From positions 22,691,446-22,755,445 of the forward strand of contig OY743172.1 of the NCBI GenBank assembly GCA_963555705.1: a stretch of DNA of 64,000 nt, in the 5' to 3' direction. Below the pieces are notes generated by a model. That model did not search any database, had not been told where the DNA came from, and saw nothing but the letters and a program-made list of their open reading frames with translations. The position numbers and the translations under genes are program-made. Origin of the DNA: Ligustrum vulgare. Its lineage: Eukaryota > Streptophyta > Magnoliopsida > Lamiales > Oleaceae. Shown here piece by piece: positions 1-64,000 of the stretch. How positions within the stretch are numbered: the first letter of the stretch is position 1; the number at the start of each line of letters is the position of its first letter.

Positions 1-591
1 CTTTTCCACCAAATCAAGGAAAATGGAAGAAAAAGTGGGGTCCGCGGAAAAAGTTTTACATGAAAAATTTTGTCAAACAAACAAACCAAAAGTGGGAATT
101 GGAAAACATATTCCATTTTCCATGGAAAATTTTGTGTAATCAAACGGACCCTAAGTTCATCATTTATTAGTTTCATGTCTAAATATCAACCTTTTATGGA
201 GAAGTCATATATGCGAAAATGATTGTACCTGACTCTTGTTGATAGTCATTGCATATGACACCATCAATGAAAATTATTATTTTTTAAATCTAATAAGTAT
301 CCTAAAATTCGAATGGCTCTATAATATTATTGGAATAAAGAACTTGTGTCATGTATTACTGTCAGATAGAATTTGACCTTATAGAATATGATCGTCAAAT
401 TTTGTAACGATTATTCACTATCTTCTCGAACCAAAAATTCTCCTTGCAAAATGAACACTTAAATGTAGAATTTCCAGTATTCATGTACTCTGAACATTCA
501 AATAATAGATGAAAAAGTTAATAATAGAGATCATGCATATAAAAGATAAAATTCAATGATTTGACCATTGACAATGAAAAATAACATGTAC

Positions 592-673
<82 letters not shown>

Positions 674-1440
674 TGCGAGGTTGACAAAGATATTGCATCA
701 AATTTATGATATTTTAGGTTTTCAATATTTATACAACGTAATTATTTTTTGATTGAAATTATAATTTAGTATTGATCATCTCAATTTTTAGTTAAGTAAA
801 TTGGGAGATAATTTATATATTATTATGAAAAAATATCATAAAATTTGAATTAAAATATAGCAAAGAATTTCTTGGTATGGTTAATTACTTTTTGAAATTT
901 TAAAATTAACAGTTAGGACAAAAACCATTAATAATTATATCATTTCAAACAATATAGATAAATTTGTTAACCGTTAATGTTAAAAAATGTAATATGAGAC
1001 TTTTTGGAATAAAAAATTAATTAAGAATTAAATGTAATTGTCATTGAAATAATTTTGATAAATAATGCAATATAGGAAAGAACTTTAATATGTATATGTA
1101 ATAAATAACTTAAAAATAGGATTTAGTTATAAAAATTTCAATACAACATGATTTATAAAAATATGAACGTGTATAAATTTTAAATATAATTTTAATTGAG
1201 AATTTGACATTGAATCTGTATGACTGAACCAAATATTTATCCATAAAATTAAGACCAATAAAATATCACAATTATTATAAGAAACTAATTACGTATTAAA
1301 TGTAATTATCTATAAAAATATTTAATAATTTAATAATATGTTATAAAAAAGAGCTCCAATTTTTATTTGTACTAAATAAATAAAAATAAGATTATTTATT
1401 AAAAAAAAAACCTATACGTATGATGTGATTTATAATTTAG
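1..1440. other. AT-rich non-coding DNA with a MITE end
   Basis: No coding region is supported. Bases 1-155 look like the end of a foldback MITE. GGAAAATGG-type and CCATTTTCC-type runs face each other, and the segment ends in a GGACCCTAAG-like terminus typical of plant MITEs whose ends read GGGTCCGTTTG. The rest is AT-rich sequence with stop codons in every frame. Confidence 0.5.
590..671. repeat. (AAT)n microsatellite
   Basis: About 27 uninterrupted ATA/AAT units are directly visible. Confidence 0.95.
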
Positions 1441-1604
1441 TACTTCCTCCATCCCATAAAGATAGTCTTCTACTCATTTTCACACAGATTAAGGACAAAA
1501 AGGAATATAAAATATTAATTTCACTCTTAAAAAGTAAAGTATACTATCTTTTTGAGACGGACAAAAAATAAATAGTGGATTATCTTTGTAGGACGGAGAG
1601 AGTA
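1441..1604. mobile_element. Stowaway-like MITE (Tc1/mariner type)
   Basis: The 164-bp element starts TACTTCCTCCATCCC and ends GGACGGAGAGAGTA. These are inverted versions of the TACTCCCTCCGTCCC terminus typical of Stowaway MITEs, which duplicate TA. It is AT-rich inside and has no coding capacity. Confidence 0.85.
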
Positions 1605-2890
1605 TTATTTAGTAATAAAATTTCAACATAATTTTTGACTGAAAATTTTACTTCGAATTTGTATAACTGAACACAAATATTTATTTGTAAGATTGAAAAC
1701 GTTAGAAGAACATTTTTTTTTATGAAAAGAGAGATTTTGACACAAAAAAAACTAAATATGAATAAGTAAAACCAAACAAATTATCGTTCTTATATCATAA
1801 AAAATTAAAAACAACTTCTCAGTAAAAGCAAATTTAAAAAAAAAAAAAAATCTAGTTTCTTGTTTTTATTATTTTTTATACAATGTGATATACAATTTCA
1901 TCAAATATATATACTGACTCATGAATAATATATTTTTTCTTCACTCAACGGCCGAAACCATTAACATATCTATCCAACCCAAAGCTATTCTAAATAGCCC
2001 AATATTAGTTAACACATTGCAACCCCAACAGAGAAATTTAGAACATAATATAAATAGACTATTAACAAATCCTCTTATTAGTCCAAAATAATTTTGCATT
2101 CTATATTGTTTTCGAAGCTTTCTCTACAATATTATTGTTCTAATATTTTTTCTTTTTTGCCAGAAACCCAAATCTATGTTTAATGACTCAAAATATCATA
2201 TGTCTTGAAGAAAAGAGTAGTGCCAATCATTTTTACTTTTTCAATAATAATTTACGATTTTTTATTTTCAACTGGTTTGTAATATTAATAACTAATAAAC
2301 ATTACTGCCGCACAAGAAATTTTGAATCATAAAACGTGATAAATAGAAGGTGGAGTGGAGGGGTCATGTTAAACAGTACATATTTTTTCAAAGAAATAAC
2401 ATTTTAATTGAATCTTTTATTATTATGTATATCTTCATAATAATTATATATAACAGAAATGAAAGAAGTTGTATATCGGGAAATGGAAAAAAAAAAAGGA
2501 TATAGAAAACAAAAATAAATAAACAGATTTTGAAAAACGGTAAAAAATGAAACAAATTCTGAAAAAGCGAAAAAGGAAAAAAAATAATAATAACTGGCTT
2601 TCCAGTGTAATTAGGCGGCGGGAAATAGAAGTCATATAAACACAATAAATATTGAAGAATGTAAGTAGACGTCGGCGATTTTGAAGATAATAAATAAATA
2701 TTGAAGGCCCAACTATTTTTGAAGTGGGTTTTGAAGTTGATTATTGGATGAGAGATATGAGTAGTGTGAACATGATAAATATTGAAGTCCCTAAAAATTG
2801 GAAAAATAAATAAATAAAATCTGCCCATAGTACAAGAGTTTTGGAGGGAAACAGTGAAGTTGACTGGGGTTGACTCAGCTACTTTTATAT
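1605..2890. other. AT-rich non-coding DNA
   Basis: A minus-strand open frame at 2,388-2,828 encodes only a low-complexity Phe/Ile/Leu-rich string from a purine-rich strand. It has no recognisable domain, so I do not call it a gene. Confidence 0.5.
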
Positions 2891-2894
2891 ATTA

Positions 2895-3045
2895 TATAGA
2901 TACGAAACTGAACGGAGAAATCTGGAAATTACAAGACAGAATCAAATAGAGAATAGCCGGCGAGAAAGAGGGGGACGACATACCGACGGAGGTTTTATGT
3001 GGCCGATTGACTCTTGGTCGGAGAAGATAACTAGGAATGGATTTG
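2895..3045 (-). repeat. Duplicated exon-like segment, copy 1
   Basis: About 140 bp is clearly similar to 13,120-13,265. On the minus strand both copies read through an IFSD-(R/Q)-E-(T/S)-I motif and a KPP motif, then a GGTATGTC sequence resembling a 5' splice site, then a pyrimidine-rich stretch. This may be the duplicated first exon and intron start of an unidentified gene. The open frame here runs 2,942-3,130. Confidence 0.5.
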
Positions 3046-3274
3046 GTTTGAGAAATGGGTGGTTGCAGGTTATGTTGTTTGATTCTATACAAAATTTTCT
3101 CTTTTTTCTACAGTACTCGATATCAATCATCCATTAAAAGTCAAACCCACAATATTTGATTTTTCAACCAAATCTCAATCATTTATTCTCTTAAAAATCA
3201 CTATTCTTTTAAAAAAAAAAATTTTTTAAACAATACCAAACAAACTAATTGACTCCACAAAACTTTTTTTTTTA

Positions 3275-3445
3275 GAGCTTGTTTAGTAAAAATTTTAGCA
3301 AAATTTTTTAAACTCAATCTCAATCATTCATTCTTAATTAAGTTCATTATTTTTTATTTTTCAAAAAACTTTAAATCACACATCCATCAAAAAATTAAAA
3401 AAAAAAACAATAAAATTAAAATTTTTCACATTACCAAACAAGCTC
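3275..3445. mobile_element. PIF/Harbinger-like MITE
   Basis: The 171-bp element has terminal inverted repeats GAGCTTGTTTAGTAA and TTACCAAACAAGCTC. It is flanked on both sides by TTA (3,272-3,274 and 3,446-3,448), the 3-bp target duplication typical of PIF/Harbinger MITEs. No ORF. Confidence 0.75.
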
Positions 3446-3448
3446 TTA

Positions 3449-4549
3449 GATCACAATTTTAATTTTTACAAAATGAATATAAATAAAATTACATAGACAA
3501 CTTTTTAATTTTCTCTAACAAATTTTTTTTATGCAATACACCACAATCTCTCAAATAATCTTCTTATTTTTTTATTATTTATTTTTTTAAAATATTCTTG
3601 TCCTTCTCATTTTATATTTTTATTTTTTAACATCAAGTTAATTAGAATGGATGAAAATATCTCTATGGCTCCAAAGAAATATGCCAAAAGTAGAAAAATT
3701 TTACCGAATTGTGGGACCCATGACACAATTTAAGCAATAAAAATTTCCAAAATGTTGACCACCTCATGTGGACGCATGTCACGCATCAACAAATTTTTTT
3801 CCCACTGAGATGATGTTTATGTTTAGCATCTAGTTTAGTTTGAAGATGAAGTGGGGCATTTTGAGTTGTGTATGTATATTGTATAGTGTTGATGTTTGTT
3901 TAGGTTGAAGATGAATAAAATTCTAGTTTGGTGCAAATAGCAAATCAATTCTCCCTTTATTTTGTTACTCAGATGTTATATGCATTTTCCATATGGTTAT
4001 GACTTTGAAGGCAGCAAGTTCATACTGGTGTCTGGTGAAACAAAGAAATCTGTCTACTGTAATGTTTCACAGTATTAACAAAGAAGAATTATTGTCTAAT
4101 AAAATTCAGTATAGCTTGAAGAGCAGCCTCTTACATTTGGTTTAGATTAAAACCAGCAAATACAGTGAAGAATCATTTTATCTCCTTCATTGGACATGAC
4201 ATGGTAGCATATCAGAAAACCAGTTGCTGGTTTTAATACCCTGCACTGAAGTTGCTACGAATGAATTAAGATCAAAACAATACACTAAGAAAAAAACCAA
4301 TCCACATTCAGATTAAAACAAGCAATGTGCATTAAATAAAAAAAGAACCATGTCCTTAGCTGTTTCTTAGCCAAAATATGAACAACAAAAGTCTGAACAT
4401 GTTCTATTATCACAGATTTAAAACTGTAGAGTAAAAGGCATCAAACCAAAAAATGAACAACAAAATTTTGAACATGTTCTATTATCACAGATTTAAAACT
4501 GTAGAGTAAAACGCATCAAAAACAAAAACAATCTAAAGCTCGATTAACT
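3449..4549. other. Non-coding DNA downstream of the FAR1-like relic
   Basis: No gene is supported. The part nearest 4,550 should be the former 3' flank of the minus-strand FAR1-like relic. Confidence 0.4.
4370..4522. repeat. Tandem duplication, unit about 75 bp
   Basis: A unit containing GAACATGTTCTATTATCACA and TTTAAAACTGTAGAGTAAAA occurs twice in a row with few differences. It lies just 3' of the FAR1-like relic. Confidence 0.85.
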
Positions 4550-6171
4550 TAATATTCACCATCAGAATATTCATTGCCAAGAGGGAAGCCTCCAACATTT
4601 GGTACTTGATTAAGATCAAGTGAGCCACTACCCATGCAATCTTGAGTCATGTAATACTATGGACCTTGTATCATGTATCCCTGTGAACCATTTTCTTTGT
4701 CTTTTCCTTTCTCTGTATCTTTATTTTCCTACTTCCTTTTCGTTTTCCCTTTCCCCTTCTCGTCTTTTTTCTTTTGCTTTTCTATTTTCTTTTTAATAAC
4801 TTTCTCAGTCTTAGATTGCAACCGTTTAAAACATGGTCGGCCTTTTTTATGGACCGACAAAGGACTACAAATGTTGGATGCTTTTGTCATGGGATGAATA
4901 TTACCATCTTTTGGCGATATATCAACTTCAAGTTCTACCTGTGAAGGAATAAAATGACAACTATCACCTATTCCATTATCTTTCCGCAATTCTTTAGTCA
5001 ATAATTGAATTCATCGAATAACCATGTTTGTCTTCTCCTCAGTGCATGTCGCCAAGTCAGTCGCCTCATAAAACTAGTTGCACATCCTGTCAAAACGTAG
5101 ATTTTCAGGATTTATGGTCCAGTCAGAGTATATAATTTTCACCTTAGTATGACACCTCTTCAAATCTTTCCTCCACCTTCGAAGAATAAATCTATCTGGC
5201 AAAGAGTAAACTTGGTTTTGAAGTAGGACCGTTAGAGCACGTCTACACAAGATTCCCCTAAACTCAAATAATTGACAATTACACTTTATATCACATTCAT
5301 CCTCTTTAAAACAAACTTTAAAAGTTGCTCGACGAGCCATCCCAAGAAACATATCTTCAGTAACGTCATACACTTGACAACCATGCTCATCTTTAATGGA
5401 AGAAATCTCACAATAAAGCTTAGCTTTCACTCTCTGAATTTTGTTGTGGTGTAAGCATCTTGAAACTGCTTCTAACGAATATGTAGTAATACATGAAATC
5501 CAATGGCCGAAAGAATTGAAGTCCGCTTCATTTTCTTTTTTCACCTTGCTTCGTAGTGCATTTTATTACTGTTCAACAAATTGTTTTAAGCTCGTTTTTG
5601 AATTAACATAACCATCAAAAAACGCATTCATGCTTTCACTTCTTTAAGTTGATGACATTCTTGCCCAAAATGTATTTTTTAGAAATGTTGGCACTCACCA
5701 ACTCCTTTAGTTGTATAATGCAGTCAACCACTCATTCTCCTGAAGATTAAATTTGTCGATGATGTTACTCCAACACGCCTCAAACTCTTCACGAGTCAAA
5801 GAATCATAAACTGCACTTTGCATTGCAAACTTTATTGATTCATATTGATTGTACCCCATTAATTTCTCAGGACACTTCTTCATGATATGCCATAAACACC
5901 ACCGATGACGCGTATTGGGAAAAACAATTTCAATAGCATTTTATATTGCTCTATCTTGGTCAGTGATTATTGCAGATGGAGCACAATTTTTCATGCATAC
6001 AAGCCAAGATTCAAAAAGCCAGGCAAATGAATTAGTATCCTCACCCGATATCAATCCACATCCTAGAAGAATTGATTACCCATGATGATTAACACCAACA
6101 AAATGGGCAAAAGGCATGTCATACTTATTAGTTAAGTAGGTTGTGTCAAAGGTAATGGCATCTCCAAACTC

Positions 6172-6204
<33 letters not shown>

Positions 6205-7500
6205 AAAGACATTTTGTTAGGGCCGGACCTGTGCCATGCAGGGCCCCAAGCTAAACTCCAAAAAATGGGCCCCTATAAATTATAATGACCATTTTTAAAA
6301 ATATATTAATTTAAATATAAGGTTGAAAAATCAACAATAATATTAATTAATCAATAATAACCAAACAAAACAACTACTTAAGATGTCATTGGCTGCAAAC
6401 CAATTGACTTATCTACACAGAGACATGCAAAAAATTGCGATTCGAAAAATTTAGATTTATATTTCAATCAAATAACTAGTCATGTAACCACATATTGGTC
6501 ATACAAAACCACATTCCGAGAATAATATAACAAATATTTTAATATCATAGTAAATGAGAATAATGGAACCAAACTATAGTAAAGCAATAAACATAACAGA
6601 CCACTCCTTCAAAAATAGCTTGCAATGCTCAACAAAATATTTAAGTGACATTCAAAAGATAAACAAATGGAGGATAAAAATGAACTTGAACAAGAATGTG
6701 CTACACACACACACACACACACAAAAAAAAATTGGGCCCATAAAATTTTTGGGCCCTAAGCACAGGCCTGTTGTGCTTAGGGTCAGGTCCGGCCTTACAT
6801 TTCGTAACCTCTCATCATCATCCAAATCCATCAAATAAAAGAAATCAGAATTATTAGCTTGCATTTTTTGGGAGTAGTTTTGAAGTGCTACAGCATCCCC
6901 ATTCCCTAGTCTTAACCTTCTGAATTTGTCAAGATAATTATAGCAATCCTTCTGCAAAAATGGCACATTTTCATACTCACCAGCTTCAACCACAAATGAA
7001 TTAAAATTTTTGTTTTGTCTGATACCTGCCCTATCATTAAGTTCAAGTCTCATTTTAATGTAACACCTCATAATACGATTCTTCTTATAGAATCTTGATT
7101 TTTCTGGACTCAAGCCATGATTGTGATCAAGGGATTTCCCATTGGGGCATAAGGCAGCTCTAACATTCGCCTTACATTCAATTTTTCTAACAGGACGCAA
7201 ATTTAAGACCTTCTTTGATTTGCTAATTGCAACCCCTGATCAAGTGCATGAAAGAATCAAAGATTTGATCTCCCCTTCATCTCTCTTTTTTGAAGATCTT
7301 TTCTTCATTGGGAACCCCTTCTTGTTACCATATTTCATGTAATACTCAATACAATCATCAATTGAATTAAACTCCATTCCTACTTCCGGATCTTTTATCT
7401 CTTCAACAACTAATTCATTCTCCTTACAGAATTCAAATTCAGTTAAATCTTCCGCAACATCTTCCTGAATTTCATTATTTGATCTTTCCATTTCCATTCT
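4550..7500 (-). pseudogene. FAR1-RELATED SEQUENCE (MULE-transposase-derived factor), broken
   Basis: FAR1/FRS proteins are plant nuclear factors domesticated from Mutator-like transposases. Domain order is preserved on the minus strand: an acidic N-terminus and FAR1 DNA-binding region (about 7,500-7,080; GMEFNSIDDCIEYY, KRSSKKRDEGEIKS, then DHNHGLSP), a MULE transposase region (about 6,205-5,600; [11 protein letters not shown] and AIITDQDRAI carry two likely DDE aspartates), a SWIM zinc finger (about 5,290-5,220) and a C-terminus ending NEYSDGEY before TAA at 4,550-4,552. Lesions: in-frame TGA at 7,240-7,242, probably a decayed CGA; about 10 residues missing before DHNHG; a 580-bp hAT-type insertion after residues RLRNV; further stops and frame changes at 4,990-5,080 and 5,545-5,950; and the SWIM motif reads C-N-C...C-R-R, losing the final zinc-binding His. 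The family call is firm; the exact FRS member is not. Confidence 0.87.
6218..6797. mobile_element. hAT-type non-autonomous element inside the FAR1-like relic
   Basis: The 580-bp element has near-identical ends: TAGGGCCGGACCTG on the left and CAGGTCCGGCCTTA on the right. It is flanked by an 8-bp target duplication with one mismatch, CATTTTGT (6,210-6,217) and CATTTCGT (6,798-6,805), the length made by hAT transposases. The FAR1 frame resumes exactly across it (RLRNV before, FWADARS after). It contains a (CA)n tract at 6,703-6,722 and no transposase. Confidence 0.85.
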
Positions 7501-7554
7501 GCCCAAATTAAAAAAAAAACTACTTCTAGAATAGCTAATTAAAAGCATGATATT

Positions 7555-8010
7555 ACCGACATAAGAATATTTAATATTTAAACGATTAGATTTTTTTAAA
7601 TAGTTGGAATAAACAATGTATATGAAATTCTAAGGAAACATTTTTGGAATATCTACTGTTGGAATAAATCATAATCAGATATATAAAAAAAAAAAAAATC
7701 AAAATCAAATCTTTGGGTCTGCAAAATGCCAAATTGAAGATGTCTACTTGATAATGTATTTGAAAATAAATCAACCTTGGAGTTTTTTATTCTTGATTTT
7801 TGATTAAAACTTAATCTTGAAAATTTGTTGATTGTGAGAGAGAGCGCTAGAGAGTGATTTACCTTAATTGATGAATTTGTGTTGCTTGGGGAGGAAGATG
7901 GTGTAGACTGAAAAAGATTTAGGATTCTGTGAATCGTGGGAGATGATGGAGGGAAGAAAATCACGGTTTGAGGAAAGAGAGAGAAGAAAATCACGACATG
8001 AAGGAAATGA
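7555..8010 (-). other. Probable 5' leader and first intron of the FAR1-like relic
   Basis: Upstream of the N-terminal ORF, minus-strand sequence around 8,010-7,865 is C/T-rich like a 5' UTR. It ends at a GGTAAATCAC-type donor near 7,862, followed by AT-rich intron-like DNA to about 7,555. This is inferred from composition and position only. Confidence 0.35.
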
Positions 8011-8019
8011 TGAATCTAT

Positions 8020-9669
8020 TATGGAATTATTTTATTTTCTATATTTATTTGTGCTGACTAGATTGTTTATTTTGCGCTAATTGGGATGACATGTAAACAT
8101 GTCTCTTAAAAATGTCTTCTAAACATGTCTACCTAGAATGTAGACATGTCTCTTAAAAATGTCTCTTATACGTGGGGTCCACTGGAAAGAAAAATCACAT
8201 ACTGTTACAATTTCTTGGGGACCAAATAGGCTATATTTATCACAACTTGAACTCATTTTAGTGAAAACAATTTATTGTTTACGAGATTATTTTTAGGGCA
8301 AATAATTTTTTTTTTAAGGTTTCCCATGATTTCGATTTCCTATTTCAGTTACATACTTGCGCCGCCTACTACGTTTTCAAATTTCAATTGAAGAATACTG
8401 AATGCAACTACTATAATTAAAAAAGAAGGTCACTTCAGAGTCCAAAATGCAACGACACTGTAATAAAAAAAAAGGGAAAAGAATGCAAAGAGACGATGAC
8501 TGCTAAAGTTTTAAAATTCTTAATAAAATTTGAAAAGCTAAAGAAGTTTTACGGATTTTTTGAATGAAAATGCTAAAGTTATCGTGAAAGTGTACCGCAA
8601 GTTGTATTGCATAGGCACATGGGCAGTGTAATGACCATTTCACCCTCTCCCAATATGTGAGTGTGAGGTACACTCACGGTACTTGTAGCATTGTCCATTT
8701 TTGAATCATTACTACTCCACAAAAATTCAAATCTTAGGCTCTGTTCTCTTTACTGTTTTGAAACTATTTTCTATTTTTATTTTCGAAAATATTAAAAACG
8801 CGTTATCTTTATCATTTTCAAAAACGTATTTTAGAAAGCAAAAAATATTTGTACATCAAACGCAAAACGTCTAAAACCTCATTTTGGGCGTTTTCAGTGT
8901 ATTTCAACTAAAAAATTCAAAACGTGGAAAACGTATTTTGGGGATTTTTTTTTTTTTTAGAATTATCTTAGCTTAGAACTAACTTAGAATAAAGTTTTAT
9001 TGAATTCAATATCAACAATACAAAAAACATTTAGTAGGAATTTTTGTTGTTAGATGGCAAGAGGTATAGAGTTTATCCTATATGTTATTATTTTGGCTTT
9101 GGACAACTTACATCCATTTTGTTGAGCCAACATGAATGTGCTAACAATAATTAGATAAGCTAATTTCTTATAATATTTTTGTGACTTTATCATTAATGAC
9201 TTTATTTATTTTTATAATATTTTTCTAGTCATTATTAAATCAGTCCAATTAAAATTGGATAAACTAATTTCTTATAATAGAAAATAAGTCTTCAAAAAAC
9301 AAATTTTTTATAAATTAACCCACAGGCAAATTAATTAAAACGAAACTAAAAAGCTTTTAAAGTAGTGTTACTGAAGTTTTTCTTTGATGGTTGTGATGGG
9401 TTGGGAGCAATATTTTAAAAGACTCCAAAAGGAGTCGCCTAGGTATAATGCGTTTTCAAAACGCCTTGCATTAGGGATATATATACATATAAAAATATAG
9501 TTAACTTTGTTCATTGACCGCTTAGACACGGTTATGTTTTACAGTTCGCGCCTAAGCACGAATAAGCGCGCCTATTCTCCTTTAATCCCACATCATCTCG
9601 TTCAACCATATATTATTCTCCCAAAAATTTAAATTTCTTCCAAAATGTCTTACACCAAACGGGCTTTAA
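8020..9669. other. Intergenic DNA
   Basis: No coding region seen. It is AT-rich with homopolymer runs, including a T tract near 8,946-8,958, and short direct repeats such as ACATGTCTCTTAAAAATGTCT at 8,098-8,170. Confidence 0.5.
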
Positions 9670-10158
9670 GAGCAACTCCAACCGTGGTCTAAATTACACT
9701 GAATTGGTGATTTACATTCCTAAAGTCGTCGGATTGATCTCCAACGGTGTGGTGTAAAACGGATGTAAAATAGAATTCTGGCCAAAGATCTAAAAAAATA
9801 TCCACATTTGCATCTTGTTTTACACCTCCATATGGATCAAATTTCACATGTGAGATATATAATTTAAATCTATTATATTAATTTACACATTTTTAATTTT
9901 TTAATATTTTTATTTTCTTGACCAAAATTCGATTTTTTTAGGTCGATTTGTTCGTAATATTTATAAATATTGACAAATAAAAAAATATATTAATATAAAA
10001 TTTACTAACTAAAAAAATCATGCAAAAACTAAATTTAAATCTTATAATTTACATCTAATTATTGAAGTAAAACTTTGATATAGATTCATCGGGATGTATA
10101 TTGAAATGTAAAAGTAATTTTTGGAGGGTGTAAATTATAGTACGATTGAAGTTACTCT
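9670..10158. mobile_element. MITE with GAGCAACTCCAA(C/T)CG ends
   Basis: It starts GAGCAACTCCAACCG and ends CGATTGAAGTTACTC, imperfect inverted repeats. Its interior (ACATCTTGTTTTACACCTCC and GAGATATATAATTTAAA-type motifs) is similar to the element at 52,184-54,134. The flanks TAA and TGA give at best an imperfect 3-bp duplication. Confidence 0.55.
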
Positions 10159-10553
10159 GAACCTCTTAAACTTTAGAAACCGACCTACTTATTTAACTTA
10201 TGAAGATAGATTGAAAGATAAGTTTTTATTGGATTTTCTTTTTATTTTATCTTAACGTTTCCCTATTATTATTTCCTCAATTTTATTTCCATGGAGTTTA
10301 CGCAACCTTTAGCATTAGTATTCATTTTTAGTTTCAAGATTATACAAAGAAATTGTTTTTATTCTTAACTTGTCTAATTTCCCTTAAAAAGCATATGCAT
10401 TCTAGACACTTAGTACCATTACAACATACAGTATACAACATACAGTTCCATTCACCATAACTAATAATTATTATCCTCACTCAACACCAGAAATTCGGAT
10501 TTCATACAGTATATAGGTAGTATATTTGAAAGTTTGAAGGACAGAAATTATTT

Positions 10554-12915
10554 TTAAGAAATAAAACCTTTGCTCTTCAAACTCTGGACAGAATCCCTGA
10601 TAATCTGCTCCATGGGAATAAATTCGAGACCCAAGTCTATCAACTTCTTAGACGCGTCCTTGGCCCTCAATAACCCAGGCTGAGTATCCTCGGGAATTCT
10701 ACAAAAAATAACACGCATTCAGCAATACTAGAATTTGAGAATCATTAATAGGAAAGACATTGCAAATATACTGAGAGAGCGAGCCAAGAGCTTTTTTTGA
10801 TTACAATGAAATTGGACTAATCCATAAACACAATGCAGTCTCTTTTGATTTTTATACGTTCTTTATATTTCACCATCTTCTCACAATTCAGATCGTGTGG
10901 ATATTTTGCAAGAGTATGCAACCAGAGCCCCTTACCTTGGAACCTTGAACTCTGGGAAAAGTTCTGCCACCTTTGCAGCAAAATCAGCATAACGAGATAT
11001 TGCTTCCACACACATGTACCTTCCATTTGCTGATTTGTTCTCATACACCAGTATGTGCGCTAGAGCCACATCTTTTACATGGACAGATCCCATATAGATA
11101 TCTTCATATACTTCAGTGCATCCTAAAACGCAAGGGAAAAAATGGTAAGTGATCTCAGCATTATTCCTAAGAATAAATGGTATAACTCTGCCATGAATGA
11201 GTGCTATAGTTTTTATCATTATTTTTTTTTTTACCCAATTGGAAAAAAGATCATTACTTCCTTCTGATTACATACTTTTGCTACTAAGATTCTAATCCTG
11301 AAACTAAGCATGAAAACAGATGGAGTGTAGAAGGCGTTGTAAAAACTAAAAACAGATATCTGTTCTTGTCATCAATAATCTCAAATAAGAATTACCCTGA
11401 AGAAGGCGCAGAAGCATTTGCATGCTAGCATTTAATGCCGGAGGGATGATAGGTCCCATCACTGTTCCAGGATTTATCACAATTACATCCAATTTTTTTT
11501 CCTTGGCAAATTCCCAGGCAGCTTTTTCAGCTTGTGTTTTAGAAAGGGAATACCACAGCTAACACACAGAACAATAAAATTCCACCAACGTATTAATTTT
11601 AATCAGCATAAAATACAGAAAGTAATTATTACAAGAATATAAGTATATCAATTTCACCATAATATAGGACTTCAGCATAGAACAAAAATCAAAATGGCCA
11701 CTTAAAACATATCTCAATTAACAGTATTATTATACTCATACTCCTAAACTTGCAATGAAAATTGAGAAAAAATAGGAAAACTGGTTTTTTTTGTTTAAAT
11801 ACATCCTTTAGCCGATGAAACTTTGTTCTCCGAGTTTTGGCATACTTCTTTACCATGGAAAAGAAAATCTTCTTTTGTTTAAATAGATATTCTTTTGTGA
11901 CAGACAGCAAGAGAGAGACGGTACCCCCTTCTGCTTGCAATATTCCTCATCAGTCCAGCACTCCTCATTCTTGACAATATCAGCAGGCCAATTAGGGCTT
12001 GGGACAATGGCAGATACGGATGAGGTCACCACCACACGCTTAACCCCGAGTTCTTTTGCTGCCGTGAGTACATTAATAGTGCCTTTAATTGCTGGTGCCA
12101 ATAGCTCATTCTTCATCAAACAATCCAAACAAAAATCACCAGAACTCAGCATATAGAAGATTACTAATAGTATTCATATGCATGTACAGCATGAATGGGT
12201 AGAGAAAGGTTTGGTGCGACCTCAGGATCACGGACTTCTTCAACAATGCAGGGAGAAGCGAGGTGGAAGACACCAGTTGAGCCAGTGATGGCAGTGACAA
12301 TGGAATCGTAGTTAAGGAGATCCATTTGGAAAAGGAGGAGACGAGATTTAGCTCCTTCAAAATCTTCCAAATGTTTCGTTTCTTTCTCATCCTCTGAGTA
12401 GCAGAACAACATTAAGAGCATGTTTAGCTAAGCTCAAAAAAAGAAGGGCAACTTTTTTCTTTCCTAATAGTAAGGATGTTTGGCTAAGCTTATAAAGATT
12501 ACTTGAGTAAATAAGATAGTTATAAATTTAATGTTGTTTGTTTTAACTGTGAACGTTTGAAATAAGTAAATTGTTTATTTGATATATAATAATATAAGAT
12601 TCACTTTCAAAGAAATAACCTTTTTTCACTTACAATAAGAAAAAGTAAGTTATCCAAACATGCTTGGACACAAAAGTCACTTAAAATAAGTTACTCTTAG
12701 AATTAAAATTTTAAGCTTAGCCATACAAGCTCTGTAAATGCAAATTAATCACAGCGAAAAAGATAATGTGAGTATGAGAACAAGAGTATATAACTGAGAT
12801 CTTTGACAGTGGCATGAACAGTGTATCCACGTTCGAGCAGGAAACGGACCAGCCATGAACCAATATAGCCGCTGCCTCCTGTTACGCACACCGTTTCTCC
12901 TTCTCTCTTTGCCAT
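10554..12915 (-). CDS. Cinnamoyl-CoA-reductase-like NADPH reductase, six exons, intact
   Basis: Short-chain dehydrogenase of the extended CCR/DFR family, probably cytosolic and NADPH-dependent, reducing a carbonyl on a phenylpropanoid-like or related substrate. Exons (minus): 12,915-12,795, 12,393-12,221, 12,110-11,925, 11,558-11,396, 11,122-10,936 and 10,698-10,554. They sum to 975 bases (324 residues plus TAA). All junctions are GT-AG and keep frame. Visible motifs: Rossmann dinucleotide loop [13 protein letters not shown] near residue 10; VVVTSSVSA with the catalytic Ser; YSLSK, the Y-x3-K pair; [10 protein letters not shown]-terminus LKSKGFIS. The YSLSK motif differs from the NWYCYGK of true lignin CCRs, and the whole pattern fits the CCR-like group including Arabidopsis At5g58490; the natural substrate is uncertain. 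An in-frame ATG lies 24 bases upstream (12,937-12,939). I prefer 12,913-12,915 because MAKREGETV leads straight into the Rossmann fold. The exon 2 donor (GTCGCA) is weak. Confidence 0.92.
12415..12733. mobile_element. MITE in intron 1 of the reductase gene
   Basis: Imperfect terminal inverted repeats AGAGCATGTTTAGCTAAGCT and AAGCTTAGCCATACAAGCTCT bound about 320 bp of AT-rich DNA, with subterminal AAGTAAGTTATCC-like repeats in both orientations. I could not define a target duplication. It lies fully within intron 1 and leaves both splice sites untouched. Confidence 0.6.
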
Positions 12916-13119
12916 TTCACCACTACCACTCTCACACACAAACTTAGCTCCAGTTCTCCAGAAACTCTGAATTGGTTTTTCAGCAGTTGATAATCCAATA
13001 AATATTGGTGAAACTAGAAAATAAATTTCTTACTGACTATTACAGTGTAACTAATGAATTGTATATCTATAACAGCAATTAAAAACACGTAATTCACTTG
13101 CAATTTTAATTATCACATG

Positions 13120-13265
13120 AAACTGATCGGAGAAATTCGGAAATTACGAGACAGAATCAGATAGAAAGAAAATAAGCGGCGAGAAAGAGGGGGAAGACAT
13201 ACCGGCGGAGGCTTCCTATAGTCGATTGTCTCCCGGTCGGAGAAGATATAATTGAGGATGGATTT
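13120..13265 (-). repeat. Duplicated exon-like segment, copy 2
   Basis: Counterpart of 2,895-3,045, on the same strand. The minus strand encodes SILNYIFSDRETIDYRKPPP directly before a GGTATGTC donor-like site. It lies about 200 bp upstream of the reductase start codon on the same strand, so it could be an old 5' exon or a separate gene fragment. I do not recognise the peptide. Confidence 0.5.
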
Positions 13266-14274
13266 GTTTTTGTCATTCTGGGACTGTTGTTTTGCCAAAG
13301 GTTAAAGACATGGTGGCCCACTCTGGAGGATCGACCATAGCTGGCCCGCCTTTAGTGATAAAAAAATAAAATATATTCCCAAAATCAGGTATTTTTTGTG
13401 GAAGGAAGAGAGAATAGCAGATATCAAGATGTCTATACAGTGCGTGACTTCCCTGACCCTTTTTCTCCTCGAAGAAGTCAAAGAGCATTATCTCATCCTA
13501 TCTAATACTCTGAATGACACATTCCTATCATGATTTGCTTATAATATTCGGTTCTGTGAATTTTTTATTTTTATTTTTTTCATTTTGATGACTGTCATAT
13601 TTATCCTGGAAGTTAAGCCTCTGTTTGGCAAAAGTGAAAAAAAAAAGTTTTTTAAACATTATTTACTAAGCTACTGCTATAATCTATAGGAGGGGTTGAG
13701 CAAAGTTATAAACATTTAGATATGAAATGTTTGTAATCGGATAAATTGTAATTTATTATAAAAGTGTTAAAATAATTTTCAAAATCAGATTTTGTAATTA
13801 ATTACAGTTATAACTTTATTTCAAATTTTCAATTAATTACAATTGTAACTTTTTTCAATTTTATAATTAATTACAATTGTAGCTAATGAATTTGTAAAAT
13901 ATGAAATTTTTTTGCTAAAATTAATTGAAATAGTTACATTCACATTAATCACAACTAAAATTACAAATTAATTACAGTTTACAATTGACTACAAATGTAA
14001 TTTTATTTCAATTTTGTATTTAATTACAATTATAACTAAAGAATTCGTAAAAACTAGTATAATTCATAATTTGTAATTAATTGCATTAGTGCAATTTGTA
14101 AACCACTACCACAATCTCTGATAAACGTCACCAAAAACACCTCCATCCAGCCACCACTTTACCCACAATCAGTGCTTGCACATCACCCATAATTTGTAAT
14201 TAATTTCATATTTGTTGATATATTATTTTTCATGTTATGATTGTAGTGCAGGTCACTTTCGGCATATTCATATC
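13266..14274. other. Intergenic DNA with degenerate TAATTACAA-type repeats
   Basis: No gene seen. From about 13,730 to 14,110, short motifs such as AATTAATTACAATTGTAACT recur irregularly, suggesting an old decayed tandem or palindromic repeat. Confidence 0.5.
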
Positions 14275-14496
14275 TATAAAATCTGAAAGTAGATGGAAGT
14301 CACGTTTATTTCATTGCATTGAAAAATTACATACATTACCAGCTATAAATAATACACTTTGCATAATTGATTACAAGTTGTTGTAACTATTTACAGAGAC
14401 CTAAGGAATTGTGAAAAGTTTAAAATTCAATTTTGGATGTCCCAGAATCATGTTGCTCCCATCTGTTCAGCAGAAGATTTGGTGTTATCCGTTATA
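14275..14496 (-). repeat. 3' LTR of the Ale-like copia element
   Basis: 222 bp, TATAAAATCTGAAAG to GTTATCCGTTATA, matching 21,274-21,495 with scattered substitutions. Internal DNA (GCTGCTCCAATATGCC) follows to the right. Confidence 0.8.
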
Positions 14497-15844
14497 GCTG
14501 CTCCAATATGCCACCTCAACCGAATGGGTAGCTCATGTACATGAAGGTTGTCTCGCAGCAATGTAAAATGAGTAGGGTGCCAGTGGTTTTGTAAGTAAGT
14601 TAGCTAGTTGGTCTTTTGTGGACAAGAAGGAAACTTCAATTTTCTTTTGTAATACTTGATCTCTAACAAAATGAAAATCTATTTCAATATGTTTCGTGCA
14701 GGCATGAAACACTGGAATCGAAGATAAGTATGTTGCACCAATATTGTCACACCAAAGTTTTGGACAACTTGGCAATGTTAAATGTAATTCATGTAGAAGA
14801 GATTGTAACCGTTGTACTTCAGCTGCAGTGTTAGATAAGGACTTATATTCAAACTCAGTGCTACTTCTGGCTACCGTTTTTTGCTACTTGCAGCTCCATG
14901 ATATGGGATTTTGACCATGAAAACACAGTATGCACCAAAATTTCTACGATTGTCATTATCATCGGCTAGTCCGCACCACTAAACGCATGCAGTGAATGAT
15001 CAGATTGGCATGTAAAACGGAGACCAAAGGAAATGGTGTGCTTGAGGTATCTGAGAATTCTCTTCACAACTTGCTAGTGAGGAATTTTGGGGTTGCATGA
15101 ACTTGTTAACTCCATGGACACTGAATGCAATATCTAGTCTTGTAAAACCAAGATAATAAAGAGCACCTCCAGTGCTTTGGTACAACTTTGGATCATCAAA
15201 ATCAGTATCTTCAAATTTTGACAGATAACACATAGTGGACATAGGTGTTGTGTGCGGTTTCACCTTATCCAATTGGACCTTATGCAAAAGATCAGCAACA
15301 GACTTCCGTTTTGTGAGAATAATATCCTTTCCATCCCGTAAGGTTTCAACACCAAGAAAGAAAGATAAGTTTCCTAAATCTTTCACAGGAAAATCTTGTG
15401 CAAGACGATTGATTAATTGATCAATTGCTGTAGAATTAGAGCCAGTAACAATTATGTCATCTATATAAATAAGTATTACGAGATGAAGTTGTCCTTGATG
15501 AAGAGTGTAGAGAGAAGTATATGCCTTGGATCCTTGAAAGCCATATTCTTGCAATTTTTCTATGAGTTTTGGAAACTAAGCTCGTGGTGCTTGTTTAAGA
15601 TCATAAAGACTTTTCCCAAGACGACAGACATGAGATGGAAAATCTGGATGAATAAAGCCCTGTGGCTGTTGCATGTAGACCTCTTCTTGAAGCACCCCAT
15701 GGAGGAAAGCATTTTGAATATTAAGGGCCATCCATGAGTGACAACAATGGAGAGAACAAATCTGACAATGTTTGGCTTGATGACTGGGTTGAAAGTTTCA
15801 GAGAAATCAACACCCACTCGTTGATGATAGCCTTTTGCGACAAG

Positions 15845-18483
<2,639 letters not shown>

Positions 18484-21273
18484 ACAAGTCTCACCTTGAA
18501 GCGTTCAATACTGCCATCATCATGAGTTTTAACCCGATATACCCATTTATTCCCCACAAGATTAATGTTGGGCCTTGGTGGAACCAATTCCCAAGTTCCA
18601 TTCCTGATTAATGCATTGAATTCGAAGTTCATAGCATCACGCCATCTAGCATGTTTTGAGGCCTCGGGTGAAGGAGGATGGCTCAGGTGATAATGAAACA
18701 TATTTAGCAAGACAAACCTGTGGCAATTGATATTTGACAAAGCTCACGAATGGAGTTTTAGGCTTCAGGTTGTTTGTCTGTGATCGAGTTATCATTCATA
18801 TGGGGGGATTTTTAATATGCGGATTAAAGTGTTGGTTGACAATACTAACTGGATCGGAAGTAGTTGTTTGTGCTGGAATAAACACACCATCTGTGACCTC
18901 AGTTTCTATGACTTGTCTGGATAAGTGCTGATCAAATTCATGTTGGAGAGGATTAGCTGAATATGAAGTATCACCTACAGGAAGAGTTAGTGTGCACGTT
19001 TGTGTAGGATGTAAATTAAGAGGGAGTGATGTAGTGGATGTTTGATGAGGGACATTTGAGTTTTTGAGAATTTGGTAAGGGAAATAAGACTCATCAAAAA
19101 CAACATGTCGAGATACAAAAATTTTTCTTATTGGATAAATCTAAACACTTGAAGCCCTGATGTGATAGACTATAGCCAATAAAAATGCAAGTATTGGATC
19201 GAAAATCAATTTTATGTCTGTTATAAGGACGAAGATTAGGCCAATAGGTACAACCAAAAATGCGCATGAATTTATAATTTGGAATTTTGTTATAAGTTTT
19301 TTCAAAAGGAGATTTATTTTGTAAAATTTTTGTAGGCGCCGGTTTATAATATAAGTAGCAGTTTGATAGGCATCTTCCCAGTATGATTGTGGAAGATGAG
19401 AATGAGCTAATAAAGATAGTCCCATTTCAAATTTGACGGTATCATCTTTCAACTGCTTCCATTTGTTCATGCGTATAAGGGCAAGCAATCTGATGTTGAA
19501 TTCCACATGTTTTAAAATAATTATTTAAACCTCTATATTCACCTCCCAATCAAATTGAATAGATTTAACTTTTGTGTCAAATTGATGTTCAACACAGTTT
19601 TGAAATTGCATAAAAATTGTTTCAACATTAGATTTTTGCTTCAAAGGAAAAAGCCAGATAAATTTAGTAAAGTCATCCAAGAAATAGACATAATATCTAG
19701 ATCCATAACTAGAAATTACAGAACTTGGTCCCCATACGTCTGAATAAATTAGGTCTAAAGGCTGACTAGAATGACTAATAGAATTGGAAAAAGGTAAATT
19801 ATGGCTTTTGGCCATCTCACATTCAGGAGAATCAGGTTGTCGTTTATTTATTCTAACAGGAAGTTTATTTGCATTCAACACAAGGCTGACAGTATGAAAA
19901 GATGCATGCCCTAAGCGACAATGCCAATCTGAAATGGAAACTTGAACACCAAAAAAAGCAGAACCAAGAGCGTGTTGGAGAGGTTGCGAAAAATAGTAGA
20001 GGCTATCTTTGCTATGACCCTTATGCAGGATGTTCAAAAAAGTGTCATGAAACTCAAAATAAACATTATTATACTTAGTGAATTTTTGAACATATAATAA
20101 ATTATTTTGAATTTTTGGAACAACAAGGATTTGGTCAAGATTAAAAGATTTGGAAGGTGTGGCTAAAGAAGCTAGGCCAGTGTGAGTTATATTCAAACCT
20201 GATCCATCCCAACTTGAATTTGATCAGTACCACCATAGTCATCACTACGAATGTTGAGGTTGTTGAGATTGTTTATTAGATGGTGTGTTGGTCCGTCAGC
20301 AAGCCACTCTTGATTAGTTGGGTGCTGAGTTTGAGTAGTGGAGAAATTAACTTAAGCATATGGTCCGGATGGTGGTGGCTTGAAGTTAGGATCATAGCGC
20401 TTGTAGCACCTTGAGGCCATGTGTCCTGTTTTGTCACATATTTGGAACCACAAATTAGATATTAATTGGATGAATAACGACAACCACGTGAACCAGAGAA
20501 AATTGGTGGCTTTGCGGCAACATTTGCTGAAGCATTGACTATAGGCATGTAGTGGGAGTATTGTTGCATGCGAGCCTCACACGTGAGCAACATGGAGTAT
20601 ACTTCCTCTAAGGAAAGAGGAACATTTCAAGATGAGATTGAGGTGACTAATGAGTCATACTCAGGGCCCAGGCCAGAGAGAAGATAAGTGATGATCTCGT
20701 CACATTTCATGGGTTGACCAGCGCATCAGTCATGCGTTTAATCTGCATGAAGTACTCACTAGCGGATTAAGTTGTCTTGCGAGTGTTAGATAGTTGAGAT
20801 CTCACTTGAATTGCTTGAGCTCGAGATTGGGAAGCAAAGGCAGAGACAAGGGCCATCCATACGGCATTAGAAGTATCACAGTGAGCAACTTGTGCAAGGA
20901 CCTCATCAGTGAGTGAGGCGTAAAGACAGCTGAGGATCAAGTTATCCTACGTTTCCCATGTTTTGAACAAAGGGTTAGGAGACTTAGTTCCATCGTCAGC
21001 AATGAGCTCCTTTGTGGTTGCTTCACAGTTCCGTCAACATACCCAAAAACCTTTTGGCCTTTTAGATATGGAAGCATCGTGGCCTTCCAGGTTAGGTAGT
21101 TTTGGAGATTAAGTTTTGTGACATTGAAGGGGGGGGGGGTTGAAAGTAGGAAGATAGTTTTCCACTTTTCCTGAGCATTGGAGATAGAGGAATCAAGAGA
21201 TGCAGACATTGTTTGGTGATTTAGAGAGGAACAATGAAAGGTTGGACGTTGTTCGAAAAAGTGTTTGATACCA

Positions 21274-21495
21274 TATAAAATCTGACAGTAGATGAAAGTC
21301 GGGTTTATTTAATTGCATTGAAAAATTACGTACGAATACCAGCTATAATAATACACTTTGCATAACTGATTACAAGTTGTTGTAACTATTTACAGAGACC
21401 GAAGGAATTGTGAAAAGTTTAAAATTCAATTTTGGATATCCAAGAATCATATTGCCCCTATCTGTTCCGCAGAAGATTTGGTGTTATCCATTATA
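21274..21495 (-). repeat. 5' LTR of the Ale-like copia element
   Basis: 222 bp, TATAAAATCTGACAG to GTTATCCATTATA. The primer-binding-site remnant is directly to its left. Confidence 0.8.
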
Positions 21496-21595
21496 GTATA
21501 AAATCTGACAGTAGATGGAAGTCAGGTTTATTTCATTGCATCGAAAAATTACATACTAATACCAGCTATAAATAATACACTTTACATAAATGATT

Positions 21596-23046
21596 TGTAG
21601 CAACCGAGAAATTTTCACGACTTATAAATATTATTTATTTTTTTAAAAAAAATGTGTCGCTACGATTGTTGCTCATTTATTTTAAGCGTGTGTTCGTCTA
21701 CCCTTTTAAGTGAATTCTAAATTTATGAAAACCTTGATCACTTTCAATTTGATTAAAATCGTCTCATTTTCAAAATTTATTCTCCAATCCAATTTTATCA
21801 AAAACATTCTAAGATCATTATTCTTTTTAGTCAAACTTACAATTTATTTGGATTCAAATTATTTAAGTCCAAAATGTTTTAAATCCCCAATTCATGTTCC
21901 ATTTCAATTTTAATCCCAAAACTTCCTCCTCAACTTCCATATTGCATGTTCAGCACATTTTTCTCCTTCCCCATCATCACTCATTAATCCCAAATCCCTC
22001 CTAAATCCAAATTTAGAACAACTTCAATTGGTAAAATTCTTTTCCCCACGTTTTCTTTCAATCAATTCTCACTTCCACAGACAGCATCATCTTCCCCTCA
22101 ATCAAAGGGCCCATCTTTGCTTTCCAGTTTTAAACCACAGTCAATCAACTCAATGCCAATTCAACAACAAGCAACCAAACCTCAATCCCAAAATTTCAGT
22201 CATCAATCAGCCAAACTCCTCCCCCCCCCTCACACGCCATCTGCACCAAATTAACCTCTCCTTCAGCCCCCCAATCGCAAATCAAGCAATTGCCAATTTT
22301 TGAATCCAATTCTATGTATATCTTTCCATCTCCACTTCATCGTTCAAACCACCACCAGCTCCATAGATGACCCTCAACCACGAACATCCATTGTGAGTCC
22401 TCTGCCGAATTCAATTCACAACGAGCAAAACAAAATCTCACAACCACCATACACTGCCGTGACTTCCATACAACAATATGCATAATTCCACATCACGTCT
22501 CCAACCTCAATTTACCCAAACAACCAAACCACCATAGCCAACCACCTCAACCGAAACCAATTATCACCGCCATCACCGAAACGGCTGAAACACCTCCACA
22601 GTCGGCCAACCTTCAGCAAACCGACCCACCTCCAAATCATTTTCATCACAACCCCAACCCCGCCGCCAAACCCAACCCATTTCCACCATCATCACCGGCA
22701 TCATCATCACCACCCAAAAAACCACAACCTGCCTGCACCACCACCGATGCTCAACACCAAACCCGCACCAAATTTCCACCAAAAACCCAAGAATCAAATA
22801 AGCCCAATTACTTACCTTCGTCGCCGGAATCGAAACCTCCCTAAAACACCTAAACCCAGCCTCGGGTTACTCTCGGTCCAGCATCCAAAATCGCCCAACT
22901 CTCCTTCTTCTTCCGCCTACACAGCCACCATCGTCGCCCCTCGAAGGCGACGCCACCGCCTACGAACGCCGATGAAGGCACTGGCGGCTTGTCCCCGTCG
23001 CCTCCCTCGCTCTCTCTGCCGATTGGTACAATGGAGAGGGATGAGA

Positions 23047-23106
<60 letters not shown>

Positions 23107-24486
23107 ATATTTTATGTTGAAATTACAGTTTAGCCCCCTAAGTATCAAAACCATTTAATTCAGTCCCTAGTCTTATTATGTTTTAAAGATTAGTCCCTAT
23201 AGTTTTAAATATTTTAAATCTTACTTTAAGTTTCAAAAGTTATTATTTTAGTCCCAAGATTTATGAACCGTTTAATTCAGTCCCTGCCGATTTAATTCAT
23301 TTGATTTTAAGCCCCAAGTTTTAAAATGATCATTTCAGTCCCTAAATTTCAAAGTCATTTAAATCAGTTCAAAAACCATTTATTTAAGCCTTAAAGTTTT
23401 AATATGTTTTAATTCCAGTCCTCTCTTTAGTAAAGTATTTATTTTAAATCTCTACTATTTTTTTGAAACACTTTATTTCATTCCCTAAGTTTCTGAGGAT
23501 TCTATTTCAGTCCTTTCGTTTTTAAAAGTCACTTATTTCAATCCCTACGGTTTAATTGCTATTTTGAGTCTCAACCCAAGTTTTAAAAGATTTACATTTT
23601 AGTTCCCAATATATTTAAAATATAAGAGTTAACCCAATAGTTTTCAAAATCTTTTAGTATCAACTCATTTCCAATCCCAACTATGTATGGTTTTAAGTTT
23701 AATCCCTAAACTTTTATTTTCTTGTTTTAAAACTCTTTCAATTGAAACACTTGATTTCCAAATACCACTTTAAGGTTTATTTACTATTGGACATTTAGAA
23801 GAACAACGTGAACTTTCTTGCTCAACTTTCAGACTCGTGATTTGAGGTAGACTCGCCCCCACTAATTAGTTTAAATTATAATTGCATGTCTTATGTGAAA
23901 TTACGTGATTTACATGCTTTGATGCATGAGACGAGAAAAGAATATCTCTTATGAGATAAGATGAGAAATGATGATGTTATGCATAACTTATGTGTCTTAT
24001 GTGCACGAAACGAGACTACCCACACCCTATGATTTTAACAGCCTTGATTTTGAAAATATAAGAGCCCAAGAATATGATGATGATGTCACTGTATGACTTG
24101 CATAATGTCGTGTTCAATTATTATGTAAATTAATTATTGGCGATGAGTCTACTGAGTATTTTTCGAAATACTCAATCCATTATTTTAACAGTTTTTGCAG
24201 ATCTCGGAGAAGGGGCGAATGAAATGACAGCGGTGGCAAATAAAATAAATGATGAAAATTTTTAGTCAATTTTACGAATATTACTGATTGGATTATTTAT
24301 CATTAATTTAATCTGAACAATTGAGATTTAATTTTTATGAATTGTTCTATATTTAAATTTATTAAGTTTCCGCTGAAGTTTTCAAATAATGAATACGACG
24401 TTTTGAATTAAATTGATTGTCCGCAACAAAGTCAGCTTTAAAGGACGAAGTGGCGTCCCGGACTCCGCAGAATTCGGGGCGTTACA
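21596..24486 (+). mobile_element. Solo LTR 2 of the TGTAGCGACC long-LTR family
   Basis: 2,891 bp, TGTAGCAACC to GGGGCGTTACA, with perfect 5-bp duplication TGATT (21,591-21,595 and 24,487-24,491). Same architecture as solo LTR 1: C/A-rich strand (22,000-22,900), GC-rich patch (22,900-23,020), (TA)n tract, decayed (A/T)TCAGTCCCTA-type repeats (23,130-23,700), TCTACTGAGTATTT near 24,150. The promoter-like patch is followed by long non-coding DNA. Confidence 0.9.
23049..23102. repeat. (TA)n microsatellite inside solo LTR 2
   Basis: About 27 TA units at the position where solo LTR 1 carries (GA)n. Confidence 0.95.
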
Positions 24487-24613
24487 TGATTACAAGTTGT
24501 TGTAACTATTTACAGACACCTAGGGAATTGTGAAAAGTTTAAAATTAAATTTTGGATATCCCAGAATCATATTGCTCTTATCTGTTCAGCATAAGATTTG
24601 GGGTTATCCGCTG

Positions 24614-24796
24614 CTCCAATATTTTCTGTTACAGTTGCTCCAATACTTCTGTAATTTATTCTAAAAGAGTAAGACAAATTGAAGGTGAGAATATGGGCTT
24701 CAAGGGCATGCATGATCTCTGACTTGTTTTGCAATCTATAAAAAAAACAAAGAATTAGAGTTTCCAGAGGATTGCCTTTGAATTGAATGACCACTT
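24614..24796. other. Short spacer, probable truncated copia interior
   Basis: It follows the third Ale-like LTR and ends at the CACTT target duplication of the Tork-like element. No reliable coding sequence seen. Confidence 0.4.
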
Positions 24797-25317
24797 TGTT
24801 GGGAATAAGGACGCAACTAATCCCGCCCAGGATCGATGTGACACAAATAAATTGGACTGAGAAAATATAAATACGCAAAAATAAAATGCAAATACGAAAC
24901 ACAAAGATTTACGTGGTTCAGCAATTTGCCTACGTCCACGGACCCACACCAATATATTTCACTAACTCGAAAATGAGGAGTACAAAATACAACACTGTAT
25001 TTTTATCTGCCTATGCAAAGGCTATTCTCTCCAACTCACTTTTCTCCCTATTTTGTGAAATGTCTCTCTTGTGTTGCTCTCTACACAAGATCACTCTTTG
25101 TTGTGGTGGTGTATTTTTCATTGAGGTTTTGCCCTCTATTTATAGGGAAAGTTTGGACAAAGAATCAACAATGGAAGGAATAAAATAGGTGTGAACATAT
25201 GAGGATTGTAGGCTAATGGTGTCTTACCAAATAGGTGTGAACATGGACTATTAATGGTGGCTTGCCAATTTCAACAAAGTTGGCTTTATTTTCCACATTT
25301 AGCTCCATTTTTCAACA
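24797..25317 (-). repeat. 3' LTR of the Tork-like element
   Basis: 521 bp. The polypurine tract (complement of CTCCCACTTGGGGATA, 25,320-25,335) lies just outside it. Confidence 0.9.
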
Positions 25318-25408
25318 ATCTCCCACTTGGGGATAAATGTGGCTTCCCCTGAGATATCTCCTTCTTGCAACTCTTTGTGAAATATGGTGTGAGTCATTTC
25401 CTTTGTCT

Positions 25409-28400
25409 TCACTTCAGAAGACCAATTGAAGCTGAGCACAGCTCCAATTTTTCCTTTGTTACTGTCTTGGTCATCATGTCGGCTGGGTTCTTGCTACCCT
25501 AGATCTTCTCTAGTGTTAATACTTCATCCTCTAGAAGAGACCTGATGAAGTGATAACGGAGTCCAATGTGCTTGGTTCTAGAATGAAATGCTGAATTCTT
25601 TGCCAGATGTATCGCACTCTGACTATCACTGTGCAAAATATTCTTCTCCTGACTGAATCCCAATTCTGCCAACAAACCCTGTAACCAGATCATTTCTTTG
25701 CTAGCCTCGGTTACTGCCACGTACTCTGCTTCTGTAGTGGATAGAGCAACAATCTTCTGTATCTGCGAAATCCAGCTAACTGCAGTAGTACCTACTGTGA
25801 AAACATAACCAGTAGTGCTCCTTCTGCGATCTACCTCACCAGCAAAATCTGCATCTACAAAACCTTGTAGAGTCACCTCGCCTCGTCCAAAGCATAAGCA
25901 TCTATCAGTAGTTCCCCGTAGATATCTTAATATCCACTTTACTGCTTCCCAATGCTGCTTTCCTGGATTTACCATAAACCTGCTCACAACTCCCACTGCA
26001 TGAGCAATATTTGGTCTGGTACAAACCATGGCATACATCAAACTTCCAATGGCTGAGGCATATGGTATTTTAGCCATGAAGTTTATCTCGTCCTCTGTCT
26101 TAGGACTCTGATCACTAGATAGACGGAAGTGATTAGCTAGTGGCGTGCTGACAGCCTTCGCACTGCACATGTTAAATCTCTGCAGAACTTGACTAATGTA
26201 CTTGGCCTGAGATAACTGCAAGATACCCTTCTGCTTATCTCTGAAAATCCTCATTCCGAGAATCTGCTTCGCTGCACCCAAGTCCTTCATTTCGAATTCT
26301 GCTGACAGCTGCATCTTTAACTTCTTGATTTCGTCCATATCTGAGCCTGCTACTAACATATCATCGACATAAAGTAGCAAAATTATATAACTGGACTCGA
26401 ATCTCCTGAAGTAGCAACAATGGTCAGCATTACATTTGAAGTAGCCATTTTTCTGCATAAATCCGTCGAACTTCTTGTACCACTGTCTCGGGGCTTGCTT
26501 TAAGCCATACAGGCTCTTCTTCAATTTGCAAACGAGCTTCTCCTTTCCTTTGACTGAGAAGCCTTCTGGCTGCTGCATATATATTTCCTCCTCAAGGTCA
26601 CCATGGAGGAAAGCAGTTTTCACATCTAACTGCTCCAAGTGCAAACCCTCTGCTGCAACAATACTCAAGACTGATCTGATTGTTGTCAGCTTCACAACTG
26701 GCGAAAATATTTCCGTGTAGTCAATTCCTTCTTTCTGCTGGAAACTTTTGACCACCAACCTCGCCTTGTATCTCTTTGATCCATCATGTTCCTCCTTGAT
26801 TCTGTACACCCACTTATTGTGTAGAGCTCTCTTTCCTGTAGGTAACTCGGCTAGTTCCCACGTCTGGTTAGAGATGAGAGACTTTATCTCATCTTTCATT
26901 GCAAGCTCCCACTTGCCAGAATCACCGACCTGACATGCCTCATGATAGCATTCAGGTTCACCTGCATCAGTAAGTAACATGTAGCTCATGTACTTTCTAT
27001 TTGGAACATGAGGTCTGGTTGACCTTCTAAGAACAGGGACTAGAGACTGTGATGCATCAGTCTCTAGAACAGGTTCCTGTAACTGCAGATCCTCCTCTGT
27101 CTGCTGCGACGTACTACTTTCTGGAGCATCATCCAACTCAACATATGTTGGACCATCATGTACTGTGTCATCGGACTGCACTGCATTTCTGTCCTTGTAC
27201 ATAACCTTCTCGTTGAATATGACATCCCTGCTTCTGATGACCTTTCTGTTCTGGTCATCCCATAAGCGGTAGCCGAACTCATCTCCGCCATATCCAATGA
27301 ATGTGCACTTTAGTGATTTGGAGTCTAGCTTGCCCCTTGCCTGATCACTAATATGTGCATATGCGACACATCCAAAAACTTTCATGTGGGAAAGTTTTAT
27401 TTCTTTTCCGCTCCATACTTCCTCCGGTATCCTGTACTCCAACGGTACCGAGGGTCCTCGATTGATCAGGTACACCGCTGTGTTGACTGCTTCTGCCCAA
27501 AACTGTTTGGGCAAGCCTGCATGTAACCTCATGCTTCTGGCTCTCTCCGTTAATGTCCGGTTCATACGTTCTGCAACTCCATTTTGCTGTGGAGTCCCTG
27601 GCAACGTCCTCTCCATTTTGATGCCATTCTGGTAACAGAACTTCTTGAACGCCATATCCGTATATTCTCCTCCGTTATCGGACCTCAGCTTCTTTACTCG
27701 CAATCCTGTTTCATTTTTCACCATGGCTTTCCACTTCTTGAACACATCGAATACTTCGGACTTGTGTCTCAAGAAATAAACCCACACTTTTCTCGAGTGG
27801 TCATCAATGAAAGTCACAAAGTATGACTTTCCGCCAATGGATGAAACTGCGGTTGGTCCCCAAACGTCTGTGTGGACTAACTCAAGTTTCTCTTGCTTCC
27901 GAGTTCTGCCACTAATGTTGAAACTCACCCTGGCCTGCTTCCCAAAGATGCAACTCTCGCATAAGTCTATATCAGTAGACTGAAGCTCTGGTAGTTTCCC
28001 CTTTGCATGCATATACTTGAGTCCCTTCTGACTCATATGCCCAAGTCTCTGGTGCCACAAGTTTGGGCCCTCCTTGCTTTCAGCAACTGCAATTGTCACA
28101 TAAGTATCCGCCGTTGTATAGAGGGTGCCAGTATGTAGCGATCAAGATTTTTACGCAATTTTATAATTATTTTAATATTTAGAAAATTGTGTCGCTACTA
28201 TTTCACTCATTGTTTTGAAATTAACGCCGCGACGAATTCGTCTAGCCAAGTCAAGAAATATCGAATTTGTTCGATTTTAAATTAAAATCCGAATTTCTAA
28301 AATTATGTTATTTTAATTATTTATTCAAAGTATTATATTCAAAATCTTTCTAAAATTCAAATTTGCCCACATGTCTTCTTCTTTACACCAAGACAACAAT

Positions 28401-31400
28401 TCTTTACACAATAACATCATCATTTTTGTACAAATAATTTTACACCTAATTCTACACTATCATATTCTATAGTATCAAATCAATACATATTCTTCCCCAT
28501 CACAACTCACGTCCCCTACATTTTTTCTTCCTTCTTTATCATTCTTTCCACCTCAATATACCATCATCAAAGCATCTTCATCATTATCATTCATACACCC
28601 ACAAATTCCCTTCAATCACACAAAGTATTTCCAACTCATCTTGACCCAATTTCATCATCAAATCCACATTAAACAATTGTGATATTTTCCACCCTCTCAC
28701 ATTACCTAATTCTCCACTATTTTTCTTAATTAGCCAGCAAAACATATCATTATTATAAATTCTGATATCCTGCACCACCATTTCAGTCGACCAAGTTCGA
28801 GAAGAATAAACAATCACCACAATGATCTGCTTTCAATCCCTTTTTCCCAATTCAATACCAATAATAGATATCAATCTGAAACCAATTTGAAATCAACCAA
28901 AACTGAATCATCATCGTATTGGCATCAACCTGCAGCTCCATCACCTAAGAAATTTGTATCATCATTTTCACTGCCCATTCTTGCTCACTGCACAAAACCA
29001 AGAACCACCACAATGCAGTCCACTGCCGCTGAACCACTGCAAAGCCACCATCTCCATCAAACAGCAACCATCATCCACCAACGCTGCTATTGTCAATACC
29101 AATCCGCCCCTTTCACCATCAGAATCACCACCAATTCAGAAATCAAACCCAATTACTGCAACAGTTCAATACCTTCACCGAATTAAACACCATCACCGCC
29201 TCTACAAACATCACCACCATTTCAAATCATCATCCCCAAACCGTCACTGATTTCCATCACTTCACCAAATGAACCAAGAACTGCCACTCGAAGCCGTCAC
29301 TGCCAACTTCAATCCCCACCAAATCAAACCCAAACCCATGATAGACAAGCCAAGACTTACCTTCGACCAACACCGGAATTGTAGCCGGAGAAATCACGAC
29401 CTAAACCGCGAACTCTAACCTCGGTTTCACTGTGAATCAGCAGCCCAAATCGTACCCTTCCTACTACCAATACCTTTCCCTTGTCACCGCCACCTTGTGC
29501 CGGCGTAGCGCCGGAAAATCCCCGGTGAAAGACCGGATTTCGCCATCGCCTTCCTACGCCTCTCGCACAGTCGCCCTAATTGTCCGAGAGAGAGAAATCG
29601 TGTCGTGAGAGAGTGAGTTGAGAGAGAGAAAACAGATCTGAATATATATTTTACTTTCGAAAATTTCAACTTTGGTCCCTATAGTTTAAATTTGTTTCAA
29701 ATCAGTCCCTGACATTTTAAAAGGTTTTATTTCAGTCCTTTCAGCTTTTAAACTTATCAATTTCAGCCCTTAAGTTTTAAATCCCAACTTTTGAAAATAT
29801 TCATTTTAGTCCCTCAACTATCAAAAGTATTCATTTTAATCCCTCAACTTTCAAAATATCTATTTTAGTCCCTGAACTTTCAAAAGTATTCATTTTAGTT
29901 CCTCAACTTTCAAAACATCAATTTTAGTCCTCAAATTATAATTTATCATTTTGAACTATATATTCGATATACTAAAGTGACTTATTGGCTAAGACGAAGC
30001 GTACGGAGAATTTAAAGAAATTGAAGTCATTCCCGCTCAACTTTGCACTCGTCGGATTTGAGGTAGACTCGCACTTATTAATTGATTTAAATTATAATTT
30101 CATATGAATGTCATGTGACTTGTGAAAGTCAATTTTCAAGAAAATTAAGTATGTTTTATGAAAGGTAAATATACCTTATGTTTTTATGAAAAGTAAGTAT
30201 ACCCTATGTTTTTACGATAATGTTTTATATGTTTTGGATCATTGCTACACATAAGAATTCTTGCCACCTAAGTTCGGTAAAATTCTTGTGTCTCCATAAG
30301 TTTATGAGGATTTACCACCTAAGTTCGGTAAAATTCCTGTCTTTCCATATGTTTATGAGGATTTACCACCTAAGTTCGGTAAAATTCCTGTCGCATATGT
30401 TTATGAGGATTTCGATCCTATCTTATGTTATGATGGAAATGATCCCTATGAATTTCATGAATTATGTTTTGGTATACTTACTGTTATTATGATCTTACTG
30501 TTATTATGATTTTACTACATAAGAATTCTTGCCACCTAAGTTCGGTAAAATTCTTATATTTATGAGGATTTCGATCTTATCCTATGTTATGATGAAAACT
30601 TACTGTTATTATGATTTTACTGCATAAGAATTCTTGCCACCTAAGTTCGGTCAAGTTCTTGTGTCTCCCTATGTTTATGAGGATTTCAATCCTATCTTAT
30701 GTTATGCTTTTAAAAGAAATTATGCTTGGCATAATTAAAATGTTTTTATAAGTATATGGTTTTCAAAGAGCTGTTTTCAAAGAGCTATTTTCAAAGAGCC
30801 TATGATTTGCAAAATATGTCCCGTGCTGTAATGCACAATATGAGTTTTATCAAGAGCCGTTTTATAAAGAAGCTCTATCAATGCCCGTTTTATAAAGAGC
30901 CGGGATTTATGTGTTTAATCATCTTATAAATTAAATTAATTTGCGATGAGTCTACTGAGTATTTCCCCCATGAAATACTCACCCTACTTTTTAACAGTTT
31001 TGCAGATTTCGGAGACGGTGGCGAGCGATGAATGATGGTGGCAATAATCGTTGAACGGTTGAAAGTTTGACGTTAATGATTTCCGTATTTTCCAAACAAT
31101 CGAATAATTTAGAGAAGTTCATTTATTTGAGAAATTATGACATTGGCAATTTCTTTACAATATTAATGGTTCGATTTACTATTTCAAATGGTTTCATAAA
31201 TGTTTTCAATTTTATCGGCCATTACAGTTTATTTAATGTTGCCAAAAATGAATTTCAATTATTTCTTCAACAAAAATATTATTCGAAAAATTTAGACAGA
31301 AAATGACGTAGTGAATCGGGTATACGGAACTCGGGGCGCTACACAGTATCCTTGCCTTGAGCGATAATCATGGCGCCCTTGGTGATCTTCCAGTTATCAC

Positions 31401-32514
31401 CAGAGAAGGTGGTGACATGTCATTCTCCCGACAATTGCTTGACGGAGATCAAGTTCTTCCTCAATTCTGGAATATGTATCACGTCCTTCAGCTTCCACAC
31501 AGATCCATTGATCTTGATTTGTACATCACCTTTTCCGACCACGCCACACGGTTGATCATTACCGAGATATACTCTGCCAAAATCACCCCGTGTATAGTTT
31601 ACAAAAAACTCATTGTTTGAGGTAGCATGAAAAGATGCTCCGGAATCAATCACCCAGTATTCCGTTTTTCTCTCCAAAGAGCATATCAAAGCATCGTCCG
31701 CTTCCTCTTCCACAACATTGACTTCTGTCATGTCCTCCTTTTCTTTTGGAGGTGCTGTGCACTGATTTTTGTAATGACCAGTCTTGCCACACTTCCAACA
31801 TTCCACAACCTTTGTCTTGTTGGAATTGTTTGGATTTCTGGACCTCGATCTGCCACTTCTGAATTTGCCGTTGCCCCGCCCATTTCCTCTGTTAGAATTT
31901 CTGCCTCTGCTTTCCATGTTCAACGCCAATCCTGAAGTTGAGGCACCTTCTGATTGTCGTCTAATCTCCTCCGTTAAGATCATGCTTACGACATCATCGA
32001 ACTTCAATTTTGACTTTCCGGCAGAGCCACTAATTGCTGTGACTGTACCATTCCAGCTGTCTGGCAACTGCCCAAGAATTAACAGAGCTCGAACTTCATC
32101 ACTAAAAGTGATTTCGACTGTGTTTAGCTGGTCCGTCACTTCATTGAATTCATTTAGGTGCTCCCCAAATCTTCCGCCTTCGGCCATCTTCATATTGAAC
32201 AGCTTTTTAATTAAGTGGATTTTATTTGCTGCAGATGGCTGTTCGTACATGCTAGAAAGGGCTGCCATGAGAGACTCTGTCGTCTTCTCATTTTTTATGT
32301 TGAAGGCCACTGACTTTGACAACGTCAGTCTGATTGTGCCGAGTGCTTTTCGATCAAGCAACTCCCAATCCCCCTGGCTTATATCTTCTGGCTTTTCTTT
32401 TAGTGGCTTGTATAGATCCTTCTGGTACAGATAGTCCTCCATTTGCATTTTCCAAAATCCAAAATTTGAACCATCAAATTTGTCAATTTTGGATATTTTC
32501 TCATCTGTCGACAT
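25409..32514 (-). pseudogene. Tork-like gag-pol, nearly intact, two nonsense codons plus a solo LTR
   Basis: Start MSTDEKISKID at 32,514. Gag has a CCHC knuckle CWKCGKTGHYKNQC, then the protease motif VIDSGASFHATS. After the solo LTR the frame resumes with the GAG-pre-integrase HQRLGHMS, integrase (HTDVWGPT, FIDDHSRKVWVYFL, SDNGGEY, ERMNRTL), RT (WVYRIKEEHDGSKRYKARLV, LLYVDDMLVAGSDM) and RNase H (VDADFAGEVDRRRST, SKEMIWL, SRTKHIGLRYHFIR). Gag and pol share one frame once the insertion and one target-repeat copy are discounted, about 1,300 codons, normal for one-ORF copia elements. Lesions: TGA at 31,420-31,422 after KQLSGE, and TAG at 25,499-25,501 about 30 codons before the natural end at 25,409. 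Confidence 0.93.
28134..31343 (+). mobile_element. Solo LTR 3 of the TGTAGCGACC long-LTR family
   Basis: 3,210 bp, TGTAGCGATC to GGGGCGCTACA, perfect duplication CAGTA (28,129-28,133 and 31,344-31,348), inserted between protease and integrase of the Tork-like element. It carries the family landmarks plus about five partial repeats of a unit with GCCACCTAAGTTCGGTAAAA and TTTATGAGGATTT (30,240-30,700). The same unit appears, inverted, in the LTRs of the element at 39,135-48,552, tying these copies to one family. Confidence 0.9.
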
Positions 32515-32627
32515 TGTTCACACTCAATCACAAAACAGTCTAAAGAAATCTTTTCTGATGTGGAAGATCAGTCAAAGCTGCAACCACAGAGCATACTAAG
32601 AATTTCAAAAGATCTCAATGAGCCAAA

Positions 32628-32639
32628 GCTCTGATACCA
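32628..32639 (-). promoter_or_regulatory. tRNA-Met primer-binding site of the Tork-like element
   Basis: GCTCTGATACCA on the plus strand reads TGGTATCAGAGC on the minus strand, two bases inside the 5' LTR. Confidence 0.85.
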
Positions 32640-32641
32640 AT

Positions 32642-33162
32642 TGTTGGGAATAAGGACGCAACTAATCCCGCCCAGGATCGATGTGACACAAATAAATTGG
32701 ACTGAGAAAATATAAATACGCAAAAATAAAATGCAAATACGAAACACAAAGATTTACGTGGTTCAGCAATTTGCCTACGTCCACGGACCCACACCAATAT
32801 ATTTCACTAACTCGAAAATGAGGAGTACAAAATACAACACTGTATTTTTATCTGCCTATGCAAAGGCTATTCTCTCCAACTCACTTTTCTCCCTATTTTG
32901 TAAAATGTCTATCTTGTGTTGCTCTCTACACAAGATCACTCTTTGTTGTGGTGGTGTATTTTTCATTGAGGTTTTGCCCTCTATTTATAGGGAAAGTTTG
33001 GACAAAGAATCAACAATGGAAGAAATAAAATAGGTGTGAACATATGAGGATTGTAGGCTAATGGTGTCTTACCAAATAGGTGTGAACATGGACTATTAAT
33101 GGTGGCTTGCCAATTTCAACAAAGTTGGCTTTATTTTCCACATTTAGCTCCATTTTTCAACA
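32642..33162 (-). repeat. 5' LTR of the Tork-like element
   Basis: 521 bp. It differs from the other LTR at about three sites. A TATTTATAGG TATA-like motif within it is the likely promoter. Confidence 0.9.
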
Positions 33163-33413
33163 CACTTGTTTTTCCATGTTCCACATAATATCAGAAGGGT
33201 AGAAATTTTCGATCTGTGATTTCCTTGAATTATGTGACAAACACCAGCTTCTTTCCTTCTAAGCTTTTCCAAAGTCTCTCAAACACCATAAATCAGTGAA
33301 TCTCCCTTCCAAATCACACAATCACAGTTGAAGAGAAAGGCATCGACAGAATCAACAAGGTCTCTGACGCTGTTAGGAGAGATCACTGTTAATTCTAAGA
33401 TTTGTCCATCCAT
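33163..33413 (-). pseudogene. Phosphoglycolate-phosphatase-like (PGLP/HAD) first-exon relic
   Basis: Minus-strand reading from ATG at 33,411-33,413 gives MDGQILELT, then DLVDSVDAFLFNCDCVIWKGDSL, a stop, ETLEKLRR and, after a one-base frame change, KKLVFVT. This matches the N-terminal HAD region of plant phosphoglycolate phosphatase, the enzyme that removes phosphate from 2-phosphoglycolate in photorespiration. No transit peptide precedes it, which fits the cytosolic PGLP2-like form. Damage: HAD motif I (normally DCDGV) reads NCDCV, losing the nucleophilic Asp; a TGA follows SLIYGV; and there is a frameshift and another stop after VFVT. Only this exon is visible, and the Tork-like element abuts its downstream end. 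Assignment rests on motif recognition. Confidence 0.65.
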
Positions 33414-33420
33414 TGCGAGG

Positions 33421-34283
33421 AGAGACTATGAGAAGCGGATGATATTAGACTGCGTGTAATTTGAGTGATTGTTTAGGGTTAGAGGATAAAGATGGATATG
33501 AACTTGATGGTTCGATTTGGGTTTATTAAATTAATATCTGATTTAATAGAATAATTTACAATTACATGATTTAAAAATTTTGAAATTTAAATGTATGATT
33601 GGGCCTAATTAACCCAACTAAATATTCAAGTCAAACAAGACTTCAACTTACGCGTTCGAATGCTCCAAATCAAGCACAACATATGTGAAAAGAATATTGG
33701 AGACCAAAAATTTAGGTCAAAGAAGGCTTGTGATACAATTAAAAATCAAAGAAGAATAAAAATCCGCGAAGATTATGATTCCTATTCTTAGTCAGAGGTT
33801 GAGACCCAATCTTCATATAGAAAACATTCGAATTTGTTAATTACTACTTTAAAAGAATTGTATCCCTTTGAGTCATCTTTCTAATGCACTTTGAATCATC
33901 GCAATCGTACATCAGGAGAGAAAGTTATGACCAAAATACTATGCAATCGCCCATGTTACTGAACATAACTCGATAGCAGAAACATCAAACTATGCAATCA
34001 TCTTGTTGAACTCGTTGGGGGGATTTTTTTGTGAATTCGTGTTTAATCTCTTTTTTTAATTAATTTTTATAAAATTCATATTCCGTTGTTTCCCATTCTG
34101 GATCTTTATAGGCATACCTTTGTGATTTGATAACTTCAAGATTGACCAATGAACCAACAGTTGTCATATTTTTCCATGAAATCAACGGTAAGACAAGAGT
34201 TTGGAAAATATCCAAAATTACTAGAGAATAAATGAGAATCAAGATGAAAATCAATGTTCATGTTGATTAGAGTGATATGATTG
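33421..34283. other. Non-coding DNA with a decayed LTR fragment
   Basis: No gene. About 33,690-34,000 is recognisably similar to 61,290-61,640 (AGAGAAAGTTATGACC and GCACTTTGAATCA motifs), so it is an old fragment of the LTR family represented by the solo LTR at 61,144. Confidence 0.5.
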
Positions 34284-34762
34284 TAAAGATGGCAATGGGA
34301 CAGGTTCGGGGATGGGTTCCCCCACCCCGCTCCGCCCCTCCCCGCTCTATGATAAGAACTCCAAACTCATATCTACTCCATGACTCCTAATCCATAACAG
34401 GACAGAGCGGGTATAGTTTGAGGCAGGGCATCCCATACACGCCCTGCCTCGTTAACGCTCCGTTTATTTTTTTTTAAAAAAAAAAAACAACTATTTGAAT
34501 AACCTTTTTAACATGTTTTATTGCTACATTAAATTCATCTTAATTAAACAACACAATCATTTATCAAACGATATTTTTTCCAACAAGATCATGCGATATA
34601 CTCAAATACTCATTATAAACAAGAATTAACAAAATAAGATTTTTTCAAACTAGTAAAAAAAATTAATTATTTTTTTTTTAAAATTTACAGGGCAGGGTGG
34701 AGTGGAGTCAGTGCACGAGGCAACTTTTTTTTGCCCCATTACGAGCTTTTTTGTCATCTCCA
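34284..34762. mobile_element. GC-rich-ended hAT-type MITE, copy A
   Basis: Ends resemble TAAAGATGGCAATGGG and TTTTTTGTCATCTCCA, with GC-rich subterminal blocks and an AT-rich middle. The flanks TATGATTG and CGTGATTG give a weak 8-bp duplication (6 of 8). Confidence 0.55.
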
Positions 34763-35544
34763 CGTGATTGCGAATAATGTGCCTAAAGCTTCACAAGTTT
34801 TCACCCCTAAATCAATTATTACTCTCTCAAACAAAAGGCGTCGATGACTGACGATGAGGATACAACGGAGCAGAGCCCGATTCGGACGAATTTGAGGATT
34901 GATTGCTTCGACGATGAAGTTCTTGGAGTCCCAAGCCACTATTGTTGATTTCCTTCATGTATATTCATTTAAAGCCATTCTCTTTCTCAGCTTCTCAAAA
35001 ACTTAGATGATGAGTGAACAAAAATTCTTACATTCAAAGAGCTGTTTGAATACCTAACGAGGTTTGAATTTTCAACATTTTTTTTTTTTTTATTGTGTTC
35101 TGCTTAGTTTGTTTATCTGATTTCATTTATGGTTTTTATTTTTTGGATGTAGAGTGAATAATCGCTGCAAAATCTGGTGATATGGATAATTTATCTAATA
35201 TTTCGACAATTTCTTATTATTTTTTTCTTAAATTTTTTATATCCTTCAAGCCATGGTTCGATCAGTTCAATGGGCAACTCGATCATATTTATGTTTTGGT
35301 ACTCATTTTTTACCTGGGAATAAATGTGCTTTGAACTTTGTTTGATAGATTATCTTATTTTCGTTTTTTTTTTTTTCAATTTTTAGCTTGAATAATCCTT
35401 GCTTCTTGTACATATATTGTTCTTTTTTGGGTTATTTAATCTTGTGTGCGATTTGGATATTCTATATGCTTTGAGTTTATTTATTAATATTTTTTCTGCT
35501 AACTTATTTTTTTCCTTCTTGAATGCGGGTTCTTGGGTCTTGTT
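34763..35544 (+). other. Possible 5' end of an unidentified gene
   Basis: A plus-strand ATG at about 34,847 opens MTDDEDTTEQ in DNA less AT-rich than its surroundings, but the frame closes within about 35 codons near 34,945. AT-rich intron-like DNA follows. I do not recognise the peptide. Confidence 0.25.
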
Positions 35545-35845
35545 TAGGGATGGCAAAAAAATCCTAATGACCCGTCCCGTCGAGTCTGTTGGGTGGGTTC
35601 GGGCCGGACCCGCCCCTGACCAGAGAATTTTTTTTTTTTTTGAATGAGAAACTAAAAATAAATTTAATGAAATCTAGAAAAATTGAACCTTGGTGGGATT
35701 TAAGAGTATAAGAATATATAATCACTGTACCATTATGTTGTTTATTGATTTTTTTTTCCCTTCAAATATACATATTATGTTTAAAGTTCAAACTTAAAAA
35801 TTCTAACTAGTTCGACTCCTAAGTTTTTCACCTAAAATTTTATTA

Positions 35846-35877
<32 letters not shown>

Positions 35878-36025
35878 TTTAATTTCGGGTCATTTGGCGG
35901 GGATGGATGTCGTCCCGCCCCACCCCGACCCGACCTGCCCCGCGAACAGTCGCGGGGCGGGGTGGGATTTGGCCATTTCGGGTACGGGGCGAGTCGACCC
36001 CGAACCTGACCCATTGCCGTTCCTA
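35545..36025. mobile_element. GC-rich-ended hAT-type MITE, copy B
   Basis: 481 bp with ends TAGGGATGGC and GCCGTTCCTA and a perfect 8-bp duplication GTCTTGTT (35,537-35,544 and 36,026-36,033), as expected for hAT. GC-rich blocks at both ends flank an AT-rich core. Confidence 0.85.
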
Positions 36026-36033
36026 GTCTTGTT

Positions 36034-37388
36034 GTTTGGAAAGTCTTTCGATTTTTTAGGACTTCGTTTCCTATTTATTAATCAGTGGGTCTATTTTTTC
36101 TACTGCGCCTTTGTGCTTTCTTAAATCCGTAAATCTACTTAAGTTGTTAATCATCTTATTTTTTTATTGTTTAGCATATTCCAATATTTTCTGGACTTTT
36201 TGACTCATTTATGTTTGTATTGACAGGAAGCTACCAAAATATATTGTCAGTTTCACTTTACATGTACCTTTTTCTTTATGACTTATTATTAAATGTTTAT
36301 AGAGGTTTGTTTCATCTGCTGCTGCGTTAAAATTGTAAGAATTTTATGTATTAAGAGAAGGATTTCTTGCAATTTTTTTATTTTTTTTTACACAGAAAAT
36401 TCTAGTGCAATTATTGGGAAATTTCAACTTGGGACTAATTTGTTCGAATATTATTGCAAATTGTGTTGTTCACTCTCTAATTTCAACTCAGTAAGGCTAT
36501 TCAATTGTTGATAAAAAAATGCCTAATCCTAGAGAAGTATATAGATTAAATTTTGTTTATTTCTTGCTTGCTTTGCTTTACACTTGCCCTTGGGCCTCGG
36601 TCGAGTCAATGAACGTAATCTCATTTTATCGTATTTCTACCTGCCCCTATTTTTCTTATCTTGAGTTGCATAATGTAAAAATTCAAATGAAATGAAGAAT
36701 CTGATACCTTTAATTATTTGTGTCATTGTTAATGTTTCAAGGTTGGCATGTCAAATCAGAATACCAAATATTTGGACATGGGATATAGTTGAACCCAGTT
36801 ATATGTGAATTTCTTGGAGATATCAAAGAGAGACGCATGAAATTATTTGGTTGGTGTAAGAAGTTTTAACTTTTTTTAATTTTTGTAATTCGAAGAATAA
36901 TTAGTATTTTTCTTTCTTAAGACTTCTTTAATTTAATAGATTGCTAGAATAGATATGTGTTTTGAATTGGTGGATTTCATATTCTTGCTATAAAGGCGAA
37001 AAATCGATACACTTGGAAGGGTTTTTGAGTAATTCCAAAGCTTTGCAGTATCTGAAAGTAATATTTTGTTTTCACCCTCAATTCCTTCTAAAGTTGGAAT
37101 CATGAAATGAATTTTCTCATAGTAGTCAAGTAAAGAACAATGATTTATATTTTTGTCATGTTTTCATAGAATGGAGGTTTAAAGGAGAGTTGTTATGGAG
37201 CTTATGGGAATTGATCTAAGAAAGTAAATAGCCATTTCTTGATATTTTCACTACAAATAGTCGCTATCAAGTTTGATACAAAATTTCTTGCTATTTTCTT
37301 GATGGGAGTTGTTATGAGAATTGCATATCATAGTTGCCTCCAGATTCAAACTTTTTAGGATAAAAAGTTCAGATTTTCTTATATCCCA
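36034..37388 (+). other. AT-rich DNA with an exon-like fragment
   Basis: Mostly intron-like. Around 36,742-36,860 the plus strand reads GWHVKSEYQIFGHG, a stop, then CEFLGDIKERRMKLFGW after a pyrimidine-rich stretch. This may be a decayed exon of the same unidentified gene as 37,878-38,033. Confidence 0.25.
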
Positions 37389-37863
37389 GAGAAGATTTAA
37401 AAAAAAAAGGGGGGGGGGGGGGGGGGGGGGGCGGGTCCGGTCTCGTCGCGCCCCCGCCCCCCCAAATGACCCGATTTTTTTTTTTTTTTTTAAAAAAAAT
37501 TGGTAATAAAATTTTAGGTGAAAAAACTTAGGAGTCGAACTAGTTAGAGTTTTTAAGTTTGAATTTTAAACATAATATGTATATTTGAAGGGGAAAAAAA
37601 TCAATAAACAATATAATGGTATAGTGGTTATATATTCTCATACCCTTAAATTCCACCAAGGTTCAATTCTTCTAGAACTCATTAAATTTATTTTTAGTTT
37701 CTCATTCCCCCTTAATAAAAAAATAAATTAAATTCTCGGGTCATGGGGCGGGGCGGGTCCGCCCCGAACCCGCCCCGCAAACCCGACGGGGCGGGTAATT
37801 TTCGGGGCGAGTCGTTTCGGGTCCTCCGGATTTCGAATCGTTCGGATTTTTTTGTCATCCCTA
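37389..37863. mobile_element. GC-rich-ended hAT-type MITE, copy C (inverted relative to B)
   Basis: Reverse complement of most of copy B, including the AT-rich core (AACATAATATGTATATTTGA). The right end is GTCATCCCTA. The left end is obscured by poly-A and poly-G runs, so no duplication can be defined. Confidence 0.75.
37409..37431. repeat. Poly-G tract
   Basis: More than 20 consecutive G after an A run, within MITE copy C. Its length may be unreliable in the assembly. Confidence 0.8.
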
Positions 37864-37877
37864 GTGTGGATATAGGA

Positions 37878-38033
37878 CTTCTTTGGCAACCAGGAGGTCT
37901 GGAATTTTGAATATTTGTACAAAACTCCAAGGCCACCTTGGGCCTACCTCATAAAAGAAAGAAGAAAAGATGTTTATCATTCTCAAAATGCTCTATTCTC
38001 ACATGATGATAGTGTCCAGAGAAGATTAATGTC
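37878..38033 (+). pseudogene. Exon-like fragment of an unidentified gene
   Basis: After a GGATATAG acceptor-like site, the plus strand stays open through FFGNQEVWNFEYLYKTPRPP and on to SVQRRLMS, ending exactly at GTAAGT (38,034-38,039), a consensus donor. The composition is protein-like. A second possible exon is near 38,161-38,262 (GYVDKVVASKRNEY, then GTAAGC) and a third near 38,850-38,945. I recognise no domain and cannot tell whether the gene works; the retrotransposon at 39,135 lies just downstream. Confidence 0.35.
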
Positions 38034-38039
38034 TGTAAG

Positions 38040-39129
38040 TGCGACGAAGGTTAGTTTGCTAAACTCCTACTTTAGTTATCCGATATTTTTTATCATGTTA
38101 ATTAGGATATCTCCTTTAATTTATACTTATGTTTTGGGTGTTCATTGCTTTGCTTCATAAAAGGACAAGGAACAATGGAGTAATGAGATCAGGATATGTG
38201 GATAAGGTTGTTGCATCCAAGAGAAATGAATACAACAAAAATAAGCCTACCGAGACAGTAAGCCATCATTATTCAATTCACTATTTATATTGCATGGCTA
38301 CAATATTTGGGGTGAATGTTCGTTTTCTACTTTTTTCGGTATTTTATGCGTCACTGGTCAAAGGCAATTCTTTTATATCAAGAGAATTCATTATTCAATT
38401 TTTTTGAATTTTGATTTTCCTAATTCCTAAAAGAACAACGTTGTGAATTCATTTTCTGCTTATGCAATTATTATTCTGAAAAAGTGGAGTTAATCTTCAA
38501 GGTAGCATTTTGCAGGATCCAATCTCCTCATAGACAAACAACATAAGGAATCTGAAACTTGCATATTTTAGGCTAGCACGATCATATTCCAGTGACCACA
38601 ATGCTAATCTTACAAATTGTGTAATTACTTTGTGGTACAAATAAATATTTATCAAACCAAGGCCCTTTCTTTGCAAGATTACTCTACTAGAATAAATTGA
38701 CGAAAATATGACTTGTATTCTTTGGACATATTTTGTGTGATACCTTGTATATATCATGCAACATATCAGTTGTAGGAGACATGAGTAAGTTTGTTAATTA
38801 CTTGGATGGTACTTATCACATGGTTCAATTGCATTTACTCACAATTTTAAGGATTTGGTGATACAATTGAAAGTGCAAGGTGGCACATTCCAAATAAACC
38901 ATGGTATGAAAGGACAAAGTCTACGCTCAGAGGAGATTGATTTTTGGCTACACTACACTATCATTAATTTAAGACATGAATCACTTATTTAACTTCTCGC
39001 ATTTGTAATGTGATTTCCTTGATTTTCCGTGGTTTGTTTTGAAGTGTTCTCTATGGTACACTAACTGAATCCACATTTTAATTGAAACTAACTTTGTTCT
39101 TCTTACTACTTCCGTTGAGACTGAAAAGT
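38040..39129 (+). other. Mostly intron-like DNA before the 39,135 insertion
   Basis: No confident gene apart from the two weak exon-like stretches named in the entry at 37,878. Confidence 0.4.
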
Positions 39130-39134
39130 CGAAG
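39130..39134. repeat. Left target-site duplication CGAAG
   Basis: CGAAG directly precedes the left LTR and recurs at 48,553-48,557 directly after the right LTR. Confidence 0.95.
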
Positions 39135-39619
39135 TGTGACGACCCGAATTCTCGACCATTCGAGTGCCACTAAAAGTGACTCATATCATATAATCGAGAC
39201 TTAAATAGTAATGTAAAATTATTCAAAAGAATAATTAGAATCCCATAATTTAATTTGTGAATAAAAATAGAACATAATTTTCTTACATAAAGTTCAACAT
39301 AATTATCTCATCAATCTTAACCACTTTTGCCACTTCCATGTTGACCGCCTCGAACCTTCAAGAAATCTGAAAATGGTAAATATCGTGGAGTGAGATTTAT
39401 AAAATCCCAGTAAGTATACCAAGCATAATTTTCTTTTGAAAGCATATGGATCATTTTCATCATAACATAGGATAGGATCGAAATCCTCATAAACATAGAG
39501 AGACACAAGAATTTTACCGAACTTAGATGGCAAGAATTCTTATGTGTAGCGCTACTAAACTCCGGTCCCCTTAGCATAATCATAAACATATCATATGGGA
39601 CCAATAGCAATCTTGTGAG

Positions 39620-40460
39620 ATTGATTTCATAGCAATGATCCAAACATTTTCGTAAAAACATAAGGTATATCAAATTTTCATAAAAACATACTTACTTTTC
39701 TTAAAAATATAAGGTATTTTACTTTTCATAAAAACATACTTACTTTTCTTAAAAATATAAGGTATTTTACTTTTCATAAAAACATACTTACTTTTCTTAA
39801 AAACATAAGGTATATTTACCTTTCATAACAACATACTTAATTTTCATAAAAACATAAGATATACTTACTTGTCATAAAAACATACTTACTTTTCATAAAA
39901 ACATAAGATGTATTTACCTTTCATAAAAACATACTTACTTTTCATAAAAACATAAGATATACTTACTTGTCATAAAAATATACTTACTTTTCATAAAAAC
40001 ATAAGGTGTATTTACCTTTCATAAAAACATACTTACTTTTCATAAAAACATAAGATATACTTACTTGTCATAAAAACATACTTACTTTTCATAAAAACAT
40101 AAGGTGTATTTACCTTTCATAAAAACATACTTACTTTTCATAAAAACATAAGATATACTTACTTGTCATAAAAACATACTTACTTTTCATAAAAACATAA
40201 GGTGTATTTACCTTTCATAAAAACATACTTACTTTTTATAAAAACATAAGATATACTTACTTGTCATAAAAACATACTTACTTTTCATAAAAACATAAGG
40301 TGTATTTACCTTTCATAAAAACATACTTACTTTTCATAAAAACATAAGATATACTTACTTGTCATAAAAACATACTTACTTTTCATAAAAACATAAGGTG
40401 TATTTACCTTTCATAAAAACATACTTACTTTTCATAAAAACATAAGATATACTTACTTTT
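39620..40460. repeat. 49/98-bp tandem repeat array in the LTR
   Basis: CATAAAAACATACTTACTTT alternates with CATAAAAACATAAGATATACTTACTTGT and CATAAAAACATAAGGTGTATTTACCTTT variants. This gives a roughly 49-bp unit in 98-bp dimers, about five dimers plus diverged units on the left. The same array is at 46,777-47,617 in the other LTR. Confidence 0.85.
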
Positions 40461-40682
40461 TAAAAGATTAAAATGAAGTGTAGTAGTAAATGGACCAAAA
40501 CTTTCTTGACCACCTTGAATTTCTCTTACTTGTGGATTTTGTCAAGAGATTGGAAATAAGTGTATATGTGTAGAGTTGTGTGTAAAAGAGATGGGTTTAA
40601 ATAGATGTATAAAGTTGGCATATTGTAAACATAATCATTCAATTCTATTAATTTTAACACATCATTTTCTTAAAGTAAAGCA

Positions 40683-41060
40683 CCATTCATATACTTTTCC
40701 ATATTTATACAAATATTATGCTCTTCATGATTACATATAATGGAGTCTTATCAACCATTCATATACTTTTCTATATTTATACAAATATTATGCTCTTCAT
40801 GATTACATATAATGGAGTCTTATCAACCATTCATATACTTTTCCATATTTATACAAATATTATGCTCTTCATGATTACATATAATGGAGTCTATAATTCA
40901 TTCATATACTTTTCCATATTTATACAAATATTATGCTCTTCATGATTACATATAATGGAGTATATAATTCATTCATATACTTTTCCATATTTATACAAAT
41001 ATTATGCTCTTCATGATTACATATAATGGAGTATATAATTCATTCATATACTTTTCCATA
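40683..41060. repeat. 71-72-bp tandem repeat, about 5.5 copies, in the LTR
   Basis: Units contain CATATACTTTTCCATATTTA and ATGCTCTTCATGATTACATA. They create a spurious repetitive ORF. The duplicate array is at 47,840-48,217. Confidence 0.88.
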
Positions 41061-41395
41061 TTTATTAAATTAAGATTCTCATAATTATTATATATAATGG
41101 AACCTCTCATGCTTGCATATATTTTCTTAATTTCAATAATAAAAATAATTTTTGTATAAATAAATATTGGGATAACATTGAATTAAGTACTTGGACTTAA
41201 TATACTTTAAATCAAGAGAATGGAGATATTTTTAGAAATTCGGAATTTAATTTAAAATCGAACGATCTCGATTATTTCTTGACTTGGCTATACGAATACG
41301 TCGTGGCGTTAACTTAATAAAAATGGGTGAAATAGTAGCGACACGATTTTCTATTAAAATAATTATTAATCGCGTAAAAATTCTTGGTCGCTACA

Positions 41396-41412
41396 AACTT
41401 ACCCCCTTAAAA
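41396..41412 (-). promoter_or_regulatory. Polypurine tract of the young element
   Basis: The minus strand reads TTTTAAGGGGGTAAGTT directly before the 3' LTR TG. It is the expected site for plus-strand DNA priming and sets the element's orientation. Confidence 0.8.
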
Positions 41413-42190
41413 TAATTTCGTCCTCGAAATTAAACTTACTTGATCTTATGATTTCTGAACACTTAATCAGAATCTCTTCTCTTCTTTCTTTCTCTTAGTA
41501 ATCTCATCATTATAATATCTAACCCACTGGACTTTTACTAAATGCATCTCTTTGTTTTCTTAAGAACATGTATTTTTCTTATCAATAATAGACATATGTG
41601 TCTACTCATAAATTCTAACTCAAAATGAAAATTTCCAATCGTATGTGATATTTCATCATATCTTGTAGTACTCATGTAACCTGTCACTTATCATCGTATC
41701 ATGTAACCTCAAATATTCGTATTAATATCTCTAAAATTTCAATAAATCTTTACTAACATATCATACCATAATAATTTGTCATTTCTTCTTATCACCAAAT
41801 ATCCCAAAATAATTAAAACGATTACCTGAATATTTTCTATGTAATATACCCAAACATGTTATTCACATATCAACATAATCATCAGTTTATCTTTCCAATA
41901 TTTGTAACCCAAAATTTCTGCAAAATTCAATAAACAAATATCTCCCAAATAATTAAAATTCTTAACTCAAATATCATAACATTTCCCGTAAGGTATTCCT
42001 TTCACTTGCACAAACTTATTAATCCTGATTCAATACAGTCCTTATTTCACTTTCACGTATCCCCGTATTATTTCTATACCTTGATTATTATATCAAAATA
42101 TCAGTACCCAAAAATCCAAGAAAATATTCCATATCTCAAATCCCGTCATCATCAAATCTTCCTTTTATCAAGAAAGTAAACGGCGCATAA
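41413..42190. other. Element interior, non-coding
   Basis: AT-rich, stops in all frames on both strands, no gag-pol similarity. Composition changes near 42,180 where the cassette begins. Confidence 0.55.
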
Positions 42191-42271
42191 ACTCTTGTTC
42201 CCTCTTTTCCATTATTCTATTCCGCGCTTTCTTGCTGGAATCAATATCACGCGGATTCCCTCCGATCCTTA

Positions 42272-42673
42272 ATGCTTTTAAATAGTTCATGCTGGGAAGA
42301 GGTTAGATCCATCAAAAACATGGATATCATTCTTACAAACATTCGCAAGTATTATTCTAGTCTTCCAATGAATGATCTGAGGAAAATTTATCGAATAAGA
42401 CTCGAAAGATTGAGGTTGCTGATGGCTCATGGTGTTTCAGAAGATGTTCGCTGGTTGATCGAAGCAAAGGTTCGACTATCTGGTGAATTACCTATGACAT
42501 TTCCAAAGCACATGCCTGGTTTAGGCAAAAGCACCTTCGCAAAGAAACGAAGAGCAAAAAGGCTGAATGGTTGCTACAAATGTGCTCGTTGGAACTGTGA
42601 TACTCGTTGCAAAACAGTAGGATATTCTTCTACTAATCGGGATGATAAAATCAAATTCATAAAGGTGGACTGA
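42272..42673 (+). pseudogene. Viral NABP-like Cys-rich basic protein, N-terminal part (endogenous virus-like gene)
   Basis: The 133-residue ORF (frame open from 42,191; the ATG at 42,326 is another start) has a helical, charged N-terminal half, then GKSTFAKKRRAKR (residues 85-97) followed at once by a Cys cluster at 101, 104, 109 and 113 (C-x2-C-x4-C-x3-C), then a DDKIKFIK segment. A basic K/R stretch just before a small zinc finger is the hallmark of the small nucleic-acid-binding proteins of Betaflexiviridae (Viral_NABP family; closest in my judgement to vitivirus-type proteins). Those bind RNA and often help suppress host silencing. The frame stops at TGA 42,671-42,673, while similar-looking coding continues in another frame (next entry), so I read it as broken. 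It runs antisense to its host retrotransposon. Family call from motif memory, not a search. Confidence 0.6.
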
Positions 42674-42870
42674 GTAAGGAGTCTTTGGATGATATTCGAC
42701 TGACTCTTGAGACGCACCCAAGTGGTTATGTGCAACGTGAACTTCTCTCCTTATACGCTCAGTTTAACGAGGACAAAAATCGTTATAGTCTCCAAAATAT
42801 AATAGCAAAAAATCCTGTTTGCCAGTCTGTTTTACAAAATGAGGCTTCTGGCAGTTCAACAATGATATAA
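42649..42870 (+). pseudogene. NABP-like ORF, C-terminal continuation in another frame
   Basis: Open from 42,649 to TAA 42,868-42,870. It overlaps the end of the preceding ORF by about 25 bases in a different frame and has no ATG at its start. It encodes a hydrophilic tail with LDDIRLTLETHPSGYVQREL and a Ser-rich end (EASGSSTMI). The simplest reading is that a one-base indel near 42,660 separated it from the NABP-like N-terminal part. A programmed frameshift or an independent ORF is less likely. The tail resembles no protein I can name. Confidence 0.45.
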
Positions 42871-42975
42871 GGTAAATCTCTTGATACACATTTAAAATAT
42901 TTTGCTGTTTTCTTTCACGCGTTTTGGAAATAAAATATATTTTCCTTTCTCGAGTTTTGATAAAGCTGGAAATAA

Positions 42976-42991
42976 ATCACCGAAAGGTGAT
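42976..42991 (+). other. Perfect GAAA-tetraloop hairpin between the two genes
   Basis: ATCACC-GAAA-GGTGAT, a six-base-pair stem closed by a GNRA tetraloop. It would be very stable in plus-strand RNA. Function unknown. Confidence 0.5.
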
Positions 42992-43083
42992 ATCTTTGGT
43001 AAAACAGTCAAAAGTTGGCCGATTTTGTCAAAAGTAAATCTTTACTTTTTCATAATCAATCAAAAACAGTAAATTTTTCCGGC

Positions 43084-43091
43084 TTTAAATA
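43084..43091 (+). promoter_or_regulatory. TATA-like box upstream of the LOG-like ORF
   Basis: TTTAAATA, within a GGCTTTAAATAGCC palindrome, is 76 bases before the ATG at 43,167. This allows a start site near 43,115 and a leader of about 50 nt. Inferred from sequence and spacing only. Confidence 0.4.
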
Positions 43092-43166
43092 GCCAAACAT
43101 ATTTCATAGTTCAGGCATCCCAAAATCACATCTTCTTCGTAAGTTTTCTCTTCTATACTATCAAAG

Positions 43167-43820
43167 ATGGAAGCACCAAAACTTCGACAGATCAAAACTA
43201 TTTGTGTATTTTGTGGATCAAAAGTGGGGAAAGGCTTCGGTTATCTAGAAGCGGCCGTAGATCTTGGAAAGAAACTGGGGGAAAAAGGTATCACTCTTGT
43301 ATATGGGGGTGGTAGCAGTGGTCTAATAGGTTGTGTTTCCCAATCTGCTCTTGCAGAGAAATCAAAAGTAATCGGTGTCATACCTGTCCCTTTGGTAGAT
43401 GTTGCAGGAAAAACACGAGGGCATGAAGTTCAAACCTTATCCATCCATGAACGCATAACTTGTATGCTATATGGTTCTGATGCCTTTATAGCCCTGCCCG
43501 GAGGTTTTGGTACCTTAGAAGAAATCTTTAACATTACCTCGTGGGCTCAACTAGATCTCCATACTAAGCCTATTGGGCTTCTGAATGTTAACAATTTCTT
43601 TGATGGCTTGTTAACCTTTCTTGATTATGCTGTGGAACAGGGATTCATCTCTCCATTTTCCAGAAGGCTCCTTATTTCTGCTCCTACTATTGATGAACTA
43701 CTGGATAAGCTGCAGTCATATATCTCAATACAAGATCCAGTAGGGGTTAAGATAGATTGGTCGCAAGGAAGGGGAATCAAGCGAAAATGGAGTCCGGTTA
43801 ATGTAAACTTAACTTTATGA
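43167..43820 (+). CDS. LOG-family cytokinin riboside 5'-monophosphate phosphoribohydrolase-like, intronless
   Basis: LOG enzymes act in the cytosol, cleaving ribose-5-phosphate from cytokinin nucleotides to release the active base in one step. This 217-residue ORF is full family length: ICVFCGS (12-18), YGGGSSGLIG (46-55) and the signature PGGFGTLEE (111-119, with the catalytic Glu), followed by SWAQLDLHTKPIGLLNV. The Arg expected upstream is kept (R96 in HERITCM), but the usual R-K-x-E-M surroundings are changed to R-I-T-C-M. Plant LOG genes normally have several introns; this ORF has none, so an RNA intermediate or long virus-like residence is plausible. No stop or frameshift spoils it although the neighbouring NABP-like frame is broken, hinting at selection or recent arrival. 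It is antisense to the retrotransposon. Activity may be changed. Confidence 0.85.
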   Translation: MEAPKLRQIKTICVFCGSKVGKGFGYLEAAVDLGKKLGEKGITLVYGGGSSGLIGCVSQSALAEKSKVIGVIPVPLVDVAGKTRGHEVQTLSIHERITCMLYGSDAFIALPGGFGTLEEIFNITSWAQLDLHTKPIGLLNVNNFFDGLLTFLDYAVEQGFISPFSRRLLISAPTIDELLDKLQSYISIQDPVGVKIDWSQGRGIKRKWSPVNVNLTL

Positions 43821-43830
43821 ATCTTAGAAT

Positions 43831-44044
43831 AGGTGGGGGTAGAGTACGGAGTATTCTTACTCTCGAGACACCCCTCTAATTTCCTAGGATTTCCTTAATG
43901 TTTAAATCTTGTGTGTACCTCAAAGGTTCCAGGTGGTAGATTACGGAGTATTCTTACTCTCGAAACACACCTCTTTGAAGGTTTCTTTATTTCCTCAAAA
44001 GGTCAGAGGTGGTAGGATACGGCTACTCCGGAAACACATCTCTC
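43831..44044 (+). repeat. Three related hairpin repeats after the LOG-like ORF
   Basis: Copies at 43,831-43,877, 43,931-43,974 and 44,007-44,044 share AGGTGGTAG, then TACGG, then CGAAACAC(A)CCTCT. In each, AGGTG can pair with CACCT or CACATCT, enclosing a small hairpin: GAGTA-TTCT-TACTC in copies 1 and 2, and CGG-CTACT-CCG in copy 3. The inner stem changes sequence but keeps pairing, which favours a conserved RNA structure in a 3' UTR. Confidence 0.7.
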
Positions 44045-44142
44045 AATTTGAGGAATTTCCCATGTTGCTTTCTTTTGCTTTTGCGTATTTCATGTATTTC
44101 TTTTCCAGTGTGACTCTTTGTGTGTTCTCCTTATGAGAAAAT

Positions 44143-44148
44143 AATAAA
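44143..44148 (+). terminator. AATAAA polyadenylation-like signal
   Basis: AATAAA 323 bases after the LOG-like stop codon, followed by a T-rich stretch. It marks the likely 3' end of the cassette transcript. Confidence 0.4.
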
Positions 44149-44160
44149 ATCTCTGCTATC

Positions 44161-46277
44161 ATCTACTAAATCTCGTTTGTGATGTAAATGAACTTGCATG
44201 TCTAACCTTAATTCCTTTAGTGGATGCTTATCATATCATGCTCTTAATTCCAAATGATAAAATTCTGGACAGAGTCTCCCTTGTAATTTGGACTTATCCC
44301 AAACCATAAGCATACTTCATAACTCACAATAATAAATAACTCCATATTTGATCACAACAATCTAAAAATATTGAAAACGATTCCAACACTTCAATATCAT
44401 CAAAAAATATCCCATAATTCAATTCATAATTTCTCAACATAACAATTTCAAATCATATTTTTCAATATCACAATATCACTTCCTTCCATATCTTAATTGG
44501 CTCAAAAGATTACTCATACTTATATTTATAAGTCATAAATCATATTCCCAAAATTTAATCACAAGGCTAAAGTTCATAATAAATTTCTCTTCAATATAGA
44601 GGCATAATTCACTTACTCAACATAATAGCCATTACTTAATTCCCAATAACCAAATCTTTAAATCTCTAACTTCATAATGCTTCTCATAAAAGTCTCATTA
44701 AAATCATATCACTTATAATCTTAACATCTCATAAAACTTCATAAAATTGGCTCGCTATTTCTCATTAAATCTAAATGATAGATAATCTGAACATATTTCT
44801 AATCATTTCTGTTGACTTCTTATACTTAGTGCCATGTCTAAAATCAATTATGCAAAGTCCATTTAAGGTTCATCATTTCTAAACTCGAGGACAACAATTA
44901 TTTTGAAAATCATTCTTAAGTCATATTATTCCCATTATGCTCAACACCCGTTCTCTTTCTTTCTTTTCTTTCCGAATTTTTTTTTCAGAATTGAAACTTG
45001 AAGAGTGGTACCAATAATCATCCACAGTTTTTCCTTGCTTTTAAGCAAAGGTAGTTATAAAGGGATAAATTATTGAACCGAAAATTGAAACTTGAAGAGG
45101 AAGTACTAATAACCATCCACAGTTTTTCCCTTGTTTTTACACAAAGGTAGTGATAAAGGGATAAATTATTGTACGAATTCATTATTAATTTTGTTTGTTT
45201 AATATATTATTCCATATGTTTTTGGCAAAAGTTACAAACCAACTTATTTTTCTAATTTAGTCAGTCTTACTAAGCTTAATATGAACCAAAATTCATATCA
45301 ATATCCTCTATGTCTCATGATTCTACATTAAAAGGAATAAATTAAAATTCAGGCTTCTATCAATTCATATCATACTCAACATGTATATTTCACTTAAAGA
45401 TTCATAACATATGAAGATTTCATACTTAACATGTCTTAATAAAATCGTAAATGACTTGCAAAACATATAACATACCTGGTTCGAGGAGTCAATACGTGGA
45501 GAGTGACATAGTAGAGTGATGAGTTAAAATATTTCTTATTTTCCTTTAATCAACAATAATTTAATGTGGTTGTATCCAAATCAACATTTTCTTGAATCAT
45601 AATTCCTAATTAATCACAGTCTTCAAAACAAATCCAATATCGATATAGTAATTATCTCCCCATCAATAATTAATAACTTAACCCAAATAAAATTTATCGT
45701 CAAATCTTATTTTCCTTTAGTCCCCGAACTTCAAGAAATTTATCAAAGACATCAATATAAACATCATATCACTAACTAATTATAGTCCATAAAATTTTCA
45801 GGACATTACAAACTCCCCTGCTTAAAATGAATTTTGTCCTTGAAATTCGCACATCAAATTTCATCATGCTTTTCAAAATCATAACCATACTTGACATGTG
45901 AAAATTCAACTTTTCTTATCATAAAGCAAGCTTTTAAAGTCATGCCAATAGACTAACTTTTCATTTCATCACATGTGTAAAAAAAATGTGCAAATCTTTA
46001 CATTATTTTAAACTCATAAATCTTATAAAATAATTAACCCAACTAAAATTTCAAGGTCAAATACATTAAAGAAGAAACTAAACTCTAGAAAATTTTGAAA
46101 ATATGTCTTTGAAAAATAATTTCCCAGATTTTTTTTTTTTATATATAATGAATAGTGATTTCGTTCACTGTTCATCATGAATAGCACGTCGTTTTACTGT
46201 TCACGTGAATAGTGATTTTTTTTTTTTTTTTAAGAAATAAAATTTCAAAATCTACAGAATCGTTTTTAAAACTCTTT
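44161..46277. other. Element interior, non-coding
   Basis: AT-rich with no ORF of note on either strand. It should contain the 5' leader of the leftward retrotransposon transcript at its right end. Long homopolymers lie near 46,131 and 46,218. Confidence 0.55.
44990..45171. repeat. Tandem duplication of about 87 bp in the element interior
   Basis: Two adjacent diverged copies begin ATTGAAACTTGAAGAG and end GGGATAAATTATTG (44,990-45,075 and 45,084-45,171). Confidence 0.8.
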
Positions 46278-46289
46278 GCTCTGATACCA
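46278..46289 (-). promoter_or_regulatory. tRNA-Met primer-binding site of the young element
   Basis: GCTCTGATACCA on the plus strand, two bases from the right LTR. On the minus strand this is TGGTATCAGAGC, the standard initiator-Met primer site, fixing leftward orientation. Confidence 0.88.
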
Positions 46290-46291
46290 AC

Positions 46292-48552
46292 TGTGACGAC
46301 CCGAATTCTCGACCATTCGAGTGCCACTAAAAGTGACTCATATCATATAATCGAGACTTAAATAGTAATGTAAAATTATTCAAAAGAATAATTAGAATCC
46401 CATAATTTAATTTGTGAATAAAAATAGAACATAATTTTCTTACATAAAGTTCAACATAATTATCTCATCAATCTTAACCACTTTTGCCACTTCCATGTTG
46501 ACCGCCTCGAACCTTCAAGAAATCTGAAAATGGTAAATATCGTGGAGTGAGATTTATAAAATCCCAGTAAGTATACCAAGCATAATTTTCTTTTGAAAGC
46601 ATATGGATCATTTTCATCATAACATAGGATAGGATCGAAATCCTCATAAACATAGAGAGACACAAGAATTTTACCGAACTTAGATGGCAAGAATTCTTAT
46701 GTGTAGCGCTACTAAACTCCGGTCCCCTTAGCATAATCATAAACATATCATATGGGACCAATAGCAATCTTGTGAGATTGATTTCATAGCAATGATCCAA
46801 ACATTTTCGTAAAAACATAAGGTATATCAAATTTTCATAAAAACATACTTACTTTTCTTAAAAATATAAGGTATTTTACTTTTCATAAAAACATACTTAC
46901 TTTTCTTAAAAATATAAGGTATTTTACTTTTCATAAAAACATACTTACTTTTCTTAAAAACATAAGGTATATTTACCTTTCATAACAACATACTTAATTT
47001 TCATAAAAACATAAGATATACTTACTTGTCATAAAAACATACTTACTTTTCATAAAAACATAAGATGTATTTACCTTTCATAAAAACATACTTACTTTTC
47101 ATAAAAACATAAGATATACTTACTTGTCATAAAAACATACTTACTTTTCATAAAAACATAAGGTGTATTTACCTTTCATAAAAACATACTTACTTTTCAT
47201 AAAAACATAAGATATACTTACTTGTCATAAAAACATACTTACTTTTCATAAAAACATAAGGTGTATTTACCTTTCATAAAAACATACTTACTTTTCATAA
47301 AAACATAAGATATACTTACTTGTCATAAAAACATACTTACTTTTCATAAAAACATAAGGTGTATTTACCTTTCATAAAAACATACTTACTTTTCATAAAA
47401 ACATAAGATATACTTACTTGTCATAAAAACATACTTACTTTTCATAAAAACATAAGGTGTATTTACCTTTCATAAAAACATACTTACTTTTCATAAAAAC
47501 ATAAGATATACTTACTTGTCATAAAAACATACTTACTTTTCATAAAAACATAAGGTGTATTTACCTTTCATAAAAACATACTTACTTTTCATAAAAACAT
47601 AAGATATACTTACTTTTTAAAAGATTAAAATGAAGTGTAGTAGTAAATGGACCAAAACTTTCTTGACCACCTTGAATTTCTCTTACTTGTGGATTTTGTC
47701 AAGAGATTGGAAATAAGTGTATATGTGTAGAGTTGTGTGTAAAAGAGATGGGTTTAAATAGATGTATAAAGTTGGCATATTGTAAACATAATCATTCAAT
47801 TCTATTAATTTTAACACATCATTTTCTTAAAGTAAAGCACCATTCATATACTTTTCCATATTTATACAAATATTATGCTCTTCATGATTACATATAATGG
47901 AGTCTTATCAACCATTCATATACTTTTCCATATTTATACAAATATTATGCTCTTCATGATTACATATAATGGAGTCTTATCAACCATTCATATACTTTTC
48001 CATATTTATACAAATATTATGCTCTTCATGATTACATATAATGGAGTCTATAATTCATTCATATACTTTTCCATATTTATACAAATATTATGCTCTTCAT
48101 GATTACATATAATGGAGTATATAATTCATTCATATACTTTTCCATATTTATACAAATATTATGCTCTTCATGATTACATATAATGGAGTATATAATTCAT
48201 TCATATACTTTTCCATATTTATTAAATTAAGATTCTCATAATTATTATATATAATGGAACCTCTCATGCTTGCATATATTTTCTTAATTTCAATAATAAA
48301 AATAATTTTTGTATAAATAAATATTGGGATAACATTGAATTAAGTACTTGGACTTAATATACTTTAAATCAAGAGAATGGAGATATTTTTAGAAATTCGG
48401 AATTTAATTTAAAATCGAACGATCTCGATTATTTCTTGACTTGGCTATACGAATACGTCGTGGCGTTAACTTAATAAAAATGGGTGAAATAGTAGCGACA
48501 CGATTTTCTATTAAAATAATTATTAATCGCGTAAAAATTCTTGGTCGCTACA
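46292..48552 (-). repeat. 5' LTR of the young element
   Basis: 2,261 bp, nearly identical to 39,135-41,395. The right target duplication CGAAG follows at 48,553-48,557. Confidence 0.93.
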
Positions 48553-49079
48553 CGAAGTTAGATCTATTTCTACTTTAGAGAACACTCGATCAATGTGTCA
48601 CCAAATTACAGTAAATTTTTTTTTCCTATTCCTTGTCCCTAGGTTACTGATGCTCCAAAAATCCCCTTATGTCCTTGGTGCAGGTACAAGTGGGTAGTTC
48701 TCATGTCTATAGGACATAAATGAAGTTAAGTGAGGGTGGTTTAGGTCAAATTTATTTTGGTCAAAGGGTTAATGGTGGCACCGAAAGAAAAAGAGCAGGT
48801 GCAGTTGAGGTTTCTTATTGCATTCTATCATGGCACTTCTAGATGTCAGATAACTACTTTGGACTTCGCTAAATCAGCCAGGCCTTTTTGTAGTTTTCTT
48901 TCACAATTCGTTGAATATAGAAACTTAAGTATTTCTTTTTCATGTACGTTCACTTTCAAACAAATAAAGTGTCACAAGAAGTTGAAATCACAAAAATGGA
49001 GAGGTGCATTGGCTTATAATTGCTTCTTAAAGTTTTAGTTAGCTTCACATCATCCTCCAAGTTGATTATTATGATGGCT

Positions 49080-49172
49080 AATGCTGATGCGGGTTTAAGA
49101 TTATTAAGGAAGTTCGTAATAGTACATTTGGAAATGTCAGGAGAGCCATAAATAAGCAATCTGATGAAGTGG
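49080..49172 (+). pseudogene. CDKF/MHK-type (MAK-like) protein kinase relic, first exon
   Basis: The plus strand reads FKIIKEVRNSTFG, then NVRRAINKQSDEV, ending at a GTATGT donor (49,172). This strongly resembles the start of plant MHK/CDKF;4-like kinases, whose Gly-rich ATP loop follows an IIKEVG-type start and precedes an RAINKQ-type segment. Two loop glycines are replaced (Arg and Ser where GxGTFG is expected), so ATP binding would fail. After a pyrimidine-rich acceptor (49,190-49,208) the next codons read IAVD where VAIKK would be expected, and the frame then decays. No catalytic domain is visible later. Confidence 0.55.
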
Positions 49173-49179
49173 TATGTCT

Positions 49180-50094
49180 TTCTTTTTTATTTCTCTTTTT
49201 TTTTTCAGATTGCTGTGGATTTTTATTTAATTAATTATTTTTTTGGCACTCTAGACAAGATCCAACTTTCATCTCTGAATATGAATTTTGGAAGAAAAAA
49301 AAAGGCCCTAAAATTGTTCCACACTTGTTACAATCATACTTCATTTTCTACAACTGCGAGAAGGTACCAGAACGTCAAGTGACAAGTCCTCCAATTCGAA
49401 TCATGGTATTCAAATAGACTTGCTTACAGAGGACAGAGCAAAATGAAAGTAATCATAATTTTAACGTCCAGAACTTTAAAGAAAGTAGCTAGTGTTCCAT
49501 TTTGATGTCACCTAATATTGAGTATCTGATCATAAACTGGCAAGTTGGTGATGCGTGCATAAATCTTTTGATGAAATTTTTTGTGACTTTACCATATTGT
49601 AGCATCATTTTCATCAAGGTTGGATCTTTGAGTTGTTGATCAATTCTTGTTATTACAAACACATTATGCTTAATATGCAGGGATCGTGAGTAGCTTGCTA
49701 TTGATAAACCTATTGAGTTGGCATACAAGAAACTTTGAGATCATCTAATATGATCAATCGTAGCTTACCAGTATAAAAAACACTGGCAATATGTGACACA
49801 GTATAGGTGTTTGCAATTTACATTTATAATCTGCAGCTATAATGATGGTTATTATTGAGATATGTGAATGACTCAATATTTTTGTAATCAGGTTCTCTAC
49901 AATTATGTCCTTATTCATCTGCGATTACTTCAACTAAGACTCAAAAATGTAAAGTCTTGGAACAAAGTAGCTTACATATAAGGATATTAATAGTTAAATT
50001 TTTATACAGATATAATGCTTATATTTCAAAAATATATTTTTATAATCACGCTCAAAAATTCAACTGAAAAACATTTCTCGTACGAGTTTGCCCT
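49180..50094. other. No supported gene
   Basis: Probably the decayed continuation of the kinase relic followed by intergenic DNA. A minus-strand frame at 49,489-49,728 has no recognisable domain. Confidence 0.35.
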
Positions 50095-50425
50095 AGTTTG
50101 TAAAAAAATTGGTTAAAAATTGACTTGACGGAGAGGAGGTATTAAATTTAACAAAAATGATTTTTTTTTTGCAAGAAATAATAAGAGGGGACATTATTTG
50201 CCCCCCAAAAAAATATTGAACGTTGGGACGTGTTCCACAAAGAATGTCAAATGTAGAGACGTTAAGTGTCAATTACCCCTCTTTATATATAACATCTCAA
50301 CGTTCAATTTTTTGGCGAATAACGTCCATACATTTACCAAACCTTGCATAAAACGTCATTTTTGTTAAATTTAACATCTACTCTTTGGCAAATCAATTTT
50401 CAATAGTTTCTTTTACAAAAATTGA
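50095..50425. mobile_element. Foldback element (long imperfect inverted repeat)
   Basis: TTAAATTTAACAAAAATGA on the left is matched by its inverse TCATTTTTGTTAAATTTAA on the right. Pairing extends outward to ATTGACTT/CAAATCAAT and to GTAAA/TTTAC, and a GAACGTTG/CAACGTTC pair is nested inside. Typical of a MITE-like foldback. Confidence 0.65.
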
Positions 50426-51433
50426 AGGACGTTTTGTCCAAAAACCTTTTTAACTCATTTCTATGTAAATAACCAGTTAACCACAATATTCTTCCAGTAG
50501 ACCAATTCTCTCTTCAATAGAAATCTCATTTTCCCTTTTTTCTATTGCTAAATTTTCCTTCACGTTTCTTGCTAATCAACAACTGCAAAAGATTCATAAT
50601 TCCTTTAAAATCCCCTACAAGTCCGTGGAAAATCTCTCTTGTTGGAAGCTTGCTAGTCATTACCCCATCATTCTCTCAACAACTTAGCACAAAAATATGA
50701 TCCTATAATGCACCTACAAATTGGTGAGCTTTCAACAATCGTAATAGCATCTCCTCAAATAGCCCAATAAATTTTATGAAGTGTTCGGCGGCCTTTGCAC
50801 GGTTTCTTTTGTATTTTTTGTGTTTTCTAAGTAAAACGTGTGGTTGAAAATTGGATAAAGAAAATATGTGTGATTGAAAAGTAGTTGAAAAATTGTGTAA
50901 AAAAAAAAATTAATTTATAAACTTGTTCTTTTACTGTGACAGAACGGATTGTTAAAAACAAATGGCCTTGCACTTTCAGACATGCCAGAAATTTCTCTAA
51001 ATGAATCGATTATGTAACACGATTAACTAATAATATACAGACACCCTTACCTTACAGAACTGATCCGGTGCACGTCTTGTGGGTTCTGAAAAAAGTGTAC
51101 AAATGTGCACGATACGGTGCACGTTTGACGTGATCTTTTTTACATTAACTTATATAAAGAAATATCTCTAAACTCTCATATTTCTAGATTTGAGTATCGG
51201 ACACTCCTACCCATTTTTAAACTGCATATACCTAATTATAGAAAATTGCAATTAATATTTGAAAATCTCATATTTTGTAAGGGTATTTTAGGTGAATGAG
51301 CATACTTTTATATATATATGACTCTAATTACCAATTGTTACTCATACGTATGTGACTTGGAGGGTGTTTTTATAATCATTATTATAAACAACCGTTCCTA
51401 AACGGTTTACCAAACAGAGCTATAATTTTACCT
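50426..51433. other. Intergenic DNA
   Basis: AT-rich. I see no gene, RNA gene or clear repeat. Confidence 0.45.
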
Positions 51434-51584
51434 AGAGCATCTCCAATGTCTAATTGGACAATGTCTACATTACAATGTCTAGCATTAATTATGCCATATA
51501 AGCATTTTTTGTCATTTGTCAATAAAAAAAAAAAAAAGAGATAGTTAGACATTGTACATTGAAAGTGTCTCGTTGAATATGCTC
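51434..51584. mobile_element. Short MITE with GAGCATCTCCAATG ends
   Basis: AGAGCATCTCCAATG on the left faces TGAATATGCTCT on the right across about 150 bp. Both ends carry ACAATGTCTA-like subterminal motifs in opposite orientation. No clean target duplication. Confidence 0.55.
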
Positions 51585-51589
51585 TTATA

Positions 51590-52182
51590 TAACAGAGTTG
51601 AATTTAACATATTGATATGTAAAATTTATCTTCGATCCCGATATTTAGTATGTATTATTTATGTTGTTGAGTGTAAACATCCTCTTTTATTTTTTGTCAT
51701 GTTTATAATAGGGATTTTTTATACTGATCATCAATAACAAAATGGGACTAAATAATCAGAAACTTCATAGCTTCTGAACTGAGTTAAATAGTTAATATGA
51801 ACTACATTACTTCAAAATTGAAATATTATGGTCTGTACATATTGATTATTCAGATTGTTAACTGTCCTTACAATTTAATGCTAATTCTTAATCAAAATAA
51901 CTGAGAAATTACTAATTTGCCCTATCAAATTTACTTATAATATAATATACATTTGAAGTTTGAAGTGATAATACAAATTTGATTCGGATTCCTCCATTGT
52001 TTGATGAAAACATTGAAAAGAAGACGAAAAAAACCTATATTGGTAGGGACATCTCTTACAGTCCAGTACATAAGACAAATCAATTCTATACTTTGATAAT
52101 TTCAACTAATGTTTTGTAAATATATCATAGACTTTCGCGATTTTGTTAATGTTTGTAAAAATATGTTGTATATAAAGTTACT
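51590..52182. other. Intergenic DNA
   Basis: AT-rich. No supported feature. Confidence 0.4.
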
Positions 52183-52183
52183 A

Positions 52184-54134
52184 GAGCACCTCCAATCGTT
52201 ATGTATAATAGATCTTTTTAGTATTTTACACCCTCAAAGTCATCAAAATGATCTCCAATGGTGAGATGCAAAGTTGATTATTTTACAATTTCAACAAAAA
52301 ATGTAAATTTAGATGTAAATTTGCATATTCTTTTACATCTTCAAATGGAACAAAATCAATCCAAAAAAAGCTACAAATCCATAAAATCTCGACGTGGGAT
52401 ATATAATTTAAAGCAAAAATTGAATTTAATTTAATTACATCCATCAATTGAAGCAAAATTTTGATTTAGATCCATCAAGATATAAATGGAGATGTAAGAG
52501 CATCCAGAATGAGCCAGCTAAATTTAGCTAACCATATGAGCAAAAAATCAAATGTCAAGTGACACATACACATGTTCAAATTAACCATTAACTTTTGCTA
52601 CAATGAATATGTTAATTTCTAATTAAGTTCAAGAATACAATAAATATTTATTTTTAAAATAGCCAAAATTACATATTAATATGGTACTCATTTAAAATAT
52701 CTCATCAAATTATATAATATGAAATTAACAAATAATTATTTATTTATATACATAAAAAAAAGATTTTAAGGGAATTTTTCAACATAAATTGTCATGTCAT
52801 CAATTAAGTTGTTAGTCAAATTTAATAAAGAAGTTAACATATGGCTAAAAAGATTCTTTTAACATGTGAGTTAACATATCCATTGTAGACTAATATTCAA
52901 TCTCTAACTAATTTATTTATTCAATTTGAATTTTGAAATACATTTAAAGACTCTTTTTAATAGATTTTTTTTTAATGGAATTCATTGAATTTTATTGACT
53001 TTTATGAATTTGTATAGAGTTTTAAAGTTTTTTATGGACATTTATTTAAAGACTTTCATATACTTTCAAAGACTTTTATAGATTATTATTATTTTTTAAT
53101 TGAAAAACTTGAACACTAATAGATTAATTTTCGTATGGTGTGAATGTGAATCGTTAATAATAATTATATGCCAAGTGAATTACAAAAAAATACGACGTGA
53201 GAGATAAATAGTTTTAGGACAAAGAAACGTTTGTGATTAAAAAAATTGAAGAAAAATAAATCACATTTGATATCAACATAAAAATTGTATTATGTTCATA
53301 ATTTTTTTTGAATATGCAATATTTTATAGATTTCGATTGACTTTTAATTAATATTTTTTACTATACAAATCTTTCTAGAGAAAATTCTAGAATCATTTTG
53401 CTTAATTATTATTTATTTTGACACAATTTAATTATTATTTTTCTATAAAATCTTATAATGTTTTAGTTGATTTATTTCCATAGAAAAATTGAAAAAAAGA
53501 TGAAAAAAAGAGAGCCAAAATATAAAGAAATAATATTAAAAATATAACAAGTTAAAGAAAAGAAAAACAATGATTTGTTTAGTAGAAGATTTCTAAAAAT
53601 AACATGAAAGTAAATCACAAGTTTAAGCTTTCTAGAAATAATATGAAAGAATGTAGAAAAATATAGAAGAAACAAAATTGCAATTTAAAAGATTTTTTTT
53701 TAAGTCTTTCAAAATATTGAAAGTTAATGAGAAACAAATTAAGAGATTTTGTGATTGTACTTTCTATTTAGAAGTTAGTAAATAGAAGATTTCGTTAGAA
53801 GTTAGTACATAGAAGATTTCGTATGAGTCTTTAAAAGTCATTGATATTTTGAACAACATAAGACTTTTAAAAGTCTTTATATAATACACCATAATTTTTA
53901 TGGACTTTTAGAAATGTCCATAAAAATTTATATTAATACCTTAAGATTATTATGGATTCTCTAAAATCTAAATTGAATATATCCAAACTTTTCAAATCCT
54001 TTAAAATCTTTAGAAGTCTTTCAAAATCTACATTGAATAAATCCCCGTAGTTTAAAGCATCCATTGTGAATGCTCTAAAAGTGATTTCAGATATGTAATT
54101 TATAACATTTTAAGATCACGATTGGAGATGCTCT
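52184..54134. mobile_element. Nested MITE cluster with GAGCA(C/T)CTCCAATCG ends
   Basis: Outer ends GAGCACCTCCAATCG (52,184) and CGATTGGAGATGCTC (about 54,119-54,133) are near-perfect inverted repeats. The left interior resembles the MITE at 9,670. A second pair of ends, GAGCATCCAGAATG near 52,499 and CATTGTGAATGCTC near 54,063-54,076, is nested inside. A third AT-rich repeat with TTTAAAGACT-type motifs fills 52,920-54,045. No ORF of substance. Confidence 0.6.
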
Positions 54135-54136
54135 TA

Positions 54137-55480
54137 TAAACAGTTTACAAAATTCAATTTAATTTATTTGATAAGCATAAAATCCCTCTTTTTCTAATTA
54201 TGTAATTTTTATATATATAAATAAAAATAATTCTTTGTAAAGAGGATTCGAAATTTAAAATAGTTGCTAGGTTTTGAGTGCAAGCTTCCACGATTAGGTG
54301 TGTATATTCACCCTATTTTGGATTTTAAAGTAGGGACATTTCAAACTGTTCACTGCATAAGACAAATCAGTCCTTTATTTTTAACCTCTCTTTTGTAATT
54401 GTGTAATGTAATTATATCCTTACGTAAAATTTGTTTTTGAAGTTACTTATTCCAATAATCACCGAAATGATATTTATATTCAATTCATCATTGAAGTTTA
54501 AATTGCCGAAAATTTATTATTAAATTTATGTTAATGTCTCCGACTGATCGTCGAAGTTTAAAATGATGACTTTTGATCACTAAATTTATAAGTTAATTGT
54601 CCCAACAATAATTGAATTTATATTTATATTTTCGATTGACTACTGAAATTTAAAATGTCGAGTTTTAGTCACTAAACTTATCGAAATGTTGAACGTTTGT
54701 CATTAACTTAATTTTCGTAAATAATTGGTGAGGTGGCACACGGATGTGCATGGCCCCACTTCACCTTCAACAGATCAACCGCGACACACTAAATTGTCAA
54801 GTAGGAATTTTTTTGAAAATGTCTTTCATTCGTTACTAAACTTTTAAAGACACCTGCGACTGTTGATTTGTTATATACGATCGATAATTTGGAAGAACAT
54901 TCATAAATATTTAGCTTAGTCCTGTCATTTTTATAAGTTTAGTTACCAAAATTTGACCACTTTAAAATTTAATGAACAATCGAGAATATTTTTAAATGTT
55001 GACTGATCGAAAACATTCTAAAAAAGTTCTTACGTTACAATCAACTCATTGTTTTAATGATCAGGACTCGACATTTACAATTTAGTGATTAGTCGAAGAT
55101 ACAAACATAGTTCAGCGATTACTGAGATAATTAATTAATAAGTTTAGTGGGCAAAATTTGGCAATTTAAAACTTCACCGATTAGTTGAAGATAAGATATA
55201 AGTTTAATAATTATTGGGACAATTAACTCAAGCTTTTGAGTTTGCTTAATACATCATGGTCATGTTTAAGTGTATGTTTGATATGCTATACAGTTATTGA
55301 GCCCTTTTTTGGGTCTCATCATTCACCAAAAATAAGTTTTAAAATAGTGATTTTTTGAAAAATGTGTGGTTAAAAAGTATAAGTTTTTTAGATTTATGTA
55401 CAAATTATTTTATTAATAAAATGTGTGGTTAAAAATAAGTTTGAAAAAAAATATTTTTTTAATAATGGGTCTGAAGCTCG
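54137..55480. other. Intergenic DNA with degenerate repeats
   Basis: From about 54,440 to 55,240 motifs such as ATTTGACCACTTTAAAATTT and AGTTTAAAATGTCG recur in both orientations, suggesting decayed repeats. No gene. Confidence 0.4.
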
Positions 55481-55539
55481 GCTGAATAGTTTAACAAATA
55501 AAATGGAAAAATCACATACAATCATACATTCAAAGTTTC

Positions 55540-55990
55540 AATTTAGATCTGCACAAGATGATGGTGCGATGCTGGGCCTTGGAGTGGTGGTGGTGCGATT
55601 TGGTGCTGGTGCATTGTTGTCAAAGGTAAGGACTGCAACGACAGTAATTTTTCTGTCACTCTCTATGGTTTCCAGAGGTGGTAGGGGTAAAAAGAAAATG
55701 GTGTGGGTGGGGTGTACGGTGGCGAGGTGGCGACAAGGCACCGTGTGAGTTGTGGCGGTGTTGCGACAGTGGTGAGGTGGAGGTCATGGTGGTGACGGTG
55801 GCGGTGACCATGCACCGATTGTGGTGGTTTTGCTTCGAAGTAGACCAGGTGGTGGTGACAGTGTAGTGGAGGAAAGTAATTAGTTTAGAAAGTTGTGAGT
55901 TAAGTTGGGTTGGCTTGAGGATGGGGATGGGGTGTGTGGGTAGAGGGTGGGTTGGGGTGAGGGGGGGTTGGAGTTGATGAATTGAATAGT
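55540..55990. other. G/T-rich low-complexity block
   Basis: GGTGGTGG-type sequence resembles the C/A-rich part of the long solo LTRs in inverse orientation. It may be an old LTR fragment. The open frames on both strands are by-products of composition. Confidence 0.35.
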
Positions 55991-56880
55991 GATTGTAACC
56001 GATTATTAGGTAATTGTGACCAAAATTTCTACTTAATGTAACTTTGTGCAACTTGTGACGAGTATGGAATTGATCAATTATTAGGTACTTGTGATAAAAA
56101 AAAATATTGTTGTTATCAATAAATAAATAATATGTGAGCAATTATTAGGTAATTGTGATCAAAATATTGATTAATTGTGACTTTGTGTGACTTGTACTGA
56201 GTACGAAATGTGACCAGTTTATTAGGTAATTGACACCAAAATATTGACCAACTGTGACTTTGTGCGACTTGTGACGAATACAGAATGTGATCGTTTGATT
56301 TGTGTCAACCATGACTTTGTGTGACCCTTTTAATACATGACGTGACCAGTTTAATTAATTTATATATTAAAGAATTTTATATATCACAAATATGATCAAT
56401 CATATGGGTCATTATGACCAAATATTAATACATATGACGAGTACGAAATGTGACCGTTTGATTTACATCAATCGTGACTTTTTGTGACCCTTACAGTCAC
56501 AAATGTGACCAAATTATTAAGTAATTATGACAAAATATTGACTAATTGTGATTTTGTGCGACTTGTGATGAGTACAGAATGTGACAATTTGATTTGCATC
56601 AATCGTGACTTTGTGTGACCCTTCTAGTCATAAATGTGACCAATTATATGAGTGATTGTGATCAATTGTGACTTCGTGTGACCATTGGACATCAGCCATT
56701 TAATTAATTTATATGTTACAAATTTTATCAATCAATTTGCGACAAAATTTTTAATTGCGACAAAAATGTGACCAACTGTGACTTTGCGGGTGAGGTAGGG
56801 TCAACTTTTTTACTAAATTTGTAATTGTGATCGAATTATGTATTTGTGTGACCAACTATGACTTTGTTGGGTTGGTCGAG
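55990..56880. repeat. Degenerate TTGTGACTTTGTG-type tandem repeats
   Basis: Motifs AATTGTGACTTTGTG(C/T)GACTT, GAGTACGAAATGTGACC and TTATTAGGTAATTGTGA recur about every 90-130 bases with heavy divergence, forming an old minisatellite-like block. Confidence 0.7.
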
Positions 56881-59800
56881 TGGGGTGGGTAGGGATGGTG
56901 GTGGGACGGACATGTCCTGATTAGATGTTGTTTGAGTTTTTTATTAAATATTATATTAGTTTTGATTTTATATATGTTAGTACAATTATTTTTATATTAT
57001 ATTATATTTATTAATTACTATTTAACACCTAATTTAAAATAACAGTAATAATAATCAAATCAAATAAAATAAAATATAAATATAAATTTGCTAGTTTTAA
57101 AGAGTTAACTAAATATCTAGAAGTTATGTACTCTTCCCAATAAAATGATAAGTATTGTTTCTTTGCCTGTTTGAATACTTTTACAAGCAGACTAGTATAC
57201 AAAACATGCATTGCATGTGAAATTGTAACAACGTTACGACTTTTTAACCATTTATATATGTTTTAGACAAATTGTATAAAAAAAACTATACAAATTTTTC
57301 ATTTACCCAATTTATCGGAAAAAGAAAAAAAGACGCAAAATACTTCCGTAAATAGTCTCAAGTGATGCAACATTTGATATTAAGCTCCATTTTATTTGAT
57401 CGAGTTTATTTTCTGAATTATATTTAGACTTATGAAATTTTCTAAACTTAGAGACAACAAACTAAAATTTAAAATGAATTTAAAATGACATGTCATATGA
57501 ATATTTTACTACATATTTGGACCATTTCCCTCTTATTTTTGGACTTGCCCATATCTTTTTGTAAATTTTGATCTTTGTAAAAAGTGAAAATTAGGCTCTA
57601 CACCAGTTATCTCTACCCTCAATTGAAAAATACCAGATTTTTAAAGTATTTAGATTTATACGTAATATTATATTTCTCTCTCCTCTCTCACTATTATATT
57701 CTCTCTCTCAATTAATATTATTTTTTCTCTTTCCAATCTTTTCTCTTTCCTATCTCTAAAAAATTCCCTATCAAGTATAAAACTCTCACCATTCGGATGA
57801 ATCCAGATCTGAAATTGTGAAAATCCTAACAATAAAAAACTCAACACACCCACTACCCATCAAAAGTAGGAAAAAGGGGTTTTCGTGCCAAAAGATTTGA
57901 AAACTGGATCGTGGTGGCTAGTGGTGGTGGGGAGTGGTCACTTCCTAATCGATCCTCCGTGTCACCACCGACAAATGCTTTCGCCGTCCTCGCCGCTGCG
58001 TTTTGATATTTTTTTTCTTTTGAGGAAGGAGATGTTATGAGAAGTTTTAGGATTTATTTCTATAATCTATTGGCCAGCCACCGCGAACAGAAGGATGCTT
58101 ACTTGCGCAGAAGGAAGTCTGACACTCGTAGAAGGCCGGCTATTATGCAAAAGGTCTCACCGCACATAAGGTAACCGCTTAGAAGGCAATCGTTGGCAAT
58201 CCGTCGTGCAGGCTGTCGCATTCAACGATGGTGCTTCCAATATGAATGTGTTAAGGATTATTAATTTGCCTACTACAGGGGGCGGTGGTGGTCTCGAGGC
58301 AGAGGAGCAGCTTCCAGTAGAGATCTTCCATTTCCGACGATGGCAGGCGGCGGCTCTAACGGCGGCGTAGGGCTCCACTCAAGCTTCACATGTTGTTTTG
58401 CTTGTTTTCCTACTGTCATTATGTGCATTTATCTGCATTTCACTTTCACTCAGTCTGAGTGGCACTGGACTTGAGGTTCCTATTGGTTAAAAGCGAAGAC
58501 AGGAAGTGGATGAATTTTGTATCAAATAGGAAAAGAAATTTTCAATGTTTGAAGTGTTATTTTGTATTTGGATTTTATGTTGGTATTTTGTAATATAACA
58601 AATCATTATAGCAAGTTTTAGAAATTAATTTCCCTGTTTGAAGTGTTGATTTGATTGTAATTTCTTGTTGTTCTTAATTGTAATTGCATCATGTCTTTGT
58701 GCTGAAATTTTTATGAACATTACAAGGCATTACAAAGTATTACTGAACATTACGATACAACATTATAAGGATTGTAATGTTACATAAATTACAATTATAC
58801 AACATTACAATAACTGTAACACTACTTCAATTTGAACCGACACGAAAAAAATAATAGTAATTAATATACACAACTGTGGTCGGAGAGGTTGAAGATTACA
58901 GACTGCCAAGAGAGAGAAATTACGTTGGAAGATTTTTTGGAATATTATAACTGCCTAAATTAATTCATAAACAAATGGTAACTACCTCCTAATTAATAGG
59001 TTCCATATCTATTTAAAAAATCAAATAAAATACACTCTCTCTCCTATATTTTGGAATTTTTCAAAAACTAGGGATCAAAATTATGTAATATTACAAATAA
59101 TTTCAAAAGTCGGTATTTTTCAATTACAGGGCAATACGCCTAGGTAGTTACGTAATTTTCCCTTGTAAAAAATATAGTATAAAAACTGTAGATCTCTTGT
59201 CTAACGTTTAATTTGCAGTGATTTGCTCAAAAAAAAATTACAAACTTATATTCAATTAAAAGCTTAAAATTATTTAAGATCTCTTGTGTAACGTTTTAGA
59301 AGTGAACTCCAATAAAATTCAATTAAAGCTTAAAATTATTTAATCACGGTAACCATCTCGAATAAATAGAAGATTTTTATTGCAAGCTTATATTCACTAT
59401 TTTAAAAAAAAAAAAAAAAATTGACATCAAGAAAATTTTAAGCATAGTGGGAAACTACATCAAAAACCAAAACGATCATATTTTTATAGATTCCATAACA
59501 GATCATCTTCTTCATTACTCGAATTGCTAGCAAGACCTGTTCCATTTATAAGCATAATGTAGGCATCGTTCTTTCATATAAAGAAAAGAAATATAACAAT
59601 TTTTAAGTTTTTTACGTAACACAAAATTCCAGGTACAAAATTTTAAATTTTTAAATATTAAAGATGCATATAGCGGAATTAAACTTCAACTGGCATAACT
59701 ATTTTACCTTTCTGCTACTGCATGTATCAATAGATATAGTTGAATTACTGGAATTATGTTTACAAACGTTAATATATATAATTTAACAAAGAAATATTAA

Positions 59801-60780
59801 CATTTAGTTCAAGTATAATACAACTACAAAGATAAGTATTTGCTTCAATGAATAAACATTGGTTAAATGATAATTGGGACCTTATTAGTAGTTAAAAGCA
59901 GAATTCTATTAAATCCATTTTTATGCTACATGGATCGATGCATGTAGGGAAGTGTTCAACTTTTGTTTTCTTGAATTTAGCGTCAATGTTCGTTAAACCT
60001 ATATAACAGTATTTTATAAACTTAAGTATCGATACATGTGATAGAAAAACTACATATAACATTTAGATTTATAAAAGAAACATCTCGTACATATCCTTAC
60101 AAAATGCCACTTGTTGGAATTCAAAACAAAACAATGCCTGCAGCACATGATGTTTTCTGCTATCTACTAAACATTAGTAAAAGTATAATTATCAGTATAT
60201 AGCAGCTCTATAGTTTCTGCATTGTAATATTTCGTTTTAACTTTTGTAATTTGTATATTCGTAACGGCACAACATCGGGTATTCGAGCGGGTGACTCTAG
60301 ATTTCCGTTTCTTCCACATACATGTATGTTACTCCATCATCCATTACTTTCTATCCTGTCGAGGTAGCTCTGAAAATTTGACGGTTCAACATCTACAAGT
60401 GGAAACATGTAAAACTTGAATACAATGTATTCAACAAGTAACAACAATTATTTTCAGAACTATCATTTCAACAGGGCCCATATTACAAATCCAATGTTAC
60501 CCCGTGAGCGCAATTGTTTAAGCAGGGCTAACATGAAATTTAAGAATTCAAATCAACAACATTGAAAAATATTATTAAATATCTATTTGGGAGAAATTAT
60601 TTGAACTAAAATTTGATTTTTAATTGTATGATGCATGTGCAGTTAAAATTTTGAAAAAGGTCTGATTTCAATCACAAATTATTTTATTGAGAAAAAATGT
60701 AGTTAAAAATGAATTCGAGAGAAAAAGTTTCAAAATAAAATTTGTCAAGTAAATGTTAAAATCAAATAAATTTCAATTAG
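56881..60780. other. Gene-free AT-rich DNA
   Basis: No supported gene. A GC-richer patch at 57,890-58,400 could be an old leader or LTR fragment; its minus-strand frame (58,157-58,378) has no recognised domain. ATTACAA-type repeats occur at 58,710-58,815. Confidence 0.45.
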
Positions 60781-60784
60781 GACC

Positions 60785-63700
60785 CTTCAATACTGTTCAC
60801 TGACCACAAGTGTACGGGTCGCATAAATAATAAAATGGACGTAAGTCCAAGTATCGACTTCACAGAAATTGAACAAATTGTATTTTAGATTATGAATCCT
60901 TAATTGGACTAAGAAAACTTTCAATTTGAGAATTTTGGAATAAACTATGCTAATGAAAATAATAGATTTGATTTAGAGAAAATATGAGAAAAGCATGCTA
61001 AAATTGAGAATTCACATTAATTTCATCAATTATGCATTAATCCAATTGTCTAACAATGATTCATGGGGTTTTGAAAATCAATATTCTTAATGTTATTAAA
61101 AATCTCATTCGGACAAGAATTAATACATTTTCCTATATACGACTGATAAGTGCTTTATTAGTATGTATTTAATTCACTTATTATCTTATTTTGTTATTGG
61201 TTTCATCCTATTGAAGTTTCGTTTAATGCACTTTCATTTATTGTGTTATGTAAGTTCAAAAAGAAGAAAATGAAGGAAATATGACCAAAGAAATATCAAA
61301 AATCAAGAAGTAAGTTCAAGGGCATATTCAAAGGGGTCCAAATCAATAATGGCATGTGAGAAGAAGATTAGATGCAAAAATTATGGTCAAATAAGGTTTC
61401 AGGTGAAGTTGGAAATCAAAACCCCGCAAGGATTGTGATCATGAATTTTAGTTAGAGATTGAAGCTCAATTTGTTCATAGAAAAATTTCGAATTTGGGAA
61501 GAGTTATTTCACAAATAATTGTAGATCTTTGAGTCTTCTTTCCAACGCACTTTGAATCACCACAATCGAACATTGGGAGAGAAAGTTATGACCGAAACAT
61601 TACGGTCGTAACTTTCAAATTCCGAAATTTTTCAGCAAACAACTTATGGCCGTGACTCCCGATATTATGGTCGTAATCCTCAAAGTCTTAAAAAAGCACC
61701 CGAAACCCAATTACGGCCATAATGGCCATAGTTATGGCCGTAACTTGCACGCGAAGTAATTTCCTAATCTGGTTCAAGGTCTATCTTTGATATTTCTTAT
61801 GGGTAAAGTTATGGCACGATTTTGGGGGCTTAAAAGAGAAAATTGACCATAGGAAAAGGCAAGAAAATTGAGAGGAAAATTAGAGATTAAAATAGAGAAT
61901 TCTTGGGATTCAAGCAAGAAGCATCAATGGAATTCATGGAGCAAATTTAAGATTTTGCAACAATTATGATGGGCTAAGTCTCCTCGTCTTGTTCAAAGGG
62001 GAAGTTGTGTCAATTAAATTATGTTATCTTCTTTTCCTACAAACAAGTAACGTTGTATCTATTCATTTATTTCAATTGTTGGATTATTATGTTTTGAATG
62101 TTCATTGAATTTATTTGATTAATAGTTTAATTTGGCCAATTGGATTATTGATCTTTGGATTCATGAATATGCTATGTTTAGATTCTTGATCCGTAATTGT
62201 CATTGAATCTTTACTTTAGTAGCAAATAAATCTCGTGCAGGTTCAGTAATAATTCAACTTGGATTGATTAACTCGAGTTTGTGAAATTAACGATCCAATT
62301 CAATCCATTCTTCTAAATTTTCATACTAGTCGTGCATTAAATCCTAAGAGCTTGTTTAGGATTGTTCGTGGCTAGAATTGGTTCGAAGAGTTTATTTTGA
62401 ATCAATACACATAAGGAAGAATTTAGATAATCAAAGCTTGTTGATTATTTATGACTGATAATTAAATTAGGAATAGAAACACGTTACAAGGAAATGTATA
62501 ACATTAATTGAGGGCACAACCAAACCCGAGAACAAGATTTCCTCTCATATTAATTCTCTAGTCATATTTAATTATCTATTTTATGCATAATTTTCAGTCA
62601 AGTAATTTCCAAACAACAAAACCCCTATTTCTATTCTAATTGATCGAATAACTATTTTTAGTTCACCGTTCCTCGTGGGATCGACCATTGCTTCCATTAT
62701 TACATTCTTAGTAATAGTGAACGAGGAAATTTATTTATTATTTTGGTGCGTCACGACGCGCATCAACGACCCGACTATATTTCTATGATGAATCCGAATG
62801 TATAGAAAAACATTAAAAGATTTACGAATACTTTTGTAGATAACACGAAGCATATATGTATATTTCTATTTTCTATCGGACTTTGTGACAATTGAAATTT
62901 ATCTGATGAAATAATAATCTTTCGAACTTAAGAAATCATCACAACAATCATTTAATAATTGGTCAAATAATCATATGATAATAAAAGCATGAATCAATTG
63001 CTCAAACCTAATAATTAAATAGATTAAACAATGAATTAATATATAAAATCCGAAAATTAATACTTCATCTCAATTTTAACATTAAAAACTTAGCCTAGAA
63101 ACATGATAAAAGATAAATTACAACAAGAGTAATTGGAGTTTATCACCATTTTCACCATGTTGTAGAAGAATCTTTAATCATGCGCCAATTGGTTTCTTGA
63201 GAATTCAACAGCCCTTCAAGATGATACTTGACAAGTTTGAAACCCCTAATTTCGTACCCCAAGTCATCTATTCATAAGTTGCCTCTAAACCTAGGTCAAA
63301 AATAAGAAAAATCCGTTGAAATTGAGAAAAAAACACAACCAGTCGGCCCAGAAATTGACTGTGCGACCGCAAGGTTAGAAAAGCTGCAGTCGCCACCAAT
63401 TTTCAACACTTTCAGTCGTCAAAATATGCAGTCATGCGACCACATGCTTTTAACAGCTGCGTCCGCACACTTAACCGTGTCCAAGCAATTTTCATCTTTT
63501 GGTTCCGTTTAAGTTGGCACTCAAGATTTATTTGCATCTTGGGTCCTCCAACTTTCGATTGTGGCGATTTGGTCCCTGAACTTTTAATTTCTTCCAAATT
63601 TGATTCTTTCTTTGACATTTCTTCCAATTAGGCCCTTGATTCACTTCATAAACTCTTACTTTGCACACTTTAACATTTTTATCATCCAAATGACTTATTT

Positions 63701-63810
63701 TTACTCTAATTCCTCTACTTTCTCGACTTTGGGATACTTTCTGAAATATAAACAATTAATATCAAATGAATGTAAGGGTGAATATAAAGATATAAAATAA
63801 AATTATAAGG
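60785..63810. repeat. Decayed retroelement remnant hosting a younger solo LTR
   Basis: The left part (AAGTGTACGGGTCGCATAAA, near 60,810) and the right part (GTCGGCCCAGAAATTGACTG and GCAGTCATGCGACCACATGC, 63,330-63,450) look like pieces of a long-LTR element of the broad type of the solo LTR within, in inverse orientation. No ORF. Class uncertain. Confidence 0.35.
61144..62765 (+). mobile_element. Solo LTR of a second family (TGATAAGTGC to GCGCATCA)
   Basis: 1,622 bp, TGATAAGTGC to GACGCGCATCA, with perfect 5-bp duplication ACGAC (61,139-61,143 and 62,766-62,770). The interior has (T/C)TACGGCCATAA-type motifs and the end TCGTGGGATCGACC, seen in large plant gypsy-type LTRs. No internal domain. 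A decayed relative lies at 33,690-34,000. Confidence 0.85.
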
Positions 63811-64000
63811 GCGGAAACTAAAATGTTTCTTCCATATTGACCATTTTAGTTATATTAGTTTTCTCCACGTGCTTCGCACGACTTATTTATGCGATAAAAT
63901 AACTTATACTTTGTATTTTCTATATAATGAAATTATAAAAGAGAACCATTAAAATTATTAAACTCTCATGTTTGTGTCAAATTAAGTAATATTAATAATT
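63811..64000. other. AT-rich end of window
   Basis: Nothing supported. Confidence 0.5.

Follow-up and report, generated by a model that had tools for sequence, protein, structure and literature searches.

The genome of Ligustrum vulgare harbors a high-copy family of LTR elements with an antisense cassette of two genes, one NABP-like and one of the LOG family. The element found in our window, i.e., the whole stretch of 64,000 nucleotides that was analyzed, is thus not a one-off. We consider it likely that this is a young, non-autonomous family in which gag-pol was replaced by an NABP–LOG cassette from another LTR element. The shell, comprising the LTRs, the tRNA-Met primer site and the purine tract, would depend for its movement on proteins supplied in trans by an autonomous element, probably a chromovirus. 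The 2-kb antisense cassette, encoding a small cysteine-rich NABP and a LOG with a group-specific tail, is a regular part of the family. It most likely would stem from an LTR element with accessory genes, since both protein families are accessory genes in other plant LTR elements, and would have been captured at the DNA level and then multiplied together with the shell. In principle, both proteins could be expressed from each copy through promoters of the cassette, leaving the genomic RNA of the element undisturbed.

The element at positions 39135–48552 is confirmed as an LTR element that is non-autonomous and lies on the minus strand (Table 1). The original prediction had claimed equal LTRs with about three differences, and we counted exactly three and no gap; in a control, each of 12 shifted registers of this alignment (1 to 6 bases, both directions) gave at least 1,480 mismatches. 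The 3' LTR contains tandem arrays with repeats of about 49/98 bp and of 71 bp. The perfect target-site duplication that had been noted is present on both sides, and the primer binding site and the purine tract are in place as well. The former can base-pair with the 3' terminus of tRNA-Met and is separated by a two-base gap from the right LTR; the latter adjoins a pol-tail-like reading that we take to be chromovirus-like. Because the primer site lies beside the right LTR and the purine tract with the pol tail beside the left one, the element must be read on the minus strand, which makes the plus-strand cassette antisense.

Table 1. Features of the LTR element and its cassette (positions and strands refer to the window)
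Feature	Position	Strand	Remarks
Target-site duplication, left copy	39130..39134	.	CGAAG; sequence
3' LTR	39135..41395	-	2,261 bp; 3 differences from 5' LTR, no gap
Left internal shell	41396..42180	-	without gag-pol; frame survey and copy comparison
Purine tract and pol-tail-like reading	41402..41440	-	FNFEDEIILRG*; translation; adjoins left LTR
Two-gene cassette	42200..44170	+	antisense; same site in other family members examined
Candidate TATA-like element 5' of NABP	42276..42285	+	TTTTAAATAG; by reading
NABP-like gene	42320..42673	+	broken frame, 117 aa; conserved rest in another frame to 42870
Candidate TATA-like element 5' of LOG	43084..43092	+	TTTAAATAG; by reading
LOG-family gene	43167..43820	+	217 aa, open; motif PGGFGTLEE; C-terminal tail KRKWSPVNVNLTL
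Direct repeats 3' of LOG, ~43 nt	43835..44050	+	starts 43835, 43932; weaker third near 44009
AATAAA	44143..44148	+	sequence
Right internal shell	44171..46277	-	without gag-pol; frame survey and copy comparison
Primer binding site, 12 bases	46278..46289	-	TGGTATCAGAGC (tRNA-Met); by reading
5' LTR	46292..48552	-	2,261 bp
Target-site duplication, right copy	48553..48557	.	CGAAG; sequence

Inside the element, four ATG frames reach at least 80 aa, namely NABP, LOG and a 114-aa frame in each LTR. The interior holds no stop-to-stop frame of at least 90 aa besides those of NABP and LOG, and it follows that the element is devoid of gag-pol, in agreement with the claim that element proteins are lacking. 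Two LTRs, a target duplication, a primer site, a purine tract and absent gag-pol are together the features of a non-autonomous LTR retrotransposon. Large retrotransposon derivatives (LARDs) likewise have LTRs, a primer site and a purine tract, lack gag-pol and are moved in trans; they are described as non-coding. The Ligustrum family resembles LARDs in all these structural parts but keeps two open genes (in 20 of 20 long loci), and it is hence no LARD in the strict sense of a non-coding interior. For the entire 64-kb window, Rfam gave no match at the gathering threshold.

The cassette differs in composition from its surroundings: its GC content is 0.32–0.42 with a skew within about 0.1 of zero, as opposed to 0.26–0.29 and −0.46 to −0.61 for the shell windows closest to it, with smaller skew in the shell windows further right. 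The hairpin repeats that had been described are real direct repeats 3' of LOG, with two copies of 43 nt at 91% identity and a weaker third by reading, but their folding as RNA was at shuffle level (z −0.37, −0.37 and 0.06). The AATAAA was found as described.

A cassette search of the host genome (1.385 Gb) returned 1,366 first-look candidates; 40 were scored, all at 98–100%. Of these we examined 23 separate places, the window among them (L003, L007, L008, L011–L030); L004–L006, L009 and L010 cover parts of L011–L015 in shorter stretches and hence were not double-counted. Wherever the stretch reached, these cassette-picked places showed the order LTR, shell, antisense cassette and shell, as in the window. 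Identity to the window was 99.2–99.4% in the cassette, 86–99.8% in the left shell, 94.3–99.2% in the right shell and 91.2–97.9% in LTR pieces, a contrast that is partly a selection effect, as places chosen by cassette similarity are biased to window-like copies. An open LOG frame of 217 aa was present in 23 of 23 places with the window counted, i.e., in all 22 others, and an open NABP frame of 183 aa in these same 22 others.

To remove this bias, the right shell alone was used as query (2,347 candidates, 40 scored), and 12 of the 39 non-self places were read, spread down the ranking and none of them among the places of the first list. In all 12 of these shell-picked copies the cassette occupied the same site in the same orientation, with matching shell on both sides in 11; in the remaining one, L037, the cassette is truncated to its last 859 bp. 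NABP was open in 11 of 11 copies having it (181 to 199 aa according to which start is taken), full-length LOG in 6 of 12. One copy, L031, is a mosaic with 89% identity in the NABP half and 98.7% in the LOG half. In sum, the same internal site and orientation were found in 34 of 34 other copies examined, one of them truncated. Contrary to the counter-case that had been named, no examined member thus lacks the cassette, and an assembly artefact at the window alone would not explain the other copies. NABP and LOG were the only ORFs of at least 120 aa common to the 20 long loci, and gag-pol was absent. A further ORF of 159 aa occurred in the right shell of four long loci, and the one of these that was scanned had no Pfam match; two other loci had one further ORF each (124 and 173 aa).

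The copies inserted independently. For 10 of the 20 long loci we could place both ends of the element, and nine of these ten had perfect, mutually different 5-bp duplications. In the tenth, a primer site lies just outside the left LTR, as in an LTR-sharing tandem, and four same-strand match pairs with a spacing of 6.6–7.4 kb are also consistent with such tandems. In 19 of 20 long loci, a two-base gap separates primer site and LTR (10 sites exact, 9 with one mismatch at the same motif end). LTR-pair divergence K was 0.0005–0.0099 in 19 of 20 loci, with many pairs cut by the end of the stretch. For the window element, 3 differences in 2,261 positions (0.0013) would presumably correspond to about 50,000 to 100,000 years at commonly used, uncalibrated plant rates. 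Cassettes in 34 of 34 copies and own duplications in nine of ten therefore bear out the original prediction of a very young non-autonomous family moving a LOG gene.

The antisense ORFs had been predicted as an intact LOG and an NABP-like frame. LOG is open and the NABP domain was recovered by Pfam, but the NABP frame is broken in the window copy, with 117 aa from the likely start versus 183 aa in the 22 other cassette-picked copies. NABP matched Viral_NABP (4.8e-7; 30.4 bits, gathering cut-off 23) and Carla_C4 (5.1e-5), in both cases exceeding the curated cut-offs. It thus shares with the carlavirus/betaflexivirus NABPs (Pfam PF05515, PF01623) a cysteine-rich nucleic-acid-binding domain, but it differs from them in context, since it resides in a plant retroelement rather than a virus genome and no other viral gene adjoins it. 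Its AlphaFold model was too poor for a structure search (pLDDT 53.1). Among the 120 of 318 NABP relatives that were listed, the named ones are genome proteins of Striga, Orobanche and Populus, and the others lie on contigs only. When contigs of bacterial and archaeal genomes were scanned using the NABP alignment, one contig was caught, L002 (3,330 bp). It is filed as a bacterial metagenome-assembled genome; by reading, it is of plant origin despite this label. It contains a Ty3/gypsy RNase H–integrase frame with a 182-aa NABP in sense directly behind. The integrase matched H2C2 and rve in Pfam and has no chromodomain, as is typical for non-chromovirus Ty3/gypsy elements, and by its motifs we take it to be Athila-like rather than Tat. 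From this position behind an integrase it follows that NABP is probably a retrotransposon accessory gene and not a fresh viral capture.

The window LOG matched PF03641 at 9.2e-33, and with its fold and PGGxGTxxE motif it has the features of type I LOGs; its predicted activity is that of a cytokinin riboside phosphoribohydrolase. An LxLxL motif at the exact C-terminus was found in 93 of the 120 nearest LOG relatives versus none of 120 LOG3-type proteins, a control consisting of the proteins nearest At2g37210 and hence of that one subfamily alone. A basic patch near the end accompanied it in 90 of the 93, and once relatives were clustered at 75% identity, 23 of 33 groups carried the tail. LxLxL-type EAR motifs recruit TOPLESS co-repressors (PMC10942257). 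The tails hence suggest nuclear LOGs with a co-repressor-binding end. The window tail itself reads VNVNLTL, which is looser than strict LxLxL, and it has low confidence in the structure model, as expected for a disordered end. The EAR-like tail is a group-specific sequence signature of LOGs that was new to us. In an unrooted tree of 75 rows, 13 LOG3-type proteins were separated by a fully supported branch of length 1.19, and the window LOG paired with relative P0121 (92%) before joining a group with Diospyros. The input had been thinned to 64 of the 120 nearest relatives (61 after length filtering) and to every sixth of the 120 LOG3-type proteins (20, of which 13 passed). Reevesia pubescens alone accounts for 39 of the 120 listed relatives, with tags naming 16 chromosomes, as expected for a mobile gene. 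Scanning IMG/VR for LOG yielded a single distant LOG-like gene on one contig (L001, 42%) and nothing else.

With respect to the origin of the shell, tRNA-Met primers are used by copia elements and most chromoviruses and not by non-chromoviruses (PMC6317226). The tRNA-Met primer site therefore indicates that the shell lineage differs from the NABP-carrying lineage of L002, and an Athila/Tat shell, for which a different primer would be expected, does not fit. A chromovirus shell would agree with this primer, which is common to copia as well; the assignment otherwise draws on the pol-tail-like reading. For the cassette, the donor context is one 3.3-kb contig (L002), in which NABP is present and LOG is absent, and the non-coding DNA around the window NABP and LOG gave no match to it that exceeded shuffles. 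NABP and LOG relatives were found on contigs of identical size (4,511 and 8,723 bases), i.e., two matches among contigs of at least 2 kb versus a mean of 0.125 for shifted sizes, which suggests that the gene pair is present elsewhere too. Another retrotransposon lineage is more likely than a flexuous virus as the immediate source of NABP. Antisense orientation and kept intergenic DNA would argue for capture at the DNA level over template switching on genomic RNA.

NABP has been constrained over longer times, yet its variants among young copies give no sign of constraint. Between window and L002, dN was 0.27 and dS 1.48 (115 codons), and between L031, an older subtype, and the window 0.046 and 0.294 (dN/dS 0.155). 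In contrast, variant codons were 1 synonymous to 4 non-synonymous among cassette-picked copies and 1 to 3 among shell-picked copies minus L031, where about 1 to 3.6 is expected with no constraint. The open NABP frames in young copies may thus be a reflection of youth. LOG seems kept in the 21 cassette-picked copies compared, where 9 variant codons are synonymous and 3 non-synonymous (without constraint, about 3.1 non-synonymous to one synonymous would be expected), and decaying in 11 shell-picked copies, with 5 synonymous, 10 non-synonymous and 2 stop variants, i.e., near neutral. Diversity π among shell-picked copies minus L031 was 0.0042 in NABP, 0.0056 in LOG, 0.0107 in intergenic DNA, 0.0089 3' of LOG and, for the shell, 0.0025 on the left and 0.0110 on the right; these tables leave out L037, in which the left part is missing, and L008, which forms a close pair with L007. 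As a point against our preferred reading, the left shell varies less than both genes, although intergenic DNA, the part 3' of LOG and the right shell vary more.

An insertion of the cassette as an unrelated later event after landing of the element would account for its composition unlike the shell. It is refuted by the site and orientation common to all 34 other copies and by distinct target duplications flanking whole elements, and we consider its chance negligible. That the cassette descends directly from a flexuous, carlavirus-like RNA virus as an endogenous fragment, a reading hinted at by the title of the original prediction, agrees with the Pfam matches to Viral_NABP and Carla_C4, and NABP is the 3'-terminal gene in carlaviruses. 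This origin is very improbable, however, given that the best named relatives among the 120 of 318 listed are plant-genome proteins, that one relative stands in sense behind a Ty3/gypsy integrase and that a plant-type LOG adjoins NABP; scans of IMG/VR with NABP found no relative, and direct viral origin thus is disfavored.

More weight has to be given to passive cargo, i.e., a retrotransposon fragment that was captured once and whose roleless genes are open through the youth of the burst, with anatomy and history otherwise as in our preferred reading, because young NABP variants show no constraint. The tiny LTR divergence, LOG broken in half of the shell-picked copies with near-neutral variants, and an NABP already broken in the very young window copy all point the same way. 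On the other hand, the older L031 subtype differs mainly synonymously, LOG shows its synonymous excess of 9 to 3 in the cassette-picked set, and NABP is open in 33 of 33 other examined copies having it. We give this explanation somewhat less than an even chance, and a young burst alone does not tell whether the element profits from the genes. At the opposite end, NABP and a nuclear, EAR-tailed LOG could form an antisense module across Ty3/gypsy lineages that promotes the spread of the element itself. Cytokinin activation and/or nuclear co-repressor binding would then favor such spread, for instance in dividing cells or in meristematic ones. This extension is tentative, and we deem it rather unlikely.

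Our preferred reading, a young non-autonomous family with a cassette taken from another LTR element, has several relatives among known systems. Steinbauerova et al. in 2011 reportedly found two Athila-like elements with similarity to LOGL4. It had been stated that no LOG-bearing element is known; this does not hold, as a YgdH/LONELY GUY domain occurs in LTR-retrotransposon consensuses of Citrus and Populus (PMC9289625, which cites Steinbauerova et al.). These share with our family a LOG-family extra ORF, and in the unrooted tree the branch separating the LOG3-type proteins has the Populus LOGs and the window LOG together on its other side. However, the consensuses were built around reverse transcriptase, whereas the Ligustrum element lacks gag-pol, and its LOG, unlike theirs, is antisense, paired with NABP and set in a tRNA-Met-primer shell. 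Antisense accessory ORFs are known from the plant Ty3/gypsy elements Grande (gene23), RIRE2 and Retand (TRP28) (PMC7264820, PMC11963269). There, too, the gene is antisense and has, in Grande at any rate, a promoter of its own, and some products are nuclear or DNA-binding, but they belong to other protein families and mostly to gag-pol-bearing elements. EgEVE_1 was rejected as a parallel since it is an unrelated caulimovirid (PMC5452135), and a gene-capture review, in the passages covered, mentions neither cytokinin nor LARD nor lonely guy (PMC13317346). The literature search, which covered titles and the starts of abstracts among the entries listed, with subscription journals mostly outside, returned no LTR element with both NABP and LOG, no NABP/carlavirus domain in Ty3/gypsy or Athila-type elements, no gag-pol-less element with NABP or LOG, and no paper matching Carla_C4/Viral_NABP. 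LOG in plant LTR elements thus is already known, but antisense NABP and LOG as the sole genes of a recently active element are undescribed in the literature found.

What antisense accessory genes do for plant retrotransposons has yet to be established (PMC7264820). Here, one accessory gene with well-defined enzymology coincides with a recent burst and a testable tail partner in its relatives, and its role hence becomes directly testable. In Ligustrum, a LOG gene has been multiplied genome-wide by an element without machinery of its own, and our data point to the same kind of gene pair possibly serving different retrotransposon lineages. If the two genes indeed acted as a module for the spread of their element, the capacity to activate a hormone would itself be a mobile, selfish trait.

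Besides the element, the window holds further LTR-related remnants (see table). A related family has left a solo LTR nested in a copia element, whose frames lie on both sides of it. Within the right shell, the internal DNA flanking the cassette, one stretch reads like a second purine tract and LTR start, and may be what remains of a related element of greater age.

LTR-related remnants in the window
Feature	Position	Strand	Remark
LTR-end fragment, related family	15845-16010	minus	82% identical
Copia element, host of the solo LTR	25499-28036, 31420-32514		frames
Solo LTR, related family	28134-31343	minus	target duplication CAGTA on both sides
CAGTA target duplication	28129-28133, 31344-31348
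Second purine tract and LTR-start-like stretch	~45805-45850	minus	sequence reading; in shell, near primer site

In four cassette-picked family copies (L012, L014, L017 and L028), the right shell carries a 159-aa open frame on the element strand; a Pfam scan of this frame from L014, the one scanned, gave no match. The match of this shell subtype to the window ends at shell position ~1370. L002, a 3.3-kb retrotransposon fragment that reads as plant-like, is filed under a Candidatus Nomurabacteria MAG, probably a contamination of the public genome record.

In the shell-picked copies L031, L032, L038 and L041, overlapping cassette matches at cassette positions ~726-778 indicated that ~42 bp are duplicated between NABP and LOG. 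This intergenic duplication may mark a cassette subtype. L031 furthermore is a mosaic copy, with 89% identity to the window in its NABP half and 98.7% in its LOG half. Judging from this mosaic, parts of the cassette hence seem to have been exchanged between subfamilies.
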